Positions 1-64,000 of a stretch of 64,000 nt of DNA are shown in pieces. Source of the DNA: Blastococcus tunisiensis (GTDB taxonomy: Bacteria > Actinomycetota > Actinomycetes > Mycobacteriales > Geodermatophilaceae). Under the pieces are notes generated by a model. The model made no database searches. It was not told where the DNA came from and saw only the letters and a program-made list of their open reading frames with translations. Location: contig NZ_FOND01000022.1 in NCBI RefSeq assembly GCF_900112815.1, positions 1 to 64,000 of the forward strand, written 5' to 3'. The position numbers and the translations under genes are program-made. Position 1 is the first letter of the stretch, and each line of letters opens with the position of its first letter.

Positions 1-42
1 CCGCTCACGCAGCTCGTCGGGGTACTTCCTCGGTGCCGCCAT
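1..42 (-). CDS. IS3-family transposase OrfA, N-terminal fragment (runs off the window)
   Basis: Reading leftwards from an ATG at 42, the first 14 codons give MAAPRKYPDELRER, the characteristic opening of IS3-family OrfA proteins (the helix-turn-helix subunit that binds the element ends). The frame is open to the window edge, so only the start is seen. The element's presumed terminus lies about 50 bp upstream, near position 94, inside the mrr-type gene. The family call is from remembered IS3 OrfA N-termini; the rest of the element lies outside the window. Confidence 0.7.
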   Translation of the reverse strand, partial: MAAPRKYPDELRER

Positions 43-862
43 GACTCTCATCCTCACGTGGATTGAGAGCCTCCATCAAACCCGGGGCGAGACAGCGGCT
101 GGTGGTGATGAAGACGCCCCTGTCGGCCTGGGCCCCGTGCAAGGCACCGACGAAGCCCTGGATGTCTGGCCGTCCGACCGTGCGCTCAGCGGCGTATCGC
201 TTCGCCTGCACGTAGATGCGGTCCAGCCCGAGCGGGTCCTGCTTGATCACGCCGTCCAGGCCCTCATCGCCGGAACGGCCCAGCCGCTCAGCGGATCCGG
301 CTGCGCCGCCGTAGCCCATTGCCGTCAGGACTTGGAGGACCAGGACTTCGAGGAAAGCCGGGTCCCGCTCACGGATCCGCATGAGGATGTCCGAGGCAAC
401 GGCGGCGTTGTTCTCCTTGATGGCGGTGGTGATGGTCTCGCGGGGCGCGCCCACCGATGCGGCCGCCTCAGCCGATGACGCGGGCTGGGCAGCGTCATCC
501 TTCGCCTGCTGCTGCGTCCGGGCTCGGGACTTGAACTCGCGGAACTCCTCGAACTGCGTGAGTACGCGGTTGTCCACTCGGGCGGGATGGTCGCGGAGCA
601 CTTGCAGGCCGCGTTCAGTGATCTGGTTGATCGCCCGCCTCGGGCGGCGGATGAGACCCGCTTGCACCATGTAGGTGATCGCCCAGCCCACGCGGTTGTC
701 GAAGACGGGGATGCCGCTCTTGATCAGCTCCTGCCGGTCTTCTTCGGTGATGCCCATCTCGGCGGCCACGACCTCGCGGATTTCACTGGCGGGGCGCGGT
801 TGGCCATCTTGCAGCGCGCGGAGGACGGGGGCCATGAAGGTCTGGTACTCCGGGACTGCCAT
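5..862 (-). pseudogene. mrr: Mrr-type restriction endonuclease, 3' end replaced by an IS insertion
   Basis: Type IV-like restriction protein expected to cut modified foreign DNA. Residues 1-100 form the Mrr N-terminal winged-helix domain. About residues 155-256 are the Mrr catalytic domain (PD-(D/E)XK fold), with the acidic residue in DEGLDGVI (about 199-206) and QAK (219-221). The family pattern holds up to GVFITTSR (249-256), then changes abruptly to a tail encoded by the IS terminus. The open frame therefore stops 29 codons into foreign sequence and lacks the last strands of the fold, roughly 40-50 residues. The active-site residues are still present, but the fold is incomplete, so loss of function is likely though not proven. 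It is the most downstream of three minus-strand genes at the island end. Confidence 0.75.
42..94 (-). mobile_element. Terminal segment of an IS3-family insertion sequence
   Basis: Read on the minus strand, the segment begins TGTCTCGCCCCGGG at 94 and leads into the OrfA start at 42. IS3 elements end in 5'-TG...CA-3'. The similarity of the adjacent mrr protein to its family stops at residue 256, whose codon ends at 95, exactly beside this TG. The inverted-repeat boundary is inferred, because the opposite end is outside the window. Confidence 0.6.
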
Positions 863-992
863 GCCCTACTTCCTGCGTCGCTGACTGGAAACGATCGCAC
901 CCTAACTGCGCCGACGGGCCGACGCCGGGACACACGGGATCCTTGGCTACCGCGCGGGCCAGCCGACGGACTCGACGCTCCAACGAGCAGCA

Positions 993-1514
993 TCACGCCG
1001 TCTCGGCAGCTCGCTCCGCTCGCCGTGCAGCCTGGCGCTGTTTCGCCTCCTCGTTGAACTGGTCGAACTGCGTCTCCAGCGCACGTAGCCGTCTCTTATA
1101 CGTAAGTCGGGTGCGGCGCGGGTGCCACAGGTAGTCGTAGAGCAGTGCGCTGTGGCCCTTCGACCAGTCATCGAGGGCCTCCCACTCGCCGACCAGCAGG
1201 TCAGCGCCCTTGATGCGGTAGACGGTTGACCAACCCCGCGCTGCGCGAACGAACTGGTCGGTCAGCTTGCGAGGGACCCCTGCCGCGAGGCACTCGATGT
1301 GCACAGACCGGACTGCTTGCTCCCAGGCTTCGGAGTCGAACGCCTTCTCCTTCTCGACGAGCGACCACTGCGGTAGAAGGCTCTCCAGCTTCATAGCGGC
1401 TTCGCGCACCTGCGACCTTGCCCGCCTACGGCCAGGAGCCGCAGATACGAGGTTCGAGACGACACCCCCCAAACCACCAGCTGACGCGAGCCCGGCGATG
1501 GTCGACCACTCCAT
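993..1514 (-). CDS. Hypothetical protein, basic C-terminus
   Basis: 173 residues, family not recognised. The first 25 residues are small and hydrophobic (glycine/alanine/valine rich), compatible with one membrane segment or a signal anchor. The remainder is charged. The C-terminal 40 residues are rich in Arg, Gln, Glu and Ala and probably form a long helix. It lies between the mrr remnant and a small PD-(D/E)XK protein on the same strand, so it may belong to the same accessory module. Codon use is less GC-skewed at third positions than in the chromosomal genes after 4930, consistent with acquired DNA. Confidence 0.55.
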   Translation of the reverse strand: MEWSTIAGLASAGGLGGVVSNLVSAAPGRRRARSQVREAAMKLESLLPQWSLVEKEKAFDSEAWEQAVRSVHIECLAAGVPRKLTDQFVRAARGWSTVYRIKGADLLVGEWEALDDWSKGHSALLYDYLWHPRRTRLTYKRRLRALETQFDQFNEEAKQRQAARRAERAAETA

Positions 1515-1586
1515 GCCGCCAAGGCTCGCACGGCGTGGTCCTCAGACAGCGATGACGGGGTCGTGCCGGGCGGCGGCGGAGTAGGT

Positions 1587-1952
1587 CTAGTGGACGGGCG
1601 AGACCCGCCCCTCGGCATCGACGGTGTACAGGTCGATGCGCAGTCGGCCACGCACCCATGCGGGGACGCGTTGCGCCTTGGTCACTGCTTCGTCCGGCAC
1701 GACCACGGCGTAGCGGACTTCGGGCGCGTCCTCAGTCTCCATGCGGCGCAATAGCTGTCCGTACAGGATGTCCAGGGCCGTCCCGGTGTCCGGCCCGGCT
1801 CGCCCCTTCACTTCCGCGTACATCGTCTGCCCGTCCCGCTGGGCTACGACGTCCACCCACTTGACCCCGGTCTCGACGGCCCAGCCGTCAGCCTTGAGGT
1901 AGTCGCAGAACGCGGTCACCACCCGGGCCTCGTCGCCCTTCATGGCATCCAT
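1587..1952 (-). CDS. Small PD-(D/E)XK nuclease-like protein
   Basis: 121 residues. Asp34 (in KWVDVVAQRDG) followed by Glu47-x-Lys49 (in YAEVKGR) reproduces the D-x12-E-x-K active site of the PD-(D/E)XK nuclease superfamily, preceded by a helix rich in charged residues. Proteins of this size with this core include restriction-endonuclease-like domains without a DNA-recognition domain and archaeal-type resolvase-like proteins. I cannot tell which this is. Its position two genes upstream of an mrr-type gene, in an integrated island, makes a role in DNA restriction or defence plausible. A second in-frame ATG at codon 4 could be the true start. Confidence 0.55.
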   Translation of the reverse strand: MDAMKGDEARVVTAFCDYLKADGWAVETGVKWVDVVAQRDGQTMYAEVKGRAGPDTGTALDILYGQLLRRMETEDAPEVRYAVVVPDEAVTKAQRVPAWVRGRLRIDLYTVDAEGRVSPVH

Positions 1953-2257
1953 CCCCTCGGTCCGTGTTCGGCCAAGGACCCGAGCGGTGCCCCGAGCCGG
2001 CAGCCGCTGAACGTCCGCGTGGTCGGCCGTGACCGGCAGCGGTCAGTCGCAGAGTGCGAGACTGCGTCCGTCAGGTCGCTCATGTCCCGGACCTTCTCAG
2101 ACCCGTTGACGCGCCCGCCGTCGGTTCCTTCCGGCAGCGGTAGGCCGTCCGCCTGGGGTCGTCAGCCTGTGATGAGGTCGGTGGCATCTACCCCGGCCCG
2201 GACGTTCTGCAAGAAGTCGGTCGCGTCACCATCGCGGGATCTCGACTCGACCTACAG
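1953..2257. other. Divergent intergenic region with a coding-like stretch lacking a start
   Basis: About 305 bp between the minus-strand nuclease-like gene and the plus-strand gene at 2258. A stop (TAG) lies at 2141. From 2144 the frame of the downstream gene stays open and reads like protein (for example DVLQEVGRVTIAGSRLDLQ just before the ATG), yet it contains no ATG, GTG or TTG. The real gene may begin further upstream in another frame through a frameshift, or use a CTG. No other feature was seen. Confidence 0.4.
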
Positions 2258-2761
2258 ATGGGACTCCTCTGGCATCACCTCGACCGCAGCACCCCGTTCG
2301 AGGAGACGCGTCGGAAGGGCGGCGGGGAACAGGACCGGCAGGTGCGGAAGCTGGCGAAGGCGCGGCTGACCGGGCCGCTACAGGACCGGGTGCTGGCCGC
2401 TGCGAAGCTGGCCGACGCAGCACGGAGACGACGCAACGAGATCGTCCACCAGGACTGGCTGCTACGCGGACGCGAGGCCATGCGTCCGGTGTCCGAGTGG
2501 CTTCGGGTCGCGCCGGATGACCAGGCCGCCTACTTGGAACAGTGGGATCGCGAATCCGTGGACTCCAACGCGTGGCAGCGGGTCCCTAGTCGGGAGACCA
2601 GCGTGGAGCCTGCGCAGTCGCTCGATGAGCTGATCGCGGTCGAGCGGGCGCTGTCCGAGGCCACAGATCTGATCAGCGAGCTGACGTACGCCGTCGCCAG
2701 CTCGCGCGAGACGGGCATCCCTCCGGGCTACGTGCAGCCGAATGATGCCGCCCAGGCGTAG
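2258..2761 (+). CDS. Hypothetical protein, possibly 5'-truncated
   Basis: 167 residues from the first ATG. The protein is helical and charged. The segment around residues 45-70 contains an (E/R)RRNEIVHQDW motif of the RN-x-x-x-H type, which resembles HEPN-like and other RNase-associated helical domains (R-x4-6-H). This is a loose resemblance only. The reading frame remains open and protein-like for about 38 codons upstream of the ATG, so the annotated start probably misses the true N-terminus. It stands alone on the plus strand of the left island with no operon partner. Confidence 0.5.
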   Translation: MGLLWHHLDRSTPFEETRRKGGGEQDRQVRKLAKARLTGPLQDRVLAAAKLADAARRRRNEIVHQDWLLRGREAMRPVSEWLRVAPDDQAAYLEQWDRESVDSNAWQRVPSRETSVEPAQSLDELIAVERALSEATDLISELTYAVASSRETGIPPGYVQPNDAAQA

Positions 2762-2794
2762 CTGTGCCGCTGCGGTGACGCGAACGACGTGCGT

Positions 2795-3313
2795 CTACAG
2801 GCTGCGTTCGAGGTCCTCGGGACCCAGTTTCACAGTCTTGCTGTAGACCTTGCGGCCGTCGGGCAAGCAGATCCCGGCCTGCGCCCGGACGGAGCGTTCC
2901 TTCGTGACACCCATCTGCGCCGCTATGGTGACCGGGTACTCCCAGTGGTCAGAGTGGTACCCCTCGATGGTCTTGGCTCCGACGGTGTTGCTCGGGATGA
3001 AGACGTCCTTCTGACCGCGCACCTTCCAGTGCGGGTTGCTCACCTCGACCTTCGCCAGACCGGTGTTGGTGACCGTCAGGCTCAGTATCTTGGCGAGCGG
3101 GGCGAAGGTGCCGTCCCACTTACTGATGGCTTTTCCCTTGCTGACGCTCACGCGTACCCGCACCCCGGCGCGCCGGAATGTGCGCACAGCAAGGAGGAAG
3201 CCCGCGATCGCCACGGCGAGGGAGATGCAGGACAGGACGAAGGCGGCTACGAGCACGAAGCGAACGCTCCCACGGCGACATCGCTCGACGTCAGCGAGGC
3301 CCGGAATTGCCAT
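2795..3313 (-). CDS. Hypothetical single-pass membrane protein
   Basis: 172 residues. After a short basic N-terminus there is one strong transmembrane segment at about residues 19-45 (FVLVAAFVLSCISLAVAIAG). A beta-rich soluble domain of about 120 residues follows, with TVTNTGLAKVEV and similar alternating strands suggesting an immunoglobulin-like or similar sandwich. Family not recognised. It is convergent with the gene at 2258 and divergent from the one at 3470. Its function cannot be inferred from context. Confidence 0.5.
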   Translation of the reverse strand: MAIPGLADVERCRRGSVRFVLVAAFVLSCISLAVAIAGFLLAVRTFRRAGVRVRVSVSKGKAISKWDGTFAPLAKILSLTVTNTGLAKVEVSNPHWKVRGQKDVFIPSNTVGAKTIEGYHSDHWEYPVTIAAQMGVTKERSVRAQAGICLPDGRKVYSKTVKLGPEDLERSL

Positions 3314-3469
3314 CTGGCCTGCTGTTATGCGTGGGTCCCCCGGGCGGATCTTGTGCCATACGTCTAACTGACGTTGACGGGTCTCTACGTCGCCCGATGT
3401 GTCCCGAAGCGGTCCATAAGGCTGTTCGAGCCCCGCGCGCGGGGCCGCACCGCAGCTAACATCCGCGAT

Positions 3470-3889
3470 ATGAGAGCCCTGGTCGTCGGCGCCCTCATCT
3501 CCACGGGGGCCCTGTGGATCGGCTCACTACTCCAAACGTGGGTGTCGATGCGCGGTCTGCGGAGCATCATCTCGGATCACCTTCGTGGCGCGATCCCCAT
3601 CGTTCCTGCTGCGCCGTTCACGAACCGGTATGCCTACTTGCTCCTTCGCATCACGTTCTATCCGCCGTGGAGACGGGGTGACGTCCCTACCGCGATCCAG
3701 CAGGCCCAAGGCTGGCTGTGGGTCACGATCGGCGCTTCGGTTGCGTTCGGAACCGCCCTCGCGGCCGGGACGGGATGGACACGCTGGGTATGGATCGTTC
3801 CCGCAGGGTCGGTCCCCCTCGTTCTTTGGTCGTGCGCGTCCTACTTGTTCGATGATCGAGGGGAGATGCGCTCGTTCTTTAGGCCCTAG
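3470..3889 (+). CDS. Hypothetical membrane protein (two to three TM segments)
   Basis: 139 residues. The ATG at 3470 is chosen because the protein then opens directly with a hydrophobic segment (ALVVGALISTGALWIGSLL); an upstream in-frame ATG would add a charged, low-complexity leader. Further hydrophobic segments occur at about residues 82-104 and 105-127, separated by WTRW. It may be a small inner-membrane protein. No family recognised and no neighbour suggests a role. Confidence 0.5.
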   Translation: MRALVVGALISTGALWIGSLLQTWVSMRGLRSIISDHLRGAIPIVPAAPFTNRYAYLLLRITFYPPWRRGDVPTAIQQAQGWLWVTIGASVAFGTALAAGTGWTRWVWIVPAGSVPLVLWSCASYLFDDRGEMRSFFRP

Positions 3890-3987
3890 GCCCGGCTGCG
3901 ACTGAAGCCTTGAACCGACCTCGTGGTCCCGGGCCAGAGCAGGCGCCACATGGGTGCCATGTAGGGCTGACCACATAGGCTCGTGTC

Positions 3988-4242
3988 ATGGCTGGAACGC
4001 AGATCACCGTCGAGGAGCTTGCGGAGTTCATGCAGCGTCAGCTGCCCTTGACCTACAACCTGTTCGACGAGAACCGCCACGAGGACAGCCAAGTCAACAC
4101 GGCGTCGTGGGCGCGCGGTCGGATCGACGCCTTCCTGCAAATCATGGCGATCATCGACAAGGACCGTGAGGCGATGCTCCGCGCCGACTGGGTACGGGTC
4201 GTGACCGGCAAGGGATTCATGGAGGGGGACGACGAGGCGTGA
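3988..4242 (+). CDS. Small hypothetical protein
   Basis: 84 residues, predicted helical, with charged and aromatic residues distributed evenly as in a small globular protein. The stop codon TGA (4240-4242) overlaps the GTG start of the next gene (4239) in a GTGA junction, so the two are translationally coupled and probably act together. No family recognised. Paired small genes of this kind on islands are sometimes toxin-immunity or antitoxin-like, but nothing in the sequence proves it. Confidence 0.5.
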   Translation: MAGTQITVEELAEFMQRQLPLTYNLFDENRHEDSQVNTASWARGRIDAFLQIMAIIDKDREAMLRADWVRVVTGKGFMEGDDEA

Positions 4243-4649
4243 TCAACGCGCAGCGCATCACCCCAGGCGAGCAGACCGTCGATGCCATGAACGGCCTCAT
4301 CGCTCGTGATCCGGAGCTCGCTGCCCTATGGGGAATGACGCTTCAGGTCTTGGCCGGTCGTGCCGGGTGGGCCCTGTATCACGGTGAGGATGACGACTAC
4401 GCCTGGCTTTTCGGATGGGAGGGCCAGGGACTGCTGGTCGTGAGTGTGGAGCCGTACGGGCTGGATTGCTTTCACTGGCGCGCGGACACCAACACAACAG
4501 TCAACTCGGCGCGGGAGCTCTGGGAGTGGGCCAAGGAACTTGAAGACCCGGAGGAGGCCGCCGGAGTCAGTGACCTCATCGAGATGCGAACCTCTTTGCG
4601 ACGGGCGCAGGACACAGGGCTCGGTGCAAAGCTGCCTCGCAGCCAGTAG
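4239..4649 (+). CDS. Hypothetical protein coupled to the upstream gene
   Basis: 136 residues starting at a GTG that overlaps the upstream stop. The protein is acidic with several tryptophans (WALYH, YAWLFGWEG, FHWRAD, LWEWAKEL). This resembles small immunity-type or DUF proteins of actinobacteria, but I do not recognise the family. It is the last gene of the left island; the tRNA-Met fragment begins about 220 bp downstream. Third codon positions are visibly richer in A/T than in the chromosomal genes that follow. Confidence 0.5.
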   Translation: MINAQRITPGEQTVDAMNGLIARDPELAALWGMTLQVLAGRAGWALYHGEDDDYAWLFGWEGQGLLVVSVEPYGLDCFHWRADTNTTVNSARELWEWAKELEDPEEAAGVSDLIEMRTSLRRAQDTGLGAKLPRSQ

Positions 4650-4869
4650 GCAATTCTTCGCTCGGCATCACCGTCCTCCACGTACGTCCCCCCGGAGTGG
4701 TGTGCGGTGCAGACCCCGACGGGCCGGATGACTCTGGCTAGACGGTTGTGCTCGGGGTCGCTAGACCCACGCCGACCTGCCCATATGCCCTAGACCCGGG
4801 GACTGGATGCATTTCGGACCCACGCGACCTGCGTTTCCGCAGGTAAGCACAGTTGTCAGACCGTGAGTG

Positions 4870-4914
4870 CTCATAATCCCTGGGTCGTGGGTTCGAGCCC
4901 CACCCGCCCCACCA
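4870..4914 (+). repeat. att site: 3' fragment of an elongator tRNA-Met gene
   Basis: The 45 bp reproduce the 3' part of a tRNA-Met(CAT) gene: anticodon loop CTCATAA, the 3' side of the anticodon stem (TCCC), variable loop, T arm (GTGGG-TTCGAGC-CCCAC), acceptor strand CCGCCCC, discriminator A and an encoded CCA. Upstream of the anticodon loop the sequence no longer pairs, so this is not a functional gene. It is the displaced 3' end left when an element integrates into a tRNA gene. The orientation places the element to the left, with the intact tRNA-Met beyond the left edge. Confidence 0.75.
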
Positions 4915-4935
4915 CCTGCCCACGAGAGGGTGCCC

Positions 4936-5352
4936 GTGCCGTCCGACAGCGTCCTCGCCAGCCGCGTGCGGGCAGTGCTCGACATCCCGCTGCACCGGTT
5001 CCTCGGGATGCAGCTCCGGGATCCCGCCGAACCGGCGGCAGGCATCTGGTTCCCGGTCGCCGCGCCGACGCAGAACCAGGCGGCCGTCCTGCACGGCGGC
5101 GTCGTCTACACGCTGATGGACGTCGCCTCGTTCCTGGCGCTCCTGCCCTCGCTCTCCGACGAGGAGCACGCGGTGACCCACGACCTCACGGTGTCGCTGA
5201 TCCGCCCCGTGGCCGCGGACGCGCGGGTGGACATCACCGGCAGCGTGCTCCGGCGGGGCCGCCAGGTGGCGTTCATGCGGGCCGAGGCCACCGTCGACGG
5301 CCAGGTCGTCGCAGCCGCCCAGGTCACCAAGAGCGTCGTCCGGCTGGGTTGA
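4936..5352 (+). CDS. PaaI-family hotdog thioesterase
   Basis: 138 residues. The hotdog-fold core is visible as QNQAAVLHGGVVYTLMD (the HGG motif of PaaI-like acyl-CoA thioesterases) followed by strands ending in QVTKSVVRL. It would hydrolyse an acyl- or aryl-CoA, releasing CoA in the cytoplasm. Two GTG codons (4930 and 4936) are possible starts; 4936 is preferred because GAGAGG then sits about 6 nt upstream. The gene begins only about 20 bp after the tRNA-Met fragment, so it is the first chromosomal gene after the island. It converges with the dehydrogenase ending at 5470. The physiological substrate is unknown. Confidence 0.75.
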   Translation: MPSDSVLASRVRAVLDIPLHRFLGMQLRDPAEPAAGIWFPVAAPTQNQAAVLHGGVVYTLMDVASFLALLPSLSDEEHAVTHDLTVSLIRPVAADARVDITGSVLRRGRQVAFMRAEATVDGQVVAAAQVTKSVVRLG

Positions 5353-5394
5353 TCACCGGCGAACCGAGCCGGCCGGCGGCACACCCCCCGCGGA

Positions 5395-5454
5395 CCTCAC
5401 CGTCGGGTCGCCGGCCTCAGGTTCCGGCGCGAGGACGGCGACCCGACGGTGAGG
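5395..5454. terminator. Bidirectional terminator hairpin
   Basis: Perfect 19-bp inverted repeat: 5395-5413 pairs with 5436-5454, with a 22-nt loop. It lies between the convergent ends of the thioesterase (5352) and the dehydrogenase (5470). It has no strong T-run, as is common in GC-rich actinobacteria. Confidence 0.65.
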
Positions 5455-5469
5455 CTGGCGCGCACCTGC

Positions 5470-6753
5470 TCACCACAGCGACATCGAGCGACGGAAGATC
5501 CCGGCGATGTCGTCCTCGGTGACCTCCCGCGGGCAGGTCGCGAGCAGCCGCTGCTGCTTCATCGTGCCCTCGACCAGGTCGGGGATGTCGTCCTCGCCGA
5601 AGCCCACCGCACCCACCCCGTTCGGGATGTCGATGTCGCGCATCAGGTCGACCAGCACCATCGGCAGGAACTCGGACGCCTCGGTCGGCAGGCCCGCGTT
5701 CGGCGCCAGCAGCTGCGCGGCGCGCACGTGCCGCTCCGGCGAGGCCTCGAAGGTGAACCGGAAGGCCTCCGGCGCGGTCAGGGCCACCGACATCCCGTGC
5801 GGGACCATCGGCTCGCCGGCCGGGTAGTCCTTCGGGTGGAAGTCCTTCACCTGGCCGGCGATCGGGTAGGCGTTGGCGTGCGGGATGTGCACCCCGGCGT
5901 TGCCGAACCCCATCCCCGCGAACGTGGCCGCCATCGCCATGTCCGCGCGGGCCTGCTCCTCGTCCCCGTGCCGTACCGCGCGGCGGAATGAGCCGGCCAG
6001 CAGGGACAGCGCCTTCTCCGACCACATGTCCGAGATGGGGTTGGACCCGCAGTAGGGCACCCGCTGCTCCGGCGTCTTGTGCTCGTAGGTCGTGTACCAG
6101 CGCGCCGTGTAGCTCTCCAGCGCGTGGCAGAGGATGTCCATGCCCGAGGCCGCGGTCACGCCGGGCGGCTGGGTGAGCGTGAGCGCAGGATCGATCACCG
6201 CGAGCGTCGGGCGCAGCCGGGCGTGGCTGATCCCGGTCTTCACCCGCGCCGAGATCACGTCCATCACGCAGATGGTCGTGCTCTCCGCCCCGGTACCCGT
6301 CGTCGTCGGGACGGCGACCAGCGGCTTGAGCGGCTGCGGCGGCGCCTCCCCCTTGCCGACCGGCACGTTGACGTAGTCCATGAGCTCGCCGGGGTTGGTG
6401 ATGAGCAGGTTGATCGCCTTGGCCGTGTCGATGCTCGAGCCACCGCCCACCGCGACGAAGGCATCCCACGGGCCGGTCGAGCGCGCCTCCTCGATGGCCG
6501 CGATCAGGCTCTGGTCGGTGGGCTCGACGTGCACCCCGTCGTAGACCCGCGCCTCGATGCCGAACTGCGCCATCTGGTCGGCCACCCGCTGCGGGATCCC
6601 GGTGGCCGCCAGCCCCGCGTCGGTGACCACCAGCACCCGCTCGACGCCGTAGCGGCTGAGGTCGTAGCCGATCTCGTCGGAGGCCCCGGTGCCGAACTTC
6701 AGCTGGGGCGCACCGTAGGTGAACACGGACTCGGGATTCGCGGGCGTGGTCAT
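5470..6753 (-). CDS. Iron-containing alcohol dehydrogenase (hydroxyacid-oxoacid transhydrogenase-like)
   Basis: 427 residues. It has the group III Fe-ADH pattern: an N-terminal Rossmann-like domain with VAVGGGSSIDTAKA (about residues 108-121), then VPTTTGTGAES, and a metal-binding half with HALESY and HIPHANAYPI. The closest pattern I recall is the HOT/ADHFE1 group (4-hydroxybutyrate:2-oxoglutarate transhydrogenase), which shares the CGSNPISD-type segment. It would oxidise a small alcohol or hydroxyacid with NAD. Start ATG at 6753 is chosen because family similarity begins at TYGAPQLKFG. It is divergent from the acyl-CoA synthetase at 6879, a shared promoter region of 125 bp. Confidence 0.8.
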   Translation of the reverse strand: MTTPANPESVFTYGAPQLKFGTGASDEIGYDLSRYGVERVLVVTDAGLAATGIPQRVADQMAQFGIEARVYDGVHVEPTDQSLIAAIEEARSTGPWDAFVAVGGGSSIDTAKAINLLITNPGELMDYVNVPVGKGEAPPQPLKPLVAVPTTTGTGAESTTICVMDVISARVKTGISHARLRPTLAVIDPALTLTQPPGVTAASGMDILCHALESYTARWYTTYEHKTPEQRVPYCGSNPISDMWSEKALSLLAGSFRRAVRHGDEEQARADMAMAATFAGMGFGNAGVHIPHANAYPIAGQVKDFHPKDYPAGEPMVPHGMSVALTAPEAFRFTFEASPERHVRAAQLLAPNAGLPTEASEFLPMVLVDLMRDIDIPNGVGAVGFGEDDIPDLVEGTMKQQRLLATCPREVTEDDIAGIFRRSMSLW

Positions 6754-6878
6754 CGCAACGTGCCTCTCGACGGTCGTTCCACGGCGGTCGGTTGCACCGA
6801 ATGTTGCACGCGGTTGTGGCCGGCACCACACCGGGGAGATAGTCCCGGAACCGCCCGTCCGCGCCCCTGGAGGTCACC

Positions 6879-8570
6879 GTGACCGATGCCGGTCGACCCG
6901 CTCCTCATGACGTGGCGCGCCCGGTGAGCGCCTACGACGAGCGGCCCTGGCTGGCGCGCTACGGCGACCAGCCCGCCGACTACGACATCGAGTTCGACGA
7001 CGCCCTCGACATGTTCCGGGCGGGCGTGGCGAAGGACCCCTCGGCCGTCGCGCTGCGGTACTTCGACGGCGTCATCACCCGCCAGGAGCTCGACGAACTC
7101 AGCGACGGGCTGGCCGCCGGCCTGGTCGCCGGCGGGTTCTCCCCTGGCGACCGCCTGGCGGTGTACCTGCAGAACGTGCCGCAGTTCGTCATCTCCATGG
7201 TGGCCGCCTGGAAGGCCGGCGGCGTCATGGTGTCGATCAACCCGATGAGCCGGGCCCGCGAGCTGTCCTACCTCCTGAGGGACTCCGGCGCGACCGTGCT
7301 GGTGTCCCTGGAGTCGCTGTACGGGGAGGTGGCCGAGGGCGTCGTCGCGGACACCGACGTGCGCCTGGTGCTGACCACCAGCGAGCTGGAGTTCCAGTCG
7401 CGCGACGACGACCGGCTCTTCGCCGGCGTGCAGCGGCACCGGCACGAGGGGACGACGGACTTCTCGGAGTTCGTCGCCGAGCACCGCGGCACCGTGCCGC
7501 CGCCGGTCGACCTGGGGGCGGACGACGTCGCGTTCCTGACCTACACGTCGGGGACGACGGGGGTGCCCAAGGGGGCCATGAACACCCACCGCAACGTCGT
7601 CTTCACCGCCCAGGTCTACCGCGACTGGGTGCACGCCGGGCGGGACGGCGCGATCTTCGGCATCGCGCCGCTGTTCCACATCACCGGGCTGATCGGGCAC
7701 ATCGCGGTGAGCCTGCTGGCCCCGGCGCCGCTGGTGCTGGCCTACCGGTTCGAGCCGCGGGTGGTGCTGGATGCGTTCGCCGAACACCGGCCGGCGTTCA
7801 CGATCGGTGCCATCACCGCGTTCAGCGCGCTGCTGGACGCACCCGGGTTCACCGAGGACGCCTTCGCCTCGTTCACCTCGATCTACTCGGGCGGGGCGGC
7901 CATCTCCCCCACGGCGGAGCAGGCGTTCCTCGCGGCGACCGGCAAGCAGGTGCACAACGCCTACGGCCTCACCGAGACGACCTCGCCGATGACGGTGACG
8001 CCCTTCGGCTCGCCGTCGCCGGTGGACCCGACGTCGGGCGCCCTCTCGGTGGGCGTGCCGGCACCGAACACCGTCGTGCGCATCCAGGACGACGACGGGA
8101 ACGACCTGCCGCTCGGGGAGGTCGGCGAGATCGTCGCCGAGGGGCCGCAGGTGGTGGCCGGCTACTGGGGCAAGCCCGAGGAGACTGCGGCGAACCTGCC
8201 CGGCGGGGCGCTGAAGAGCGGCGACGTGGGGTTCATGAACCCCGAGGGCTGGGTGTTCATCGTCGACCGCAAGAAGGACATGATCAACGCGTCCGGCTAC
8301 AAGGTGTGGCCGCGCGAGGTCGAGGACGTGCTGGCCGAACACCCTGGCGTCCGGGAGTCCGCGGTCGTCGGCGTCCCGGACGAGAAGCGCGGCGAGACGG
8401 TGAAGGCCTTCGTCAGCCTGAGGCCGGGCGCCTCGGTGACCGAGGACGAGCTGATCGCGCACTGCAAGGAGCGGATGGCCGCCTACAAGTACCCGCGCAG
8501 CGTCGTCCTCGTTGACGAGCTGCCCAAGACGGTCACCGGCAAGATCCTCCGCCGCGAGCTGCGCACCTGA
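6879..8570 (+). CDS. AMP-dependent acyl-CoA synthetase/ligase
   Basis: 563 residues starting at GTG. Class I adenylate-forming enzyme: P-loop-like TYTSGTTGVPKG (about residues 221-232), YGLTETTSP (A5 motif), KSGDVGFMNPEGWVFIVDRKKDMI (A7-A8 hinge, shown here only as motif landmarks) and the catalytic lysine in PKTVTGKILRREL near the C-terminus. It activates a carboxylic acid as acyl-AMP and then acyl-CoA. FadD-like length and a full C-terminal domain suggest a medium- to long-chain or aryl acid. The divergent dehydrogenase could supply the acid through an aldehyde, but this is only a suggestion. Confidence 0.85.
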   Translation: MTDAGRPAPHDVARPVSAYDERPWLARYGDQPADYDIEFDDALDMFRAGVAKDPSAVALRYFDGVITRQELDELSDGLAAGLVAGGFSPGDRLAVYLQNVPQFVISMVAAWKAGGVMVSINPMSRARELSYLLRDSGATVLVSLESLYGEVAEGVVADTDVRLVLTTSELEFQSRDDDRLFAGVQRHRHEGTTDFSEFVAEHRGTVPPPVDLGADDVAFLTYTSGTTGVPKGAMNTHRNVVFTAQVYRDWVHAGRDGAIFGIAPLFHITGLIGHIAVSLLAPAPLVLAYRFEPRVVLDAFAEHRPAFTIGAITAFSALLDAPGFTEDAFASFTSIYSGGAAISPTAEQAFLAATGKQVHNAYGLTETTSPMTVTPFGSPSPVDPTSGALSVGVPAPNTVVRIQDDDGNDLPLGEVGEIVAEGPQVVAGYWGKPEETAANLPGGALKSGDVGFMNPEGWVFIVDRKKDMINASGYKVWPREVEDVLAEHPGVRESAVVGVPDEKRGETVKAFVSLRPGASVTEDELIAHCKERMAAYKYPRSVVLVDELPKTVTGKILRRELRT

Positions 8571-8633
8571 CCGCCGTGCGCCGGTCATGGTCCCACTCGG
8601 GAGAGGCCACGACCCGCGCAGCCTGCGTGCGGC

Positions 8634-11441
8634 TCAGCGGCGCCGCCAGCGCGAACGACCGCGGCGGAGCGCGGCGTCGCGCTGCGCGGCCAGCTGCTCG
8701 AGCTGTTCCGGGGGCGCACCCGCGTCCTCGTAGGCCGTCAGCGCGACGGCGTAGCGCTGCGCGTCCGGCTCGTCGTGCGCGGCCAGCGCCCACAGTGCCT
8801 CGGCGCGAAGCCCCGGCGCGTCCTCGGCCGCGCCCACGGAGAACGCACGCCGCGCAGCGGCCAGCGCGTCGTCACGCCGGCCGAGCGCGGCGAACGCGTC
8901 CGCGCGGGCCAGGTCCACCGCCGCTGCGGCAACGTCCTCGCCGACCGTCCGGTAGCCGGCCTCCGCTACGTCGAACAGTTCCAGCGACCGCTCCGCCATC
9001 CCCGCCCGCACGAGCCGCTCGCCGTGCTCGTGGCGCACCTCGGAGGCGAACGGCAGGTCCTCGTCCTCGTCCAGGTGGGACAGGCACGAGACGCCGGCCG
9101 CCACCGCCTGGGGCAGCTCGTCGCGGGCCTCGTGCACCTGCGCGAGGGTGCGGTAGGCCCGCGCCCGGCCGCCGGGATGCTCCGTGCCGAACACCCGGAT
9201 CGCCCGCTCGGCCAGCGTCAGCGCCTCGTCGAGCAGACCGAACTCCCCGTTGAGCATGGCGAGGTCATGAGCGACCGCGCCCTCCAGCTCGGGGTCGCCG
9301 TCCTCGGCAGCCTGTTCCAGCAGCTCGTCGAGGAGGTCGGCGGCGTTCTGGTCCCGGTCCAGGTCGCGGAAGATCCGCGCCGCCGTCAGGCGACCCCAGG
9401 CGGCGCAGTCGCGCTCCCCGGCCGCGAGGTGCAGGTCGATGCCGGCGAAGGCCGCTGCCAGTCCCTCCTCGGCGCGGTCGCTCCCGACCAACAGCTCGGC
9501 CCGGGCGAGCGCGGAACGGGCCGCCTCGCCGAGGTCGCCGAGCTGCTCGTCCGCCCGCTGGGCGATCGCGAGCACGTCGATGGCCCGGTCGTGCGCCTCC
9601 TCCGCCACCAGGAGCGGGACCAGCACCTCCGCCGCGGCGCGGAGGTCGACGTCGCGACCGGACTCCGTGGCCAGCCGCCAGGCCGCCTCGGCCGCCCGGC
9701 GTGCGCCCGTCAGGTCGCCGGCGACCGAGCGGGCCCACGCCTCGGTCTCCCACGCCTGCGCCACGTCCTCGGGGTCGTCGGCCAGCAGGCGACGGGCCTC
9801 GGCGAAGCGCTCGACCGTGTCGTCGGGCGGCAGCTCCCCCTCGGCTTCCGCGCATGCCAGCACGGCCCACTCGGCCTCCAGCAGCAGCACCCGACCACGG
9901 GCCTGGTCACCGGCCGGGTCCGCAGCTGCCGCGGCGCGGACCACGGCCAGGAAGTGCTGCGCCTCCTCCCCGGCCGGTTCGCCGGTGCGCCCCACGGCCA
10001 CGCGTGCCCGTGACAGCGCCGCCAGCAGCAGCTGGTGCGGGTCCTCCGCCAGCTCCTCGATGGCACGCTCGAACGTCGCGGCGGCTTCCTCCACCCGGTC
10101 CAACCGGAGCAGCCCCTCGGCGACCACCCGTCGCGCGCGAGCGGTACCGGCACGGTCCCCGGCCCGCTCGAACGCCGCCAGGGCGCGTTCGGCGAACTCG
10201 TGCCGCTGGGCCGCGCTGCCCCGCGGCTCGCGCGCCCGGGTCAGGAGGGCCACCGGGTCGTCTTCGCCCGGGTCGTCGGCGCCGGGGAGCGGCTCCGCGG
10301 CGAACGGCGCGGCCGCCGTGCGCACGGGGGACGGTACGACGACGCTCATGGGCGAGGCGGGCAGCGGATCGACGACCGCCGTCGGACGGGTGGCCAGACG
10401 TTCCTCGACGGAGCGGCCGACGTGCTCGGTGCCGTTGCGACGGTCGAAGGCAGCGGCCACCTCGCGGGCCTCGGCGGCGAGAGCGGCGGCCAGCGCCGCG
10501 GCGTCCCCCGCACGGTCCGCCGGCCGTCGCGACAGCTCGCCTGCTCCCGCCTCGTCCCACGCCGTCAGGACGGCGGCCGCCGCCGACACGGCATCCAGCC
10601 GGGCCATCACGTCGAAGAGCCCGCGGTCGCAGACGTCGACGAGCTCGACGACGAGGTCCAGTGCCTCCGGCAGGCGACCGGTGCGCAGCAGGTGCAGCAC
10701 GTGCTGGGACTGCGTCGACACGAGCGACGGGTTTCCCCGCGACAGCCGAAGCCCCCAGACGTGCAGCCGCTCCGCCTCCTCGTCGCTCCCCAGTGCGCGC
10801 AGCGGCGCCAGCAGCTTGGCCAGCGCCCGCGCCGGCTCCTCCGCGCACTCCAGCCGGCCGGCCAGCAGCGGTCGAGCCAGGTCCAGCGCGCGCTCCGGCC
10901 GGCCGGCGTCGAGCGCCAGGGAGATCTCACCCGACACGTCGCAGGCCCGGCAGTCGCTGTACTCGCTCCGTGGCAGCAACCGCCAGGCCCGGTGCGCCTC
11001 GACCGCCTCGGCGATGCGGCCGGTGCATTCCGGGATCACCCAGCGGAGCTTGGCGATGGCGTCGGCTCCCTCTCCGATCGCGGCGTACCGGCGCTCGGCC
11101 TCCCTGATCACCCGGTCGATCTCCTCCAGGGGCATGTCCGGCAGGTCGACCAGCGTCGTCGGCAACCACTTGAGCGCCCAGTAGGTGCCGTGCCGGTCGA
11201 ACCGATCAGGGTGCGCGTCCAACTGCGCGAGGCACCACGTGACGGCGACCAGGGCCTTCTGCGGCTCCCCGCCGTGCATGGCCGCCGAGGCCAGCGCCTC
11301 GCGAGCGGCGAAGGAACCGTCGAGGTCGTTGGCCGCGTCGGCCACCCGCACGGCCTCCTCCGCGACGGCCGTCTTGGCGAAGCCGAACGGCATCTCCTCC
11401 ACCTGGGAGAGCAGCTTCCGTACCGATCTGTCACGCGCCAT
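8634..11441 (-). CDS. Large TPR-repeat protein coupled to an Hsp90 homologue
   Basis: 935 residues. Nearly the whole protein is helical tetratricopeptide-like repeats (pairs of 34-residue helices such as AERALAAFERAGDRAGTARA and LDEALTLAERAIRVFG). A proline/alanine-rich linker near residues 395-440 divides it into two solenoids, and the C-terminus is arginine-rich. The ATG at 11441 overlaps the last 11 nt of the Hsp90 gene, so the two are translationally coupled. In eukaryotes TPR proteins are Hsp90 co-chaperones, so the coupling suggests a dedicated partner. The protein ends without an obvious EEVD-type or membrane signal. Its client proteins cannot be predicted. Confidence 0.75.
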   Translation of the reverse strand: MARDRSVRKLLSQVEEMPFGFAKTAVAEEAVRVADAANDLDGSFAAREALASAAMHGGEPQKALVAVTWCLAQLDAHPDRFDRHGTYWALKWLPTTLVDLPDMPLEEIDRVIREAERRYAAIGEGADAIAKLRWVIPECTGRIAEAVEAHRAWRLLPRSEYSDCRACDVSGEISLALDAGRPERALDLARPLLAGRLECAEEPARALAKLLAPLRALGSDEEAERLHVWGLRLSRGNPSLVSTQSQHVLHLLRTGRLPEALDLVVELVDVCDRGLFDVMARLDAVSAAAAVLTAWDEAGAGELSRRPADRAGDAAALAAALAAEAREVAAAFDRRNGTEHVGRSVEERLATRPTAVVDPLPASPMSVVVPSPVRTAAAPFAAEPLPGADDPGEDDPVALLTRAREPRGSAAQRHEFAERALAAFERAGDRAGTARARRVVAEGLLRLDRVEEAAATFERAIEELAEDPHQLLLAALSRARVAVGRTGEPAGEEAQHFLAVVRAAAAADPAGDQARGRVLLLEAEWAVLACAEAEGELPPDDTVERFAEARRLLADDPEDVAQAWETEAWARSVAGDLTGARRAAEAAWRLATESGRDVDLRAAAEVLVPLLVAEEAHDRAIDVLAIAQRADEQLGDLGEAARSALARAELLVGSDRAEEGLAAAFAGIDLHLAAGERDCAAWGRLTAARIFRDLDRDQNAADLLDELLEQAAEDGDPELEGAVAHDLAMLNGEFGLLDEALTLAERAIRVFGTEHPGGRARAYRTLAQVHEARDELPQAVAAGVSCLSHLDEDEDLPFASEVRHEHGERLVRAGMAERSLELFDVAEAGYRTVGEDVAAAAVDLARADAFAALGRRDDALAAARRAFSVGAAEDAPGLRAEALWALAAHDEPDAQRYAVALTAYEDAGAPPEQLEQLAAQRDAALRRGRSRWRRR

Positions 11442-13212
11442 GGAGGCTCCCTTCGATGAGGCGCCCCAGCGCCCCCGACAGCAACGTCGTCTCGCGGCCG
11501 CGCAGCGGATGCCGGCCGAGCAGCAGTGCCTGCAGGTAAAGGACCTCCACCGCGGTGCGCAGCGCGTCGCCGCCCACCTGCCCGGCGAGCCGTCGCACCA
11601 CGGGGTGTCGCCAGTTGAGGACCAGCGTCGCCTCGCGGGAGACCGGCTGGGCCGCTGCGATCCGTCCGAGCATCGGCCCCCAGAAGGAGTCGGCCACCTG
11701 CCGGGTCTCGTCCAGCTCGCGGGCGAAACGGGCGCCGTCACCGGCGGTGTAGAGCGAAGGCAGCGACGCCGGGCTGAACTCCCGGACCTCGACGTCGCAG
11801 GAGAACGGCGCCAGCACCGTCCGGCAGCGGGCGACCAGCGCGGCAGCCCCTGCCTGGTCGGCCGCAATCACCGGGCGCAGCACCGCCGCCAGGTCTTCCG
11901 GGTCGACGCGCTCGACGTCCACACCGGGCAGCACGTCGGGCAGCCGCAGCAGCAGCTCCTCGTCGTAGGTGTAGCCGGCGTTGACCAGGCAGATCGACTC
12001 CGCGGTGGCCACCTGGGCCATCTGGCTGAAGTCCTCCGCCGTGCCCGCGTACCGCACCGGCCCCCGGGCCATCACCTCGGTGAGCGTCATCCGGCCGAGG
12101 CTGGTGTCGACCGGCAGCCACGGCGCGAAAAGCCGGAGGAGCTCGTCGTCGTGCACCGCCAGCGCCTTGAGCGCCAGGGCATGCACCCGCACCAGCCTCT
12201 GCAGCCGTTGGGGATCGCGGTCGGCCAGTCCGGCGAGCCAGCTGCGCAACGCCGTTCCGAGGCCCTCTCGAACGGCGGCCAGCGTCGCGTCCTCGTACAA
12301 GCCCTCCCTCGACGCGAGCGGCTGCAACGCGCTGGTGTCGACGACGACGCGAACGAAGAACGCCCAGTCGGGGAGCAGCCCGTCGACGGCGTCGGAGAGC
12401 AGCATCCGCTTGAGGTGCACCCGGTGCCGCTGACGCGACGACGGGCTCGGGCTGGTCGACAGGACGAACGCCACCCCGGTCAGGCCGGCCGCCGGCAGTC
12501 CCAGAGGGACGGCATCGAGGAACCGCTCGCCGAGCTCGGCCTCCCCCCAGGCCAGGAGGCGCTCCGTGTCCTGTCCCGCCCACGGCAGCGGCCGGCCGGC
12601 CAGCCGCTCCTCCCCCGCCGAGGTCCGCAGGAGGATCGGCCGCGCGAGCAGTCCTGCGTAGCGCCGGACGAGCTGCCGGACGGTCGCCGCGTGCAGCCGG
12701 TCCTCCAGCCCCGGACGTGCGGTGACCCACACGGTCGTCCCCGGCGTCGCGCGGCCCTCGCCGTCGGCCAGCTCGCGCAGCTCGTACGTTCCGTCGCTGT
12801 GTCCGCGCCAGGACACGCCCGGTCCCCCACGGACGGACCGGGAGACGACGCGGATGTCGTCGCTGACCAGGAAGCAGGAGAGCAGGCCGATCCCGAAGCG
12901 CCCGAGGTAGTCGACATCCGGTCCCAGCAATCCGTCCCGCTTGGACGACGAGCCGATGGTCGCCAGCAGCTCGTGGACCTCCGGAACGGTGAGTCCCACC
13001 CCCTCGTCCTCGACCGACAGCAGCGGAGGACCGCCCGGCCGTTCGTGGCACTCAATGACCACGGGGCGGTCGTCGGCCTCCGGCCCGCGCGCGGCCAGCG
13101 CATCCACAGCGTTCTGGACCAACTCCCGCACATAGACGTCGGGTGAGCTGTAGAGGTGCGCGGACAGCAGGTCGACGACCCCACGCAGATCGACCTGGAA
13201 GGAGTGGCGCAC
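11431..13212 (-). CDS. Hsp90-family chaperone (HtpG-like)
   Basis: 593 residues. The N-terminal GHKL ATPase domain carries ELVQNAVDAL (N-box, Glu/Asn), VEDEGVGLT (G1 box, ADP-binding Asp) and GRFGIGLLSCF (G2 lid). Middle and C-terminal domains follow, but the protein is somewhat shorter than classical HtpG (about 620-640) and diverges there. It should be an ATP-driven cytosolic chaperone. It is followed by a TPR gene overlapping by 11 nt, a pairing I know from other actinobacteria. The start ATG at 13212 gives the typical Hsp90 N-terminus (SFQVDLRGVVDLLS). Confidence 0.85.
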   Translation of the reverse strand: MRHSFQVDLRGVVDLLSAHLYSSPDVYVRELVQNAVDALAARGPEADDRPVVIECHERPGGPPLLSVEDEGVGLTVPEVHELLATIGSSSKRDGLLGPDVDYLGRFGIGLLSCFLVSDDIRVVSRSVRGGPGVSWRGHSDGTYELRELADGEGRATPGTTVWVTARPGLEDRLHAATVRQLVRRYAGLLARPILLRTSAGEERLAGRPLPWAGQDTERLLAWGEAELGERFLDAVPLGLPAAGLTGVAFVLSTSPSPSSRQRHRVHLKRMLLSDAVDGLLPDWAFFVRVVVDTSALQPLASREGLYEDATLAAVREGLGTALRSWLAGLADRDPQRLQRLVRVHALALKALAVHDDELLRLFAPWLPVDTSLGRMTLTEVMARGPVRYAGTAEDFSQMAQVATAESICLVNAGYTYDEELLLRLPDVLPGVDVERVDPEDLAAVLRPVIAADQAGAAALVARCRTVLAPFSCDVEVREFSPASLPSLYTAGDGARFARELDETRQVADSFWGPMLGRIAAAQPVSREATLVLNWRHPVVRRLAGQVGGDALRTAVEVLYLQALLLGRHPLRGRETTLLSGALGRLIEGSLHGA

Positions 13213-13418
13213 CGGGGCAGGTTAGGGCGCGGCTCCGACGGCCGGCCGGTTCCGTGGCCGAGTCGCCCCTGTGGCCGACCCGGTGTCCCCCACCGCCCCA
13301 CCTGCCACGCGGCCCTCCGTCCGAGGAGCCTGTCGGACCCGGAGCGCCGTGCTGCGGTGGAGGCGCACCGGACCCTCATCGACCTGCGGTCGCTGCCGTC
13401 CTGCGGAAGGCTGCCCGC

Positions 13419-13538
13419 ATGACCCCAGCCGGAGCCGAGGACCCGCAGCCGCGCGACATCGCCGTCGAGCAGGAGAGCCCCGAACTCGAGGCCGACCTGG
13501 AGGCGCAGAGCGATCCGGAGCCCACGGACGAGCCGTAG
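13419..13538 (+). CDS. Small acidic protein
   Basis: 39 codons from ATG 13419 with a GGAAGG ribosome-binding site 8 nt upstream. The product is very acidic (Glu/Asp/Pro-rich, for example ELEADLEAQSDPE) and probably disordered. Acidic short proteins of this type occur in actinobacteria without known function. The clear Shine-Dalgarno sequence supports real translation, but no homology is claimed. Confidence 0.35.
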   Translation: MTPAGAEDPQPRDIAVEQESPELEADLEAQSDPEPTDEP

Positions 13539-13588
13539 GCACACGGTCGGGACCGGCCGGCCGGCGGCACCTGCCCGGGATCAGGAGC

Positions 13589-14620
13589 TCAGCGCCTCCC
13601 GGCGAGCCGCGCGACCTCGATCCGCTCGCGGGCGACGTAGTACAGGGTCGCCCCTTCCGGGACGGTGGTGTCCCACGGCGGGCTCACCACGAGGTCGTCC
13701 GGTCCCCGGAACGCGAGCACCGTCGCCCCGAAGGTCTGGCCGAAGTGCGTCTGGCACTCCCCGAACGTCCGGTGCGGGAACCCGGCGGGCACGCGCATCG
13801 AGTACGTGTTGCCACGGCCGGCGCTGCTCATGAGGTCGTTGTAGATCTGGGTGATCCCCGGGTCGGTGGCCTCCTCGGTGAGCAGGAACGGCATGTGCCA
13901 CTGGACGACCTGCACACCGGCGTTGACGTAGCGCAGGCTGTCCCGGCGGCCGAGGTCGCGCACGGCGGCGACCAGGTGGACGTCGGGGTTGGCGTGGTCG
14001 ACGGCCACCGCGATCGCCAGGGTCTCGTTGTCGTCGCGACCGTCGATGACCACCGTCCGCGCACGCGGTACGCAGGCCCGCGTCATCACGTCCTCGTGGG
14101 TCAGGTCGCCGCGGACGAAGTGCACCGCCGGCCGGTCCGGCAGGGGGTTCTCCGGGACGTCGTCCCAGGCGCAGAGCGCCACGTGCGCGCGGCCCTCGGC
14201 GGTGAGCTCGGCGACGATCCGCTCGGTGCGCCCCGGCCAGTAGCCGAGGAGGACGACGTGGTCGGACAGCTCCAGGGGAACCACACCTCTCAGTCTCCGG
14301 CCGCGGAGCGACTGCAGGGCGCCGGCCAGCTGGGTGAACAGGATCGTGAGCGTGACGATGCCACCGACGATCACGTACGCGCCGACGACCCTGCCGCCGG
14401 TCGACGCGGGGAAGACGTCGCCGTACCCGACGGTGGCCGCGGTGACCAGGAAGTACCACCAGTAGGTCCGCGGGTCGGCGATGTCGCTCCCCGCTGGCTC
14501 GAGCAGCGCCATGGCCGCCCAGCTGGAGGCGAAGACCACCACGGCGACGGCCAGCGGCAGCCGCCATCCGTGCAGGCGCAGCCGCACGAACCGCGACAGG
14601 CGGTGGATCAGGAACGGCAC
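13589..14620 (-). CDS. Potassium channel with RCK (TrkA-N/TrkA-C) regulatory domains
   Basis: 343 residues. Two transmembrane helices flank a pore loop with the selectivity filter TVGYGD (about residues 62-67). A cytoplasmic Rossmann-like RCK domain follows (DHVVLLGYWPGRTERIV, then FVRGDLTHEDVM and VVIDGRDDNETLAIAVAV) and a C-terminal TrkA-C-like segment. It is an inner-membrane K+ channel probably gated by a nucleotide or Ca2+ ligand. The GTG at 14620 is preferred over an ATG 12 codons upstream because GGAGG lies 6 nt before it. It stands alone on the minus strand. Confidence 0.85.
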   Translation of the reverse strand: MPFLIHRLSRFVRLRLHGWRLPLAVAVVVFASSWAAMALLEPAGSDIADPRTYWWYFLVTAATVGYGDVFPASTGGRVVGAYVIVGGIVTLTILFTQLAGALQSLRGRRLRGVVPLELSDHVVLLGYWPGRTERIVAELTAEGRAHVALCAWDDVPENPLPDRPAVHFVRGDLTHEDVMTRACVPRARTVVIDGRDDNETLAIAVAVDHANPDVHLVAAVRDLGRRDSLRYVNAGVQVVQWHMPFLLTEEATDPGITQIYNDLMSSAGRGNTYSMRVPAGFPHRTFGECQTHFGQTFGATVLAFRGPDDLVVSPPWDTTVPEGATLYYVARERIEVARLAGRR

Positions 14621-14753
14621 CGCGCACTCCTCCCCGTCGTCGGACCGAGAGCGCAAGCTACCGCGGCACGGTCCCCCCGGGCGCCGGCACGGTGGGTGGC
14701 GGCCGTGGGCGTACGCCGGGCGGTGGCCCTCGCGGCGCCGTAGCGTGCGGGAG

Positions 14754-15938
14754 GTGACCGTCGACAGCCCCGACTTCTACGCCCTGGACGAGCTCCTCGA
14801 GCCGGAGGAGATCGAGATCCGCGACCGGGTCCGCGCCTTCTGCGCGGCCGAGGTGACGCCGTCGATCAACGAGTACTGGGACCGGGCGGAGTTCCCGTTC
14901 GGGCTCGTGCCGAAGCTGGCGGAGCTGGGCATCGTCGGGGGCACCATCGAGGGCTACGGCTGCCCGGGCATGAGCGCCGTCTCCGCGGGCCTGGTCGCCG
15001 CCGAGCTGGCTCGCGCCGACGGCAGCGTGGGCACCTTCAACGGCGTGCACAGCTTCCTGGCAATGCAGTCGATCGCGCTGCTCGGGGACGAGGAGCAGCG
15101 CGAGCGCTGGCTGCCCGAGATGGCCCGGCTGGAGAAGATCGGCGCCTTCGGGCTCACCGAGCCCGAGCACGGGTCCGACGCCGTCGGCCTGGAGACCTCG
15201 GCCCGCCGGGACGGCGACTCCTTCGTGCTGAACGGCCGGAAGAAGTGGATCGGCAACGGTTCCATCGCCGACTACGTGCTCATCTGGGCCCGCGGTGCGG
15301 ACGGTGCGGTCGGCGGCTACGTCGTCGAGAAGGGGACGCCCGGCTACGACGCCGTCGTCATGACCGGCAAGACGGCGCTGCGTGCGGTCTGGCAGGCCGA
15401 GATCACCCTGACCGACGTGCGTGTGCCGGCCGAGAACAAGCTGGCGAACTGCGCCTCGTTCAAGGACGTCTCCCAGGTCCTCGACCGCACCCGCTACACC
15501 GTCGCCTGGCGTGCGCTGGGCCTGGCCACCGCCTCCTACGAGCTGGCCCTCGCGCACGCGCTGCGGCGGGAGCAGTTCGGGCAGCCGATCGCCGGCTTCC
15601 AGCTGGTCCAGGACAAGCTGGCCCGGATGCTCGCCGAGATCACATCCATGCAGCTCATGTGCTGGCGGCTGTCGCGGCTGGCCGACGCGGGGCGGATGAC
15701 CGCCGCCATGGCGTCCCTGGCGAAGATGAACCACGCGGCCAAGGCCCGGGCCATCGTCGCCGACGCCCGCGACATCCTCGGCGGCGACGGGATCCTGCTG
15801 GAGAACCACGTGGCCCGGCACCACGCCGACATGGAGGCGGTCTTCACGTTCGAGGGCACCGACTCGGTGCAGGCGCTCATCGTCGGCCGGGAGATCACCG
15901 GCCTGTCGGCCATCAGCGGCCGCAAGCCCGCTCGCTGA
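14754..15938 (+). CDS. Acyl-CoA dehydrogenase, glutaryl-CoA dehydrogenase-like
   Basis: 394 residues. Acyl-CoA dehydrogenase fold: helical N-domain, the FAD/substrate-binding segment FGLTEPEHGSDAVGLET, beta-domain (NGRKKWIGNG, similar to glutaryl-CoA dehydrogenase) and C-terminal helices. The putative catalytic glutamate is in FTFEGTDSVQALIVGREITG, which matches the EGTxxIxxLIxGRxITG block of glutaryl-CoA dehydrogenases. It would oxidise glutaryl-CoA or a related short acyl-CoA with FAD during lysine or aromatic degradation. The GTG start at 14754 is immediately preceded by GGAG, an unusually short spacing; GTG 14745 is the alternative. Confidence 0.8.
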   Translation: MTVDSPDFYALDELLEPEEIEIRDRVRAFCAAEVTPSINEYWDRAEFPFGLVPKLAELGIVGGTIEGYGCPGMSAVSAGLVAAELARADGSVGTFNGVHSFLAMQSIALLGDEEQRERWLPEMARLEKIGAFGLTEPEHGSDAVGLETSARRDGDSFVLNGRKKWIGNGSIADYVLIWARGADGAVGGYVVEKGTPGYDAVVMTGKTALRAVWQAEITLTDVRVPAENKLANCASFKDVSQVLDRTRYTVAWRALGLATASYELALAHALRREQFGQPIAGFQLVQDKLARMLAEITSMQLMCWRLSRLADAGRMTAAMASLAKMNHAAKARAIVADARDILGGDGILLENHVARHHADMEAVFTFEGTDSVQALIVGREITGLSAISGRKPAR

Positions 15939-15944
15939 GCGGGC
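15926..15944. terminator. Short hairpin at the end of the acyl-CoA dehydrogenase gene
   Basis: 8-bp perfect inverted repeat (15926-15933 with 15937-15944) with a 3-nt loop. It overlaps the stop codon and lies between convergent genes. Weak support as a terminator. Confidence 0.35.
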
Positions 15945-15950
15945 CGGAGG

Positions 15951-16211
15951 TCAGCGGGAGGAGCTGACCGGCTCGGGCACGGCGGCGAGCCGCCGGCACT
16001 CGGGGCACGCGGTCCGGCCGGCGCCCACCCGGGCCCACTTCTGCGAGCCCCAGACCTGGACGATGGCGCCGCACACGGCCAGTTCCACCTCGCCGTCCAG
16101 CTCGGCGGCCGGGCGGTGCGCCTCGACCGCGTGCCACGGGAAGTCCTGCTCGGCCGACCGCCCGCGCGACCAGCGATCCGGTCTGGCGAACCCCACCGCA
16201 TACACGTCCAC
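15951..16211 (-). CDS. Hypothetical protein with a C-terminal CPEC motif
   Basis: About 86 residues if read from the GTG at 16211; a TTG at 16244 would add 11. Conserved-looking features are FARPDRWSRG near the N-terminus and AVCGAIVQVWGSQKW and TACPECRRL near the end, suggesting a small protein with one or two cysteine pairs that might bind zinc. The family is not recognised. It converges with the acyl-CoA dehydrogenase. Confidence 0.5.
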   Translation of the reverse strand: MDVYAVGFARPDRWSRGRSAEQDFPWHAVEAHRPAAELDGEVELAVCGAIVQVWGSQKWARVGAGRTACPECRRLAAVPEPVSSSR

Positions 16212-16345
16212 ACCGGTCCTGTGCCCCACCTCACCGGTGATCAATCACCGCGACCGGGTGAATCGGACGCATCCGGCCCGCTCGTCGCGCGGGCACCACC
16301 GGGCCGCACACCGCGTTACCGTCGTGTCGACGGAAGGGGACGGGC

Positions 16346-16651
16346 ATGGATCCGATCAGCCTGCTGGTGGGCGGAGCGCTGCTGGCGGTCGGCTTCGTCG
16401 GTGGTCGGTTCGGACGCCGTCGTGCGGCACCGCCCCCGCCGGTGACCCCGCTGTGCGGCTGCGGGCACACGCTGAGCCAGCACGACCGGCAGACGGACAC
16501 CTGCTACGCCGAGCTGCGCCGCGACACCTTCGACAAGCGCGGTCGCTGGGCCGGCGTGGCCTGGGTGCCGTGCACCTGCCGGCAGTACGTGGGCCCCCGG
16601 CCGATCGACGAGGTCTTCGCCCCCCGGCTCCTCCCGCCGGCCGTCGACTGA
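16346..16651 (+). CDS. Hypothetical membrane-anchored cysteine-rich protein
   Basis: 101 residues. An N-terminal hydrophobic segment (ISLLVGGALLAVGFVGG) precedes an arginine/proline stretch. A domain follows containing CGCGHTLSQHD, a single Cys about 13 residues later and CTCRQY, a spacing of Cys and His compatible with a small zinc ribbon. GGAAGGGGA upstream of the ATG is a strong ribosome-binding site. No function recognised. Confidence 0.55.
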   Translation: MDPISLLVGGALLAVGFVGGRFGRRRAAPPPPVTPLCGCGHTLSQHDRQTDTCYAELRRDTFDKRGRWAGVAWVPCTCRQYVGPRPIDEVFAPRLLPPAVD

Positions 16652-16680
16652 CCGGGCCCGGTCCGGGGCATGGGCCCGTC

Positions 16681-17424
16681 ATGCCGCTGCACCCCGACGC
16701 GCGTGCCGCCCGTCGTCGCGCGCTCCTCCTCGCCGCGACCGAGCCCGCGCGCACGCTGCTCAGCGCCGGCGGCACCGCGGCCACCGCGCTGCCGTTGCTC
16801 CGGCTCGCGCCGCGGGGAGAACCGCACCCGGTGCTGGTGCTGCCCGGGCTGCTGGCCTCCGACGCCTCCACGCGCGTGCTGCGCTCGTGGCTGGGGCGGC
16901 TGGGCTATCCGGTCGTCGGCTGGGCGCTGGGCCGCAACCGGGGCCCCAGCCAGGAGATCGACGACGAGCTGCCCCGGCTGGTGGACCGGCTGGCCGGTGA
17001 GCACCGGACGGCCGTGAGCATCGTCGGCTGGAGCCTGGGCGGCATCTTCGCGCGGCGGCTGGCTCGCCGCGCCCCCCGCCAGGTGCGGCAGGTCGTCTCG
17101 CTGGGCTCCCCGTTCGCCTCGACCCAGCCGTGGGTCACCGGCCCCCGGCGGGCACCCCGCCGCTCCCTGGCCGGGCCCCTCGCGGTCCCGAGCACCGCCG
17201 TCTACTCGAGGTGGGACGGCGTCGTCGACTGGCGTGGCTGCCGTCAGGAACCGGGGCCGATCAGCGAGAACGTCGCCGTCCGCAGCAGCCACCTGGGCAT
17301 GGGCCACGACCCGGCCGTGCTCTGGGTCGTGGCCGACCGGCTGGCCCAGCCCCGCCACGACTGGCGGCCGTTCCGGCGGCCGGACAGGTTCGGCCTCGGC
17401 GCGCTCTTCCCACCCGAGGACTGA
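16681..17424 (+). CDS. Alpha/beta hydrolase (lipase-like)
   Basis: 247 residues. Typical landmarks are VLVLPGLLASDAS (oxyanion region), the nucleophile elbow GWSLGG at about residues 117-122, an acidic residue in YSRWDGVVDW and a C-terminal His in SSHLGMGHDP. These are the catalytic Ser-Asp-His of an alpha/beta hydrolase. The sequence pattern is close to actinobacterial lipase/triacylglycerol-hydrolase-like proteins. No clear signal peptide is present, so it is probably cytoplasmic or membrane-associated. The substrate is not predictable. Confidence 0.7.
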   Translation: MPLHPDARAARRRALLLAATEPARTLLSAGGTAATALPLLRLAPRGEPHPVLVLPGLLASDASTRVLRSWLGRLGYPVVGWALGRNRGPSQEIDDELPRLVDRLAGEHRTAVSIVGWSLGGIFARRLARRAPRQVRQVVSLGSPFASTQPWVTGPRRAPRRSLAGPLAVPSTAVYSRWDGVVDWRGCRQEPGPISENVAVRSSHLGMGHDPAVLWVVADRLAQPRHDWRPFRRPDRFGLGALFPPED

Positions 17425-17445
17425 CACCGGGCCGGACGAGATCGC

Positions 17446-18579
17446 ATGACCGGCTGCGGAGCCGAGGTGAGCGGCACACAGCGGGCGTACCGTCCTCCTG
17501 TGGAGGCTGCCGAGACGGCCGATCCGCCGGTCGCAGCAGATGTGCACGCGGCCCTGGCGGCGATCGTGCCCATCGTGCGGCGCATCGTGGCCGCACGGGT
17601 GCCCGACCGCAGCACCGCAGACGACCTCGTCCAGGAGACCCTGGTACGCGTGCTCGCTGCGGCGGACCGCATCGAGCCGGGGATGCTGGAGCCCTACGCC
17701 ATCGTGACGGCACGCAACGTGGTCGCCTCGCTGTGGCGGGAGCAGGACCGGCATCGCCGGAACGAGCACCGCATGGTGGATCTCCTGGCCCCCGAGTCAC
17801 CCGATGCCGACCTGCTGGCCCGGGAGGAGCAGTCTGCGGTCGCGCAGGCGCTCGCCCGCCTGTCCGACCGGGAGCGGGCGACGTTGCTCGCGCACGAGGT
17901 GTCCGGTCAGGACACCCGGTCCCTCGCCGCCGAACTCGGCTCGACCGCCGGCGCGGTCGCCGCCCAGCTGAACCGGGCACGAGCACGGTTGCGGGTGGAG
18001 TACCTCCTGGCCAGCGAGCGGGTCGAGCCGCCGACCGACCGATGCCGTCCCGTGCTCCTGGCGTTGTCCGGCGGGGATCGCCGACGGCAGCGGGAGGTCG
18101 ACGCCGCCCGTCATCTGCTCGAGTGCGACCTCTGCGCCCGGCTGAGCCAGCCGCTGCTCCAGCGGGCCGCGACGCGCGAGGACCGGATCCGCATCGCCAT
18201 CGGCTCCGACGGGGACATCGTGGCCGCCCGGCAGGCCGCGCGGGAACTGGCGTCCCGCCTGGGCTTCGGCCGGACCGACCTCACGCTCATCGCGACCGCG
18301 GTGTCGGAGGTGGCCCGGAACATCGTCCGCTTCGCCGGGTCCGGAGAAGTGGTGGTCGAGTTGCTGGACCACCCGCGCCGCGGCGTGCAGGTTGTCGCTC
18401 GGGACACCGGGCCGGGGATCTCCGATGTGGAGCAGGCGCTGACGGACGGCTACAGCACGTATTCCGGGCTCGGGCTCGGACTGCCCGGCGCCCGACGGTT
18501 GATGGACGAGTTCGCGGTCGCGTCCGAGGTCGGGCAGGGCACGACGGCGACGATGACGAAATGGTGTGGTGAACGATGA
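17446..18579 (+). CDS. ECF-type sigma factor fused to a zinc-motif segment and an RsbT-like serine kinase
   Basis: 377 residues with three parts. Residues about 37-105 are sigma-70 region 2 (DDLVQETLVRVL at 59-70). Residues about 133-185 are region 4 with its helix-turn-helix. Residues 223-230 carry H-x3-C-x2-C, the ZAS anti-sigma zinc motif. Residues about 246-373 are a GHKL ATPase of RsbT type, with the N-box Glu288-x3-Asn292, Asp320-x-Gly-x-Gly and the GLGLGLPGARRLMDEF block typical of RsbT. Normally the RsbT kinase and the sigma factor are separate proteins. Here stressosome kinase and transcription factor would be one molecule. It overlaps the RsbR gene (ATGA), first in a four-gene coupled operon. 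The start is uncertain; GTG codons follow the chosen ATG. Confidence 0.85.
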   Translation: MTGCGAEVSGTQRAYRPPVEAAETADPPVAADVHAALAAIVPIVRRIVAARVPDRSTADDLVQETLVRVLAAADRIEPGMLEPYAIVTARNVVASLWREQDRHRRNEHRMVDLLAPESPDADLLAREEQSAVAQALARLSDRERATLLAHEVSGQDTRSLAAELGSTAGAVAAQLNRARARLRVEYLLASERVEPPTDRCRPVLLALSGGDRRRQREVDAARHLLECDLCARLSQPLLQRAATREDRIRIAIGSDGDIVAARQAARELASRLGFGRTDLTLIATAVSEVARNIVRFAGSGEVVVELLDHPRRGVQVVARDTGPGISDVEQALTDGYSTYSGLGLGLPGARRLMDEFAVASEVGQGTTATMTKWCGER

Positions 18580-19478
18580 ACGGTGACGAGACCTCGGTGA
18601 CGACGGCGGATCTCCCCGCCCCGGACGACGCGGACGGGAACCAGCTGCTCCCCCAGCTCGTCGCCCACCTGCGCGAGCACCGGACCCGACTGCGGCACGA
18701 GTGGTCGCAGCGCATCCAGCAGGCGGGACTGCTGCACGCCATGACGCCGCAGGAGATGGCCGCCGAGACCACCTCGGTCTACGACAACTACGTCGAGGTG
18801 CTCGAGACCGGCAGCGTGGAGGCCCTCCAGCGCTACGCCCGCGACCTGTCCGAACGGATCATCCCGCGGGGGGTGGAGACCCACGAGGTCGTCGGCATCG
18901 TCCTCCTGTTGCGCGACGTCCTCGCCCGATCGCTGTTCGAGAAGTACCAGCGCGACTTCGCGCTGCTCAACCGCGTGCTCGACGCGTACGAGCCGGCAGC
19001 CAACCGGATCGCCAACACCGTCGCCGTCTCCTTCGTGGACGAGCGGGAGCGGGTCATCCGGCAGCAGCAGGACTCCATCCGCGAGCTGTCCACCCCGGTG
19101 CTCCCGGTCCGGGAGCGGCTGCTGATCCTGCCGATCATCGGGGTGCTCGACAGCGAACGCGCTCGTCAGCTGACCGAGCAGCTGCTGACGGGCATCCGGA
19201 CCCACCGGGCCAAGGTCGTCGTCATCGACATCACCGGCGTCCCTGACGTGGACGAGGCGGTGGCCAACCACCTCGTCCAGACCGTCGACGCCTCACGGCT
19301 CATGGGCGCCAGCGTCATCATCACGGGCCTGTCACCCGACATCGCCCAGACCCTCGTCACGATCGGGGTGGACCTCAGCAAGATGGACACGATCGGCGAC
19401 CTCCAGGGCGGCCTCGAGGAGGCCGAGCGGCTGCTCGGCTACGCGGTCGGCCGCGCCGACGGTTCCGGCGTGCCGTGA
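18576..19478 (+). CDS. rsbR: RsbR-type stressosome scaffold protein
   Basis: 300 residues. The N-terminal RsbR_N globin-like helical domain (about 25-165) is joined by a linker helix (RQQQDSIRELSTPVLPV) to a C-terminal STAS domain (about 178-290, RLLILPIIGVLDS ... VVVIDITGVPDVDE). STAS proteins of this type assemble the 1.8-MDa stressosome with RsbS and hold RsbT. Thr173 in ELSTPVLPV matches the RsbT-phosphorylated T171 of Bacillus RsbRA. The T205-equivalent position is Glu227 (PDVDEAVA), a natural phosphomimetic-like change. The start ATG overlaps the sigma-kinase stop. Confidence 0.85.
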   Translation: MNGDETSVTTADLPAPDDADGNQLLPQLVAHLREHRTRLRHEWSQRIQQAGLLHAMTPQEMAAETTSVYDNYVEVLETGSVEALQRYARDLSERIIPRGVETHEVVGIVLLLRDVLARSLFEKYQRDFALLNRVLDAYEPAANRIANTVAVSFVDERERVIRQQQDSIRELSTPVLPVRERLLILPIIGVLDSERARQLTEQLLTGIRTHRAKVVVIDITGVPDVDEAVANHLVQTVDASRLMGASVIITGLSPDIAQTLVTIGVDLSKMDTIGDLQGGLEEAERLLGYAVGRADGSGVP

Positions 19479-19885
19479 CGTCCGGGCCGAAGCTCGTCTC
19501 CATCCTGCGGCAGGGTTCCTACCTGATCGCGTCGATCCACACTGCTCTCGACGACACCCAGATGGACCGGTTCCGCGAGGACCTCATCGAGCAGATCGGC
19601 CGCCACCGCTCGCGGGGCGTGGTCATCGACGTCGCGGCGCTCGACGTCCTCGACTCGTTCGGCACCAGGACCCTCCGCACCATCGGCGAGGTGGCCCGGT
19701 TGCGCGGGGCGCTGACCGTGGTCGTCGGGATCCAGCCCGACGTAGCCCTGGCGATGGTGGCGCTCGGGATGTCCACCGGTGCCATCGCCACCGCCCTCGA
19801 CCTCGAGGAGGGGCTGGAGTACCTCAACGGGCGTCTGGCCGGAGGGGCCGTGAGCCGCCCCGCAGGACGTGTCCCGCCGCCATGA
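19475..19885 (+). CDS. rsbS: RsbS-type STAS-domain stressosome protein
   Basis: 136 residues, single STAS domain starting at GTG 19475 (GTGA overlap with rsbR). The segment DVLDSFGTRTL contains Ser61, equivalent to Ser59 of Bacillus RsbS, the residue phosphorylated by RsbT when stress releases the kinase. The C-terminus has about 20 extra proline/alanine-rich residues. With RsbR it would form the stressosome shell that sequesters the kinase domain fused to the sigma factor. Confidence 0.85.
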   Translation: MTSGPKLVSILRQGSYLIASIHTALDDTQMDRFREDLIEQIGRHRSRGVVIDVAALDVLDSFGTRTLRTIGEVARLRGALTVVVGIQPDVALAMVALGMSTGAIATALDLEEGLEYLNGRLAGGAVSRPAGRVPPP

Positions 19886-20172
19886 GTGCACTGGACGACC
19901 TGACGCGCGACTACCGGGTCGCGTTCCTCCAGTACCTCCCCCGCCGCGCGGAAGCGGCCCTGCACCGCGGCTACGAACTGGGGCGGACGGCGGTGACGGA
20001 GGGGCTCAGCATCCTGGAACTGGTCCGGATCCACCACGAGGTCTTCCTGGAGGTCCTGCGCGAGACCCCCGCCGCAGATCTGCCGGAGGTGGCGACGGCG
20101 GCGTCCGAGTTCCTCCTGGAGGTGCTGGCCACCTTCGACATGACGCAGCGGGGCTTCCTCGACCGGAGATGA
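19882..20172 (+). CDS. RsbU N-terminal-domain-like protein
   Basis: 96 residues, all helical, similar to the N-terminal dimerisation/RsbT-binding domain of the phosphatase RsbU (YLPRRAEAALHRGYELGR ... LSILELVRIHHEVFLE). It has no PP2C phosphatase domain. In Bacillus, freed RsbT binds this domain to switch on RsbU. A free-standing copy would be a natural partner for the RsbT-like part of the upstream fusion, perhaps controlling its release. ATG overlaps the rsbS stop, so it is the fourth coupled gene. Confidence 0.65.
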   Translation: MSALDDLTRDYRVAFLQYLPRRAEAALHRGYELGRTAVTEGLSILELVRIHHEVFLEVLRETPAADLPEVATAASEFLLEVLATFDMTQRGFLDRR

Positions 20173-20732
20173 GGGGCGTGGACCGGACCCGATCGAGGAG
20201 CGGGTTCACGGCTCCCCGACCGGGCGCACGACCGGTGCGGCCGCGCACCCGTGAAGAGGCCGTGACCGCCTTCCCATGACGCCCGGCCCGAAGGGTCCCC
20301 GATGCCGGACGGGAGCCCGCCCGATGACGCCGACCTGCACCGGCGCCGGTTCGGGCCGGAACGTCACCGCGGACCGGGCGGAGATCGCGGCCCGCATCCG
20401 CGTCATGCGCCCGAGGTCTCTGCGTCCCCGTGCGGAGCCGCAGGTCAGGTCGCCATTCCCGACCCACGCCCGGCACGGACTCGTTCCGTCGAGCCGTCGC
20501 AAGCCTCGTCAGCGTCGCCGTCATCGCCGAGGTCCAGCCCGCGTCCTACGAGTGCGATGCCGCCGTGATGCAGGACCTGCCCGTGGTATTCCGCTGGGGA
20601 TGGTTCCACCGCGCCACCGCAGTGCCCCGGCCCTCGGCTGCCGGGGCACGGCGCTGCCCGGGCGCCCGTCGTCGGCTCGCGTGCGGCGGCGCGGGCGGAC
20701 CGGCCGGCCGGCTGCGGCCCACCCGTTGTCGA

Positions 20733-20760
20733 CATGTCGTGGTGTCGGCACCACGACGTG
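20733..20760. terminator. Hairpin, possible terminator
   Basis: 20736-20744 (GTCGTGGTG) pairs perfectly with 20749-20757 across a TCGG loop. Three further positions each side extend the stem with one wobble. The right arm is also the start of the first 16-bp repeat unit. It could terminate the flavoprotein transcript or act as a protein-binding site. Confidence 0.45.
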
Positions 20761-20796
20761 CCGACACCACGACGTGCCAACACCACGACGTGCCAG
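20749..20796. repeat. Three tandem copies of a 16-bp unit
   Basis: Units start at 20749, 20765 and 20781. The first 14 bases (CACCACGACGTGCC) are identical in all three and only the last two vary (GA, AA, AG). A periodicity of 16 bp does not match a helical turn multiple exactly. Its role is unknown. Confidence 0.7.
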
Positions 20797-20799
20797 GGC

Positions 20800-21783
20800 T
20801 CAGCGCGGCCGACCCGCCGCCGCGACGGCGTCGTCCGATCCGGAGAACGCGGCGACCGCGAGGCGGGTGTCCTCGCTGATCAGGTCGGCGTTGAGCTGCC
20901 CGGCCGCGTTCAGCCCCGCGGCGGCCGACGTGATCACCTGGGCGTTCAGCGTGGTCACGTTGCCGGCCACCCACACGCCCGGGACGGCGGTCGCGCCCGT
21001 CGGCTCCGAGGGGACGTAGCTGCCGATCACCGAGCCGAACATCTCCATGTCGACCGGTTCGAGGCCGAGCGAGCGCAGTACGGCGGAGTTCGCGGTGAAC
21101 CGCGGCGCGACGACCACCGCGTCACGGGCCACGATCTCGCCCGACGCCAGCCGGACGCCGGTCAGCCGCCCGGCGTCGCTCTCCAGCCCGGCCACCTCCC
21201 CCTCGACGACCCGAACCCCGCGGGCGGCCAGCTGCTCGCCTTCCTCGCCGGTGAGCTCGGGGCCGGTGTGCCGGAACAGGGTGACGTCGGCGCTCCACTG
21301 CCGCCACAGGAGGGACGCGTGGACGCCGAAGGGCCCGCCGAGGATCCCGATGGCCCGGTCGCGGACCTCCCAGCCGTGGCAGTACGGGCAGTGCAGGACG
21401 CCGCTCCCCCACTGCTCGCGCACGCCGGGGAGGTCGGGCAGCTCGTCGGTGAGGCCGGTGGTCACCAGCAACCGCCGGGCGTGCACGGAGCGTCCGTCGG
21501 CCAGCTCCACCCGGAAGCCGCCGTCGGCGCGCTCCGCCGCCACCACCTCCCCGGGCACCAGCTCGGCGCCGTAGCCGGTGACCTCCTCGCGGCCGATCGC
21601 CAGCAGCTCGGCCGGCGGTGTGCCCTCCCGCCCCAGGTAGTTGTGCACCTGGCCGGCCGGTGCGTTCCGCGGTGCACCCGCGTCGACCACCAGCACCCGG
21701 CGGCGCGCCCGCGAGAGGGCCAGGGCCCCGCTCAGCCCGGCCGCTCCGCCGCCCACCACCAGCACGTCGTACCGCTCGTCCAT
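20800..21783 (-). CDS. Thioredoxin-reductase-like NAD(P)/FAD-dependent oxidoreductase
   Basis: 327 residues. FAD-binding VVGGGAAGLSGALAL at the N-terminus, redox-active CPYC (in VLHCPYCHGWE), NAD(P)-binding GILGGPFGVHAS and the C-terminal FAD motif GVWVAGNVTT. The CPYC centre and length are those of the thioredoxin-reductase/bacillithiol-type flavoproteins found beside regulators in actinobacteria. It probably reduces a low-molecular-weight disulfide or performs a redox-linked detoxification. Divergent from the XRE-cupin gene at 21861; the 77-bp intergenic region is likely to carry the common control site. Confidence 0.8.
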   Translation of the reverse strand: MDERYDVLVVGGGAAGLSGALALSRARRRVLVVDAGAPRNAPAGQVHNYLGREGTPPAELLAIGREEVTGYGAELVPGEVVAAERADGGFRVELADGRSVHARRLLVTTGLTDELPDLPGVREQWGSGVLHCPYCHGWEVRDRAIGILGGPFGVHASLLWRQWSADVTLFRHTGPELTGEEGEQLAARGVRVVEGEVAGLESDAGRLTGVRLASGEIVARDAVVVAPRFTANSAVLRSLGLEPVDMEMFGSVIGSYVPSEPTGATAVPGVWVAGNVTTLNAQVITSAAAGLNAAGQLNADLISEDTRLAVAAFSGSDDAVAAAGRPR

Positions 21784-21843
21784 CGCCGTTCTCCTCTGCT
21801 CGGGTGTCCTGCGGCGACAGTGCGCCCCGCGCGACGGGATCGA

Positions 21844-21855
21844 CAACTATCGTTG
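21844..21855. promoter_or_regulatory. Possible operator: CAAC-N4-GTTG palindrome
   Basis: A short inverted repeat (CAAC-TATC-GTTG) immediately upstream of the XRE-cupin start and between two divergent genes. Its location suits an autoregulatory site, but it is short and could be chance. Confidence 0.3.
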
Positions 21856-21860
21856 CCGCT

Positions 21861-22460
21861 ATGGCAAAGGATGCGGATCCCGATCTCGGTGCGGTGCTGA
21901 CGGCGGTCGGGCCCCGGCTCCGGGCGCTCCGGATGCAGCGGGGGGCGACGCTGAGCCAGCTGTCGGCGGCCACCGGCATCTCGGTGAGCACGCTCTCCCG
22001 GCTGGAGTCGGGCCAGCGGCGGCCGACCCTGGAGCTCCTGCTCCCGCTGGCCCGCGCCCACCAGGTCCCCCTCGACGAGCTGGTCGACGCACCCGAGACC
22101 GGCGACCCGCGGATCCACCAGCGGGCGATCGAGCGCCACGGCATCACCATGATCCCGCTGACCCGCCGGCCCGGGGGGCTGCAGGCCTACAAGCTGGTCT
22201 ACCCGCCGCGCTACCCGGTGGGCGAGCTGGAGCAGCAGTCCCACGAGGGGCACGAGTGGCTCTACGTGCTGAACGGCCGGCTGCGGCTGCTGCTCGGCGA
22301 CCACGACTTCTTCCTCTCGGCCGGCGAGGTGGCGGAGTTCGACACCCGCACCCCGCACGTGGTGGCCAACCCCGGACCCGCTCCGGCCGAGGTGCTGGCC
22401 CTCTTCGGCCCGCAGGGCGAGCGGATCCACGTGCGCGCACGGCCCGCGCGCAGGGACTGA
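21861..22460 (+). CDS. XRE-family regulator with C-terminal cupin domain
   Basis: 199 residues. An N-terminal XRE helix-turn-helix (RGATLSQLSAATGISVSTLSRLESGQRRPTLE region, about residues 28-58) is followed by a cupin-2 domain (about 110-190) with HEGHEWLYVLNGRLRLLLG and AEFDTRTPHVV. This pattern matches HTH-cupin regulators of the SutR/PuuR class, where the cupin binds a small metabolite. It probably regulates itself and the divergent flavoprotein. Confidence 0.8.
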   Translation: MAKDADPDLGAVLTAVGPRLRALRMQRGATLSQLSAATGISVSTLSRLESGQRRPTLELLLPLARAHQVPLDELVDAPETGDPRIHQRAIERHGITMIPLTRRPGGLQAYKLVYPPRYPVGELEQQSHEGHEWLYVLNGRLRLLLGDHDFFLSAGEVAEFDTRTPHVVANPGPAPAEVLALFGPQGERIHVRARPARRD

Positions 22461-22494
22461 CCGGGCGCCCGACCTCCTCACGGACCTCGCCGTC

Positions 22495-22513
22495 TAAGGT
22501 AAGCCTTACTTGT
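22495..22513 (+). promoter_or_regulatory. IdeR/DtxR-type iron box
   Basis: The 19 bp match the DtxR/IdeR consensus TWAGGTWAGSCTWACCTWA at 16 positions, with mismatches only at the right end. It is centred about 50 bp upstream of the siderophore-interacting protein start, as expected for an iron-repressed promoter. Confidence 0.8.
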
Positions 22514-22551
22514 TCGTGTGCCGTCCGCGCCGCGAGCCGGAGGAGGAACGC

Positions 22552-23451
22552 ATGAGCGAGCAGTCCGTGGCCGAGGGCCGCGCCGCAGCGCCCGGAGGGG
22601 ACCGCGGGCGAGGCGGGCCCCGGAAGCGCACCCCGAGGGTCGCCGAGGTGGTCCGGACCGAGCGGATCACCCCGCACATGATCCGTGTGGTCCTGGGTGG
22701 CGACGGGCTGGCCGGTTTCCCGGTCGGCGAGTTCACCGACCACTACGTCAAGCTGCTCTTCGCCCCCGCCGGCGCCGGCTACAGCGCCCCCTTCGACGTC
22801 GAGCAGATCGAGGCGGAGCTGCCCCGCGAGCTGTGGCCGGTCACCCGCACGTACACGGTGCGCGCCTGGGACGCCACGGCCGGCGAGCTGACCATCGACT
22901 TCGTCCACCACGGCGACGAGGGCCTGGCCGGCCCGTGGGCCGCCGCCGCCCGCCCGGGCGATGTGATCCAGCTGCTGGGGCCCGGTGGCGCGTACGCACC
23001 GGCCCCGGAGGCCGACTGGCACCTGCTCGCCGGTGACGAGTCGGCGCTCCCGGCCATCGCCGCCACCCTCGAGGCGCTGCCCGCCGGCGCCCGCGCCCTG
23101 GTCTTCGTCGAGGTGACGGGGCCGGCCGAGGAGCAGGGCGACCTCGCCGTGCGGCCGGGCGTGGAGCTGGTGTGGCTGCACCGCGGCACCGCCGCACCCG
23201 GGGCCGCGCTGGTCGCCACCGTCACCGGTCAGCGCCTGCCCGAGGGCCGTGGGCACGTCTTCGTGCACGGCGAGGCGGCCGCCGTCCGGGACCTGCGCCG
23301 GCACCTGCGTGCCGAGCGCGGACTGGACCCGGCGCTGACGTCCATCTCCGGCTACTGGCGCTCCGGCGACACCGAGGACCGCTGGCAGGCGGCCAAGCGC
23401 GAGTGGAACGCCGCCATCGAAGCGGAGGATGCGGCGACGACCGCCTCCTGA
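22552..23451 (+). CDS. Siderophore-interacting protein (ferric-siderophore reductase)
   Basis: 299 residues. An FAD-binding domain with RTYTVR (the flavin motif RxYTVR) is followed by the SIP C-terminal domain with LAGDESALPAIAATLE and ISGYWRSGDTEDRW. These enzymes reduce the ferric siderophore in the cytoplasm, releasing Fe2+. The start ATG is preceded by GGAGGAGG. The iron box just upstream supports iron-dependent repression. It converges with purU and stands alone rather than in a siderophore gene cluster. Confidence 0.9.
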   Translation: MSEQSVAEGRAAAPGGDRGRGGPRKRTPRVAEVVRTERITPHMIRVVLGGDGLAGFPVGEFTDHYVKLLFAPAGAGYSAPFDVEQIEAELPRELWPVTRTYTVRAWDATAGELTIDFVHHGDEGLAGPWAAAARPGDVIQLLGPGGAYAPAPEADWHLLAGDESALPAIAATLEALPAGARALVFVEVTGPAEEQGDLAVRPGVELVWLHRGTAAPGAALVATVTGQRLPEGRGHVFVHGEAAAVRDLRRHLRAERGLDPALTSISGYWRSGDTEDRWQAAKREWNAAIEAEDAATTAS

Positions 23452-23454
23452 GAC

Positions 23455-23484
23455 CCGGCGGCGGCCCGGAGCGGCCGCCGCCGG
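23455..23484. terminator. Bidirectional terminator hairpin
   Basis: 12-bp perfect stem (23455-23466 with 23473-23484) with a 6-nt loop, directly between the convergent ends of the siderophore-interacting protein gene (23451) and purU (23489). Confidence 0.65.
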
Positions 23485-23488
23485 CCGG

Positions 23489-24361
23489 TCACTCGAAGAC
23501 GACGGTCCGGGTGCCGTGGACGACGACGCGGTTCTCCGTGTGCCACCGCACCGCGTGCGCGAGGGCCCGGGTCTCGGCCTCCCGGCCGCGCGCGGCCAGT
23601 CGCTCGGGGCTCAGGGAGTGGTCCACGCGGATCATCTCCTGCTCGATGATCGGGCCCTCGTCCAGGTCCGCGGTCACGTAGTGCGCGGTGGCCCCGATGA
23701 ACTTGACGCCGCGGGCGTGGGCCTGGTGGTAGGGCCGGGCACCCTTGAAGCTCGGCAGCATCGAGTGGTGGATGTTGATCGCCCGGCCCTCCAGCTCCCG
23801 GCAGAGCCCGTCGGACAGGATCTGCATGTAGCGGGCCAGGACCACCAGCTCCACGCGCTTCTCGCGGACGATGTCGAGCAACGCCGCCTCCGCCTCCGGC
23901 TTCGTCTCCTTGGTGACCGGGATGTGGGTGAAGGGGATGCCGTAGAAGTCGGCGATGTGCTGAAGGTCGGGATGGTTGGACACGATCGCGACCACGTCGA
24001 GGTTGAGCTCGCCGATCGAGTTCCGGAAGAGCAGGTCGTTGAGGCAGTGCGCGTACTGGCTGACCATGATGAGCACGCGCTGGCGCTCGGCGGCGTCGGC
24101 CATCCGCCAGGTCATCCCGAAGCGCTCGGCGATGCTCTCGAACGCCGCGCAGAGGCGGGAGAAGTCCAGCGGCCCCCCGTCGACGTCGGCGAACTCGACC
24201 CGCATGTAGAACATGCCACTCTCGCCGCTGTCGAACTGGTGGCTCTCCACGATGGTGCAGTGCTCCTGGACGAGCAGTCCGGACACTGCGTGCACGATGC
24301 CGGGCGCGTCCTGGCAGGACAGCACCAGGACGCCGTGCTGGACGTCGGCGGACCGCGTCAT
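23489..24361 (-). CDS. purU: Formyltetrahydrofolate deformylase
   Basis: 290 residues. It hydrolyses 10-formyl-THF to formate and THF. An N-terminal ACT domain (about residues 9-80, LVLSCQDAPGIVHAVSGLL) precedes a formyltransferase-type catalytic domain with NIHHSMLPSF (Asn/His) and DLDEGPIIEQE (Asp). Length and order are as in known PurU. It sits immediately beside the aromatic-catabolism region, whose THF-dependent demethylases would charge the folate pool with one-carbon units. PurU would drain the excess as formate. Confidence 0.9.
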   Translation of the reverse strand: MTRSADVQHGVLVLSCQDAPGIVHAVSGLLVQEHCTIVESHQFDSGESGMFYMRVEFADVDGGPLDFSRLCAAFESIAERFGMTWRMADAAERQRVLIMVSQYAHCLNDLLFRNSIGELNLDVVAIVSNHPDLQHIADFYGIPFTHIPVTKETKPEAEAALLDIVREKRVELVVLARYMQILSDGLCRELEGRAINIHHSMLPSFKGARPYHQAHARGVKFIGATAHYVTADLDEGPIIEQEMIRVDHSLSPERLAARGREAETRALAHAVRWHTENRVVVHGTRTVVFE

Positions 24362-24587
24362 TGCGCCTCCTACCAGTGGTCGGTCTCCGGACCGGTCGAT
24401 CGGCCGCGGACGGCTCGTTCCCGCCGCCTGGCGGACACCCCTCGGGGCAGGTCCTCGACGACGGAGCCGACAGGAACCCTATTCCGCGGTCCGACGTGGG
24501 TGGAATGCCGCAGATGACCTCTCTCGGGTGACAGGGGGAGTCATCGCGGCCGCGACAATCGACGTAGGCGCCCGGCGCGCCCGGCCG

Positions 24588-25610
24588 TCAACGGCGCAGC
24601 GCCGCGTCGAGCCGCGGGTAGACCCGCCGGACGTTGCCCTCGAACACCGCCGTCCGCCCCTCGTCGTCGAGCGCCCCCCTCTCGACGGCGGCCTCGACGT
24701 ACCGGCGGGTGTCGTCGAAGTGGTGCCCGGTGCGGGGATCGATCCCGCGGACCGCACCCACCATCTCCGAGCCGAAGAGCACGTTGCCGGTGTCGATCAC
24801 GTCCAGCAGCAGGTCGATGCCCGGCTGGTGGTAGACGCAGGTGTCGAAGAAGACGTTGCCCATCACGTTCGTCTCGACCGGCGGCTGCTTCAGCATGTCG
24901 GCCAGCCCGCGGTACCGGCCCCAGTGGTAGGGCACGGCTCCCCCGCCGTGCGGGATCACCAGGCGCAGCTCCGGCAGGTCGGTGAACAGCGAGCCCTGGA
25001 GCAGCTGCATGAACGCGGTCGTGTCGGCGTTGATGTAGTAGGCGCCGGTGGCGTGGAAGGCCGGCACCGCGGATGCGGAGACGTGCACCATCGCCGGGAC
25101 GTCGAGCTCCACCATCGTCTCGTAGAAGGAGTACCAGCTCCGGTCGGTCAGGGGCGGGGAGTCCCAGTGGCCGCCGCTGGGGTCGGGGTTGAGGTTGCAG
25201 CCGACGAAGCCGAGCTCCTCGACGCAGCGCCGCAGCTCGGCGACGGAGTTCTCCAGCCCGGACCCGGGCGACTGCGGCAGCTGGGCGACGCCGATGAACC
25301 GTTCCGGGTAGAGGTCGACCACCCGGGCGATGAGGTCGTTGCAACGGCGGGCCCACTCGAGGCTGACCGCGGCGTCGCCGACGTGGTGGGCCATCGCCGA
25401 GGCTCGCGGGGAGAAGATCGTGAGGTCGATGCCGCGTTCGTCCATGAGCCGCAGCTGGCTGGTCTCGATCGTCTCGCGGATCTCGTCGTCGCTGATGGAC
25501 GGGTAGGGCGGGGGCGTCGTCCCCGCCTCCCGGGCCGCCACCTGCTGTTCGCGCCACGCGGTGTGCGCGGCCGGCGCGGTCGTGTAGTGCCCGTGGCAGT
25601 CGATGATCAT
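24588..25610 (-). CDS. ligJ: 4-oxalomesaconate hydratase (LigJ-type amidohydrolase)
   Basis: 340 residues. Amidohydrolase-2 family TIM barrel opening with IDCHGHY (metal-binding His6 and His8), later HVSASAVPAFH, IPHGGGAVPYHWGRYRG, and an acidic metal ligand region near GSEMVGAVRGIDP. The pattern and length fit the LigJ group, which hydrates 4-oxalomesaconate to 4-carboxy-4-hydroxy-2-oxoadipate in the protocatechuate 4,5-cleavage and gallate pathways. The ATG (25610) overlaps the stop of the upstream dehydrogenase. It is the last gene of a six-gene coupled operon headed by a GntR regulator. Confidence 0.8.
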   Translation of the reverse strand: MIIDCHGHYTTAPAAHTAWREQQVAAREAGTTPPPYPSISDDEIRETIETSQLRLMDERGIDLTIFSPRASAMAHHVGDAAVSLEWARRCNDLIARVVDLYPERFIGVAQLPQSPGSGLENSVAELRRCVEELGFVGCNLNPDPSGGHWDSPPLTDRSWYSFYETMVELDVPAMVHVSASAVPAFHATGAYYINADTTAFMQLLQGSLFTDLPELRLVIPHGGGAVPYHWGRYRGLADMLKQPPVETNVMGNVFFDTCVYHQPGIDLLLDVIDTGNVLFGSEMVGAVRGIDPRTGHHFDDTRRYVEAAVERGALDDEGRTAVFEGNVRRVYPRLDAALRR

Positions 25611-26404
25611 CGTCGCTCCGTCCCCCGGTCGCCCGGTGCCGCGTCGCGGAGCTCGACGAGGAGGTCCCGGGCGGCCGGCGCGATGCGCGCGGCCACCCCC
25701 AGCTCCTCCAGCTGCTCCGTCGCCGCGCTCATCTCGTCCGCCCGCCGCCGGGCGTGGGTGTGCGTGCCGTCGACCAGCCGCTCGACGGTCCGCTCGTCGA
25801 AGCCGGCCAGCTCGGCGGCGATGTTGTCCCGCAGCCAGTCCGCGCAACCGGCCGCCTCGGCGCCGCGCATCGCCTCGACCACGGCGGCGGCCAGCCCCTT
25901 GTAGAAGACGCTGCGCAGGAGCTTGCGGGAGATCGCCGTCCCGACCGGCCCGTCCTGCACGGCGACGTCGGCGCCCAGGCCGGCGAGCAGCTCGCGGAAG
26001 CGCTCGGCGGCATCGCCGGAGACCAGCATCGGCGTGTGCAGCCCCTTGCCGGGGACCGGCGACATGAGCGCCACGTCGACCACGGGGACGTCCCGCTCGG
26101 CGGCCCGCGCCGAGAGCGCCACCTTCAGCCCCGGGCTGGCGGTGTTGAGGTCGGCCCAGAGCGTGCCGGCCCGGAGCCCGGGCAGGGCGTTCTCCAGCGC
26201 CGCCATCGCGTCGTGCGAGCTGTTGACGCTCAGCACCACGTCCGCGTCGGCGACCGCCTCGGCCTCCGAGCCCCGCTGCTGGACGCCGTCCACGACGACC
26301 GGCAACGGGTCGTACCCGCGCACGTCGGCACCGGCGGCCACCAGGTCGCGGGCGATCTCCGCGCCGGCCTCCCCGAGGCCCAGGACGGCGATCGACGAGG
26401 TCAC
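25607..26404 (-). CDS. NAD(P)-dependent dehydrogenase with DUF1932 C-terminal domain
   Basis: 265 residues starting at GTG 26404, which overlaps the dioxygenase stop. The N-terminal Rossmann domain has AVLGLGEAGAEIA (GxGxxG-type). The all-helical C-terminus contains SRKLLRSVFYKGLAAAVVEAMRGAEAAG, typical of the DUF1932 group of 6-phosphogluconate/3-hydroxyisobutyrate-like dehydrogenases. Its operon position between ring-cleavage and hydratase genes suggests it oxidises or reduces a ring-cleavage intermediate. It is unlike the known LigC (a GFO/IDH-type enzyme), so a substitute step is possible. Substrate unknown. Confidence 0.65.
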   Translation of the reverse strand: MTSSIAVLGLGEAGAEIARDLVAAGADVRGYDPLPVVVDGVQQRGSEAEAVADADVVLSVNSSHDAMAALENALPGLRAGTLWADLNTASPGLKVALSARAAERDVPVVDVALMSPVPGKGLHTPMLVSGDAAERFRELLAGLGADVAVQDGPVGTAISRKLLRSVFYKGLAAAVVEAMRGAEAAGCADWLRDNIAAELAGFDERTVERLVDGTHTHARRRADEMSAATEQLEELGVAARIAPAARDLLVELRDAAPGDRGTERR

Positions 26405-27357
26405 TCGCGGACCTCGACCGGCGGCGTCCCGTGGGTGTGGAAGGTGGAGATCGTCTGCAACCCCCACGCCTGCCCCTTGGCGCGCTCGGCCTCCGACCAG
26501 TCGATCGGCTGCCAGTCGGGGGCGAACACCAGCCGGGCGGCCGGGTTGTCCAGCTCGATCCGGTTGCCGGCCGGCTCCCAGACGTAGAGGAAGAAGCTCT
26601 GCTGGATCGTGTGCTTGTGCGGCCCGGTCTCGATGTGCACGCCGTGCTCGAGGGCGAGGTCGGCGGCCCGGATGATGTCGTCCCGGCTGTCGACGGCGAA
26701 GGAGATGTGGTGCAGCCGGCCCGGCGTGCCGGTCTTGTCCTTGGTCCAGACGGCGTTGTAGCCCTGGTTGGTGAAGGTGGTCCAGGTGCCGGCGATCTCA
26801 CCGCTGTCCAGCACGATCTGCTCGGTGGTCATCGCCCCGAGGGTGTCGACGAAGAAGTCGCGGTTCTCCTGCGGGTTCACGCCGAGGTAGTTGATGTGGT
26901 CGATCCGCCGGACGCTCACGCCGCGGCCGGGGTAGGCCTGCGCCTGGTTCTTCAGCGCGGGCTTCAGGTCGCCCTCCGGCCGGTACCACTCGGTCTCGTA
27001 GTAGACGCCCATCTCGTGGCCGTCGGGGTCGGTGAACACGTACACCGGGCCGTAACCGGGGTCGCCGTCCTGCCAGCCCTTGCCCAGCCCGGTCGCCTCG
27101 ATGGCGGCCACCCGGCGCTGCAGCGCCTCGGGGGTGCTCGCCCGGAAGTTGGTCCGGCCCACGCCCGGCTGCGCGGCGGCGGTGAGCTTGATCGTCGTGT
27201 TCTCGTAGTCGTCCCAGGCCCGCAGGAACACCGAGTCGCCGGACGAGCCGTTCTCCGTCATCCCGAGGTAGCGGACGAAGAAGTCCAGGCTCTCCTCGGG
27301 CTTGTGCGTCAGCAGCTCGATGTGGGCGAGGTGGGCGATGTCGTGCAGCGGGGGCAC
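26401..27357 (-). CDS. Extradiol ring-cleavage dioxygenase, VOC (type I) family
   Basis: 318 residues, GTG start. Two VOC modules. The C-terminal one carries the Fe(II) ligands His154 (RIDHINYLG), His217 (LHHISF) and Glu268 (NRIELDN), the facial triad of catechol 2,3-dioxygenase-type enzymes. It would open a catechol ring meta to a hydroxyl with O2. It is unrelated in fold to LigAB at 39608-40826, so the region encodes two different ring-cleavage chemistries. A 37-nt gap separates it from the upstream tautomerase. Confidence 0.8.
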   Translation of the reverse strand: MPPLHDIAHLAHIELLTHKPEESLDFFVRYLGMTENGSSGDSVFLRAWDDYENTTIKLTAAAQPGVGRTNFRASTPEALQRRVAAIEATGLGKGWQDGDPGYGPVYVFTDPDGHEMGVYYETEWYRPEGDLKPALKNQAQAYPGRGVSVRRIDHINYLGVNPQENRDFFVDTLGAMTTEQIVLDSGEIAGTWTTFTNQGYNAVWTKDKTGTPGRLHHISFAVDSRDDIIRAADLALEHGVHIETGPHKHTIQQSFFLYVWEPAGNRIELDNPAARLVFAPDWQPIDWSEAERAKGQAWGLQTISTFHTHGTPPVEVRE

Positions 27358-27394
27358 GGGGTCTCCTGGGGTCGAGGGGCGGTGCCGGACAGGT

Positions 27395-28474
27395 TCAGGC
27401 GCGCGGGAACGCGGTCCCGTCGAACAGCTTGCGGGCGGTGCGGACGACGCCCGAGCGGACGACGCGGGGCGGGGTGGTGGAGGGGTCGACGGCGACGTCG
27501 ACGAGCAGGTGCCCGGTCGGGTGCTCCACGTCCACGCGGGAGGTGTCGGCCGGCCAGTCGGCGGTCAGCTCGTGGCCGACGGCGTCGGGCAGCAGCATCC
27601 CGGTTACGACGCTGACCGCACCGAGGACGCCGATGGAGGTGTGCGGGCGCACCGGGATGAACGACCGGGTGCAGACCTGCCCGCCGTCGCGCGCGGGTGC
27701 GAGCAGCGCCGTCTTCGGCACCGAGGCCGACGACACGTCGCCCATGCCCATCAGCTCCGCGGCCTTGCGGCGGAACGCGTCGATCCGCTGCAGCAGCGCG
27801 GTGTCGGCGGCCAGCTCCTCGTGCGACTCGTAGCCCGTCAGGCCGAACGACGTGGCCAGCGCGAGGACGACGGGCATGCCGTTGTCGACGCAGGTGGCCT
27901 CGACGCCCTCGATGGTGTCGCGCACGTGGCCGGTGGGCAGCAGGCTGCCGGTCGCCGACCCCTCGGTGTCGGTGAAGGCGAGGACCACCGGCGCCGCGGT
28001 CCCCGGCACGCCGGCGATCTCGATGTCGCCGCGGTACTCCACGAGGCCGCCGGGGGTGGGAAAGGTGGCGACGGCGACGCTGTCGGAGTTGACCATGCGG
28101 ATCCGCACCGCCGTCTCCTCGTCCCCGGCCGGGACCATTCCGCGCTCGACGGCGAAGGGCCCGACGCCGGCCAGGATGTTGCCGCAGTTCTGCCGGTCGC
28201 TGACCGTCGCCTCGTCCACCCCCAGCTGCAGGAACAGGTAGTCGACGTCGACCTCGGGGTCGGCCGACGGCGAGACGACCGCGACCTTGCTGGTGAGCGT
28301 CGTGGCCCCGCCCAGCCCGTCGATCTGCAGCGGGTCGGGCGTGCCCATCAGCCGCAGCAGCAGGTCGTCGCGCTCGGCCGGGTCGGCGGGCAGGTCCTCC
28401 GCCTCGAAGTACAGGCCGCGCGAGGTGCCGCCCCGCAGCATCGTGGCGCGGACACCGGAGTCGTCGTAGCTCAT
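27395..28474 (-). CDS. galD: 4-oxalomesaconate tautomerase (PrpF/GalD family)
   Basis: 359 residues. PrpF-family fold with the N-terminal MLRGGTSRGLYFEAEDLP signature and QNCGNILAGVGPFAVE (catalytic Cys), and VRPHTSIGVLGAV near the C-terminus. In gallate degradation GalD isomerises the keto/enol forms of 4-oxalomesaconate before hydration. The gene lies between the aldolase and dioxygenase of the same operon, consistent with that role. ATGA overlap with the aldolase gene. Confidence 0.75.
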   Translation of the reverse strand: MSYDDSGVRATMLRGGTSRGLYFEAEDLPADPAERDDLLLRLMGTPDPLQIDGLGGATTLTSKVAVVSPSADPEVDVDYLFLQLGVDEATVSDRQNCGNILAGVGPFAVERGMVPAGDEETAVRIRMVNSDSVAVATFPTPGGLVEYRGDIEIAGVPGTAAPVVLAFTDTEGSATGSLLPTGHVRDTIEGVEATCVDNGMPVVLALATSFGLTGYESHEELAADTALLQRIDAFRRKAAELMGMGDVSSASVPKTALLAPARDGGQVCTRSFIPVRPHTSIGVLGAVSVVTGMLLPDAVGHELTADWPADTSRVDVEHPTGHLLVDVAVDPSTTPPRVVRSGVVRTARKLFDGTAFPRA

Positions 28475-29175
28475 GCGTCCTCCTCCGCGTACGTCGAGTA
28501 GGGGACGTACTCGATGCCGAAGTCGCCGAGCCGGTCGCGCAGGCCGTAGCGGTCGAGGCCCAGCTCCCCCTGCTCGAAGGCGGCCCGGCTGGCGGCCTCC
28601 TTGTCGATCCGAGCCTGCGAGGCGGTCAGCGCCCGCGGCACGTCGGTGCGCGGCACGACCATCACGCCGTCGTCGTCGGCGACCACGACGTCGCCGGGGT
28701 GGATCAGCTGGCCGCCGAGCACGATCGGCACGTTCACCGCCCCGGCGGTGGCCTTCACCGACCCCTGCGCGCTGACCGCCCGGGACCAGGCCGGGAAGCC
28801 CATCTCGCGCAGCTCGGCGACGTCGCGCACCCCGCAGCCGAGGATCACGCCGCGCACCCCGCGCTGCGCCAGGGCGGTGGCGAACAGCTCGCCGAAGAGC
28901 CCGTCGGTGGAGGGCGAGTTGGTCGCGACGACGAGCACGTCACCGGGCCGGCACTGCTCGACGGCCACGTGGATCATCAGGTTGTCCCCGGGCCAGCACA
29001 GCACGGTGACGGCGGTGCCCCCGATCCGCGCCCCGGCCCAGGCGGGCCGGAACTCCGGGCCCAGGTAGCCGACCCGGCCCAGGGCCTCGTGCACGGTGGC
29101 GGTGCCGAAGCCGCCGAGCTGCTCGGCGTCCCCCGCGTCGGCGCGCGGTGGGTCGGTGACGACGACGGTCCTCAT
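28471..29175 (-). CDS. ligK: 4-carboxy-4-hydroxy-2-oxoadipate aldolase (LigK/GalC type)
   Basis: 234 residues, RraA-like fold. It cleaves 4-carboxy-4-hydroxy-2-oxoadipate into pyruvate and oxaloacetate; related enzymes also decarboxylate oxaloacetate. The active-site block GCGVRDVAELREMGFPAWSR matches the R-D-x2-E motif of class II HMG/CHA aldolases, preceded by GDVLVVATN. The C-terminal extension after residue 170 is charged and helical. Last step of the 4,5-cleavage route; coupled to the GntR gene upstream and the tautomerase downstream. Confidence 0.8.
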   Translation of the reverse strand: MRTVVVTDPPRADAGDAEQLGGFGTATVHEALGRVGYLGPEFRPAWAGARIGGTAVTVLCWPGDNLMIHVAVEQCRPGDVLVVATNSPSTDGLFGELFATALAQRGVRGVILGCGVRDVAELREMGFPAWSRAVSAQGSVKATAGAVNVPIVLGGQLIHPGDVVVADDDGVMVVPRTDVPRALTASQARIDKEAASRAAFEQGELGLDRYGLRDRLGDFGIEYVPYSTYAEEDA

Positions 29176-29825
29176 GCTGGATCTCCGGTCTGCTGGACGG
29201 GCTCGGACAGCGCGTCGACGATGCTTCGGACGTGGGCGACGGCGGCCGCCTCGGCCCGCTCGGGGTCGCGGGCGGTGACGGCGTCCACCAGGGCGGTCAG
29301 CTCGGCCAGGCTCACCCGGGGGCGTCCGGGGCGGAGCGAGAGCTGGAACTGGTGGCGGACCAGCTGGGCCTGCAGCCGTCCGACCAGCCCCGCCGCGATG
29401 GGGTGGCGTGCGGCGTCGTGCACCATGCCGTGCAGCTGCTGGATCAGGTCGGAGTACTTGAGCAGGTCACCGCCGTCGACCGCGTCCGTCATGACCCGCA
29501 GGTGGCCGCGCAGGGGGACGATCTCGGCCGGTGTGATGCGCTCGGCGGCCTTGCGGGCCAGGAGGCCCTCCAGGGCCATCCGGCACTCGGTGATCGCGAC
29601 CGCCTCCGCGGTGGACACGATGCGCACCCGGGCGCCCCGGTGCGGGATCCGCTCGACCAGGCCCTCGGCGATCAGCGCGTCGATCGCCAGCCGCACGGCA
29701 CTGCGGCTGACCCCGGTCAGGGCGACCAGCTCGGCCTCGACCAGCCGGTGCCCCGGCGGCATGTCACCCCGGGAGATCGCGGCACGGAGGGCGCGCTCCG
29801 CCGATTCCTGAGCCGCCGACGCCAT
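29172..29825 (-). CDS. GntR/FCD-family transcriptional regulator
   Basis: 217 residues from the ATG at 29825. The N-terminal winged helix (LVALTGVSRSAVRLAIDALIAEGLVERI) is followed by an all-helical FCD ligand-binding domain with the usual Asp/His positions (HGMVHDAA). It is the first gene of the operon encoding LigK, tautomerase, VOC dioxygenase, dehydrogenase and LigJ. A GATTG-CCAA-CAATC palindrome 27 bp upstream is a probable own operator. The ligand is probably a pathway intermediate, which is inferred. Confidence 0.85.
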   Translation of the reverse strand: MASAAQESAERALRAAISRGDMPPGHRLVEAELVALTGVSRSAVRLAIDALIAEGLVERIPHRGARVRIVSTAEAVAITECRMALEGLLARKAAERITPAEIVPLRGHLRVMTDAVDGGDLLKYSDLIQQLHGMVHDAARHPIAAGLVGRLQAQLVRHQFQLSLRPGRPRVSLAELTALVDAVTARDPERAEAAAVAHVRSIVDALSEPVQQTGDPA

Positions 29826-29851
29826 GGCAGCACCGTAACCGGGCCGGCGCC

Positions 29852-29865
29852 GATTGCCAACAATC
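29852..29865 (-). promoter_or_regulatory. Putative GntR operator
   Basis: Perfect 5-bp inverted repeat with 4-nt spacer (GATTG-CCAA-CAATC), 27 bp upstream of the GntR start. It is AT-richer than its surroundings, as FCD-GntR sites usually are. Confidence 0.5.
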
Positions 29866-29900
29866 CTGTCGACGATCCGCACGGTCGCCCGGACGCAGAA

Positions 29901-29932
29901 AGGGGCGGCCCGTCCGAAGACGAGCCGCCCCT
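29901..29932 (-). terminator. Terminator after the ABC-transporter operon
   Basis: 9-bp outer stem (29901-29909 with 29924-29932) continuing into a second stem closed by a CGAA tetraloop. On the minus strand it is followed by TTTCTG. It lies just downstream of the substrate-binding protein stop at 29949. Confidence 0.65.
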
Positions 29933-29948
29933 CCGGGTCAGGCCGGGG

Positions 29949-31208
29949 TCACCCGAAGGATTCCACCGTGTCGTAGCCCTGACCGTTGTACTTCTGCACG
30001 TTCACCGTCGACACCGCGGGCTGGTTGTCCTCGGTGGTGGTCACCGAGGTGCCCTCCAGCATGAGCGGCGCCTGGTAGCCCTCGATCGAACGGAGGGCCT
30101 CCATGAAGTTCTCCCGGGTCGGCTCGGTCATCTCCTGGAAGGCCTGGTCGAGCGTCGCGCCGACCATCCAGCTCCACTGGCAGTGCGGGAACGCCGGCGG
30201 GTCCTGGTAGTCGCCGTACTCCTTGAGGGCCGCGAGGTAGGCCTGCACGTCCTCGTCCTCGGCGAAGGCGGGGCTCTGCGGCGCCTTGGCGAAGGACACG
30301 GAGTAGATGCCGGGGAAGGCCTCGGCACCGCCCGGCTGGAGGATCGCCCCCGGGCTCGAGGTGTTCGAGGGCAGGAACCAGCTGGGCAGCCAGTTCAGCT
30401 GCTGCGCCTTCTGCAGCGCCGAGATCACCAGCGGGGTGATGGACATGGCGTTGAAGAAGACGTCGGCACCGCTGTTGGCGAGCTCGGTGATCTGCGCGTC
30501 GACGGAGGTGTCGGTCGCCTCGTACGTGAGCTCCTCGACGATCTCGATGTTGTCCGCGCCCTCGACGGCGGACTTGAAGCCCTCGACGTAGCCCTCGCCG
30601 TAGTCGTCGTTCTGCGACAGGATCGCGACCTTGTGCTCCTCGCCCGATTCCGCGAGCAGCTCGCCGAACGCCTCGCCCTCGTTCTGGTAGATCGGCACGA
30701 ACCCGAGCTGCCAGGGGCTCTGCTCGGTGTCGCTGAACAGCGGGTCACCGGTCATGATCAGCACCTGCGGCACCTCGTCGGCGATCGCCGCATCGCGCCA
30801 GGCGCGGTTGGTCGGCGTGCCCAGGCCGGCGGTCATCGCGAAGACGTCGTTCTTCAGCTGGTCGTAGTTCGCCGCCGCCTGCTGCGGGTCGTAGCCGTCG
30901 TCGAGGGCCTCGATCTCGACGGTGCGGGTCTGCCCGTCGCCGAACTCGACGCCGCCCTCGGCGTTCTTCGCGCCGAAGTAGGCCTGGATGCCGGCCACCG
31001 TGCAGGTGCCCGGGCCCGCCGTCGCCCCGCTGAGGGGGGTGGTGATGCCGAGCGTGACCGAGTCGTCGGTGATGCCGGGGCTGGGTGCGCCCTCGGCCGC
31101 GTCGCCGCCTCGCCCGGCGTCGTTCCCGCCGCAGGCGGTGAGCGTCAGCGCGAGCGCCGACGCCGCGGCGATGCCGACCGCCCGTCGCGATCGAAAGTGC
31201 CTGTTCAT
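29949..31208 (-). CDS. Liv-type ABC transporter substrate-binding lipoprotein
   Basis: 419 residues. Signal peptide with lipobox LTAC (Cys26), a short glycine-rich linker, then a periplasmic-binding-protein type I fold (SVTLGITTPLSGATA ... VAILSQNDDYGEGYVEGF). This family binds branched-chain amino acids or aromatic acids. The position in the aromatic-catabolism region suggests an aromatic acid such as vanillate, protocatechuate or gallate, but ligand specificity is not visible in the sequence. Last gene of a five-gene operon; ATG overlaps the livM stop. Confidence 0.85.
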   Translation of the reverse strand: MNRHFRSRRAVGIAAASALALTLTACGGNDAGRGGDAAEGAPSPGITDDSVTLGITTPLSGATAGPGTCTVAGIQAYFGAKNAEGGVEFGDGQTRTVEIEALDDGYDPQQAAANYDQLKNDVFAMTAGLGTPTNRAWRDAAIADEVPQVLIMTGDPLFSDTEQSPWQLGFVPIYQNEGEAFGELLAESGEEHKVAILSQNDDYGEGYVEGFKSAVEGADNIEIVEELTYEATDTSVDAQITELANSGADVFFNAMSITPLVISALQKAQQLNWLPSWFLPSNTSSPGAILQPGGAEAFPGIYSVSFAKAPQSPAFAEDEDVQAYLAALKEYGDYQDPPAFPHCQWSWMVGATLDQAFQEMTEPTRENFMEALRSIEGYQAPLMLEGTSVTTTEDNQPAVSTVNVQKYNGQGYDTVESFG

Positions 31209-32332
31209 ACGTGACCTTGCCTCTCTGTCTCTGGATTCTCCGTCGCGGAGCCCGACCCAGCGGTCGGCGACGGAGTGGTCGGTGGTGCGGCGGAGCCGCG
31301 ACCGGCGGTGGAGCGCCGCAGCCCGCGCATGACCGCGCGGGGCAGCGACACGAGGCCACCGGGGAGCACGAACAGGACGGCGAGCAGGAGCGCGCCCTGC
31401 AGCAGCGCCGTCAGGCTCGGGTCGATGGCGTTCGTGATGTCGGGGACGACCACGTAGAACGCGCCACCGAGGATCGAGCCCACGATGCTGCCGGCGCCGC
31501 CGATCACCATCGCGACGAGCAGCTCGATCGAGTGCCCGAAGCTCATCGTCTCCGGCGACGTGTACTGGACGACGACCATGTACAGGAAGCCGCTGACCCC
31601 GCCGATCAGCGACGCGATGGTGAAAGCCAGCACCTTGTAGCGGTAGGGCGAGATCCCCATGGACGACGCCACGTTCTCGTTGCCCTTGACGATCGCGAAG
31701 GCCCGGCCGTACTTGCCGCGGACGAGGAGGGACGTCAGCAGGAAGACGATGCCGCCGACGACCAGCACGATGTAGAGCTGCCACTGGTCGTCGTAGAGCC
31801 CGCTGCCCTCCGGCGCCTCGACGAAGCGCGCGGACAGGCCCTGCGAACCGCCGGTGTAGTCGCTCAGCCGTTTCGCCAGCGGCACGCCGACGATGGGCAG
31901 TGCGACCGTGACCATCGCGATCGCGAGGCCACCCAGGCGGGCGGCGGCGAGGGCCACGACCAGTCCCGCGACAGCGGGGATGAGGCAGGTGAGCGCGAAG
32001 ACCAGGACGATGTTCCATTCCTGCGAGACGCCGTACGCGGTGACGTACGCGCCGAGACCCAGGAAGAAGATCTGGCCGAGCGAGACCTGCCCGGTGTACC
32101 CCATCACCACGTTGAGCCCCAGCACGGCGACGGCGAAGACGCCGATGCGGGCGAGCGTGTCGTTGGTGCTCTCCGTCATCACGAGCGGCAGGACGGCGAG
32201 TCCGACCAGGAGCAGCAGCGGAGCTCCCCAGCGCACCCAGGGGCGCTGCTTGAACGACAGGGCGGACGACGACGGGGCGGACGACGTCGAGGCGGACGCC
32301 GCCGGGCCGGACGTCTTCGAGGAGGAGGCCAT
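31205..32332 (-). CDS. Liv-type ABC transporter permease, LivM family
   Basis: 375 residues. After a Ser/Ala-rich, low-complexity N-terminus of about 28 residues there are about nine to ten transmembrane segments. The conserved permease loop is visible in VKGNENVASSMGISPYRYKVLAF. This is the second permease of a branched-chain/aromatic uptake system in the inner membrane. The C-terminal 35 residues are again low-complexity. The ATG overlaps the livH stop by one base (TGATG). Confidence 0.85.
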   Translation of the reverse strand: MASSSKTSGPAASASTSSAPSSSALSFKQRPWVRWGAPLLLLVGLAVLPLVMTESTNDTLARIGVFAVAVLGLNVVMGYTGQVSLGQIFFLGLGAYVTAYGVSQEWNIVLVFALTCLIPAVAGLVVALAAARLGGLAIAMVTVALPIVGVPLAKRLSDYTGGSQGLSARFVEAPEGSGLYDDQWQLYIVLVVGGIVFLLTSLLVRGKYGRAFAIVKGNENVASSMGISPYRYKVLAFTIASLIGGVSGFLYMVVVQYTSPETMSFGHSIELLVAMVIGGAGSIVGSILGGAFYVVVPDITNAIDPSLTALLQGALLLAVLFVLPGGLVSLPRAVMRGLRRSTAGRGSAAPPTTPSPTAGSGSATENPETERQGHV

Positions 32333-33213
32333 CACACGCGCACCACGGTCTTCCGGCCGAACAGGCCCTGGGGTCGGACGAGGAGGACGACGAAGATGAG
32401 GATGAACGGCACGGCGACCTTGAGATCGAAGCCGATGAACGGCACGTACACCGCGGCCAGGTTCTCCAGGACGCCGATGAGCCACGCTGCGATGACGACG
32501 CCGAACGGGCTGGTCAGACCGCCGAGGATGACGGCGGCCAGCGCGTACACGAGTGCGTTGTCGAGCATCCCGGGGGTCAGCGTGAGCCGCGGCGCCACGA
32601 GCGCGCCGGCGACGGCCCCGAGCACCGCGGCCAGGCCCCAGCCGACCATGAGCAGGCGCCCCACGGGCAGCCCCGAGAAGGCTGCGGACTGCGGGTTGAT
32701 CGCGACCGCCCGCAGCGCCAGGCCGAGCTTCGTGCGGACGAACAGCAGCTGCAGCAGGATCATCGCCGCGACGATCACCAGCGTGGTGCCGATCGAGCGG
32801 ACGCTGACCGACACTCCCAGGAACGAGACGGTGTCGAGCGGGAACAGCGACTCGAACTGCTGGTTGTTGTAGCTCCACAGCCACCCGGCGATGCCGGTGA
32901 TCAGCGTCAGCAGGCCGACGGTGACGACGATGGCGGTGTCGGGGTCGCCACGCTCGAACCTCCGCATCAGCCAGCGCTCGACCGCGGCACCCAGGACGAA
33001 GGAGAAGACGATGGACAGCAGGATGGCGACGATCAGGGGCAGGCCCTGGTTCGTCAGCCACCACGCGAAGTACGCGGCGAGCACCGCCATGCCACCCTGC
33101 GCGAAGTTGATCAGACCGGTCGCCGAGTGGACGAGCACGATCGCGAGAGCGAGCGCGGCGTAGACCGAGCCGGTGGACAGGCCGTCGACGACGAGTTGGA
33201 CGAATTTCTCCAT
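32332..33213 (-). CDS. Liv-type ABC transporter permease, LivH family
   Basis: 293 residues, about eight transmembrane segments. The typical LivH start (FVQLVVDGLSTGSVYAALALAI), GLINFAQGGMAVLAAY and the coupling-helix region LGLALRAVAINPQSAAFSGL are present. Works with LivM as the membrane channel. Only 1 nt separates its start from the ATPase gene upstream, so all five genes are one operon. Confidence 0.88.
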   Translation of the reverse strand: MEKFVQLVVDGLSTGSVYAALALAIVLVHSATGLINFAQGGMAVLAAYFAWWLTNQGLPLIVAILLSIVFSFVLGAAVERWLMRRFERGDPDTAIVVTVGLLTLITGIAGWLWSYNNQQFESLFPLDTVSFLGVSVSVRSIGTTLVIVAAMILLQLLFVRTKLGLALRAVAINPQSAAFSGLPVGRLLMVGWGLAAVLGAVAGALVAPRLTLTPGMLDNALVYALAAVILGGLTSPFGVVIAAWLIGVLENLAAVYVPFIGFDLKVAVPFILIFVVLLVRPQGLFGRKTVVRV

Positions 33214-33214
33214 G

Positions 33215-33925
33215 TCAGCCTCCCAGGTAGGCGCGGCGGATCTCGTCCATGCCCCTGAGCTCCGCGGACGTGCCGGTGAGCACGTTCCGCCCGGTCTCCA
33301 GGACCGTGGCGCTGTCGACCAGGGTGAAGGCGAGGTTGGCGTTCTGCTCGACCACGAGCATGGCGATGCCGGACTCCGTGCGCAGGCGGTGGATGGCGTC
33401 GTAGACGTTCCGCGCGGTGCTCGGCGCGAGGCCGAGCGAGGCCTCGTCGAGGAGCAGCAGCCGCGGCTTGGACATGATCCCCCGGGCCACGGCGAGCATC
33501 TGCTGCTCACCACCGGACAGGGCCGACGCGTTCGACGTGATGCGGTCCTGCAGGTTCGGGAACAGGTCGAGGCAGTACTCGATGTCGGTGTCGACCGCCT
33601 TGCGGTCCTTGCGCAGGTAGGCGCCGACGCGCAGGTTGTCGCGGACGGTGAGGTCACCGAGCGTGCCGCGCCCCTCGGGGACGTGCGCGATGCCGAGCGC
33701 GGCCACCTGGTCGGGCCGCATGCCGCGGATGTCCTTGCCGTCGAAGACGATCCGGCCACCCGTGCGGACGGTGCCGCTGATCGCGCGCAGCGTGGTGGTC
33801 TTGCCCGCGCCGTTGGCGCCCAGGATGCCGACGGCCCCCTGGTCCGGGACGCTCAGCGACACCCCGTCGAGCACCTGCACGGACTCGTAGAACGCGGTGA
33901 CGTCCTCGAGCTCAAGCAGCGTCAT
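33215..33925 (-). CDS. Liv-type ABC transporter ATP-binding protein, LivF family
   Basis: 236 residues. Walker A GANGAGKTT, Q-loop region, signature LSGGEQQM and Walker B LLLLDEASLGLAP, all in order. It energises the Liv-type importer. It overlaps the LivG gene by 14 nt. No unusual features. Confidence 0.9.
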   Translation of the reverse strand: MTLLELEDVTAFYESVQVLDGVSLSVPDQGAVGILGANGAGKTTTLRAISGTVRTGGRIVFDGKDIRGMRPDQVAALGIAHVPEGRGTLGDLTVRDNLRVGAYLRKDRKAVDTDIEYCLDLFPNLQDRITSNASALSGGEQQMLAVARGIMSKPRLLLLDEASLGLAPSTARNVYDAIHRLRTESGIAMLVVEQNANLAFTLVDSATVLETGRNVLTGTSAELRGMDEIRRAYLGG

Positions 33926-34694
33926 CCGCGCCGTCCTTCCCGATGTAGGCCTCGATGACCCGGGGGTCGGACTGCGCCTCGGCGGCCGTCCCCTCCATGA
34001 GCTTGGCGCCGTTGTCGAGCACGACGACGTGGTCCGTGAGCGCGGCGATGAGCCCCATGTGGTGCTCCACGATGACGACGGTGATGTCGTCCTCGGCGCG
34101 CAGCCGCCGGACGGTGGCGATCAGGTGCTCCACCTCGGCGTGCGGCAGGCCGGCGGCGGGCTCGTCGAGGAGCAGCAGCTGCGGCTTCATCAGCAGCGCG
34201 CGGCACAGCTCGACACCCTTGTGCAGACCGTGCGACAGCTCGTCGGCCGGTAGGTGCGCGGCCCAGCCCAGCTCGTTGCGCTCGAGGAGCTCGAGCGCCT
34301 CAGCCCGCAGCTCCTTCTCCGCGCGCCGGGTCCGCGGTGTGCGCACCGACCACTCCAGCGCTCCACCGGGCAGCCGGGTGTGCGCACCGAGCAGCACGTT
34401 CTCGAGCACCGTCGCGTGCAGCTGCAGCGCCGGGTGCTGGAACGTCCGGGCCAGGCCGTGCCGGGCCAGCGTGGCCGGACGCGCGCCCTGGACCTCGTTG
34501 CCGTCGATCCGCACGGTGCCCGACGTGGGCGTGTAGTGCCCGCTGATGCAGTTGAACAACGAGGTCTTGCCCGCACCGTTGGGCCCCACGAGCCCGAAGA
34601 TCGAGCCCGGCTCGACGGTGAAGCTCACCTCCCGCAGCACCTTGATGCCGCCAAACTGCAGGCTGACGTCCTGCAAGGCCAGCTGAGCCGCCAT
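33912..34694 (-). CDS. Liv-type ABC transporter ATP-binding protein, LivG family
   Basis: 260 residues. Walker A GPNGAGKTS, the LivG-type ARTFQHPALQLHATVLENVLLGAH block, a degenerate signature (LSHGLHKGVELCRAL) as usual in LivG, and Walker B LLLLDEPAAGLPHAE. First gene of the importer operon, so the promoter must lie in 34695-34905. The ATG at 34694 is chosen because family similarity starts at LALQDVSLQFGG. Confidence 0.9.
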   Translation of the reverse strand: MAAQLALQDVSLQFGGIKVLREVSFTVEPGSIFGLVGPNGAGKTSLFNCISGHYTPTSGTVRIDGNEVQGARPATLARHGLARTFQHPALQLHATVLENVLLGAHTRLPGGALEWSVRTPRTRRAEKELRAEALELLERNELGWAAHLPADELSHGLHKGVELCRALLMKPQLLLLDEPAAGLPHAEVEHLIATVRRLRAEDDITVVIVEHHMGLIAALTDHVVVLDNGAKLMEGTAAEAQSDPRVIEAYIGKDGADDAA

Positions 34695-34905
34695 CGACTG
34701 CCTCTCCCGCCGTTGCCACGTTGCTCCGGTGCGCGGACCCCCGGCCCGCCGAGGGACCGTACCCCCCGCCGGAGATCCCGACGACGCGGGCGCAGGAGCG
34801 TTGCCGAGCCGTGACCTGGCCGCCCCGGGACCGTGCCGTCGCCCCTCTCCGCCCCGCCCGCCGGCTCCACGGGTGCGCGGCCCGACCCGGGTTGCCCCGC
34901 CCACG

Positions 34906-37847
<2,942 letters not shown>

Positions 37848-37863
37848 CACCTGCATCGCGGCC

Positions 37864-37896
37864 GTGGCCGGGCGAGGGAACTCCTCGCCCGGCCAC
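37864..37896 (+). terminator. Strong terminator hairpin
   Basis: Perfect 14-bp stem (37864-37877 with 37883-37896) with a 5-nt loop, 17 bp after the first LigM-type gene. The two demethylase genes are therefore probably separate transcripts. Confidence 0.7.
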
Positions 37897-37925
37897 AGCC
37901 GTCTCCGGCCCCCGGACCGGCCCGC

Positions 37926-37988
37926 GATAGGTCAGATGTCGCGCACCGGCTCCGCCCCGGTGGCCCGGGAAGCCGGTCATCCGCGTGA
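37926..37988 (+). promoter_or_regulatory. Putative control region of the second demethylase gene
   Basis: Contains GATAGGTCAGATGTCGC (37926-37942), which differs from the element upstream of the first demethylase gene at only three of 17 positions, and GGTCATCCGCGTGA (37975-37988), which shares GTCATCCG with it. Likely operator or activator sites. Confidence 0.4.
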
Positions 37989-38112
37989 TCCGCGGCACAG
38001 CCGGACCCCATAGCGTCGGGTCGACCGCCGCAGCAGGCCCGTCCGGCCGCGCGGTGCTCCCCCACGGTCAGGCAGCCGCCTGACCACCCCGCGTCGAGAG
38101 GCCCCGTCCGTC

Positions 38113-39474
38113 ATGTCCTCCGAGAGTCTGGCCGCGGCGCTCGCCCGCGCCGGCAGCCCCGTCGAACTGCTGCGGAACCTCAGCTTCCCGCCGAGCACGT
38201 TCCCGGTGCAGCCCGAGTTCACCAACTGGCGCTCCGAGCAGCGGGCGTGGGTGGAGACCTGCGCCCTGCTGGACCAGTCGCACCACATGACCGACCTCTT
38301 CCTCGAGGGCCCGGACGCCCTGCGCCTGCTCAGCGACGTCGGCGTCAACAGCTTCGCCGGGTTCGGCGTCGGCAAGGCCAAGCAGTTCGTCGCGGTGAAC
38401 CCCGACGGCCACCTGATGGGCGACGCCATCCTCTTCCACCTCGAGGAGGAGCTGTTCGACCTCGTGGGGCACCCGATGGTCCTGGACTGGGTCACCTTCA
38501 ACCTCGAGCGCGGCGACTACGCGGTCACCGCCGAGCGCGACGACAACTCCGCCGTCCGCGCGTCCGGCCCTCCGCGGCTCTACCGCTACGAGCTGCAGGG
38601 GCCGACCGCCGCCGCACTCATGGAAGCGGTCACCGGCGCCCCGCTGCCGGACGTGAAGTTCTTCCACATGGCCGAGTTCAGCATCGCCGGACGCCGCGTG
38701 CGCGGCCTGCGGCACGGCATGGCCGGCCAGCCGGGCTTCGAGCTGTTCGGCCCCTGGGAGGACGGCGACACGATCCTCGACGCCCTGCTCACCGCGGGCG
38801 CCGACCACGGCCTCGTGCGGGTGGGCGCCAAGGCGTACTCGACCGCGAACCTCGAGTCCGGCTGGGTCCCGGCGCCGCTGCCCGCGCTCTTCTCCGACGA
38901 CCCGCTCATGCAGGAGTACCGGGAGTGGCTCCCGGCCGCGAAGGTGGGCTCCATCGGCGGCAGCCACGACTCCGCCGACATCGGCGACTACTACCTGACG
39001 CCCTACGACATCGGGTACGGCAAGACGATCCGGTTCGACCACGACTTCATCGGCCGGGCGGCGCTCGAGCGGCTGGCCGAGGCACCGAAGCGGCAGAAGG
39101 TCACGCTGGTCTGGAACGCCGACGACGTGACCGCGGCGGTCGGTTCGCTGTACCGGCCCGGCCCGGGTGCGAAGTACATCGAGATGCCCAAGGCCCGCTA
39201 CGCCACCCACCACGAGGACGCGGTGCTCGTGGACGGGCGCCCGGTCGGCATCTCCCTGGACTGCGGCTACCTGGCCAACGCGCGGGTCATGGCCTCGCTG
39301 GCCACCCTCGACGCCGAATACGCCGCGCCCGGGACCGAGGTCACCGTGGTGTGGGGCGAGCATCCCGTCTCGGCCAAGCCGGCGGTCGAGCCGCACGAGC
39401 AGGTGCAGATCCGGGCCACCGTGGCGCCCGTCCCGTTCGTCGACTTCGCCCGGGAGAACTACCGGACCGGCTGA
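38113..39474 (+). CDS. Second LigM/DesA-family methyltransferase with altered active-site residues
   Basis: 453 residues, clearly paralogous to the product of the previous gene along its whole length (VQPEFTNWRSEQRAW, DQSHHM, LRHGMAGQPG, AYSTANLESGW). The positions matching LigM His60, Glu215 and Tyr247 are kept (His58, Glu210, Tyr242). The Tyr31 position is Phe30 and the Arg122 position is His120 (LVGHPMVL). Because Arg122 is thought to contact the substrate carboxylate, this paralogue probably acts on a different aromatic ether, or is a variant with altered chemistry. A start ATG at 38113 gives a full family-length protein. Confidence 0.8.
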   Translation: MSSESLAAALARAGSPVELLRNLSFPPSTFPVQPEFTNWRSEQRAWVETCALLDQSHHMTDLFLEGPDALRLLSDVGVNSFAGFGVGKAKQFVAVNPDGHLMGDAILFHLEEELFDLVGHPMVLDWVTFNLERGDYAVTAERDDNSAVRASGPPRLYRYELQGPTAAALMEAVTGAPLPDVKFFHMAEFSIAGRRVRGLRHGMAGQPGFELFGPWEDGDTILDALLTAGADHGLVRVGAKAYSTANLESGWVPAPLPALFSDDPLMQEYREWLPAAKVGSIGGSHDSADIGDYYLTPYDIGYGKTIRFDHDFIGRAALERLAEAPKRQKVTLVWNADDVTAAVGSLYRPGPGAKYIEMPKARYATHHEDAVLVDGRPVGISLDCGYLANARVMASLATLDAEYAAPGTEVTVVWGEHPVSAKPAVEPHEQVQIRATVAPVPFVDFARENYRTG

Positions 39475-39563
39475 CCCGCGCCACCGGCCGATCGCCGCGG
39501 CCCGCTCCTCCCCCGGGGGCGGGCCGCCGCGGGTCCGGGCGCTGCACTCCCCCGCAGCAACGC

Positions 39564-39597
39564 CGAGGCCCCGGGAGGAACTCCTCCCGGGGCCTCG
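39564..39597. terminator. Bidirectional terminator hairpin
   Basis: Perfect 15-bp stem (39564-39578 with 39583-39597) and AACT loop between the convergent second demethylase gene and the ligB gene. Confidence 0.7.
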
Positions 39598-39607
39598 ACG
39601 GCGGTGC

Positions 39608-40465
39608 TCAGGCGCGCTGCGGGAGCCGGTTGTCGAACAGCGCGATACCGGCCGCGGTGTTGGACGCCGGCACGAAGTAGTCCGAGTGGATCCTGGTGAC
39701 CTGCTCGTTCATCGCGCCCCGCATGATCAGCCACATGATCAGCTCGATGCCCTCCGAGCCGGCCTGGCGGATGAGCTCCTCGCGGGACATCCCGGCGAGG
39801 GCGTCCGGATCCGTCTCGATCTTCTCCATCCACAGGGCGTCGAAGTCGGGGTTGATGAAGCCGGCACGGGCGCCGGCGAGCTGGTGGGACATGCCCCCGG
39901 TGCCCAGGACGCCGACCGTGATGTCCTTCGGGTAGCTCCGGATCGCCCGGCCGAGCGCCTTGCCGAGGGCGAAGCACCGGGCGGCCGTCGGCTGCGGGTA
40001 CTGGATGACGTTGACCAGCAGCGGGATGACCGGGCAGGGCCAGGAGTCCCCCGGATCCGGCGTCCAGACCGACAGCGGCACGGTGAACCCGTGGTCGACG
40101 TGCAGTTCCTGGAAGACCGTGAGGTCGAACTCCTCGTCCACCAGGCTCTCCACCAGGTGGAAGGAGAACTCGGGATCGCCGACGACGTCGGGCACCGGCC
40201 GGCGCCCGAACCCTTCGTCCGCCACCTCGTACCGCTCGGCGGTGCCCAGCCCGAAGGTCGGGACGAAGTCCAGGTCGATGCCGTTGGCGTGGTCGTTGTA
40301 GACCACGATCGCGACGTCCGGCCGGTGCTCGGCCAGCCACGCCCGCGCCGGCGCGTAGCCGTCGAACAGCGCCTTCCACGCCGGGTCGTCGGCCTTCCCC
40401 CGGTCCATCGCCGCACCGATCGACGGCACGTGCGAGGTCGCCAGACCCCAGATCACCTCAGCCAT
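39608..40465 (-). CDS. ligB: Protocatechuate 4,5-dioxygenase beta (catalytic) subunit, LigB-type
   Basis: 285 residues, class III extradiol dioxygenase. The residues that bind Fe(II) and catalyse in Sphingobium LigB (His12, His61, Glu242, His195) have counterparts at His12 (SHVPS), His59 (NDHANG), Glu241 (GIELIMW) and His194 (GMSHQL). It cleaves protocatechuate, or gallate/3-O-methylgallate, between C4 and C5. The start at 40465 overlaps the alpha-subunit gene by 8 nt, as in ligAB operons. This branch of aromatic degradation is typical of Sphingomonads and less usual in actinobacteria, which mostly use 3,4-cleavage. Confidence 0.88.
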   Translation of the reverse strand: MAEVIWGLATSHVPSIGAAMDRGKADDPAWKALFDGYAPARAWLAEHRPDVAIVVYNDHANGIDLDFVPTFGLGTAERYEVADEGFGRRPVPDVVGDPEFSFHLVESLVDEEFDLTVFQELHVDHGFTVPLSVWTPDPGDSWPCPVIPLLVNVIQYPQPTAARCFALGKALGRAIRSYPKDITVGVLGTGGMSHQLAGARAGFINPDFDALWMEKIETDPDALAGMSREELIRQAGSEGIELIMWLIMRGAMNEQVTRIHSDYFVPASNTAAGIALFDNRLPQRA

Positions 40466-40826
40466 CCCGGCGTCCCCCAGCGCGCATCGCGGCGAGGAAC
40501 TCGTCCTCGCCCATCCCGGTGAACACGCCACCCAGGTACTGCATCGACCGGCCGTCCATCATCGCCAGCTTGTACACGTAGAAGATGCTGCCCCCGAGGT
40601 CGATCATCGCCTGCCAGTCGCGGTCCAGGACCGCCTGCTGCTGCTCCGGCGTCAGCCCGAACTCCTGGCAGTAGGCGGCCTCGTCGGCCAGGAAGCGCTC
40701 CCGGTTCTGCGCGGTGCGCAGGCTCATGAACAACTTGTTCATGCGCAGCCCCCGGCGGCTGGTCTGCCCGTCGAAGACCGGGGTGCCCGGCAGGTCGAAT
40801 CGGCTGGGAGGGGTCTCCGAGCTCAT
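40458..40826 (-). CDS. ligA: Protocatechuate 4,5-dioxygenase alpha subunit, LigA-type
   Basis: 122 residues, all helical. Typical LigA segments RRGLRMNKLFMSLRTAQNRERFLADEAAYC and LDRDWQAMIDLGGSIFYVYKLA line the substrate pocket above the LigB iron. Because alpha and beta subunits are encoded by overlapping genes, an alpha2-beta2 enzyme is expected. It is downstream of the isomerase-like and hydrolase genes on the same strand. Confidence 0.88.
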   Translation of the reverse strand: MSSETPPSRFDLPGTPVFDGQTSRRGLRMNKLFMSLRTAQNRERFLADEAAYCQEFGLTPEQQQAVLDRDWQAMIDLGGSIFYVYKLAMMDGRSMQYLGGVFTGMGEDEFLAAMRAGGRRDG

Positions 40827-40882
40827 GGCTGGCTGTTCCCTTCTGGCATCCCGGGAGGCAGCGAGAGTGCCGCCCGGCGCGG

Positions 40883-41161
40883 TCACGTGCGCTCCTGGGG
40901 GTGGGTGGCGAGCGCCTCGACGTGGACGTCGAGCCACGGGGCCATCGGCAGCGACATCAGGGCGTCGTGCAGCGCGGCGGGGTCCGCGGCCTCGTAGAGG
41001 CCGATGGTCGCGTTCCGGCCGGGCACCCGCCACAGCCGCTTGAGCACCCCGTCGGCGCGCAGCTCCATCGCCCGGGCGCGCTCGCCGGCCCGCAGCTCCT
41101 CCCGCCGCTCGGCCGGGGTGTCGGCCGGCAGCCGGTTCTCCGACCGGACCAGGAACTCCAT
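40883..41161 (-). CDS. Muconolactone isomerase-like protein
   Basis: 92 residues. Ferredoxin-like fold of the muconolactone delta-isomerase family (MEFLVRSENRLP at the N-terminus, RVPGRNATIGLYEAAD, MSLPMAPWLDVHVEAL). The family also includes enzymes without known substrates that accompany ring-cleavage operons. It is coupled to the hydrolase gene (1-nt gap) and followed by ligA. Role in the route is undefined; isomerisation of a ring-cleavage lactone is plausible. Confidence 0.65.
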   Translation of the reverse strand: MEFLVRSENRLPADTPAERREELRAGERARAMELRADGVLKRLWRVPGRNATIGLYEAADPAALHDALMSLPMAPWLDVHVEALATHPQERT

Positions 41162-41162
41162 C

Positions 41163-41876
41163 TCAGATCCCTTCGCTCGCGATGTCCACCAGCACCGCGG
41201 CCAGCTCGGCCGGCGCGGTGACCATGGCCTCGTGCCCGGTCTCCAGCTCGTGCACCGGCCACTGCCGCGCCCGGGCGCGGTCGGCCTGAGCGGCGAAGAC
41301 CCGCATCCAGCTGACGCACTCGACGAACGCGGCGGGCACGTCGTCGACCGCGCCGGTCAGCCGCAGCGGGTCGGTGTAGGTCTTCCAGGGGTGCGGGGTG
41401 AGCTTCGGGCTCAGCCAGTCCAGGTCGGCCTGCTCGGTCACGCCCAGCACGGACAGCTTGCGGACCGGCACCAGCCAGCCGAACCCCTGCCCGGCCGCGG
41501 ACTCCGCCCAGTGGTGCTCGACGGTCTCGGGCAGCAGGTCCCGCGCCGCCTCGCCGTCGGCGCCCACGAACGCGTCCAGGTAGACCCGGCGGGCGATCGC
41601 CCCGGGACGGCGGTCGGCGACCGCGGTCACGACCTGCCCGGCGTAGCTGTGCCCCACCAGGACGACGTCGGTGAGCCCGAGGACGTCGATCAGCCGGACC
41701 ACGTCCTCGACGTGGGTCTCCAGGCCGACGAGCGGTGAGAGCAGGTGCGCCCGTTCCGACAGCCCGGTGAGCGTCGGCGCGTGCACCTCGTGGCCGGCGT
41801 CCCGCAGCCGGGGGGCCACCCGGTCCCAGCACCATCCGCCGTGCCAGGCACCGTGCACGAGGACGAACGTGGCCAT
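41163..41876 (-). CDS. Alpha/beta hydrolase (esterase-like)
   Basis: 237 residues. The N-terminus ATFVLVHGAWHGGWCW, nucleophile region VGHSYAGQV (Ser), and GHEAMVTAP (His) resemble the plant hydroxynitrile-lyase/methylesterase-type hydrolases common in actinobacteria. In this operon it may hydrolyse an aromatic ester or a ring-cleavage product before or after LigAB. The promoter is probably in 41877-42053. Confidence 0.75.
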   Translation of the reverse strand: MATFVLVHGAWHGGWCWDRVAPRLRDAGHEVHAPTLTGLSERAHLLSPLVGLETHVEDVVRLIDVLGLTDVVLVGHSYAGQVVTAVADRRPGAIARRVYLDAFVGADGEAARDLLPETVEHHWAESAAGQGFGWLVPVRKLSVLGVTEQADLDWLSPKLTPHPWKTYTDPLRLTGAVDDVPAAFVECVSWMRVFAAQADRARARQWPVHELETGHEAMVTAPAELAAVLVDIASEGI

Positions 41877-41970
41877 GTCTCTCCTCCTCGGGCAGCGCAG
41901 GGGTCGGCGTGGCACCTCTGTGCCCAGCCACCCGTCACGCTAGGCATGGCCGCGGCGGGCGGGATCGGCC

Positions 41971-42026
41971 CGATGTCACGACGCCGCGTCCGATGCTGCA
42001 GCACCCCCCTACGTCATCCGTCGTGA
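41971..42026 (-). promoter_or_regulatory. Putative control region of the hydrolase-LigAB operon
   Basis: Contains CGATGTCACGACGCC (41980-41994), related to the element upstream of the second demethylase gene, and ACGTCATCCGTCGTGA (42011-42026), sharing GTCATCCG with both demethylase upstream regions. Confidence 0.35.
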
Positions 42027-42053
42027 CCCCCACCCCCCAGGGTGAGGTCCGGC

Positions 42054-42353
42054 TCAGAGGTCGAGGACGAGCCGCCGCGTCGTCGCCCGGGACACGCAGA
42101 TCATCATCGTCTCCCCGACCAGGCGCTCCTCCCCCGTCAGGACGCCGTCCCGGTGGTCGGGCTCGCCTTCGTAGACCCGCGTCTCGCAGGCGCCGCAGCG
42201 GCCGTCGGCGCAGGCGGACGGCACCTCGAGGCCCGTCCGTCGCACGGCCTCGAGGATCGAGGTGTCGGCCGGGACGGCCAGGACGATCCCGGCGGCGGCG
42301 CAGACGACCTGCAGCGGGGTGACGTCCGGAGCGGGCTCAGGAGCAGCGGGCAC
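42054..42353 (-). CDS. Stand-alone [2Fe-2S] ferredoxin, VanB C-terminal-domain type
   Basis: 99 residues, GTG start. Plant-type 2Fe-2S ligands Cys48, Cys53, Cys56 and Cys86 (C-x4-C-x2-C-x29-C). EGEPDHRDGVLTGEER and SRATTRRLVLDL are the tail of phthalate-dioxygenase-reductase proteins such as vanillate demethylase VanB. No FMN/NAD domain is present, so it must accept electrons from another reductase. It may serve an oxygenase elsewhere, or be a remnant of an older VanAB system replaced by the THF-dependent one. Confidence 0.8.
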   Translation of the reverse strand: MPAAPEPAPDVTPLQVVCAAAGIVLAVPADTSILEAVRRTGLEVPSACADGRCGACETRVYEGEPDHRDGVLTGEERLVGETMMICVSRATTRRLVLDL

Positions 42354-42515
42354 GCGGGCCTCCCTCTGTCGTGCGGGCGGACCGCGGACGAGGACGTCGG
42401 CGCCCGACCGACAGCCACGCTAGGGCGACGGGCACACCGGCGGAACGCGCGGACGACCCGGCCGGCGGACGCCGGTGTCGCGCGCCGGGCGCGACGAATG
42501 ACGGGGCGCCCGGGC

Positions 42516-43178
42516 TCACCGGGGCTGGACGAGGCCCTCCTTGACGGCCAGCAGCGCCGCCTGCGTCCGGGAGGAGAGCCCCATCTTGGTGAGCAGGTGG
42601 CTGACGTGCGTGCGGGCGGTCCGCTCGCTGATCACCAGGTGCTCGGCGATGTCCTTGTTCGACCGGCCCTCCGCGATGAGGACGAGCACCTCCTTCTCGC
42701 GGGCGGTGAGCACGCCGAGCCCCGTGCGGGGGGCGCGCATCTCCTGGGTCAGCCGGCGGGTCACCGCGGCGTCGAGGAAGACCTCGTCGCGGACGGCTGC
42801 CCGCAGCGCGGCGTCCACCTCGGCGGGGCCGGCGTCCTTGAGCAGGTACCCGGAGGCCCCGCTCTCCAGCGCGGCGTGCACCCGCTCGGTCTCCCCGAAG
42901 CTGGTCAGGATGACCACCTTCAGCTGCGGGAAGCGGCGCAGCACCTCGCCGGTGGCGGTCACCCCGTCCATGCCGGGCATCTGCAGGTCCATCAGCACGA
43001 CGTGCGGCAGTTCGTCGTGCGCGGCGGACCGGGCCAGCACGTCCAGGGCCTCCTGCCCGTCGCCGGCCTCGGCCGCCACGTCGACGTCCTCCAGCGCCTC
43101 GAGGTAGGCGACCACCCCGCGGCGCACGACCGCGTGGTCGTCCACCACGAGGACGCGGATCGGGTGCGGAACGGTCAC
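42516..43178 (-). CDS. NarL/LuxR-family response regulator
   Basis: 220 residues, GTG start overlapping the kinase stop. Receiver domain with IRVLVVDDHAVVRRG and phospho-acceptor Asp in VVLMDLQMPGMDG, then a LuxR-type helix-turn-helix (LTAREKEVLVLIAEGRSNKDIA). Partner of the adjacent kinase. No stimulus is visible; its place between the aromatic and C1-folate genes suggests local control, but this is weak. Confidence 0.9.
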   Translation of the reverse strand: MTVPHPIRVLVVDDHAVVRRGVVAYLEALEDVDVAAEAGDGQEALDVLARSAAHDELPHVVLMDLQMPGMDGVTATGEVLRRFPQLKVVILTSFGETERVHAALESGASGYLLKDAGPAEVDAALRAAVRDEVFLDAAVTRRLTQEMRAPRTGLGVLTAREKEVLVLIAEGRSNKDIAEHLVISERTARTHVSHLLTKMGLSSRTQAALLAVKEGLVQPR

Positions 43179-44770
43179 GGCGCGACCTCCAGGCCGGTCC
43201 CGGGCGTCGCCGGGAGGGAGGTGGGAAGGGGAAGGGTCAGCCGCACGCTGGTGCCACCGGCGGCCGGCTGACGCACCCGGACGGTGCCGCCCCACCGGGC
43301 CGCCCGCTCGCGCATGACGGTCATCCCGAGCCCGCTCGACCCGGAGTCGGCGGCCCGGCCGGCGACGTCCTCCTCGTCCATCCCCCGGCCGTCGTCGCCG
43401 ACCTCGGCGACCAGCCGGCGGCGGCGGCCGTGCGGGGTCACCCGCAGCCGGACGTCGATCCTGGCCGCGTCGGCGTGCTTGACGCTGTTGTGCAGCGCCT
43501 CCGCCACGATGCGGTAGACGTCCTCGAGCAGGTCGGCGTCGAGCCCGGACAGCTCGCCCGGGTCCTCGACGTCCAGGGCCGCGGTCACGCCGCTGCGGGC
43601 GGTGGTCGTGTCCACGAGCGACCGCAGCGCCGAGACGAGGCCGCCCGCCGTCGTCGCCGCGGGCCGCAGCTCGACCACCATGCCGCGGAGGTCGGCCAGC
43701 ACGGCCTCGGCACTGCTGCTCAGGTCGTCGGCCACCTGGGCGACGCGCTCGGGTGCGGGGGTCAGCCCCCGTTCGACCAGCACGCCGAGCGAGCGGGCCT
43801 GCATCATCATCGAGAAGACCTGCTGCACGACCGAGTCGTGCAGGTCGCGGGCCAGCTTCTGCCGCTCCTCCCGCCGGGCGACGTCCCGTTCCCGCTCCAG
43901 CAGCGCGGCGTTGTCCACCGCCATCGCTGCCTGCTCGGCCATGGCCAGGAGGAACTCCAGCTCGGTGTCGCCGACGACCTGGCCGGGCGCGAAGAAGGCG
44001 TTCAGGATGCCGACCGTCTCCCCCCGGGCCAGCAGCGGCACGCTGACGAACCAGTCCCACCGCGGCCGGCGCATGAGCTCGTGCAACGGGGCCCAGGCGG
44101 GATCGCGCATGACGGCCTCGTACCGGTGCGGCACGACGAGCGGCTCCCGGCTCTCCAGCGCGTCCAGGGTCATCAGGCGGGCACCCAGCGCCCGGCACTC
44201 CATGAGCTTGTCGAAGAAGTTGACCTCGCGGCTGAACCCGGCGGCACCCATGACGTGCAGCCGGTCGCCCGTCGAGTTCATCGTGAGGATCTGGACCCCG
44301 GCGAGCGCATCCGTGCGGGCGACCTCCTGCGCCAGCACCTCCAGCCGGCCGACCAGCGACCGCCTCGACGCGACGCTGGAGGCCGCGGTCGCGATCGCCG
44401 CCAGCCGCCGTTCGCGCAAGCGGCTCAGCGTCACGTCGCGGAAGGAGACGATCCACCGCTGCCGGCCGGGGACCGGGGCGAGGGTGTAGGCGAACTCGCG
44501 CCGGCCGCCGCCCACCGGCGTCCAGGCGACGGTCAGCTCACCGGCCCGGGCGGCCGGCGCGTCGTCGCCCGGCGGGGGGAACGGTGACGGCGCGCCCGGC
44601 ACGGCGTGCGGGTCCAGCCCGCACAGCAGCACGGCCGCGGGATTGGCCTCCACGAAGCGCGCCTCGGCGTCGATGACCGCCAGCCCGTCGGGGGCGTGCC
44701 GCACCACCTCGTCGTCCGAGGTGGCCGCGAGGGTCGACGAACCGCCACGGGCCCGTGTTCCGTGCTCCAC
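43175..44770 (-). CDS. PAS/GAF sensor histidine kinase (HisKA_3 type)
   Basis: 531 residues from a GTG at 44770. A PAS-like domain (VVRHAPDGLAVIDAEARFVEANPAAV), a GAF domain (about 140-290), a HisKA_3 dimerisation domain with RQKLARDLHDSVVQQVF (phospho-His) and a HATPase domain with DDGRGMD. No transmembrane segment, so the signal is cytoplasmic. GAF and PAS domains of this type may sense redox or small molecules. Forms an operon with the response regulator. Confidence 0.85.
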   Translation of the reverse strand: MEHGTRARGGSSTLAATSDDEVVRHAPDGLAVIDAEARFVEANPAAVLLCGLDPHAVPGAPSPFPPPGDDAPAARAGELTVAWTPVGGGRREFAYTLAPVPGRQRWIVSFRDVTLSRLRERRLAAIATAASSVASRRSLVGRLEVLAQEVARTDALAGVQILTMNSTGDRLHVMGAAGFSREVNFFDKLMECRALGARLMTLDALESREPLVVPHRYEAVMRDPAWAPLHELMRRPRWDWFVSVPLLARGETVGILNAFFAPGQVVGDTELEFLLAMAEQAAMAVDNAALLERERDVARREERQKLARDLHDSVVQQVFSMMMQARSLGVLVERGLTPAPERVAQVADDLSSSAEAVLADLRGMVVELRPAATTAGGLVSALRSLVDTTTARSGVTAALDVEDPGELSGLDADLLEDVYRIVAEALHNSVKHADAARIDVRLRVTPHGRRRRLVAEVGDDGRGMDEEDVAGRAADSGSSGLGMTVMRERAARWGGTVRVRQPAAGGTSVRLTLPLPTSLPATPGTGLEVAP

Positions 44771-45102
44771 CCCGCCCCCTCCCTCTCCGACGTCGACCGG
44801 GCGGTCCGCGCCCCGGCTCAAGATTAGGCGGATGCTGGCACGCCTCGGACCGCGGAGGGGCGGGCACCGGGCGGTTCCACCCGGCCGGGCGGTCCGCCGC
44901 CCGCGGCACCGCGACGATTGACCTACGGGAGCCCACCGATCCGGTGGAACAGATGCCGTCATGTTCCCGTCACGGACGAGGGGTGGTCCAGGTCACGATG
45001 GTGGGTAGTGGACGGGCGTCCGCCACACCGCCGCCGGCGACCGCCTCCGAGCGGGACTCCGCCGGACGGATCCAGCCCGACGAACGCAGAGGGAGACACC
45101 AG

Positions 45103-45966
45103 GTGAAGCGCGTGCTGACCGTCCGTGACGGAGCCACGCGGGAGTCGCTGAAGCGCGCGGTCGACGACCTCGGCTTCGAGGTCATCCCGTTCAAGAAGAC
45201 CGAGCAGGCCGTCCTCGAGCACGTCCCGACCGACGTCCGGCTGACGGTGACCGCCTCCCCCGCCAAGGGGCAGGACGCCACCATCGACCTCACCGTCGCC
45301 CTGGTCGGGCACGGCTACTCCGTGGCCCCGCACCTGTCGGCCCAGCAGGTCCGCGACCGGGCGCACCTGGCCGACATCGTCGCCCGCTGCCGCGAGGCCG
45401 GCATCACCGACGTCTTCGTCGTGGGCGGCGACCCGACCGACGAGCCCACCGGTTTCGCCGACGCGCACGCGCTGCTGGTCGCCCTGCACGAGCTGGACCA
45501 CGGCTTCACCGACATCGGCATCGGCGGCCACCCGGAGGGCCACCCGAGCGCCCCGACGGACGTCCTCTTCCAGGCGCTGAAGGACAAGGCGCCGCTGGCC
45601 ACCCACATCAAGACCCAGATCGTGTTCGACCCGAAGATCATCCTGGACTGGGCGCGGGAGCTGAAGCGCCGCGGCATCGACCTCCCGGTGCACGTCGGCG
45701 TGCCCGGCGCCGTCACCCGCCAGAAGCTGATGCGGGTCTCCGGCGGGCTGGGCATCGGCGAGTCGGCGAAGTTCCTCAAGAAGCAGCAGAACCTGTTCTG
45801 GCGGTTCTTCATCCCGGGCGGCTACAGCCCCAACAAGATCATCAAGGGGCTCGCCCCGCACATCGGCAAGCCCGACAACGCCATCGAGGGTTTCCACGTC
45901 TTCACCTTCAACGACCTCGGTCCCACCGAGGCGTGGCGGCAGCAGATGCTGAAGGACCTCGCCTGA
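45103..45966 (+). CDS. metF: Methylenetetrahydrofolate reductase-like protein
   Basis: 287 residues, GTG start after GGGAG. TIM-barrel MTHFR pattern: LTVTASPAKGQDATI, VFVVGGDPTDEP, IGIGGHPEGHP, and IKTQIVFDPKIILDWARELKRRGI. In the present context it would oxidise 5-methyl-THF from the LigM reaction to 5,10-methylene-THF (or run in the biosynthetic direction). It is the first gene of a plus-strand block with folD and pabBC. It is slightly shorter than E. coli MetF and its N-terminus differs, so it may belong to a distinct MTHFR subgroup. Confidence 0.8.
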   Translation: MKRVLTVRDGATRESLKRAVDDLGFEVIPFKKTEQAVLEHVPTDVRLTVTASPAKGQDATIDLTVALVGHGYSVAPHLSAQQVRDRAHLADIVARCREAGITDVFVVGGDPTDEPTGFADAHALLVALHELDHGFTDIGIGGHPEGHPSAPTDVLFQALKDKAPLATHIKTQIVFDPKIILDWARELKRRGIDLPVHVGVPGAVTRQKLMRVSGGLGIGESAKFLKKQQNLFWRFFIPGGYSPNKIIKGLAPHIGKPDNAIEGFHVFTFNDLGPTEAWRQQMLKDLA

Positions 45967-46067
45967 CGTCCCCCGCCGCGGACCGCCGCACGACCGCCAG
46001 AGGGATGATCACCTCGACCCCGCCCCGCACCCGGCCGCCCGGCCGTCGTCCCCCCGAGGAGTCTCCG

Positions 46068-46928
46068 ATGACCGCACAGCTGATCGACGGCAAGGCCGTG
46101 GCCCGCCGGGTTCGCGAGGAGGTCGGGCGTGGCGTCGAGAAGCTCGTCGCCGACGGCGGGACCGCGCCGGGCCTCGCGACGGTGCTCATCGGGGAGGACC
46201 CCGCGTCGGAGGTCTACGTCCGCAACAAGCGTCGCCTCTGCGTGGAGGCGGGCATGCAGGACCTGCACCGCCACCTGCCGGGCGACGTCGACCAGGACGC
46301 GGTGGCGGCACTGCTCGACGAGCTCGCCGCCGACCCGGCGGTCTCCGGGATCCTGCTGCAGCTGCCCGCGCCCGACCACCTGGACTCCGAGGCGCTGATC
46401 ACCCGGATCCCCGCGGAGAAGGACGTCGACGGGCTGACCACCGCCAACGCCGGGCTGCTCGCGCAGGGCCGGCCGGGGTTGCGCCCGTGCACGCCGGCCG
46501 GGGTCATGGAACTGCTGGCCGAGCACGGCGTCGAGCTGTCGGGGGCCGAGGCGGTCGTGGTCGGCCGCTCGGTGCTGGTCGGCAAGCCGATGGCCCAGCT
46601 GCTGCTGGCGAAGAACGCCACGGTGACCATGGCGCACTCGCGCACCCGGGACCTCGCCGCGGTCTGCCGTCGCGCCGACGTGCTCGTCGTCGCCGCGGGC
46701 ATCCAGGGCCTGGTGGGGGCCGACGCGGTCAAGCCCGGCGCGACCGTCATCGACGTCGGCATCCACCGCGGCGAGGACGGCCTGCGGGGGGACGTCGAGT
46801 TCGACGCGGTCGCCGAGGTGGCGGGCGCGATCACCCCGGTGCCGGGCGGGGTCGGCCCCATGACGATCGCCATGCTGCTCGCCAACACGCTCACGGCGGC
46901 CAAGGTCCAGCAGGGCTTCGGGGACTGA
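46068..46928 (+). CDS. folD: Bifunctional methylene-THF dehydrogenase/methenyl-THF cyclohydrolase
   Basis: 286 residues. Interconverts methylene-, methenyl- and 10-formyl-THF with NADP. Motifs: YVRNKRR (catalytic Lys), LLQLPAPDHLD, GRSVLVGKPMAQLLL and PGGVGPMTIAMLL. Length and domain order are standard. Its ATG follows metF by about 100 bp and its stop overlaps the pabBC start (TGATG), linking one-carbon recycling to pABA synthesis. Confidence 0.92.
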   Translation: MTAQLIDGKAVARRVREEVGRGVEKLVADGGTAPGLATVLIGEDPASEVYVRNKRRLCVEAGMQDLHRHLPGDVDQDAVAALLDELAADPAVSGILLQLPAPDHLDSEALITRIPAEKDVDGLTTANAGLLAQGRPGLRPCTPAGVMELLAEHGVELSGAEAVVVGRSVLVGKPMAQLLLAKNATVTMAHSRTRDLAAVCRRADVLVVAAGIQGLVGADAVKPGATVIDVGIHRGEDGLRGDVEFDAVAEVAGAITPVPGGVGPMTIAMLLANTLTAAKVQQGFGD

Positions 46929-48736
46929 TGGCCGGGCCGTGGGCGCGGTTCGACGACCTGCGCGCGGGCGGATCGCTGCTCTGCCCCTCCCCGTCCCGGG
47001 TGCTCACCGCGCGCACGCCGGCCGAGGTCGCCGGTGTCCTGCAGGAGGTGCACGACGCCACCGAGGCGGGGAGCTGGGCCTACGGCTACGTGGCCTACGA
47101 GGCCGCGTCCGGCCTGGACCCGCTGCTGCCCGGTGGGTCGACGGCTCCGGATGAGCCGCCGCTGGTCTGGTTCGGGCTGTGCGACGAGCCCACGCGCGTC
47201 GACCCGCCGGCGCCGCCGGCCGGTGCGCCGGGCGGCGGATGGCGACCGGACTGGACCGACGACGAGCACGCCCGGGCCGTCGCCGGCGTCCGGGAGCGCA
47301 TCGCGGCGGGCGAGACCTACCAGTGCAACCTGACCGACCGTCTGCGGTCCACGGTCGCGGGGGATCCGCACGAGCTCTACGCCCGCCTGGCGCTCGCCCA
47401 GCGCGGCGCCTACAACGCCTACCTCGACCTGGGCCGGCACGTGGTGGCCAGCGCCAGCCCCGAGCTGTTCTTCGAGTGGTCCGGGGACGTCGTCCGGACG
47501 CGTCCGATGAAGGGCACCGCCCCCCGCGGCCGGACCAGCGAGGAGGACCGGGAGCAGAGCCGCCGGTTGCGGTCCAGCAGCAAGGAGCAGGCCGAGAACC
47601 TGATGATCGTGGACCTGCTCCGCAACGACCTCGGCCGCGTGGCCGAGGTGGGCAGCGTGGTCACCGACGAGCTGTTCGCGCTGGAGCGCTACCCGACCGT
47701 CTGGCAGCTGACCTCGCAGGTGAGCGCCCGGATCCCGGCCGGCGTGGGGCTGCTGGACCTCTTCCGCGCGCTGTTCCCGTGCGGGTCCGTGACCGGCGCC
47801 CCCAAGCGCCGCACGATGCAGCTCATCGACGAGCTCGAACCGACCCCGCGGGGCATCTACTGCGGCGCGGTCGGGCTGGTCGGTCCCCCGTCGGCACCGG
47901 TCCGGGCACGGTTCAACGTCGCGATCCGGACCGCGGTCGTCGACCGCACGACCGGCGAGGCCGTGTACGGCGCGGGCGGGGGCATCACCTGGGGCTCGGT
48001 GGCCCGGGCCGAACGTGCCGAGCTGCACGCCAAGGCCGCCGTCCTGGCCCACGACGTCACCGAGCACCGGCTCCTCGAGACGCTGGCGTTCCTCCCCGAC
48101 CAGGGCCTGCGCAACCTCGACGGCCACCTCGACCGGATGGCCGGCTCCGCCGACTGGGCCGGCTTCCGCTTCGACCGCGCCGGCGTCCTGGCCGCCGTGC
48201 GGCAGGCCGTCGCCGGGCGGGCCGAGCCGGCCCGGGTCCGGCTGCTGCTGTCCCGGGCGGGCGACGTCGAGGTGGAGCTGCAGCCCCTCCCCCCTGCCGC
48301 GGCCACGCCGGTCCGGCTGGTGCTGGACGACGACCCGGTGGACGCCGCGAACCCGTGGCTGCAGCACAAGTCCACCCGCCGGGACGTCTACCTGACGCGG
48401 GCGCTGCGGCACCCCGAGGCCGACGACGTCGTCCTGGTCAACCAGCACGGCGAGCTGACCGAGACCACCACCGCCAACCTGGCCGTGCGGCTCGGCGGGC
48501 GGTGGTGGACCCCGCCCACGAGCTGCGGCTGCCTGCCCGGCGTCGAGCGGGCCCGCCTGCTGGCCGCCGGCCGGCTGCACGAGCGCGTCCTGACCGCCGA
48601 CGACCTGCACCGGGCCGAGAGCCTGGCGGTGCTCAGCTCCCTGCGGGGCTGGCGGGAGGCCCGGCTGCACTCCGTGGAGGCGCTGCGCTCCGGGCGCCCC
48701 GCCACGATCGACGGCTCGCCGGTGGGGGGCGCATGA
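46928..48736 (+). CDS. pabB-pabC: Aminodeoxychorismate synthase component I fused to aminodeoxychorismate lyase
   Basis: 602 residues. The N-terminal chorismate-binding domain (about 1-370) has PELFFEW, the lysine-containing MKGTAPRG (PIKGT-type, pointing to PabB rather than TrpE) and FPCGSVTGAPKRRTMQLIDELE. The C-terminal class IV aminotransferase domain (about 380-602) has HKSTRRDVY (PLP lysine), ELTETTTANLAV and CGCLPGVERARLL. The fused enzyme makes p-aminobenzoate for folate. The glutaminase PabA is not in the window. Start ATG overlaps the folD stop. Confidence 0.85.
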   Translation: MAGPWARFDDLRAGGSLLCPSPSRVLTARTPAEVAGVLQEVHDATEAGSWAYGYVAYEAASGLDPLLPGGSTAPDEPPLVWFGLCDEPTRVDPPAPPAGAPGGGWRPDWTDDEHARAVAGVRERIAAGETYQCNLTDRLRSTVAGDPHELYARLALAQRGAYNAYLDLGRHVVASASPELFFEWSGDVVRTRPMKGTAPRGRTSEEDREQSRRLRSSSKEQAENLMIVDLLRNDLGRVAEVGSVVTDELFALERYPTVWQLTSQVSARIPAGVGLLDLFRALFPCGSVTGAPKRRTMQLIDELEPTPRGIYCGAVGLVGPPSAPVRARFNVAIRTAVVDRTTGEAVYGAGGGITWGSVARAERAELHAKAAVLAHDVTEHRLLETLAFLPDQGLRNLDGHLDRMAGSADWAGFRFDRAGVLAAVRQAVAGRAEPARVRLLLSRAGDVEVELQPLPPAAATPVRLVLDDDPVDAANPWLQHKSTRRDVYLTRALRHPEADDVVLVNQHGELTETTTANLAVRLGGRWWTPPTSCGCLPGVERARLLAAGRLHERVLTADDLHRAESLAVLSSLRGWREARLHSVEALRSGRPATIDGSPVGGA

Positions 48737-48894
48737 GCGCCGGTCGCGGCCGGGGCGCCGCCGCGGCCCTCCCGCCCTCTTCCCCCGCCGCGGTGCGCGG
48801 TGCGATGCTGCCGATCCCGCCGGGCGGCGACGAGTTCGCCCTCGGCCCGGCGTCCGCGGCCCGGGCACCACACCCCACTCACCACGCCCGATGA
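48733..48894 (+). CDS. Possible small protein after pabBC
   Basis: 53 codons, with ATG overlapping the pabBC stop (ATGA). The product is low-complexity (Ala/Pro/Arg) and ends HPTHHAR. The overlap is typical for real genes, but the composition is equally compatible with chance in GC-rich DNA. Confidence 0.2.
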   Translation: MSAGRGRGAAAALPPSSPAAVRGAMLPIPPGGDEFALGPASAARAPHPTHHAR

Positions 48895-48955
48895 CGGACC
48901 AGGATGCCGCCAGGCATCCACGGCACACGGAACACACACAGAGGTGGAGATCCGC

Positions 48956-50452
48956 ATGACGAGCACGATCAGCACGGCCCCGGTGACGACGGGGCTCTAC
49001 ATCGGCGGGCAGCAGCGTTCGACCCAGGACGTGCTGGAGGTCGTCGACCCGGCCCGGCCGGGTGTCGTCATCGGCACCGCGGCGGCCGCGTCGACCGACG
49101 ACGTGGCGGATGCCGTCGCGGCGGCGAAGGAGGCCTACCCGGCCTGGTCGGCGCTGCCCGCCACCGAGCGCGCGGCCCGGATGGCCACCGCCATCGAGGG
49201 GATCGCGGACGCGCGCGACGAGGACGCGCGAGTCCTCTCGCTGGAGAACGGCAAGATCGTCCACGAGGCCTGGGTGGACGCCCTGGTCTTCGAGATCCGG
49301 TGGCAGCTCGCCCTCTCCCTCGCCGACGAGGTGGACACGACCAAGGTCCTGCCGCCGGCACCGGGGATCCCGGTCGAGACCACCGTGGCCTACCAGCCGC
49401 TGGGCGTGGTGACCGTGATCGTGCCGTTCAACTGGCCGATCGCGATCCTCGCCGCCGCGCTCCCGCACGCGCTGCTGGCCGGGAACACCGTGATCGTCAA
49501 GCCGCCGCCGTCGACGCCGCTGGCCACCACCCTCCTGGTGCAGCGCGTCGCCGAGAAGCTGCCCCCGGGCGTGCTCAACGTGGTGACCGGCCGCGACAGC
49601 GAGATGGCCGGCCTGATCGAGAACCCCGACGTCGCCAAGGTCTGCTTCACCGGCAGCGTCAACGGCGGCAAGCGGATCATGGAGATGGCCTCGCGCAGCC
49701 TCACCCGGGTCACCCTGGAGCTGGGCGGGAACGACCCGGCGATCATCCGCGAGGACGCCGTCCTGGACGACGAGCACCTGGACCGCCTGTTCGGCGCCAT
49801 CTACGACACGACCGGTCAGATCTGCATGAACGCCAAGCGGGTGTACGTGCACCGGTCGCGCAAGGACGAGCTGGTGGCCGGGCTCACCGCACGGCTGGAG
49901 AAGGTCGTCCTCGGGCACGGCCTGGCCGAGGGCACCACGATGGGTCCGCTGCACCAGCCGGCCCAGAAGGCGTTCGTCTCCGAGATCATCCAGGAGGCCA
50001 AGGACGCCGGCGCCACGGTGCTGGAGTTCGGCGAGCTGCCGGGCGGGGAGTTCGCCGAGGGCAACTTCCTGCGGCCGGCCCTGGTGGTCGACCCCGACCC
50101 GTCGCTGCGGGTCGTCACCCAGGAGCAGTTCGGCCCGGTGATCCCGGTGCTGGCCTTCGACGACGACGCCGACGCGGTGCGGCAGGCCAACGACACGTGG
50201 GCCGGCCTGTGCGCCTCGGTGTGGACGGCGGACTCCGACTCCGCCAACCGGATCGGCGGCCAGCTGCAGTGCGGCTACGTCTGGGTCAACGACCACGGCG
50301 CCGCGCGACTGGACCTGCGCGCTCCCTTCGGCGGCATGAAGGCCTCCGGCATGGGCCGCGAGCAGGGCATCGAGGGTGTCCGCGCCTTCCAGGACACCCG
50401 CTCCATCGCCCACGGCGCCGACGCCGGGGCGCAGGCCGGGGCCGCGCACTGA
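48956..50452 (+). CDS. Aldehyde dehydrogenase (vanillin-dehydrogenase candidate)
   Basis: 498 residues. NAD-dependent ALDH superfamily: VPFNWPI (Asn169-type), LELGGNDP (general-base Glu), GQICMNAKRVYVH (catalytic Cys) and EQFGPVIPV. It oxidises an aldehyde to the acid. The GQ(V/I)CMxxKR motif occurs among aromatic and semialdehyde dehydrogenases. Next to O-demethylation genes it could turn vanillin or syringaldehyde into the acid substrates of LigM. This substrate assignment is inferred. Confidence 0.85.
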   Translation: MTSTISTAPVTTGLYIGGQQRSTQDVLEVVDPARPGVVIGTAAAASTDDVADAVAAAKEAYPAWSALPATERAARMATAIEGIADARDEDARVLSLENGKIVHEAWVDALVFEIRWQLALSLADEVDTTKVLPPAPGIPVETTVAYQPLGVVTVIVPFNWPIAILAAALPHALLAGNTVIVKPPPSTPLATTLLVQRVAEKLPPGVLNVVTGRDSEMAGLIENPDVAKVCFTGSVNGGKRIMEMASRSLTRVTLELGGNDPAIIREDAVLDDEHLDRLFGAIYDTTGQICMNAKRVYVHRSRKDELVAGLTARLEKVVLGHGLAEGTTMGPLHQPAQKAFVSEIIQEAKDAGATVLEFGELPGGEFAEGNFLRPALVVDPDPSLRVVTQEQFGPVIPVLAFDDDADAVRQANDTWAGLCASVWTADSDSANRIGGQLQCGYVWVNDHGAARLDLRAPFGGMKASGMGREQGIEGVRAFQDTRSIAHGADAGAQAGAAH

Positions 50453-50457
50453 GGCAC

Positions 50458-50501
50458 GCCGCCGGGGCCGGCGGGAGAACGCTCCCGCCGGCCCCGGCGG
50501 C
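50458..50501. terminator. Very strong bidirectional terminator hairpin
   Basis: Perfect 20-bp stem (50458-50477 with 50482-50501) and AACG loop between the convergent aldehyde dehydrogenase and 5-formyl-THF cyclo-ligase genes. Confidence 0.75.
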
Positions 50502-50503
50502 CC

Positions 50504-51100
50504 TCACCCGGTGCGGGCAGCGAGCTCCTGCCAGCCGCCCGACGGCGTCACCACCGCCGTCACCGGCCGGTCGTGGGGCTCGCTCGGGAGCTCGTCGACC
50601 CGTTCGTCGTCGAACACCACGGTGACGAGCACGGCGTCGGGACGGGCGTGGAGCAGGGCCCGGTCGTAGTACCCGCCGCCCCGGCCCAGCCGGATGCCGG
50701 ACCGGTCCACCGCGAGCGCCGGGACGACGACGGCCTCGGCCGCCGCGAGGGCCGTGGGCCCCAGTCGCGGGCCCGAGGGCTGGGACAGACCGAACCGGCC
50801 CGTCTCGAGCTCCCCGGTGCTGAGGGCCCAGTCCAGGACCCGGCCCCGCTCCGGGATCACCGGGAGCAGGACCTGCGCGCCGAGCTCGGCGTACCCGTCG
50901 GGCAACCGGCCGGAGCCCGGCTCCTCGGCGTCGGGCACGAAGGCGGCCAGCGTGCCGACACCCCGGAGCCCGGCCAGCAGCGCGGCGGTGACCGCCTCGG
51001 CGGCCGCGGCGCGCTCGGTCGCCGGGCGGGTCCGCCGTCGCAGGAGCAGACGTCGGCGCAGCTCGTCCTTGGCGGCGGCCGACATCCCGGGATCGATCAC
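50504..51100 (-). CDS. 5-formyltetrahydrofolate cyclo-ligase
   Basis: 198 residues, GTG start. ATP-dependent conversion of 5-formyl-THF to 5,10-methenyl-THF. The glycine-rich GRGGGYYDRAL motif is diagnostic, and SGIRLG precedes it. It recovers 5-formyl-THF formed as a side product when the folate pool is heavily charged. An internal ATG at codon 6 is an alternative start. The only minus-strand gene of this C1-folate block. Confidence 0.85.
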   Translation of the reverse strand: MIDPGMSAAAKDELRRRLLLRRRTRPATERAAAAEAVTAALLAGLRGVGTLAAFVPDAEEPGSGRLPDGYAELGAQVLLPVIPERGRVLDWALSTGELETGRFGLSQPSGPRLGPTALAAAEAVVVPALAVDRSGIRLGRGGGYYDRALLHARPDAVLVTVVFDDERVDELPSEPHDRPVTAVVTPSGGWQELAARTG

Positions 51101-51297
51101 CTGGTGAGCCTAGGAGGGCGCGCCGGTCCGTGCAGCGGGCGGTCGAGTCGACCCCGGGCCGGTCGGTGTCGGGCGGGTGCGGGTCGGCACCGGTGGCCGG
51201 AACGGCCCGGACGACCGACGATGACAGCTCCGCCCCTCTCGACCGGCGCCCGTGGGCGCCCCTCCCCCACCGCCGCGACGACCCCCTGGACGGAACC

Positions 51298-51942
51298 GTG
51301 ACGACTGCCGAGTCCCCCGCCACCGACGAGCTCGACGGCCAGTCGCTCGGCGAGTTCCTCGACCAGCTGGCCGCCCGGATGGCCGCGCCCGGCGCGGGGG
51401 CCACGGCGGGGGTCGAGGCCGCGCTCGCCGCGTCGCTGGTCGCGATGGTCGGCCGCTTCACCACCGACGACGAGCACGCGGAGCTGGTACGGGAGGTCGT
51501 GGCGGAGGCCGACCGGCAGCGCGAGGCCTGCGTGGCCGCGGCGGCGGCGGACCAGCAGGCGTTCACCGCGGTGGCGCAGGCGATGAAGCTCCCCCGGGGG
51601 ACGCAGGAGGAGCAGGAGTCGCGGCGCCGCGCGCTGTCCGCGGCCCGGCTGGACGCCGCACGGCCGCCACGGGCGATCATCGACGTGGCGGTGCGGCTGA
51701 CCTCCCTCGCCGAGCGGCTGCTCCCGGTCGCCAACCGCAACCTGGTCAGCGACATCGCCGCGGCGACGGCCGCCGCCCGGGCCGCGGCCGCCACGGCGCG
51801 GCTCGCCGTCGAGACCAACCTCCCGGGGATCGACGACGAGCGGGCGCGCGCCGAGCTGAGCGCCGCCGTCGAGGTCGTCGACGAGCTGGCCCGGCGCGCC
51901 GACGCGGTCGAGGCAGAGGTCCGGGCACTCATCCGCCGCTGA
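51298..51942 (+). CDS. Cyclodeaminase/cyclohydrolase-family protein (FTCD_C, FchA-like)
   Basis: 214 residues, GTG start with GGACGGA 4 nt upstream. Family pattern LDGQSLGEFLDQLAARMAAPGAGATAGVEAALAASLVAMV at the N-terminus (FTCD_C/PF04961 type), followed by long helices. Members include formimino-THF cyclodeaminase and the methenyl-THF cyclohydrolase FchA of methylotrophs and acetogens. Located at the end of the C1-folate block it likely assists methenyl-THF hydrolysis. Histidine-degradation genes are not visible, which argues against the cyclodeaminase role. Confidence 0.75.
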   Translation: MTTAESPATDELDGQSLGEFLDQLAARMAAPGAGATAGVEAALAASLVAMVGRFTTDDEHAELVREVVAEADRQREACVAAAAADQQAFTAVAQAMKLPRGTQEEQESRRRALSAARLDAARPPRAIIDVAVRLTSLAERLLPVANRNLVSDIAAATAAARAAAATARLAVETNLPGIDDERARAELSAAVEVVDELARRADAVEAEVRALIRR

Positions 51943-51988
51943 TCGCGACGTGCGAACGGTCGACGTCCCACCAGGTCGAGGATGAACC

Positions 51989-52918
51989 GTGGCCTTCCTG
52001 CTCCACCACCTGACCACCCGCACCCGGACGGCGTTCCGCGCCCGGGTCTCCGGTGACCCCACCGGCGCGCCGGACTGGGTGCGCGACATCGCCCGCGTCG
52101 GCGGAGGGCCGGGCTGGTTCGAGCCCGACGGCGTCGTCTGGCGGGTGCACGGCGACCTCTCCACGCTGGTCGGCGGGGTCGCCGCACTCCTCGGGCAGGG
52201 CGCGCACCCCCTGGCGCTGGCCGGGGTGCAACAGCACTCGGCCTACCGCGAGGACCCCTGGAAGCGGCTGGCCGGCACCGCCCGCTGGCTGGTGGTCAGC
52301 ACGTTCGGATCGGCCGAGCTGGCGGAACGGGAGGCGGCCCGGGTGCGCGGCATGCACCGCCGGGTCCGCGGCAGCACCGACGACGGCCGCCCCTACTCGG
52401 CCGGCGACGCGGAGCTCCTGCGGTGGGTGCACCTGGCCTTCACCGACGCCTTCCTGGCCGCGCAGGCCGAGGTCGGCCGGGACATGGGCCGCTTCGGCTC
52501 CCGCTGGGGCGATGCCTACGTGCGCGAGTGGGCCCGCAGCGCCGAGGCGCTCGGGGCCACCGACCTGCCCACCACGCGGTCGGACCTCGCCGGAGCACTG
52601 GCGGAGTACGCCCCCGTGCTGGAGCCCGTTCCGGCGGACCTGCTGGCCTTCCTCTCGGCCCCGCCGGGGCTCAGCGCCCCGGAGCGCGTCGTCTACTCCG
52701 GGTTCACCGGCGCGGCCGCGCTCCTGGTCTCCCCCACCATCGCGCCGCTCGCCGGCGTGCCGGGCCGGGCCCGGCGGGCGCTGGCCGACCGCGGCCAGCT
52801 CGCCGTGACCCGGCTGCAGCTGCGGGCGATGAGCCTGGCCCTCGGTGGGTCCAGCCCCTCGGAGCAGGCCGCCCGATGGCGGCTCGGGCTGGGCCCGGCG
52901 CCCGACTGGGTCCGCTGA
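51989..52918 (+). CDS. MpaB/rubber-oxygenase-like protein (DUF2236)
   Basis: 309 residues, GTG start. The sequence includes PDGVVWRVHGDLSTLVGG, GVQQHSAYREDPWKRLAGTARWLVVSTFG and LLRWVHLAFTDAFL, the signature blocks of the ER-bound oxygenase MpaB/latex-clearing (Lcp-related) DUF2236 family, which is heme-dependent in characterised members. Conserved His and Trp residues occur in these blocks. Substrate unknown; no clear pathway neighbour. Confidence 0.8.
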   Translation: MAFLLHHLTTRTRTAFRARVSGDPTGAPDWVRDIARVGGGPGWFEPDGVVWRVHGDLSTLVGGVAALLGQGAHPLALAGVQQHSAYREDPWKRLAGTARWLVVSTFGSAELAEREAARVRGMHRRVRGSTDDGRPYSAGDAELLRWVHLAFTDAFLAAQAEVGRDMGRFGSRWGDAYVREWARSAEALGATDLPTTRSDLAGALAEYAPVLEPVPADLLAFLSAPPGLSAPERVVYSGFTGAAALLVSPTIAPLAGVPGRARRALADRGQLAVTRLQLRAMSLALGGSSPSEQAARWRLGLGPAPDWVR

Positions 52919-53022
52919 CCGGGTCCGCCGCACGGAGTGCGGTGCGCGACGGCCGGCCGGAGCCCGCCGGTCGTCGCGCGGCCCCCGGGGTTGCGGTGGA
53001 CCCGCCCGGGTAGCTCCCTGCT

Positions 53023-53964
53023 GTGCACCTCCTCCTCACCGGCGCGTCCGGCTTCGTCGGCGGCCGGCTGGCGACGGCCCTGGTCGAGGCCGGCCACGAC
53101 GTGCGCGCCATGACCCGGCGGCCCGACGACTACACCGGGGCCGGCACGCCGGTCGCCGGCGACGTCACTGACGAGGCGTCGCTGCGGGACGCGTTGCGCG
53201 ACTGCGAGGCGGCCTACTACCTGGTGCACTCCCTGGGGGACGCCGCCTTCCAGCGCAAGGACGCCGAAGCGGCCAGAACCTTCGCCCGGGCGGCTGCTGA
53301 CGCGGGCGTCGAGCGGATCGTCTACCTCGGCGGCCTGGGCCGCGACGGCGACCAGCTCTCCGCGCACCTGCGCAGCCGCCGCGAGGTCGAGCAGCTGCTC
53401 GCCTCGACCGGGGTGCCGGTCACCGTGCTGCGCGCGGGCATCATCGTCGGGCACGGCGGCGTCTCCTGGGAGATGACCCGCCAGCTCGTCGCGCACCTGC
53501 CGGCGATGGTCACCCCGCGCTGGGTGCACACCCGCACGCAGCCGATCGCGATCGCCGACGTCGTCCGGTACCTGGCCGGTGTGCTCGAGGCTCCGGAGAC
53601 CGTCGGGCGGGTGTACGAGGTCGGCGGCCCGGACGTGCTCACCTACCTCGAGATGATGGGCCGGGTCGCCGACATCCAGGGCCGACGGCTGTTCGTCGTC
53701 CCCGTGCCGCTGCTGACGCCGAGCCTGTCCTCGCGCTGGCTGGCGCTGGTCACCGACGTGGACGTGGGCACCGGCCGGTCGCTGGTGGACTCGATGATCA
53801 ACGAGGTGGTCGTGACCGACCCCGCGATCCGATCCGTGCTGCCGTTCGAGCCGATGGACTACGACCAGATGGTGCTGACGGCGCTGGGCGAGCCCGCGGC
53901 CGACCGCCGGCGAACGGCCCGCAGCCGCCGCTCGGGGCTGCTCGCCCGCGGCTCCCGCTCGTGA
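53023..53964 (+). CDS. NAD(P)H-binding SDR/NmrA-like protein
   Basis: 313 residues. Atypical short-chain-dehydrogenase fold with LLLTGASGFVGGRLA (GxxGxxG) at the N-terminus, then YLVHSLGD, ERIVYLGGLG and VTVLRAGIIVGHG. This arrangement matches actinobacterial NAD(P)H-binding epimerase-like proteins (TMR/NmrA type) often annotated as nucleoside-diphosphate-sugar epimerases. The final 30 residues are Arg/Ser-rich. It overlaps the CPBP protease gene by 4 nt (GTGA), implying a shared transcript. Confidence 0.7.
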   Translation: MHLLLTGASGFVGGRLATALVEAGHDVRAMTRRPDDYTGAGTPVAGDVTDEASLRDALRDCEAAYYLVHSLGDAAFQRKDAEAARTFARAAADAGVERIVYLGGLGRDGDQLSAHLRSRREVEQLLASTGVPVTVLRAGIIVGHGGVSWEMTRQLVAHLPAMVTPRWVHTRTQPIAIADVVRYLAGVLEAPETVGRVYEVGGPDVLTYLEMMGRVADIQGRRLFVVPVPLLTPSLSSRWLALVTDVDVGTGRSLVDSMINEVVVTDPAIRSVLPFEPMDYDQMVLTALGEPAADRRRTARSRRSGLLARGSRS

Positions 53965-54725
53965 GCCGACGGCGCCGCGGCGTGCCGGCGCGGGTGGCCC
54001 GCCGGCTGCCGGGCCGGCTGGTCGAGCCGGTCCCCCGCGACCACCGGGAGTCCGATGCGGCCTTCCGCCGACGGCGACGGGTGACCGCGGCGGTCGCGGT
54101 GGGCGGAGCGGGGCTGCTGGGGGTCTCGCTGTCGACGCCGCCCGGCTCGCCGAGGTTCTACGGCCTCACGATGGCGGTGGCGGGCACCTGGGTCGCCGGC
54201 GGGCTGGCGTCGGGTCCGCTGCACCTGGGCTGGATGCTGACCCCCGACCACCAGCTGCGCCGCCCGGTGGTCACGCCGGTGGTCACCGGCGTCGGGGCGT
54301 TCGGCGCGTTCTACGGCGCGGCCCTGGTCGCCCGCCGGATCCCCGTCCTCGACCGTGCGGTCACGAAGATCATGCGCTACGCGCAGCAGGGCTCGACCCC
54401 GCTCGTGGCGACCACGGCGCTGGCCAACGGGGTCGCCGAGGAGGTCTTCTTCCGCGGCGCGCTGTACGCCGCCGCGGGGGCCGACCGGCCGGTGGTCACC
54501 TCCACCGCGGTCTACGTGCTGGCCACCGCGGCGACCCGCAACCCGGCGCTGGTGCTGGCGTCCGTGGCCATGGGCACGATCTTCGGGATGCAGCGCCGGC
54601 TCACCGGCGGCATCCAGGCCCCGATCCTCACCCACGTCACGTGGTCGGCGCTGATGCTGCGCTTCCTGCCGCCGCTGTTCGCCGACCGGAGCGACGTCCA
54701 CGACCCCCGGCCCGCGCTCCCCTGA
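53961..54725 (+). CDS. CPBP-family intramembrane metalloprotease
   Basis: 254 residues, GTG start. Several transmembrane segments and the two CPBP/Abi motifs: EEVFFRGALY (glutamates and Arg) and a later HVTWS histidine. Members cleave membrane proteins or act in bacteriocin self-immunity and prenyl-protein processing-like reactions. The basic N-terminus (RRRRGVPARVARR) is unusual but common in actinobacteria. Last chromosomal gene before the tRNA-Asn fragment. Confidence 0.8.
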   Translation: MSRRRRGVPARVARRLPGRLVEPVPRDHRESDAAFRRRRRVTAAVAVGGAGLLGVSLSTPPGSPRFYGLTMAVAGTWVAGGLASGPLHLGWMLTPDHQLRRPVVTPVVTGVGAFGAFYGAALVARRIPVLDRAVTKIMRYAQQGSTPLVATTALANGVAEEVFFRGALYAAAGADRPVVTSTAVYVLATAATRNPALVLASVAMGTIFGMQRRLTGGIQAPILTHVTWSALMLRFLPPLFADRSDVHDPRPALP

Positions 54726-54747
54726 GACCGGGGGCGCCTCGCCTCTG

Positions 54748-54784
54748 CTCCCCCGACTGGACTTGAACCAGTAACCCTGCGATT
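54748..54784 (-). repeat. att site: 3' fragment of a tRNA-Asn gene
   Basis: On the minus strand this reads: the last two bases of an anticodon loop (AA), anticodon-stem strand TCGCA, variable loop GGGTT, T arm ACTGG-TTCAAGT-CCAGT, acceptor CGGGGGA and discriminator G, as in actinobacterial tRNA-Asn(GTT). Similarity stops at the anticodon, so it is not a gene but a displaced 3' end. The orientation places the integrated element to the right, directly next to the integrase gene. Confidence 0.7.
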
Positions 54785-54896
54785 GCCTGGTGGTACTTTA
54801 CCTCCGCTGCCTCCTGGACTCCGCACATGCCCGATGAGCTGCGCGTTTGCTCATGGTCACTGACCGGTGGAGTCCTTTGCACACCCGAGCTGACCT

Positions 54897-54927
54897 TTGA
54901 ATTGTGCGGGTAAAGTGTGGGTAGAAT
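54897..54927 (+). promoter_or_regulatory. Possible integrase promoter (leaderless)
   Basis: TTGAAT at 54897-54902 and TAGAAT at 54922-54927 with a 19-bp spacer. The -10 ends 8 bp before the integrase ATG, so the transcript would start at or very near the start codon. AT-rich compared with the surroundings. Confidence 0.4.
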
Positions 54928-54935
54928 GCGGGTTC

Positions 54936-56078
54936 ATGGGACGCCCGCAGCTCGCGCTCGGCACATACGGCAGCATCCGTGTCTACAAGACCGACGCCGG
55001 GTACCGCGCCTGCACCAAGGCCCGGGACTACGACGGCAAGACGCGTTCCATCGAGCGGTGGGCCAAGACCAAGGCCGCCGCCGAGCGATCCCTCAAACTG
55101 GCCCTGCGCGACCGGTCCCGGACCCAGGCCGACGGCGACGTCACCGCTGAGACTCGGGTCTCGATGCTGGCCGAGGTTTGGTACGCCGGGCTGAAGGACC
55201 TCTCCCCCGTCACCATGCAGGCCTACCGCGACCGACTCGACCGGCAGATCCTTCCCGGCCTGGGACAGCTGCGCGTGCGCGAGCTCAGCATCGGCGTCCT
55301 CGACCGGCACCTGCGGCTGATCGTCGACAAGCACGGCACGTCGACGGCCAAGATGTGCCGGTCGGTGCTTTCCGGGATGTGCACGCTGGCTGCCCGCCAC
55401 GACGCCCTCGAGCGCAATCCGGTGCGAGCGTTGGGACCGGTCAGCGCGAAGGCCAAGAAGGCGGCGCGGGCGTTGACCGTGCCGGAGCTGCGGCAGCTGC
55501 GCGCCGCACTGACCTACGACGAGCAGGCCATCGGCCGGGACCTGGCCGATCTCGTCAGCTTCATGATGGCCACGGGCTTGCGCATCGGGGAAACGACCGG
55601 CCTGGCCTGGGACGCCGTCGACCTCGAACTGGGCACCGTCGACGTGCGCGCCGCAGCGATCCGAGTCAAGGGCCAGGGACTGGTCATCAAGACGACGAAG
55701 ACCGACGCCGGCACCAGGACGCTGGTCCTCCCCCGGTGGTGCGTCACGATGCTCCGGCACCGGGCTGTTGCCGCGACCCGTTCTGAGGCGGACCGGGAGG
55801 GACGTCCCGTGTTCCCGGCTCCCCTGGGCGGCTGGCGCGATCCTTCGAACACCCAGGCCGACCTGCGCCAGGCCTTCGCCAACGCCGGCTTCGACTGGGT
55901 GACCTCCCACGTCTTCCGCAAGACGGTCGCCACGGTGATGGATCAGGCCGGCCTCTCCTCGCGAGCCGCCGCCGACCAGCTCGGCCACGCCAACACCTCC
56001 ATGACCAGCGACGTCTACTTCGGCCGCAAGGTCCTGGTCACCGGTGCAGCCGCCGTACTGGAGGTGTTGGGAACGTAG
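54936..56078 (+). CDS. int: Tyrosine recombinase (integrase)
   Basis: 380 residues. A SAM-like N-terminal core-binding domain (about 60-150) and a catalytic domain with TGLRIGET (Arg I), a Lys in KTTKTDAGTRT, HVFRKTVAT (His-x-x-Arg), LGHAN and the nucleophile Tyr in TSDVYFGRK. All five catalytic elements are present, so the enzyme should be active. It lies 150 bp from the tRNA-Asn fragment and would catalyse integration and excision of the element extending rightwards. No excisionase was seen. Confidence 0.88.
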   Translation: MGRPQLALGTYGSIRVYKTDAGYRACTKARDYDGKTRSIERWAKTKAAAERSLKLALRDRSRTQADGDVTAETRVSMLAEVWYAGLKDLSPVTMQAYRDRLDRQILPGLGQLRVRELSIGVLDRHLRLIVDKHGTSTAKMCRSVLSGMCTLAARHDALERNPVRALGPVSAKAKKAARALTVPELRQLRAALTYDEQAIGRDLADLVSFMMATGLRIGETTGLAWDAVDLELGTVDVRAAAIRVKGQGLVIKTTKTDAGTRTLVLPRWCVTMLRHRAVAATRSEADREGRPVFPAPLGGWRDPSNTQADLRQAFANAGFDWVTSHVFRKTVATVMDQAGLSSRAAADQLGHANTSMTSDVYFGRKVLVTGAAAVLEVLGT

Positions 56079-56360
56079 TGAGCCCTCCACTCTCGCTGCC
56101 TTGACAGGTTCCGCTCGGGAGTTCATCGAGACCCCGTTCGCGTCCTTGCACAGTGCAGTGGTGCAGCGCTCGGAGACGTCAACCGTGGACACCGCAGCGG
56201 AAAGACCGTCGGAGGAAACCACTCGGGCCCAACCCACCCTTCTCCGAGGTTGCTCGGTAGATGTTCCGCGACTGGCATCCGGAACGCACCCGTCATCGCG
56301 ATGCACGCCCCCTCGGCGAGGGCACTCACGTCGCTGAATTGTCCCGCGCCTCCTGCCCTA
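56079..56360. other. 282-bp gap between integrase and TetR genes
   Basis: Convergent gene ends. No gene with a credible start and no clear hairpin was found. Composition is less GC-rich than the chromosomal segment. Confidence 0.4.
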
Positions 56361-57626
56361 TCAGACCCCCGATGCCTTCACTCCTGTCTGCGCGGATGAA
56401 GCGGCGATTATGTCGCGAGGCGGGGACAAGACTGCCAGCGCAGCCGATCGAAGCTTCGCCTCGAAGCCGGGGTCCTGCCGGAACTGCGGAATCCGCGCCA
56501 GGTCGTCGATGAGCGTCCTGGCAGCGCTCACCAGGACGTCAGCGATCGCTTCCGGGATGCCGGGGCGGGCGACCCCCAGCCAGCGCGCCCACTCGGCAAG
56601 ATCGTCGCCACGCATGCGAGACACGCGCTCGGCCGTGCCGTCCGGGAGGTGCAGCGATTCGGTCACCGTGACGGCCAGCAGGTCCGTGGCCTCTAGAGCC
56701 ACCCGGATGTAGCCCTTCACCAGCGTCACGAGCATGTCCTCCGGCGCCGCCCCGGAGCGCAGCGCCCGGGCGTTCTCGTGAGCGACCCACTCGAGGTAGC
56801 GGCACGTCGCCGCGACGAGCAGGTCCTGCTTGCTGTCGAAGTAGCGGTATAGCGCCGGCCCGACGACCCCGGCGCCGGCTCCAATGTCGTCGATGCTCGC
56901 GCCGGCGTATCCGCTGCGGCGAAAGGCACTCGCCGCGCCGCTCAGGAGCTGCTCGCGCCGGGAGGCGGGCACCGGGGCCGACGAGCGCGTGGGGCCGGGT
57001 TCTCCCCCGCTATCGGCGCTGGTCGGCGGGGCAGTGATCACCCGCCGGCCGGCGTCGAGCAGGAGCTCAGCCAACGGTGCGGCGGCCATGGCCAGATCGT
57101 GATGTCCCGGACTCATCAACAGGCTGAGCGCCGCCCAGCTGCGGATCAGCGAGGACGTGGGATCGAGGTCCGGACGGAGCCCAGCGACGACGACGGTCCT
57201 GAACTCGTCTGCTATTCGCCGTGCCGCCTCGCGAACGTGGGCGTAGTCCTCGGCGTTGAGGTAGCGGGCCTCTCGCTGCCACAGCAGGGACAACCGCCGG
57301 CCGCGCAGCGCGGCGTCCACGATGACCCGGAGGTGGTCCTCCGGGTCGACGGCCGTCGCGCCGGCCTCCTGGCGCAGCTCTCCAAGCGCTGCGAGGAGGC
57401 GGTTCTGGTCCTCGCGCACCACGTGCGACAGCAGGGTCTGCTTGTTCTCGTAGTGGCGGTACAGAGCTCGGGCGGTGATGCCGGTCGCTGCGGCGATGTC
57501 GTCCATCCGGACGGAGTGAAAGCCGTGCGTGGCGAACAGCTCGCTCGCGTGTTGGGCGATCTGCGCCTTGCGGTCCCGGGGCCGCCGAGCGCTCGTCGTG
57601 GTCGTCGTGGTCGTCGTGGTGGTCAA
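56361..57626 (-). CDS. Double TetR-family regulator (two TetR proteins in one chain)
   Basis: 421 residues, TTG start with GAAGAAGG upstream. Residues about 14-60 and 228-275 each form a TetR helix-turn-helix (first: MDDIAAATGITARALYRHYENK; second: IDDIGAGAGVVGPALYRYFDSK), each followed by its own helical ligand-binding domain. Normal TetR proteins (about 200 residues) dimerise; here the two halves are covalently joined. The N-terminus is ten threonines coded by ACC/ACG repeats. It is the last gene of the long minus-strand operon and probably its regulator. The ligand may be a cyclic ketone or acyl-CoA. Confidence 0.8.
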   Translation of the reverse strand: MTTTTTTTTTTSARRPRDRKAQIAQHASELFATHGFHSVRMDDIAAATGITARALYRHYENKQTLLSHVVREDQNRLLAALGELRQEAGATAVDPEDHLRVIVDAALRGRRLSLLWQREARYLNAEDYAHVREAARRIADEFRTVVVAGLRPDLDPTSSLIRSWAALSLLMSPGHHDLAMAAAPLAELLLDAGRRVITAPPTSADSGGEPGPTRSSAPVPASRREQLLSGAASAFRRSGYAGASIDDIGAGAGVVGPALYRYFDSKQDLLVAATCRYLEWVAHENARALRSGAAPEDMLVTLVKGYIRVALEATDLLAVTVTESLHLPDGTAERVSRMRGDDLAEWARWLGVARPGIPEAIADVLVSAARTLIDDLARIPQFRQDPGFEAKLRSAALAVLSPPRDIIAASSAQTGVKASGV

Positions 57627-57712
57627 GGCACCTTCTTCGGGTCCGGGAACAGGCGGTCACGGCGGCGCTCCCGTGAAGCGGAGCCGCCGTGGCGGGACAA
57701 GGGGAGATGGTC

Positions 57713-58009
57713 TCAGCCCAGGTCAACCTGCACCGAGGACCGGGTCTGCGTCATGGCGGCCAGCGGGCCGGCGGCGGCTCGCACGTGGTCGGGATGCTGC
57801 AGGTAGGTGAAGAGGGCGTCCATGTCGCGCAGCGTGGCGACGACGGCGTAGTCGGCGTTGCCGTCCCGGACCCCGAGGTCGGGTCCGTGCCGGTAGTTGA
57901 CCAGCTCCGGAATCTGCGCCGGCAGGGCACCCAGGGTCGTGCGCAGGGCAGCGACCTGGTCAGGGGTCACATCGGGCTTCCAGCGGAACGTGACGACGTG
58001 CATGAGCAT
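57713..58009 (-). CDS. Dabb-domain (stress-responsive A/B barrel) protein
   Basis: 98 residues. Dabb fold pattern: MHVVTFRWKPDVTPDQVAALRTTL at the N-terminus, LVNYRHGPDLGV, and DYAVVATLRDMDALFTYLQHPDHV. Members form dimeric ferredoxin-like barrels, some with catalytic roles such as cyclisation or hydration, many unknown. The third codon ATG (58003) may be the true start. Likely auxiliary enzyme of the surrounding operon. Confidence 0.75.
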   Translation of the reverse strand: MLMHVVTFRWKPDVTPDQVAALRTTLGALPAQIPELVNYRHGPDLGVRDGNADYAVVATLRDMDALFTYLQHPDHVRAAAGPLAAMTQTRSSVQVDLG

Positions 58010-58087
58010 CTGGGCCTCCTCGTGAAGCGGATCGGTGACCGCGGGCGCCAGGGGTGGATAGCGCCCGCGCGGTCACCGTCGGGCAGA

Positions 58088-59818
58088 TCAGGCGATGAGC
58101 AGTTCGTCCTCGTCCCCGCGTCGAGCGCTCACCGCGGCCCCGCGCGCCGGGGACACCTCGAACTCGCTGTGCCCGTCCTCGAGCGCCAGGGCGCAACGGC
58201 GGCTGTACTCACCGAAGCCACCCAGGTACATCAGGCTGACCCGCGGCTTGCCGGGGATGTTGGCGCCCATGTACCAGCTGTTCGCCAGCGGGAACAGCGT
58301 GCCGTCCGCGACCGCGGTCACGTGGTCGGTCCATTCCGCCTCGGCGGCCGGCGTGGGCTCGATCGTGGACAGCCCTCGCTCGCGCATCGCGACTATGGTC
58401 CTGGAGACCCACTTGTTCTGGTACTCGACCAGCAGGATCGGCTGGAAGAATGCACCTGGGCTGCCGGGCCCGTCGATAATGAACATGTTCGGGTAGCCGG
58501 CGCTCATCAACCCGAGGTGGGTCCGGGGACCGGCGTCCCAGTGCTCCCGCAGCTCCTTGCCGTCGCGTCCGACGATGTGGATCCGGAGCATCGCTCCGGT
58601 CACCGCGTCATAGCCGGTGGCCAGGACGATCGCGTCGAGTTCGTGTTCGACGCCGCCGACCAGAATGCCGTTCTCGGTGATCTCCTGGATGGGGGTGCTT
58701 TTCACGTCGACGAGGGAGACGTTGTCCCGCGCGAAGGCCTCGTAGTAGCCGTTGTCCGCGACCAGCCGCTTGGCCAGGACTGGGAATCCCTTGCCCGGGT
58801 TCTCGGGGTCGTAGGACTTCGGCAGCAGGATCTCGGCGAGTGCGGGGTCCGCGATCCGCTCCCGGCTCTTCTCACGGATGAAGTCGGCCAGCAGTTCATT
58901 GGCCGTCAGGTCGCTGAAGACGTCGGGGTAGGTCGTGTAGTAGGAGAGGCCGCCGGACTGCCAGCGCTCCTCGAAGTCCTGGCGCCATTCCTCCGGTGAG
59001 GCCTCGAGCACCGGCGTCGTCTTCGGCACACCGATGTCGAAGTTCAGCGCCAGGTAGCCGCCGAAGGATTTCAGCTCGGCGGCGCGCCACTCCTTGTAGT
59101 TCGCCTTGACCCGCGCCAGGTACTCGGGCGGCATCGGGCAGTTGCGCAGCGGGACGATGTAGGGCGCGGTGCGCTGGAACACGGTGAGGTGCGCGGCCTC
59201 TTGCGCGATGACCGGCGTCATCTGGACGGCCGAGGATCCGGTCCCGACCACCCCGACGCGCTGACCGGTGAAGTCCACACCCTCGTGCGGCCAGTGGCCG
59301 GAGTGGTAGATCTTGCCCTTGAAGGTCTCTGCGCCAGGGAAGTGGGGCTTGCTCGGCGCGGAGACGAAGCCGGTCGCCACGACGAGGAAATGCGTCCGGA
59401 CGATCTCGTCCTGCGAGGTGGTGACGGTCCAGATCTCGTCGGCCTCGTCGAACACGGCCGACTCGATCCGGCTGTTGAGCGTGAGGTCGGAGCGCATGTC
59501 GAACCGGTCGACGACGTGGTTGACATACCGCAGGAGCTCGGGCTGGGCGGCGTAGCGCTCGGTCCACTCCCAGTCCTGCTGGAGCTGCTCGTCGAAGGCG
59601 TACGAGTACTCCACGCTCTCGATGTCGACCCGGACGCCTGGGTAGCGGTTCCAGTACCAGGTGCCGCCGACCCCACCGGCGCTGTCGAACAGCCGGCAGT
59701 TCAGGCCCTGCCTGCGGACTTCGTAGAGCGCGTGCACGCCGCCGATACCGGCGCCGACGATCACGACGTCGACCTCGCTGGCAGGGAGCCGGTTGATGGT
59801 CATCTCGTCAGAGGTCAT
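58088..59818 (-). CDS. Baeyer-Villiger-type flavin monooxygenase
   Basis: 576 residues. FAD-binding VVIVGAGIGGVHALYEV, GTWYWNRYPGVRVDI, the Baeyer-Villiger fingerprint FKGKIYHSGHWP (FxGxxxHxxxW), NADPH-binding VGVVGTGSSAVQ and the ATGYDAVTG segment. It inserts an oxygen beside a ketone carbonyl to give an ester or lactone. Length fits cyclohexanone/phenylacetone-monooxygenase-like enzymes. The start ATG at 59818 precedes a short leader; a second Met at codon 6 is possible. Operon partners (lactonase, acyl-CoA ligase and dehydrogenases) fit further degradation of the lactone. Confidence 0.85.
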   Translation of the reverse strand: MTSDEMTINRLPASEVDVVIVGAGIGGVHALYEVRRQGLNCRLFDSAGGVGGTWYWNRYPGVRVDIESVEYSYAFDEQLQQDWEWTERYAAQPELLRYVNHVVDRFDMRSDLTLNSRIESAVFDEADEIWTVTTSQDEIVRTHFLVVATGFVSAPSKPHFPGAETFKGKIYHSGHWPHEGVDFTGQRVGVVGTGSSAVQMTPVIAQEAAHLTVFQRTAPYIVPLRNCPMPPEYLARVKANYKEWRAAELKSFGGYLALNFDIGVPKTTPVLEASPEEWRQDFEERWQSGGLSYYTTYPDVFSDLTANELLADFIREKSRERIADPALAEILLPKSYDPENPGKGFPVLAKRLVADNGYYEAFARDNVSLVDVKSTPIQEITENGILVGGVEHELDAIVLATGYDAVTGAMLRIHIVGRDGKELREHWDAGPRTHLGLMSAGYPNMFIIDGPGSPGAFFQPILLVEYQNKWVSRTIVAMRERGLSTIEPTPAAEAEWTDHVTAVADGTLFPLANSWYMGANIPGKPRVSLMYLGGFGEYSRRCALALEDGHSEFEVSPARGAAVSARRGDEDELLIA

Positions 59819-59983
59819 GAGAATGTCCCTTCGGGAAACTGGGACGCACTGACGGGGGACCCAAAGGTGGATGGCCAGTCGCTGCGCCATGTGACGCGAC
59901 TGTCGAACGGGTGCTGATCGAGGAGAGCTGAGAGCGCCTGTTTCCGGTTCGCCAGCCGGACTGGGGCTGGCGACTCGGCTACA

Positions 59984-60850
59984 TCAGGAGGTGGGAACGC
60001 CGGCCCGGCCGACATCGGCCGTGGTGATGACCGACGAGGAGCGGCCCTCGTGGAAGTCCGCGAGCGTCGTCTGCGAGCAGATGCCGTAGAACGTGGTGAG
60101 GTCGGGGCCGCCGAAGGCGCACGCGACTGCCCAGGCGCCGTCCTCCACCTGCACTTTGTCGGTGATCTCGCCGCCCTCGACGACGCGGTAGAAGCCACTG
60201 TCGGGACCGTTGGTCAGGGCGTTGCCGAACCAGACGCCGCCGTCGGCGTCGAGGGCGATTCCGTCCGGGTGCAGGCTCGCGTCGAGCTGCGCCCAGATGC
60301 GGTGGTCGCTCAGGCTGCCGTCGGGCTGGACGTCGAAGGCGCTGATGCGGGAGGCGAACGTCTCGGCGACGAGCAGTACTCCCTCCGGAGTGAGTGCCTC
60401 GCCGTTGGGGAAGAGGAGGTCACCCTCGACCGGACGAACGGTGCCGGAGGGGTCGATGTGCACCAGGTTCGTGGTCCTCGGGTCCTCCTCGCCGAGAGCG
60501 AACCCGAAGTTGCCGACGTAGGCGTGCCCGGCCGGCGACACGAGCATGTCGTTGCCCACGCCGCCGATGAAGCCGCCGAAGTCGGCGTACTCCTCCGTGC
60601 CACCGCCGGGCAGCAGCCGGAGCACCTTCTGGTCGGCCTGGGACACGACCAGCGGGCTGCCGTCCGGCAGGAAGCCGATGCCCGACGCAACACCCTTCAG
60701 TTGGGCCACCGTGGTGGGCTGACCGTTGCCGTCGAAGGTCATGACCTGCCCGGTGAAGAAGTCGCTGGCCCACAACCGGCCGTCGTGCCAGCGAGGGCAT
60801 TCGAGGTACTGGTGGCCCTTGGAGAAGGGGATGGACGGAAACGTGCGCAT
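59984..60850 (-). CDS. SMP-30/gluconolactonase-family hydrolase
   Basis: 288 residues, six-bladed beta-propeller. Landmarks: ECPRWHDGRLWASDFFTG (metal-binding Glu), NDMLVSPAGHAYVGNFG, LLFPNGEAL, LHPDGIALDADGGVWFGNAL (Asn/Asp metal ligands). It is likely a Ca2+-dependent lactonase, here opening the lactone made by the Baeyer-Villiger enzyme, which is a logical inference from the operon order. No signal peptide. Confidence 0.8.
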   Translation of the reverse strand: MRTFPSIPFSKGHQYLECPRWHDGRLWASDFFTGQVMTFDGNGQPTTVAQLKGVASGIGFLPDGSPLVVSQADQKVLRLLPGGGTEEYADFGGFIGGVGNDMLVSPAGHAYVGNFGFALGEEDPRTTNLVHIDPSGTVRPVEGDLLFPNGEALTPEGVLLVAETFASRISAFDVQPDGSLSDHRIWAQLDASLHPDGIALDADGGVWFGNALTNGPDSGFYRVVEGGEITDKVQVEDGAWAVACAFGGPDLTTFYGICSQTTLADFHEGRSSSVITTADVGRAGVPTS

Positions 60851-60932
60851 GACGGACTCCTTTTTTTGGTCGTGGATGCGGGTGCAGGAAGTTGTGTGGG
60901 GAAGGCTTCCGCCATGGGGGCGGAGGCATGGG

Positions 60933-62579
60933 TCAGCGGTGCACGAGGTCCGCCGTGGCGAGGAGCTGGGTGTCCAGGCCGGTCCGCAGCTGCTCGCAGA
61001 TCTTGAATTTCTGGATCTTGCCGCTGGCGGTCCGGGGCAGCTCAGGGACGACGACCAGCCGCTCGGGAAGCTTCTGGACGGCGATCCGGCGGGCTCGTAG
61101 CCAGTCCGTTACGTCGTGCAGCTCGAGGGCCGCGCCGGCCTTCGGAACCACCACGGCGCACACTCGCTCACCCATCACCGGATCGGGCACGGCCACGACC
61201 GCGACGTCTGCGATCGCGGGGTGCTCGAACAGGTGGTCTTCCACGTCCTTGGCGCTGATGTTCTCGCCGCCTCGGATGATGATGTCCTTCTGACGGCCGG
61301 TGATCGTCACGAAGCCGTCCTCGTCGAGCACGACGAGATCCCCGGTGCGGAACCAGCCGTCGTCGTCGAAGGCGTCGTCGTCCAGCGTCGCGTCGAGGTA
61401 GCCAAGGAAGAGATCGGGGCCACGGAGCAGCAGCTCTCCCGGGGTCCCAGGCGGCACCGTATCGCCGTCCTGGTCGACCACGCGCAGCTCGGCGGGTCCG
61501 ATTGCCCGACCATCGGTGTGCGCCCGTCGCTCCAGCGGGTCGACCCTGCTGCTGCTCGTTGCCGTCGGGAACTCGGTGGATCCGTAGATGCGGGTGACGA
61601 GGCAGTTCAGGTCGACCGTCGCAGTGCGCACCAAGTCCGGCGGGACGTCCGCGCCGCCGCAGGCGAACACGCGCAGGGAGGAGAGGTCGCGCTGCGACAG
61701 TTCCGCGTGCGTGACCATTCCCAGAAGGAACGGTGTCGCCGCCATCAGGAAGCTGCAGCCGTGCTGCTCGATCAGCCGGAGGCCTTCACCCGGTTCCCAA
61801 GTGTCGAGCAGCACCACCGTGGAGCCGAGGATGAACGGCAACTGCATCCCGTACAGGATCCCGGTGATGTGGCCAACCGGGGACGGCATGAAGGCGACGT
61901 CCCGGCCGTCCAGCTCGAACAGGTCGATGATGCTGCGGGTCTCGTAGTCGAGCGTGTTGTGCGTGTGCAGCGTGCCCTTCGGCGAGCTGGTCGTGCCGGA
62001 GGTGTAGAGCAGCAGGGCGACGTCGTTGGGGTTGCGCGGCAGCAGTACCCGCTCGTCGGCGGCACCGTCGACGGCCACCGCGAAAGAGCGCTCGCCGATC
62101 TCCTCGGGCGTACCGACCACCAGGACGTGGCGCAGGTCGGGGAGCTCCGGTCGCAGTTCGTCGATCATCCCGGGGAAGTCGAAGCCACGGAAGGACTGCG
62201 GGACGACGACCACCTTGGACCTGGCCTGCGCGAGGATGAACCGCACCTCGCTGTGCCGGTAGATGGGGATGATCGGGTTGCTGACCGCGCCGATCCGCAG
62301 CGCCGCGTGGTGCACCACGACGGCTTCGACCCAGTTCGGCAGCTGCCAGGAGACCGCGTCCCCCCGCTCCACCCCATGAGCCAGCAGGACGTTGGCGGCC
62401 TTGGTCACGCGCTGGTCGAGCTCGCCATAGGTCCATGAAATGCCGCGGTCCACGACAGCGCTGCGGTCGGGGTCGACAGCCGCGGCGCGGTGCAGGTAGT
62501 CGTCGAGGAAGTTGTCCTCCCACATCCCCGGACGGGTGTACCGATCGAGTGTCGTGGGGGTCAGCCGGTGAGCTCGCAC
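60933..62579 (-). CDS. AMP-dependent acyl-CoA ligase
   Basis: 548 residues, GTG start. Motifs: LLLYTSGTTSSPKGTLHTHN (P-loop), YGSTEFPTATSS (A5), DDGWFRTGDLVVLDEDGFV, GRQKDIIIRGGENIS (A8) and LPRTASGKIQKFKI (catalytic Lys). It activates the acid, presumably the hydroxy- or oxo-acid released by lactone opening, for beta-oxidation. It lies 12 nt from the upstream dehydrogenase gene. Confidence 0.85.
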   Translation of the reverse strand: MRAHRLTPTTLDRYTRPGMWEDNFLDDYLHRAAAVDPDRSAVVDRGISWTYGELDQRVTKAANVLLAHGVERGDAVSWQLPNWVEAVVVHHAALRIGAVSNPIIPIYRHSEVRFILAQARSKVVVVPQSFRGFDFPGMIDELRPELPDLRHVLVVGTPEEIGERSFAVAVDGAADERVLLPRNPNDVALLLYTSGTTSSPKGTLHTHNTLDYETRSIIDLFELDGRDVAFMPSPVGHITGILYGMQLPFILGSTVVLLDTWEPGEGLRLIEQHGCSFLMAATPFLLGMVTHAELSQRDLSSLRVFACGGADVPPDLVRTATVDLNCLVTRIYGSTEFPTATSSSRVDPLERRAHTDGRAIGPAELRVVDQDGDTVPPGTPGELLLRGPDLFLGYLDATLDDDAFDDDGWFRTGDLVVLDEDGFVTITGRQKDIIIRGGENISAKDVEDHLFEHPAIADVAVVAVPDPVMGERVCAVVVPKAGAALELHDVTDWLRARRIAVQKLPERLVVVPELPRTASGKIQKFKICEQLRTGLDTQLLATADLVHR

Positions 62580-62590
62580 GGTCGTCTCCT

Positions 62591-63736
62591 TCAGCTCGTG
62601 GCGCCGGCGGGCTGACGCAGGCCACCGTTCTGGGGTGGAACGGCATCCGGTCCGAGGATCAGGAGACGCCCGATCTCGAGCTCGAGCTCCCGCTCGTCGC
62701 CGTACCAGGTACGCGCGGCGAGGGCGCGCTTGTAGTACCAGTGCAGCTCGTGCTCCGCGGTGAAGCCGATGCCGCCGTGCATCTGCAGCGCGTCCTCGCT
62801 CACCTGGCGTGCGGTCTCGGAGGCGTAGGCCTTGGCGGCAGCGGCCGTCACCTCGAGTTCGCGTCCGACCTGATCGCCGGCGTCAGCCGCCGCGGACAGG
62901 CACAGGTTGTGCAGCGAGCTGGTGCTCGCGTGCATCGTCGCGAGGGTGTGCTGCACGACCTGGTAGCTGCCGATCACCCGGCCGAACTGCTTGCGCTGCT
63001 GGACGTAGTCGAGGGTGATCGTGAGCAGATGGCGAGCGATGCCCGCGAGTTCGCACGCCAGCAGCAGCCTGGCCCACGCCCGCAGCCGACCCACCAGCTC
63101 CGTGGCCGCGGCCCCCGCGGCGAGCGGTTGGCCCGCCGGGCACTCGTCGAACGTCACCCGAGCGAATCGGGAGCCAGGGTCGGCCGAGTCCAGCTCCTCG
63201 ACGAACAGGCCCGCTGCGCCGGGCTCGACCAGGCACACATGTGGCCCGTCCGGCGCATCGGCGACCACGAGGAGAAGGTCGGCCTGCGCGGCGAACCGGA
63301 CGAGACCGATGCTGCCGGACAGGCCTCTGTCGGTGAGCCGGACCCGGCCGACCTCGGCCGACCAGGCGCAGGAGATGCCGGGGTCCGCCATGGCCAGGAC
63401 ACCGCCCCGCTCGACCGTCGCCACCAGTCGCTCGCCGACCGCCGTGTCGGCGAACAGCGCCGGCAGCAGGACGTTCTCCAGCAGCGGACCGGGCACGAGG
63501 TGCTCGCCGAGGGCCACGAAGACAGGGGCGAGCTCGCCGAGCGCTATGCCGAGCCCACCGACCTCCTCAGGGACGGCCAGGCTGAACCACCCCTGGGCGG
63601 CGGCGTCGCGCAACAGGTCCGCGCTCCAGCCCCGTTCGAGCATCGCCGAACGCCGGTCAGCGTCGACGGCTCGGGTCAAGTAGTCGCGGACGGGGATGTC
63701 AAGGGCATCAGCGGGGGTCACATCGGTCTTAGCCAC
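62591..63736 (-). CDS. Acyl-CoA dehydrogenase subunit (FadE-like)
   Basis: 381 residues from GTG 63736, overlapping the upstream gene by 8 nt. Acyl-CoA dehydrogenase pattern: [14 protein letters not shown], a reduced beta domain, [20 protein letters not shown] and [20 protein letters not shown]. It is directly paired with a second acyl-CoA dehydrogenase gene, as in the actinobacterial heterotetrameric (alpha2-beta2) FadE enzymes of steroid side-chain degradation. It may therefore be one half of such an enzyme. Confidence 0.8.
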
Positions 63737-64000
63737 GGGGCAGTCCAAGGAGTCGCTGGGAGATGATGTTGCGCTGGATCTGGGAGGTGCCGCCGTAGAT
63801 GGAGGCGGCACGCGAGTAGAGGTGCTCGTGGACCCACCGCTCTGCCTCGAGGCCCAGCGGTCGCGAGGTGGGCGTGGACCGGAACGGCCCGAGCAGGTCT
63901 GCGAGGCAGCCGTAGACGGTCTGCTCGATACCGTTGAGCAGCAGCTTGTCGACGGAATCCTCCGGCGTGGGGCCTGCGCTCAGGCGGTCGACGGTCCGCC
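63729..64000 (-). CDS. Acyl-CoA dehydrogenase, C-terminal part (partial)
   Basis: The last 89 codons of a second acyl-CoA dehydrogenase: [17 protein letters not shown], then [24 protein letters not shown], which is the standard C-terminal FAD-contact and helix block. Stop TAA at 63731-63729; the rest runs beyond the right edge. Its overlap with the gene at 63736 implies a paired subunit. Confidence 0.8.

Follow-up and report, generated by a model that had tools for sequence, protein, structure and literature searches.

A sigma factor fused to a stressosome kinase: a variant of the known stressosome

Stressosomes of the RsbR-RsbS-RsbT type are described in Bacillus, Listeria and Vibrio. In Bacillus, binding of RsbT activates RsbU (PMC12143880), and the stressosome outputs named in the portion of that article available to us are carried on RsbU_N proteins rather than on RsbT. 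A second point of comparison is offered by ECF48, ECF52 and ECF53, in which a sigma factor is joined to a likely ZAS zinc finger and to membrane helices, according to the available text of PMC8999054 (see also PMC5826349). In the excerpts of the literature at hand, we found neither an ECF-RsbT fusion nor a stressosome RsbT that bears a sigma factor; the ECF reclassification (NAR 2021) may list one. Here we describe a locus of Blastococcus tunisiensis in which a sigma factor is fused to a stressosome kinase, and which we regard as a variant of the known stressosome. It lies on contig NZ_FOND01000022.1, in a stretch of 64,000 nucleotides that is called the window hereafter and from the first letter of which positions are counted.

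The sigT gene and its operon

The open frame at 17446-18579 on the forward strand counts 377 codons from an ATG at 17446. We use sigT, and SigT for its product, as a working label for the fusion, which is distinct from SigT of Streptomyces, and residues are numbered by the 377-residue frame throughout. Sigma-70 region 2 (residues 41-102, 17566..17751; Pfam PF04542 Sigma70_r2, E 3.2e-11) and region 4 (residues 131-182, 17836..17991; PF08281 Sigma70_r4_2, E 6.5e-8) are followed by a ZAS-like zinc segment, predicted from its C-H-C-C ligands (C200-x22-H223-x3-C227-x2-C230, 18043..18135), and by an RsbT-type GHKL kinase domain (residues 245-374, 18178..18567), in which HATPase_c_2 matches residues 258-372 at E 2e-12. 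These features are all encoded on the forward strand, and each of the three Pfam matches exceeds its curated cut-off. The preliminary description of this DNA had placed sigma regions 2 and 4 and a complete RsbT-type kinase domain in a single protein, and the one open frame bears this out. The NCBI model TIGR02937 for ECF sigma-70 factors scores 69.5 bits against a cut-off of 42.9. Other sigma regions gave no Pfam match in SigT at E<=1 except for weak Sigma70_r4 and PhyR_sigma2 matches, and SigT has the make-up of an ECF factor, in which regions 2 and 4 are present while 1.2 and 3 are missing. Region 2 resembles solved sigma domains in a structure model, and the single-chain model of SigT (pTM 0.37) is too loose between domains to position the sigma part against the kinase.

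As for the length of 377 residues given previously, the open frame stands and the start does not: translation probably begins at GTG 17500 rather than at 17446, which would yield a protein of 359 residues (17500..18579, forward strand). A putative -10 element, TACCGT (17488..17493, forward strand), lies 6 bases 5' of this GTG. In actinobacteria, TANNNT is a -10 element of the housekeeping type. We compared the upstream stretches of 28 fused loci, the window and 27 others. In 22 of the 28, an in-frame TANNNT is followed after 6-7 bases by ATG or GTG, 17-21 codons before residue 37, and the pattern occurs in one of the 28 loci in an upstream control stretch. This conservation makes a start at GTG 17500 likely, and the arrangement suggests that the sigT mRNA is leaderless. 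Five of the 29 near-full-length fused copies contain one TAG in the matched stretch, in all five cases before the likely start codon. Scans of the sequence for TTGACA/TATAAT hexamer pairs and for terminators found nothing, and no conserved -35 element or ECF-type autoregulatory promoter was seen by eye in the 28 upstream stretches. Likewise, no conserved linked target gene was seen near the sigT operon among the fetched loci.

Three genes follow sigT on the same strand, and the gene ends overlap by 4 bases at all three junctions of sigT-rsbR-rsbS-rsbU_N, in agreement with the coupling reported previously. The product of rsbR (18576..19478) has a STAS domain (PF01740, E 7.8e-15) and an N-terminal RsbRD_N match below the cut-off, and its nearest solved chains are those of RsbR (9o4h_A, E 6.2e-37). 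That of rsbS (19475..19885) also matches STAS (PF01740, E 3.6e-11) and is nearest to solved RsbS chains (6qcm_A, E 1.3e-22). The kinase gene is hence adjoined by both rsbR and rsbS, as is typical of a stressosome module. The last gene, rsbU_N (19882..20172), encodes 96 residues that match RsbU_N (PF08673, E 7e-17), with no PP2C or other phosphatase domain on the product. It is the sole RsbU_N match in the window's genome, in which no RsbU with a PP2C domain was found.

This gene order recurs in 20 of the 20 loci fetched from the family, including locus L051 of genome G017 with its broken sigT, in all three loci from other families, and in seven of seven named loci, of which L094 and L096 apparently come from genomes already counted. 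The genes flanking the operon in the window are found again at some of the loci but not at others. An rsbR match (E<=1e-40) is present in 30 of 112 genomes of the family, and all 30 belong to the 31 that have sigT. Some other features of the neighbourhoods were recorded on the way. A small Cys-rich frame without Pfam match (16346-16651, forward strand) has counterparts of 71-86% identity upstream of sigT in L034, L035 and L045, that is, in 3 of the 30 fused loci searched. In L099, a second rsbS-like copy (9400-9777), 67% identical over 126 residues to RsbS of the window, lies about 0.7 kb 3' of the RsbU_N match. On the reverse strand of the window, the frame at 11431-13212 resembles HSP90/HtpG by eye.

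Distribution of the fusion and relatives of its parts

Of 112 genomes of the same family (Geodermatophilaceae), 31 match SigT at E<=1e-20, and these are spread over 7 of 12 genera. A single nearly full-length match is found in 29 of the 31, the own genome included, and the other 28 show 72-81% identity. In genome G070 the match covers residues 19-148 only. In G017 (locus L051, around 4000-5120), the sigT match breaks up over different frames, and rsbR, rsbS and rsbU_N still match along their length. Beyond the family, full-length fusions occur in at least 4 of 396 genomes of a phylum sample (own, G196, G316, G380) and at least 4 of 394 genomes of a class sample (own, G196, G517, G685), both counts being lower bounds as four candidates per genome were scored. 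Among the matches listed, the fusion is carried by Modestobacter caceresii and Geodermatophilus aquaeductus (Geodermatophilaceae), by a Nocardioidaceae and a Nocardioides MAG, and, within the Intrasporangiaceae, by an uncultured Tetrasphaera and two Humibacillus xanthopallidus records.

By the Nei-Gojobori method, six pairs gave dN/dS ratios of 0.035-0.32 in the sigma part, 0.083-0.31 in the zinc part and 0.079-0.33 in the kinase part, values that indicate purifying selection on all three. The preliminary description had itself named two outcomes that would undermine it, a frameshift between separate sigma and kinase genes and homologues that are always split. The search over homologues contradicts both, as the fusion recurs in 29 near-full-length copies in the family, is under purifying selection, and exists as a nearly full-length single frame in several families. 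That the fusion is a frameshift or assembly artefact, or that a decayed sigma half is simply carried along by a working RsbT, is accordingly hardly credible. The broken sigT of G017 would fit such readings; single-frame copies in several families and the low dN/dS of the sigma part speak against it, and the artefact in particular can be considered excluded in practice.

In the kinase domain, N292, D320, G322 and G324 are invariant in fused and unfused rows, and the domain has the GHKL fold that the preliminary description had proposed, with the intact N-box and the Mg/ATP aspartate that characterise the RsbT family. R262 is also invariant, as is R266 in the fused rows; we take these two residues to be the equivalents of R19 and R23 of RsbT. 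Both R19 and R23 are reported as contacts with RsbU in the available part of PMC12143880. Each of the 15 fused genomes searched has one RsbT-like match (E<=1e-6), which is the fused domain, and three unfused genomes searched alike have one each; some of these 18 genomes are drafts or MAGs, and the absence of a second copy is therefore not absolute. At L091, a second HATPase-like match (33%) was observed just downstream of rsbT (3585-3932).

The kinase domain might instead be an anti-sigma factor of the SpoIIAB/RsbW type acting in cis on its own sigma domain, with binding of the STAS proteins or of RsbU_N relieving the inhibition and the stressosome serving as an activator. SpoIIAB and RsbW are indeed its best solved-fold matches, and spIIAB is its best NCBIfam match, below the cut-off of that model. 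Since no RsbT chain surfaced among the solved-fold matches, the fold match does not separate the RsbT type from the RsbW type. The nearest homologues found for the domain are stand-alone genes located directly 3' of rsbS, and in a tree that included three long RsbW-type rows, the RsbT and fused rows, 46 in all, fall on one side (81/81, moderate support). By neighbourhood and tree, the SigT kinase groups with stand-alone rsbT beside rsbS, which favours the RsbT type, against the fold matches. Furthermore, RsbW-type proteins served as a negative control in PMC7406223 on the grounds that no interaction of theirs with ECF sigma factors had been described. Altogether, we regard the cis anti-sigma reading as unlikely.

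The zinc segment calls for separate consideration. The H-x3-C-x2-C motif noticed earlier is present as H223-x3-C227-x2-C230, and C200 completes a C-H-C-C set shared without exception by the 18 fused proteins that were aligned. Pfam detects no zinc finger in SigT at E<=1. Overlooked earlier was that this segment is common to sigma relatives that have a hydrophobic helix in place of the kinase. Because C-H-C-C is present in nine of nine sigma relatives without RsbT, the segment is probably older than the fusion. These nine proteins extend 152-226 residues past it, through a hydrophobic stretch and not RsbT, and a C-terminal domain common to them can be made out by eye. Their 19-residue hydropathy means reach 1.7-2.4, against a best value of 1.1 for SigT after residue 240, where hydropathy gives no sign of the transmembrane helix and C-terminal outer domain.

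The segment resembles RsrA, and it could be the real switch, a redox- or metal-responsive anti-sigma element, with RsbT merely parking the protein on the particle. The invariance of the four ligands in fused proteins and their presence in the relatives without RsbT agree with this. There is also a precedent in ECF48, ECF52 and ECF53, with their sigma domain, likely ZAS finger and membrane helices, as far as the portion of PMC8999054 available to us goes. However, the catalytic residues of the kinase and Ser61 of RsbS would then not need to be invariant, and we find the zinc-switch reading improbable.

How the two halves came together can be approached through their trees. In the tree with the long RsbW-type outgroups, branches were very long and the fused rows failed to come together (3 changes), and for these reasons it was rebuilt without those outgroups. 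The resulting tree of the RsbT half comprises 15 fused rows, thinned by hand, and 17 unfused rows; the fused rows make up a single clade (96/89) nested within the stand-alone ones, as drawn with L090 and L091 outside. The tree of the sigma half (15 fused and 9 other rows, L103 being omitted as too distant) unites the fused rows weakly (53/8). In the unfused relatives, rsbT stands on its own within rsbR-rsbS-rsbT operons, which continue with rsbX-like and/or RsbU_N genes. In G278, G311 and G332, the sigma gene with the helix and the separate rsbT are on different contigs. The system likely arose by one exchange, in which an ECF sigma factor with a zinc segment would have given up its membrane sensor, the helix together with the C-terminal domain, for RsbT, with the joint just after the zinc segment.

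Phosphorylation sites, RsbX and RsbU

The residues that would be phosphorylated in the STAS proteins have fared differently. Ser61 of RsbS, at 19655-19657, is equivalent to S59, and all 51 distinct rows have Ser at this position; the acceptor serine of a stressosome RsbS is thus retained. In RsbR of the window, alignment assigns S193 (19152-19154) to the T171 position and E227 (19254-19256) to the T205 position, both on the forward strand; in a set of four RsbR chains, 9o4h has E opposite residue 227, and the other three have A or T there. None of the 38 fused rows has Ser or Thr as the T205 equivalent (Glu in 31, Val in 3, Gln in 2, His in 1 and Gly in 1), versus 12 of 16 unfused rows, and the T171 equivalent is Ser or Thr in 19 of 38 versus 14 of 16; for these counts L033 and L054, initially in the unfused set, were reassigned manually to the fused one, and as the rows are related, they do not represent independent events. 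Four of the 16 unfused rows also have no T205-type site and two have no T171-type site, which indicates that loss of the former is not peculiar to fusions. In Listeria, phosphorylation of Thr209, the T205 equivalent, lowers signalling, and a T209A substitution raises signalling without stress, according to the accessible part of PMC9237128. An acceptor Thr/Ser pair is a usual regulatory trait of RsbR and does not strictly define it. In the fused rows the pair is not kept, and we therefore speak of a module that is a variant of a stressosome, or works like one, rather than of a standard stressosome.

An rsbX-like query taken from G490 found matches in five of six other unfused genomes at E<=2.2e-30, and none in G332. 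Among the 15 fused genomes, the same query gave no match at E<=1e-5 in 11 and weak ones in four (2.7e-8 to 9.4e-6), none of them near the operon. The genome of the window has 18 SpoIIE-type matches, none of which is on the window's contig, and in view of these matches elsewhere in the genome another phosphatase could reset RsbS.

With respect to RsbU, six of the seven RsbU-type proteins scanned from unfused loci have RsbU_N. It is combined with PP2C in four of the seven (L083, L087, L088 and L089), and L086 has PP2C without RsbU_N. In unfused operons, the proteins at L080 768-1586 and L092 5457-6299 have RsbU_N with GAF only and no phosphatase match, and represent further RsbU proteins without the usual output. 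Residue E24 of RsbU_N is invariant in 15 of 15 aligned proteins, and alignment with the RsbU chain 1w53_A, at a weak E of 0.049, places it opposite E24 of that chain. Y28 is replaced by His in the window. Both E24 and Y28 are reported contacts of RsbU with RsbT (PMC12143880, seen in part).

Might the 96-residue protein be the main brake, a soluble anti-sigma factor that sits on the RsbT domain and blocks access to the polymerase, with the stressosome competing for that domain? An RsbU_N match in every fused locus examined, despite the missing phosphatase domain, and the invariant contact E24 would be in keeping with such a role. Nevertheless, conservation among the four proteins is lowest for RsbU_N (40-82% across the compared loci). 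Moreover, RsbT activates RsbU in Bacillus, and the consulted text of PMC12143880 describes no inhibition of RsbT by RsbU. We hold this to be very improbable.

A proposed route from particle to polymerase, and known systems

The reading that we favour, with moderate confidence, is that the four genes form a self-contained stressosome that stores a sigma factor and directly releases it in cis. From the features described above we infer docking, phosphorylation, release and sigma activity as follows. RsbR and RsbS would assemble the usual STAS particle, onto which SigT would dock via its RsbT domain, so that the particle would be a multi-copy anti-sigma store for the ECF domain. Upon stress, the RsbT domain would phosphorylate Ser61 of RsbS, whereby the docking site would be lost. 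The RsbT domain would then leave the particle together with the sigma domain, and the latter would bind the RNA polymerase core. The steps carried out by the RsbU phosphatase, RsbV and RsbW would be dispensable. As for RsbU_N, the other known kind of RsbT partner, it would probably bind the freed RsbT domain, and might keep this domain off the particle, or else dimerise or buffer SigT. Inhibition of the sigma domain may also come from the zinc segment, in which case release from the particle would be insufficient.

The preliminary description had already proposed that stressosome release could liberate a sigma factor without the RsbU-RsbV-RsbW cascade. The bypass of the cascade gains indirect support from the sole RsbT-like domain, the lack of a phosphatase on RsbU_N and the co-occurrence of rsbR. 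That docking blocks the sigma factor and release activates it, we infer. A bolder version, which we consider slightly less likely than not, depicts the particle as a giant multi-copy anti-sigma factor that is discharged of its sigma load by RsbS phosphorylation. In this version the two known brakes, RsbX and the phosphosite T205 of RsbR (in most rows a Glu), would both be missing, and the system would be a direct and perhaps one-shot stress switch from particle to polymerase.

In known stressosomes, the freed RsbT activates a second enzyme, and here the path seems to be shortened to one step. With kinase and sigma factor welded together, transcription would report directly on what leaves the particle and in what amount. 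The fusion further suggests that an ECF sigma factor can swap its C-terminal input module as a whole, with a stressosome plug taking the place of a membrane sensor. Finally, the system is compact, and its four genes could be transplanted and tested.

Among systems in which an ECF sigma factor is freed from sequestration under stress, as proposed here, EcfG-NepR-PhyR of Alphaproteobacteria is a known example (PMC8999054, PMC8103513). It operates with an anti-sigma factor and sigma mimicry by a response regulator, and neither a STAS particle nor an RsbT-type kinase is described for it in the available portions of these sources. In ECF48, ECF52 (e.g. SCO4117) and ECF53, as in SigT, a single chain carries the ECF sigma domain and, after it, a zinc segment, going by the accessible parts of PMC8999054 and PMC5826349; SigT differs in having an RsbT kinase where the helix and C-terminal domain stand in those proteins. 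The nine sigma relatives without RsbT, with their hydrophobic stretch and additional C-terminal domain, are similar in build to these groups. The RsbU N-domain is shared with the RsbU phosphatase, a Moorella GGDEF cyclase and histidine kinases (PMC12143880, consulted in part). In these systems the output is carried by the RsbU_N protein and RsbT acts in trans, whereas here the output is on RsbT itself.

There is also a close resemblance to the RsbR-RsbS-RsbT stressosome of Bacillus, Listeria and Vibrio. Common to both are the STAS proteins RsbR and RsbS with the acceptor serine, an RsbT-type kinase with intact ATP residues and an RsbU N-domain partner encoded in the operon. In contrast to that stressosome, RsbT is here fused to a sigma factor and comes first in the operon, only the N-domain is left of RsbU, rsbX has no strong match, and the Ser or Thr at the T205 position of RsbR, common in the unfused rows, is absent from all of the fused ones.
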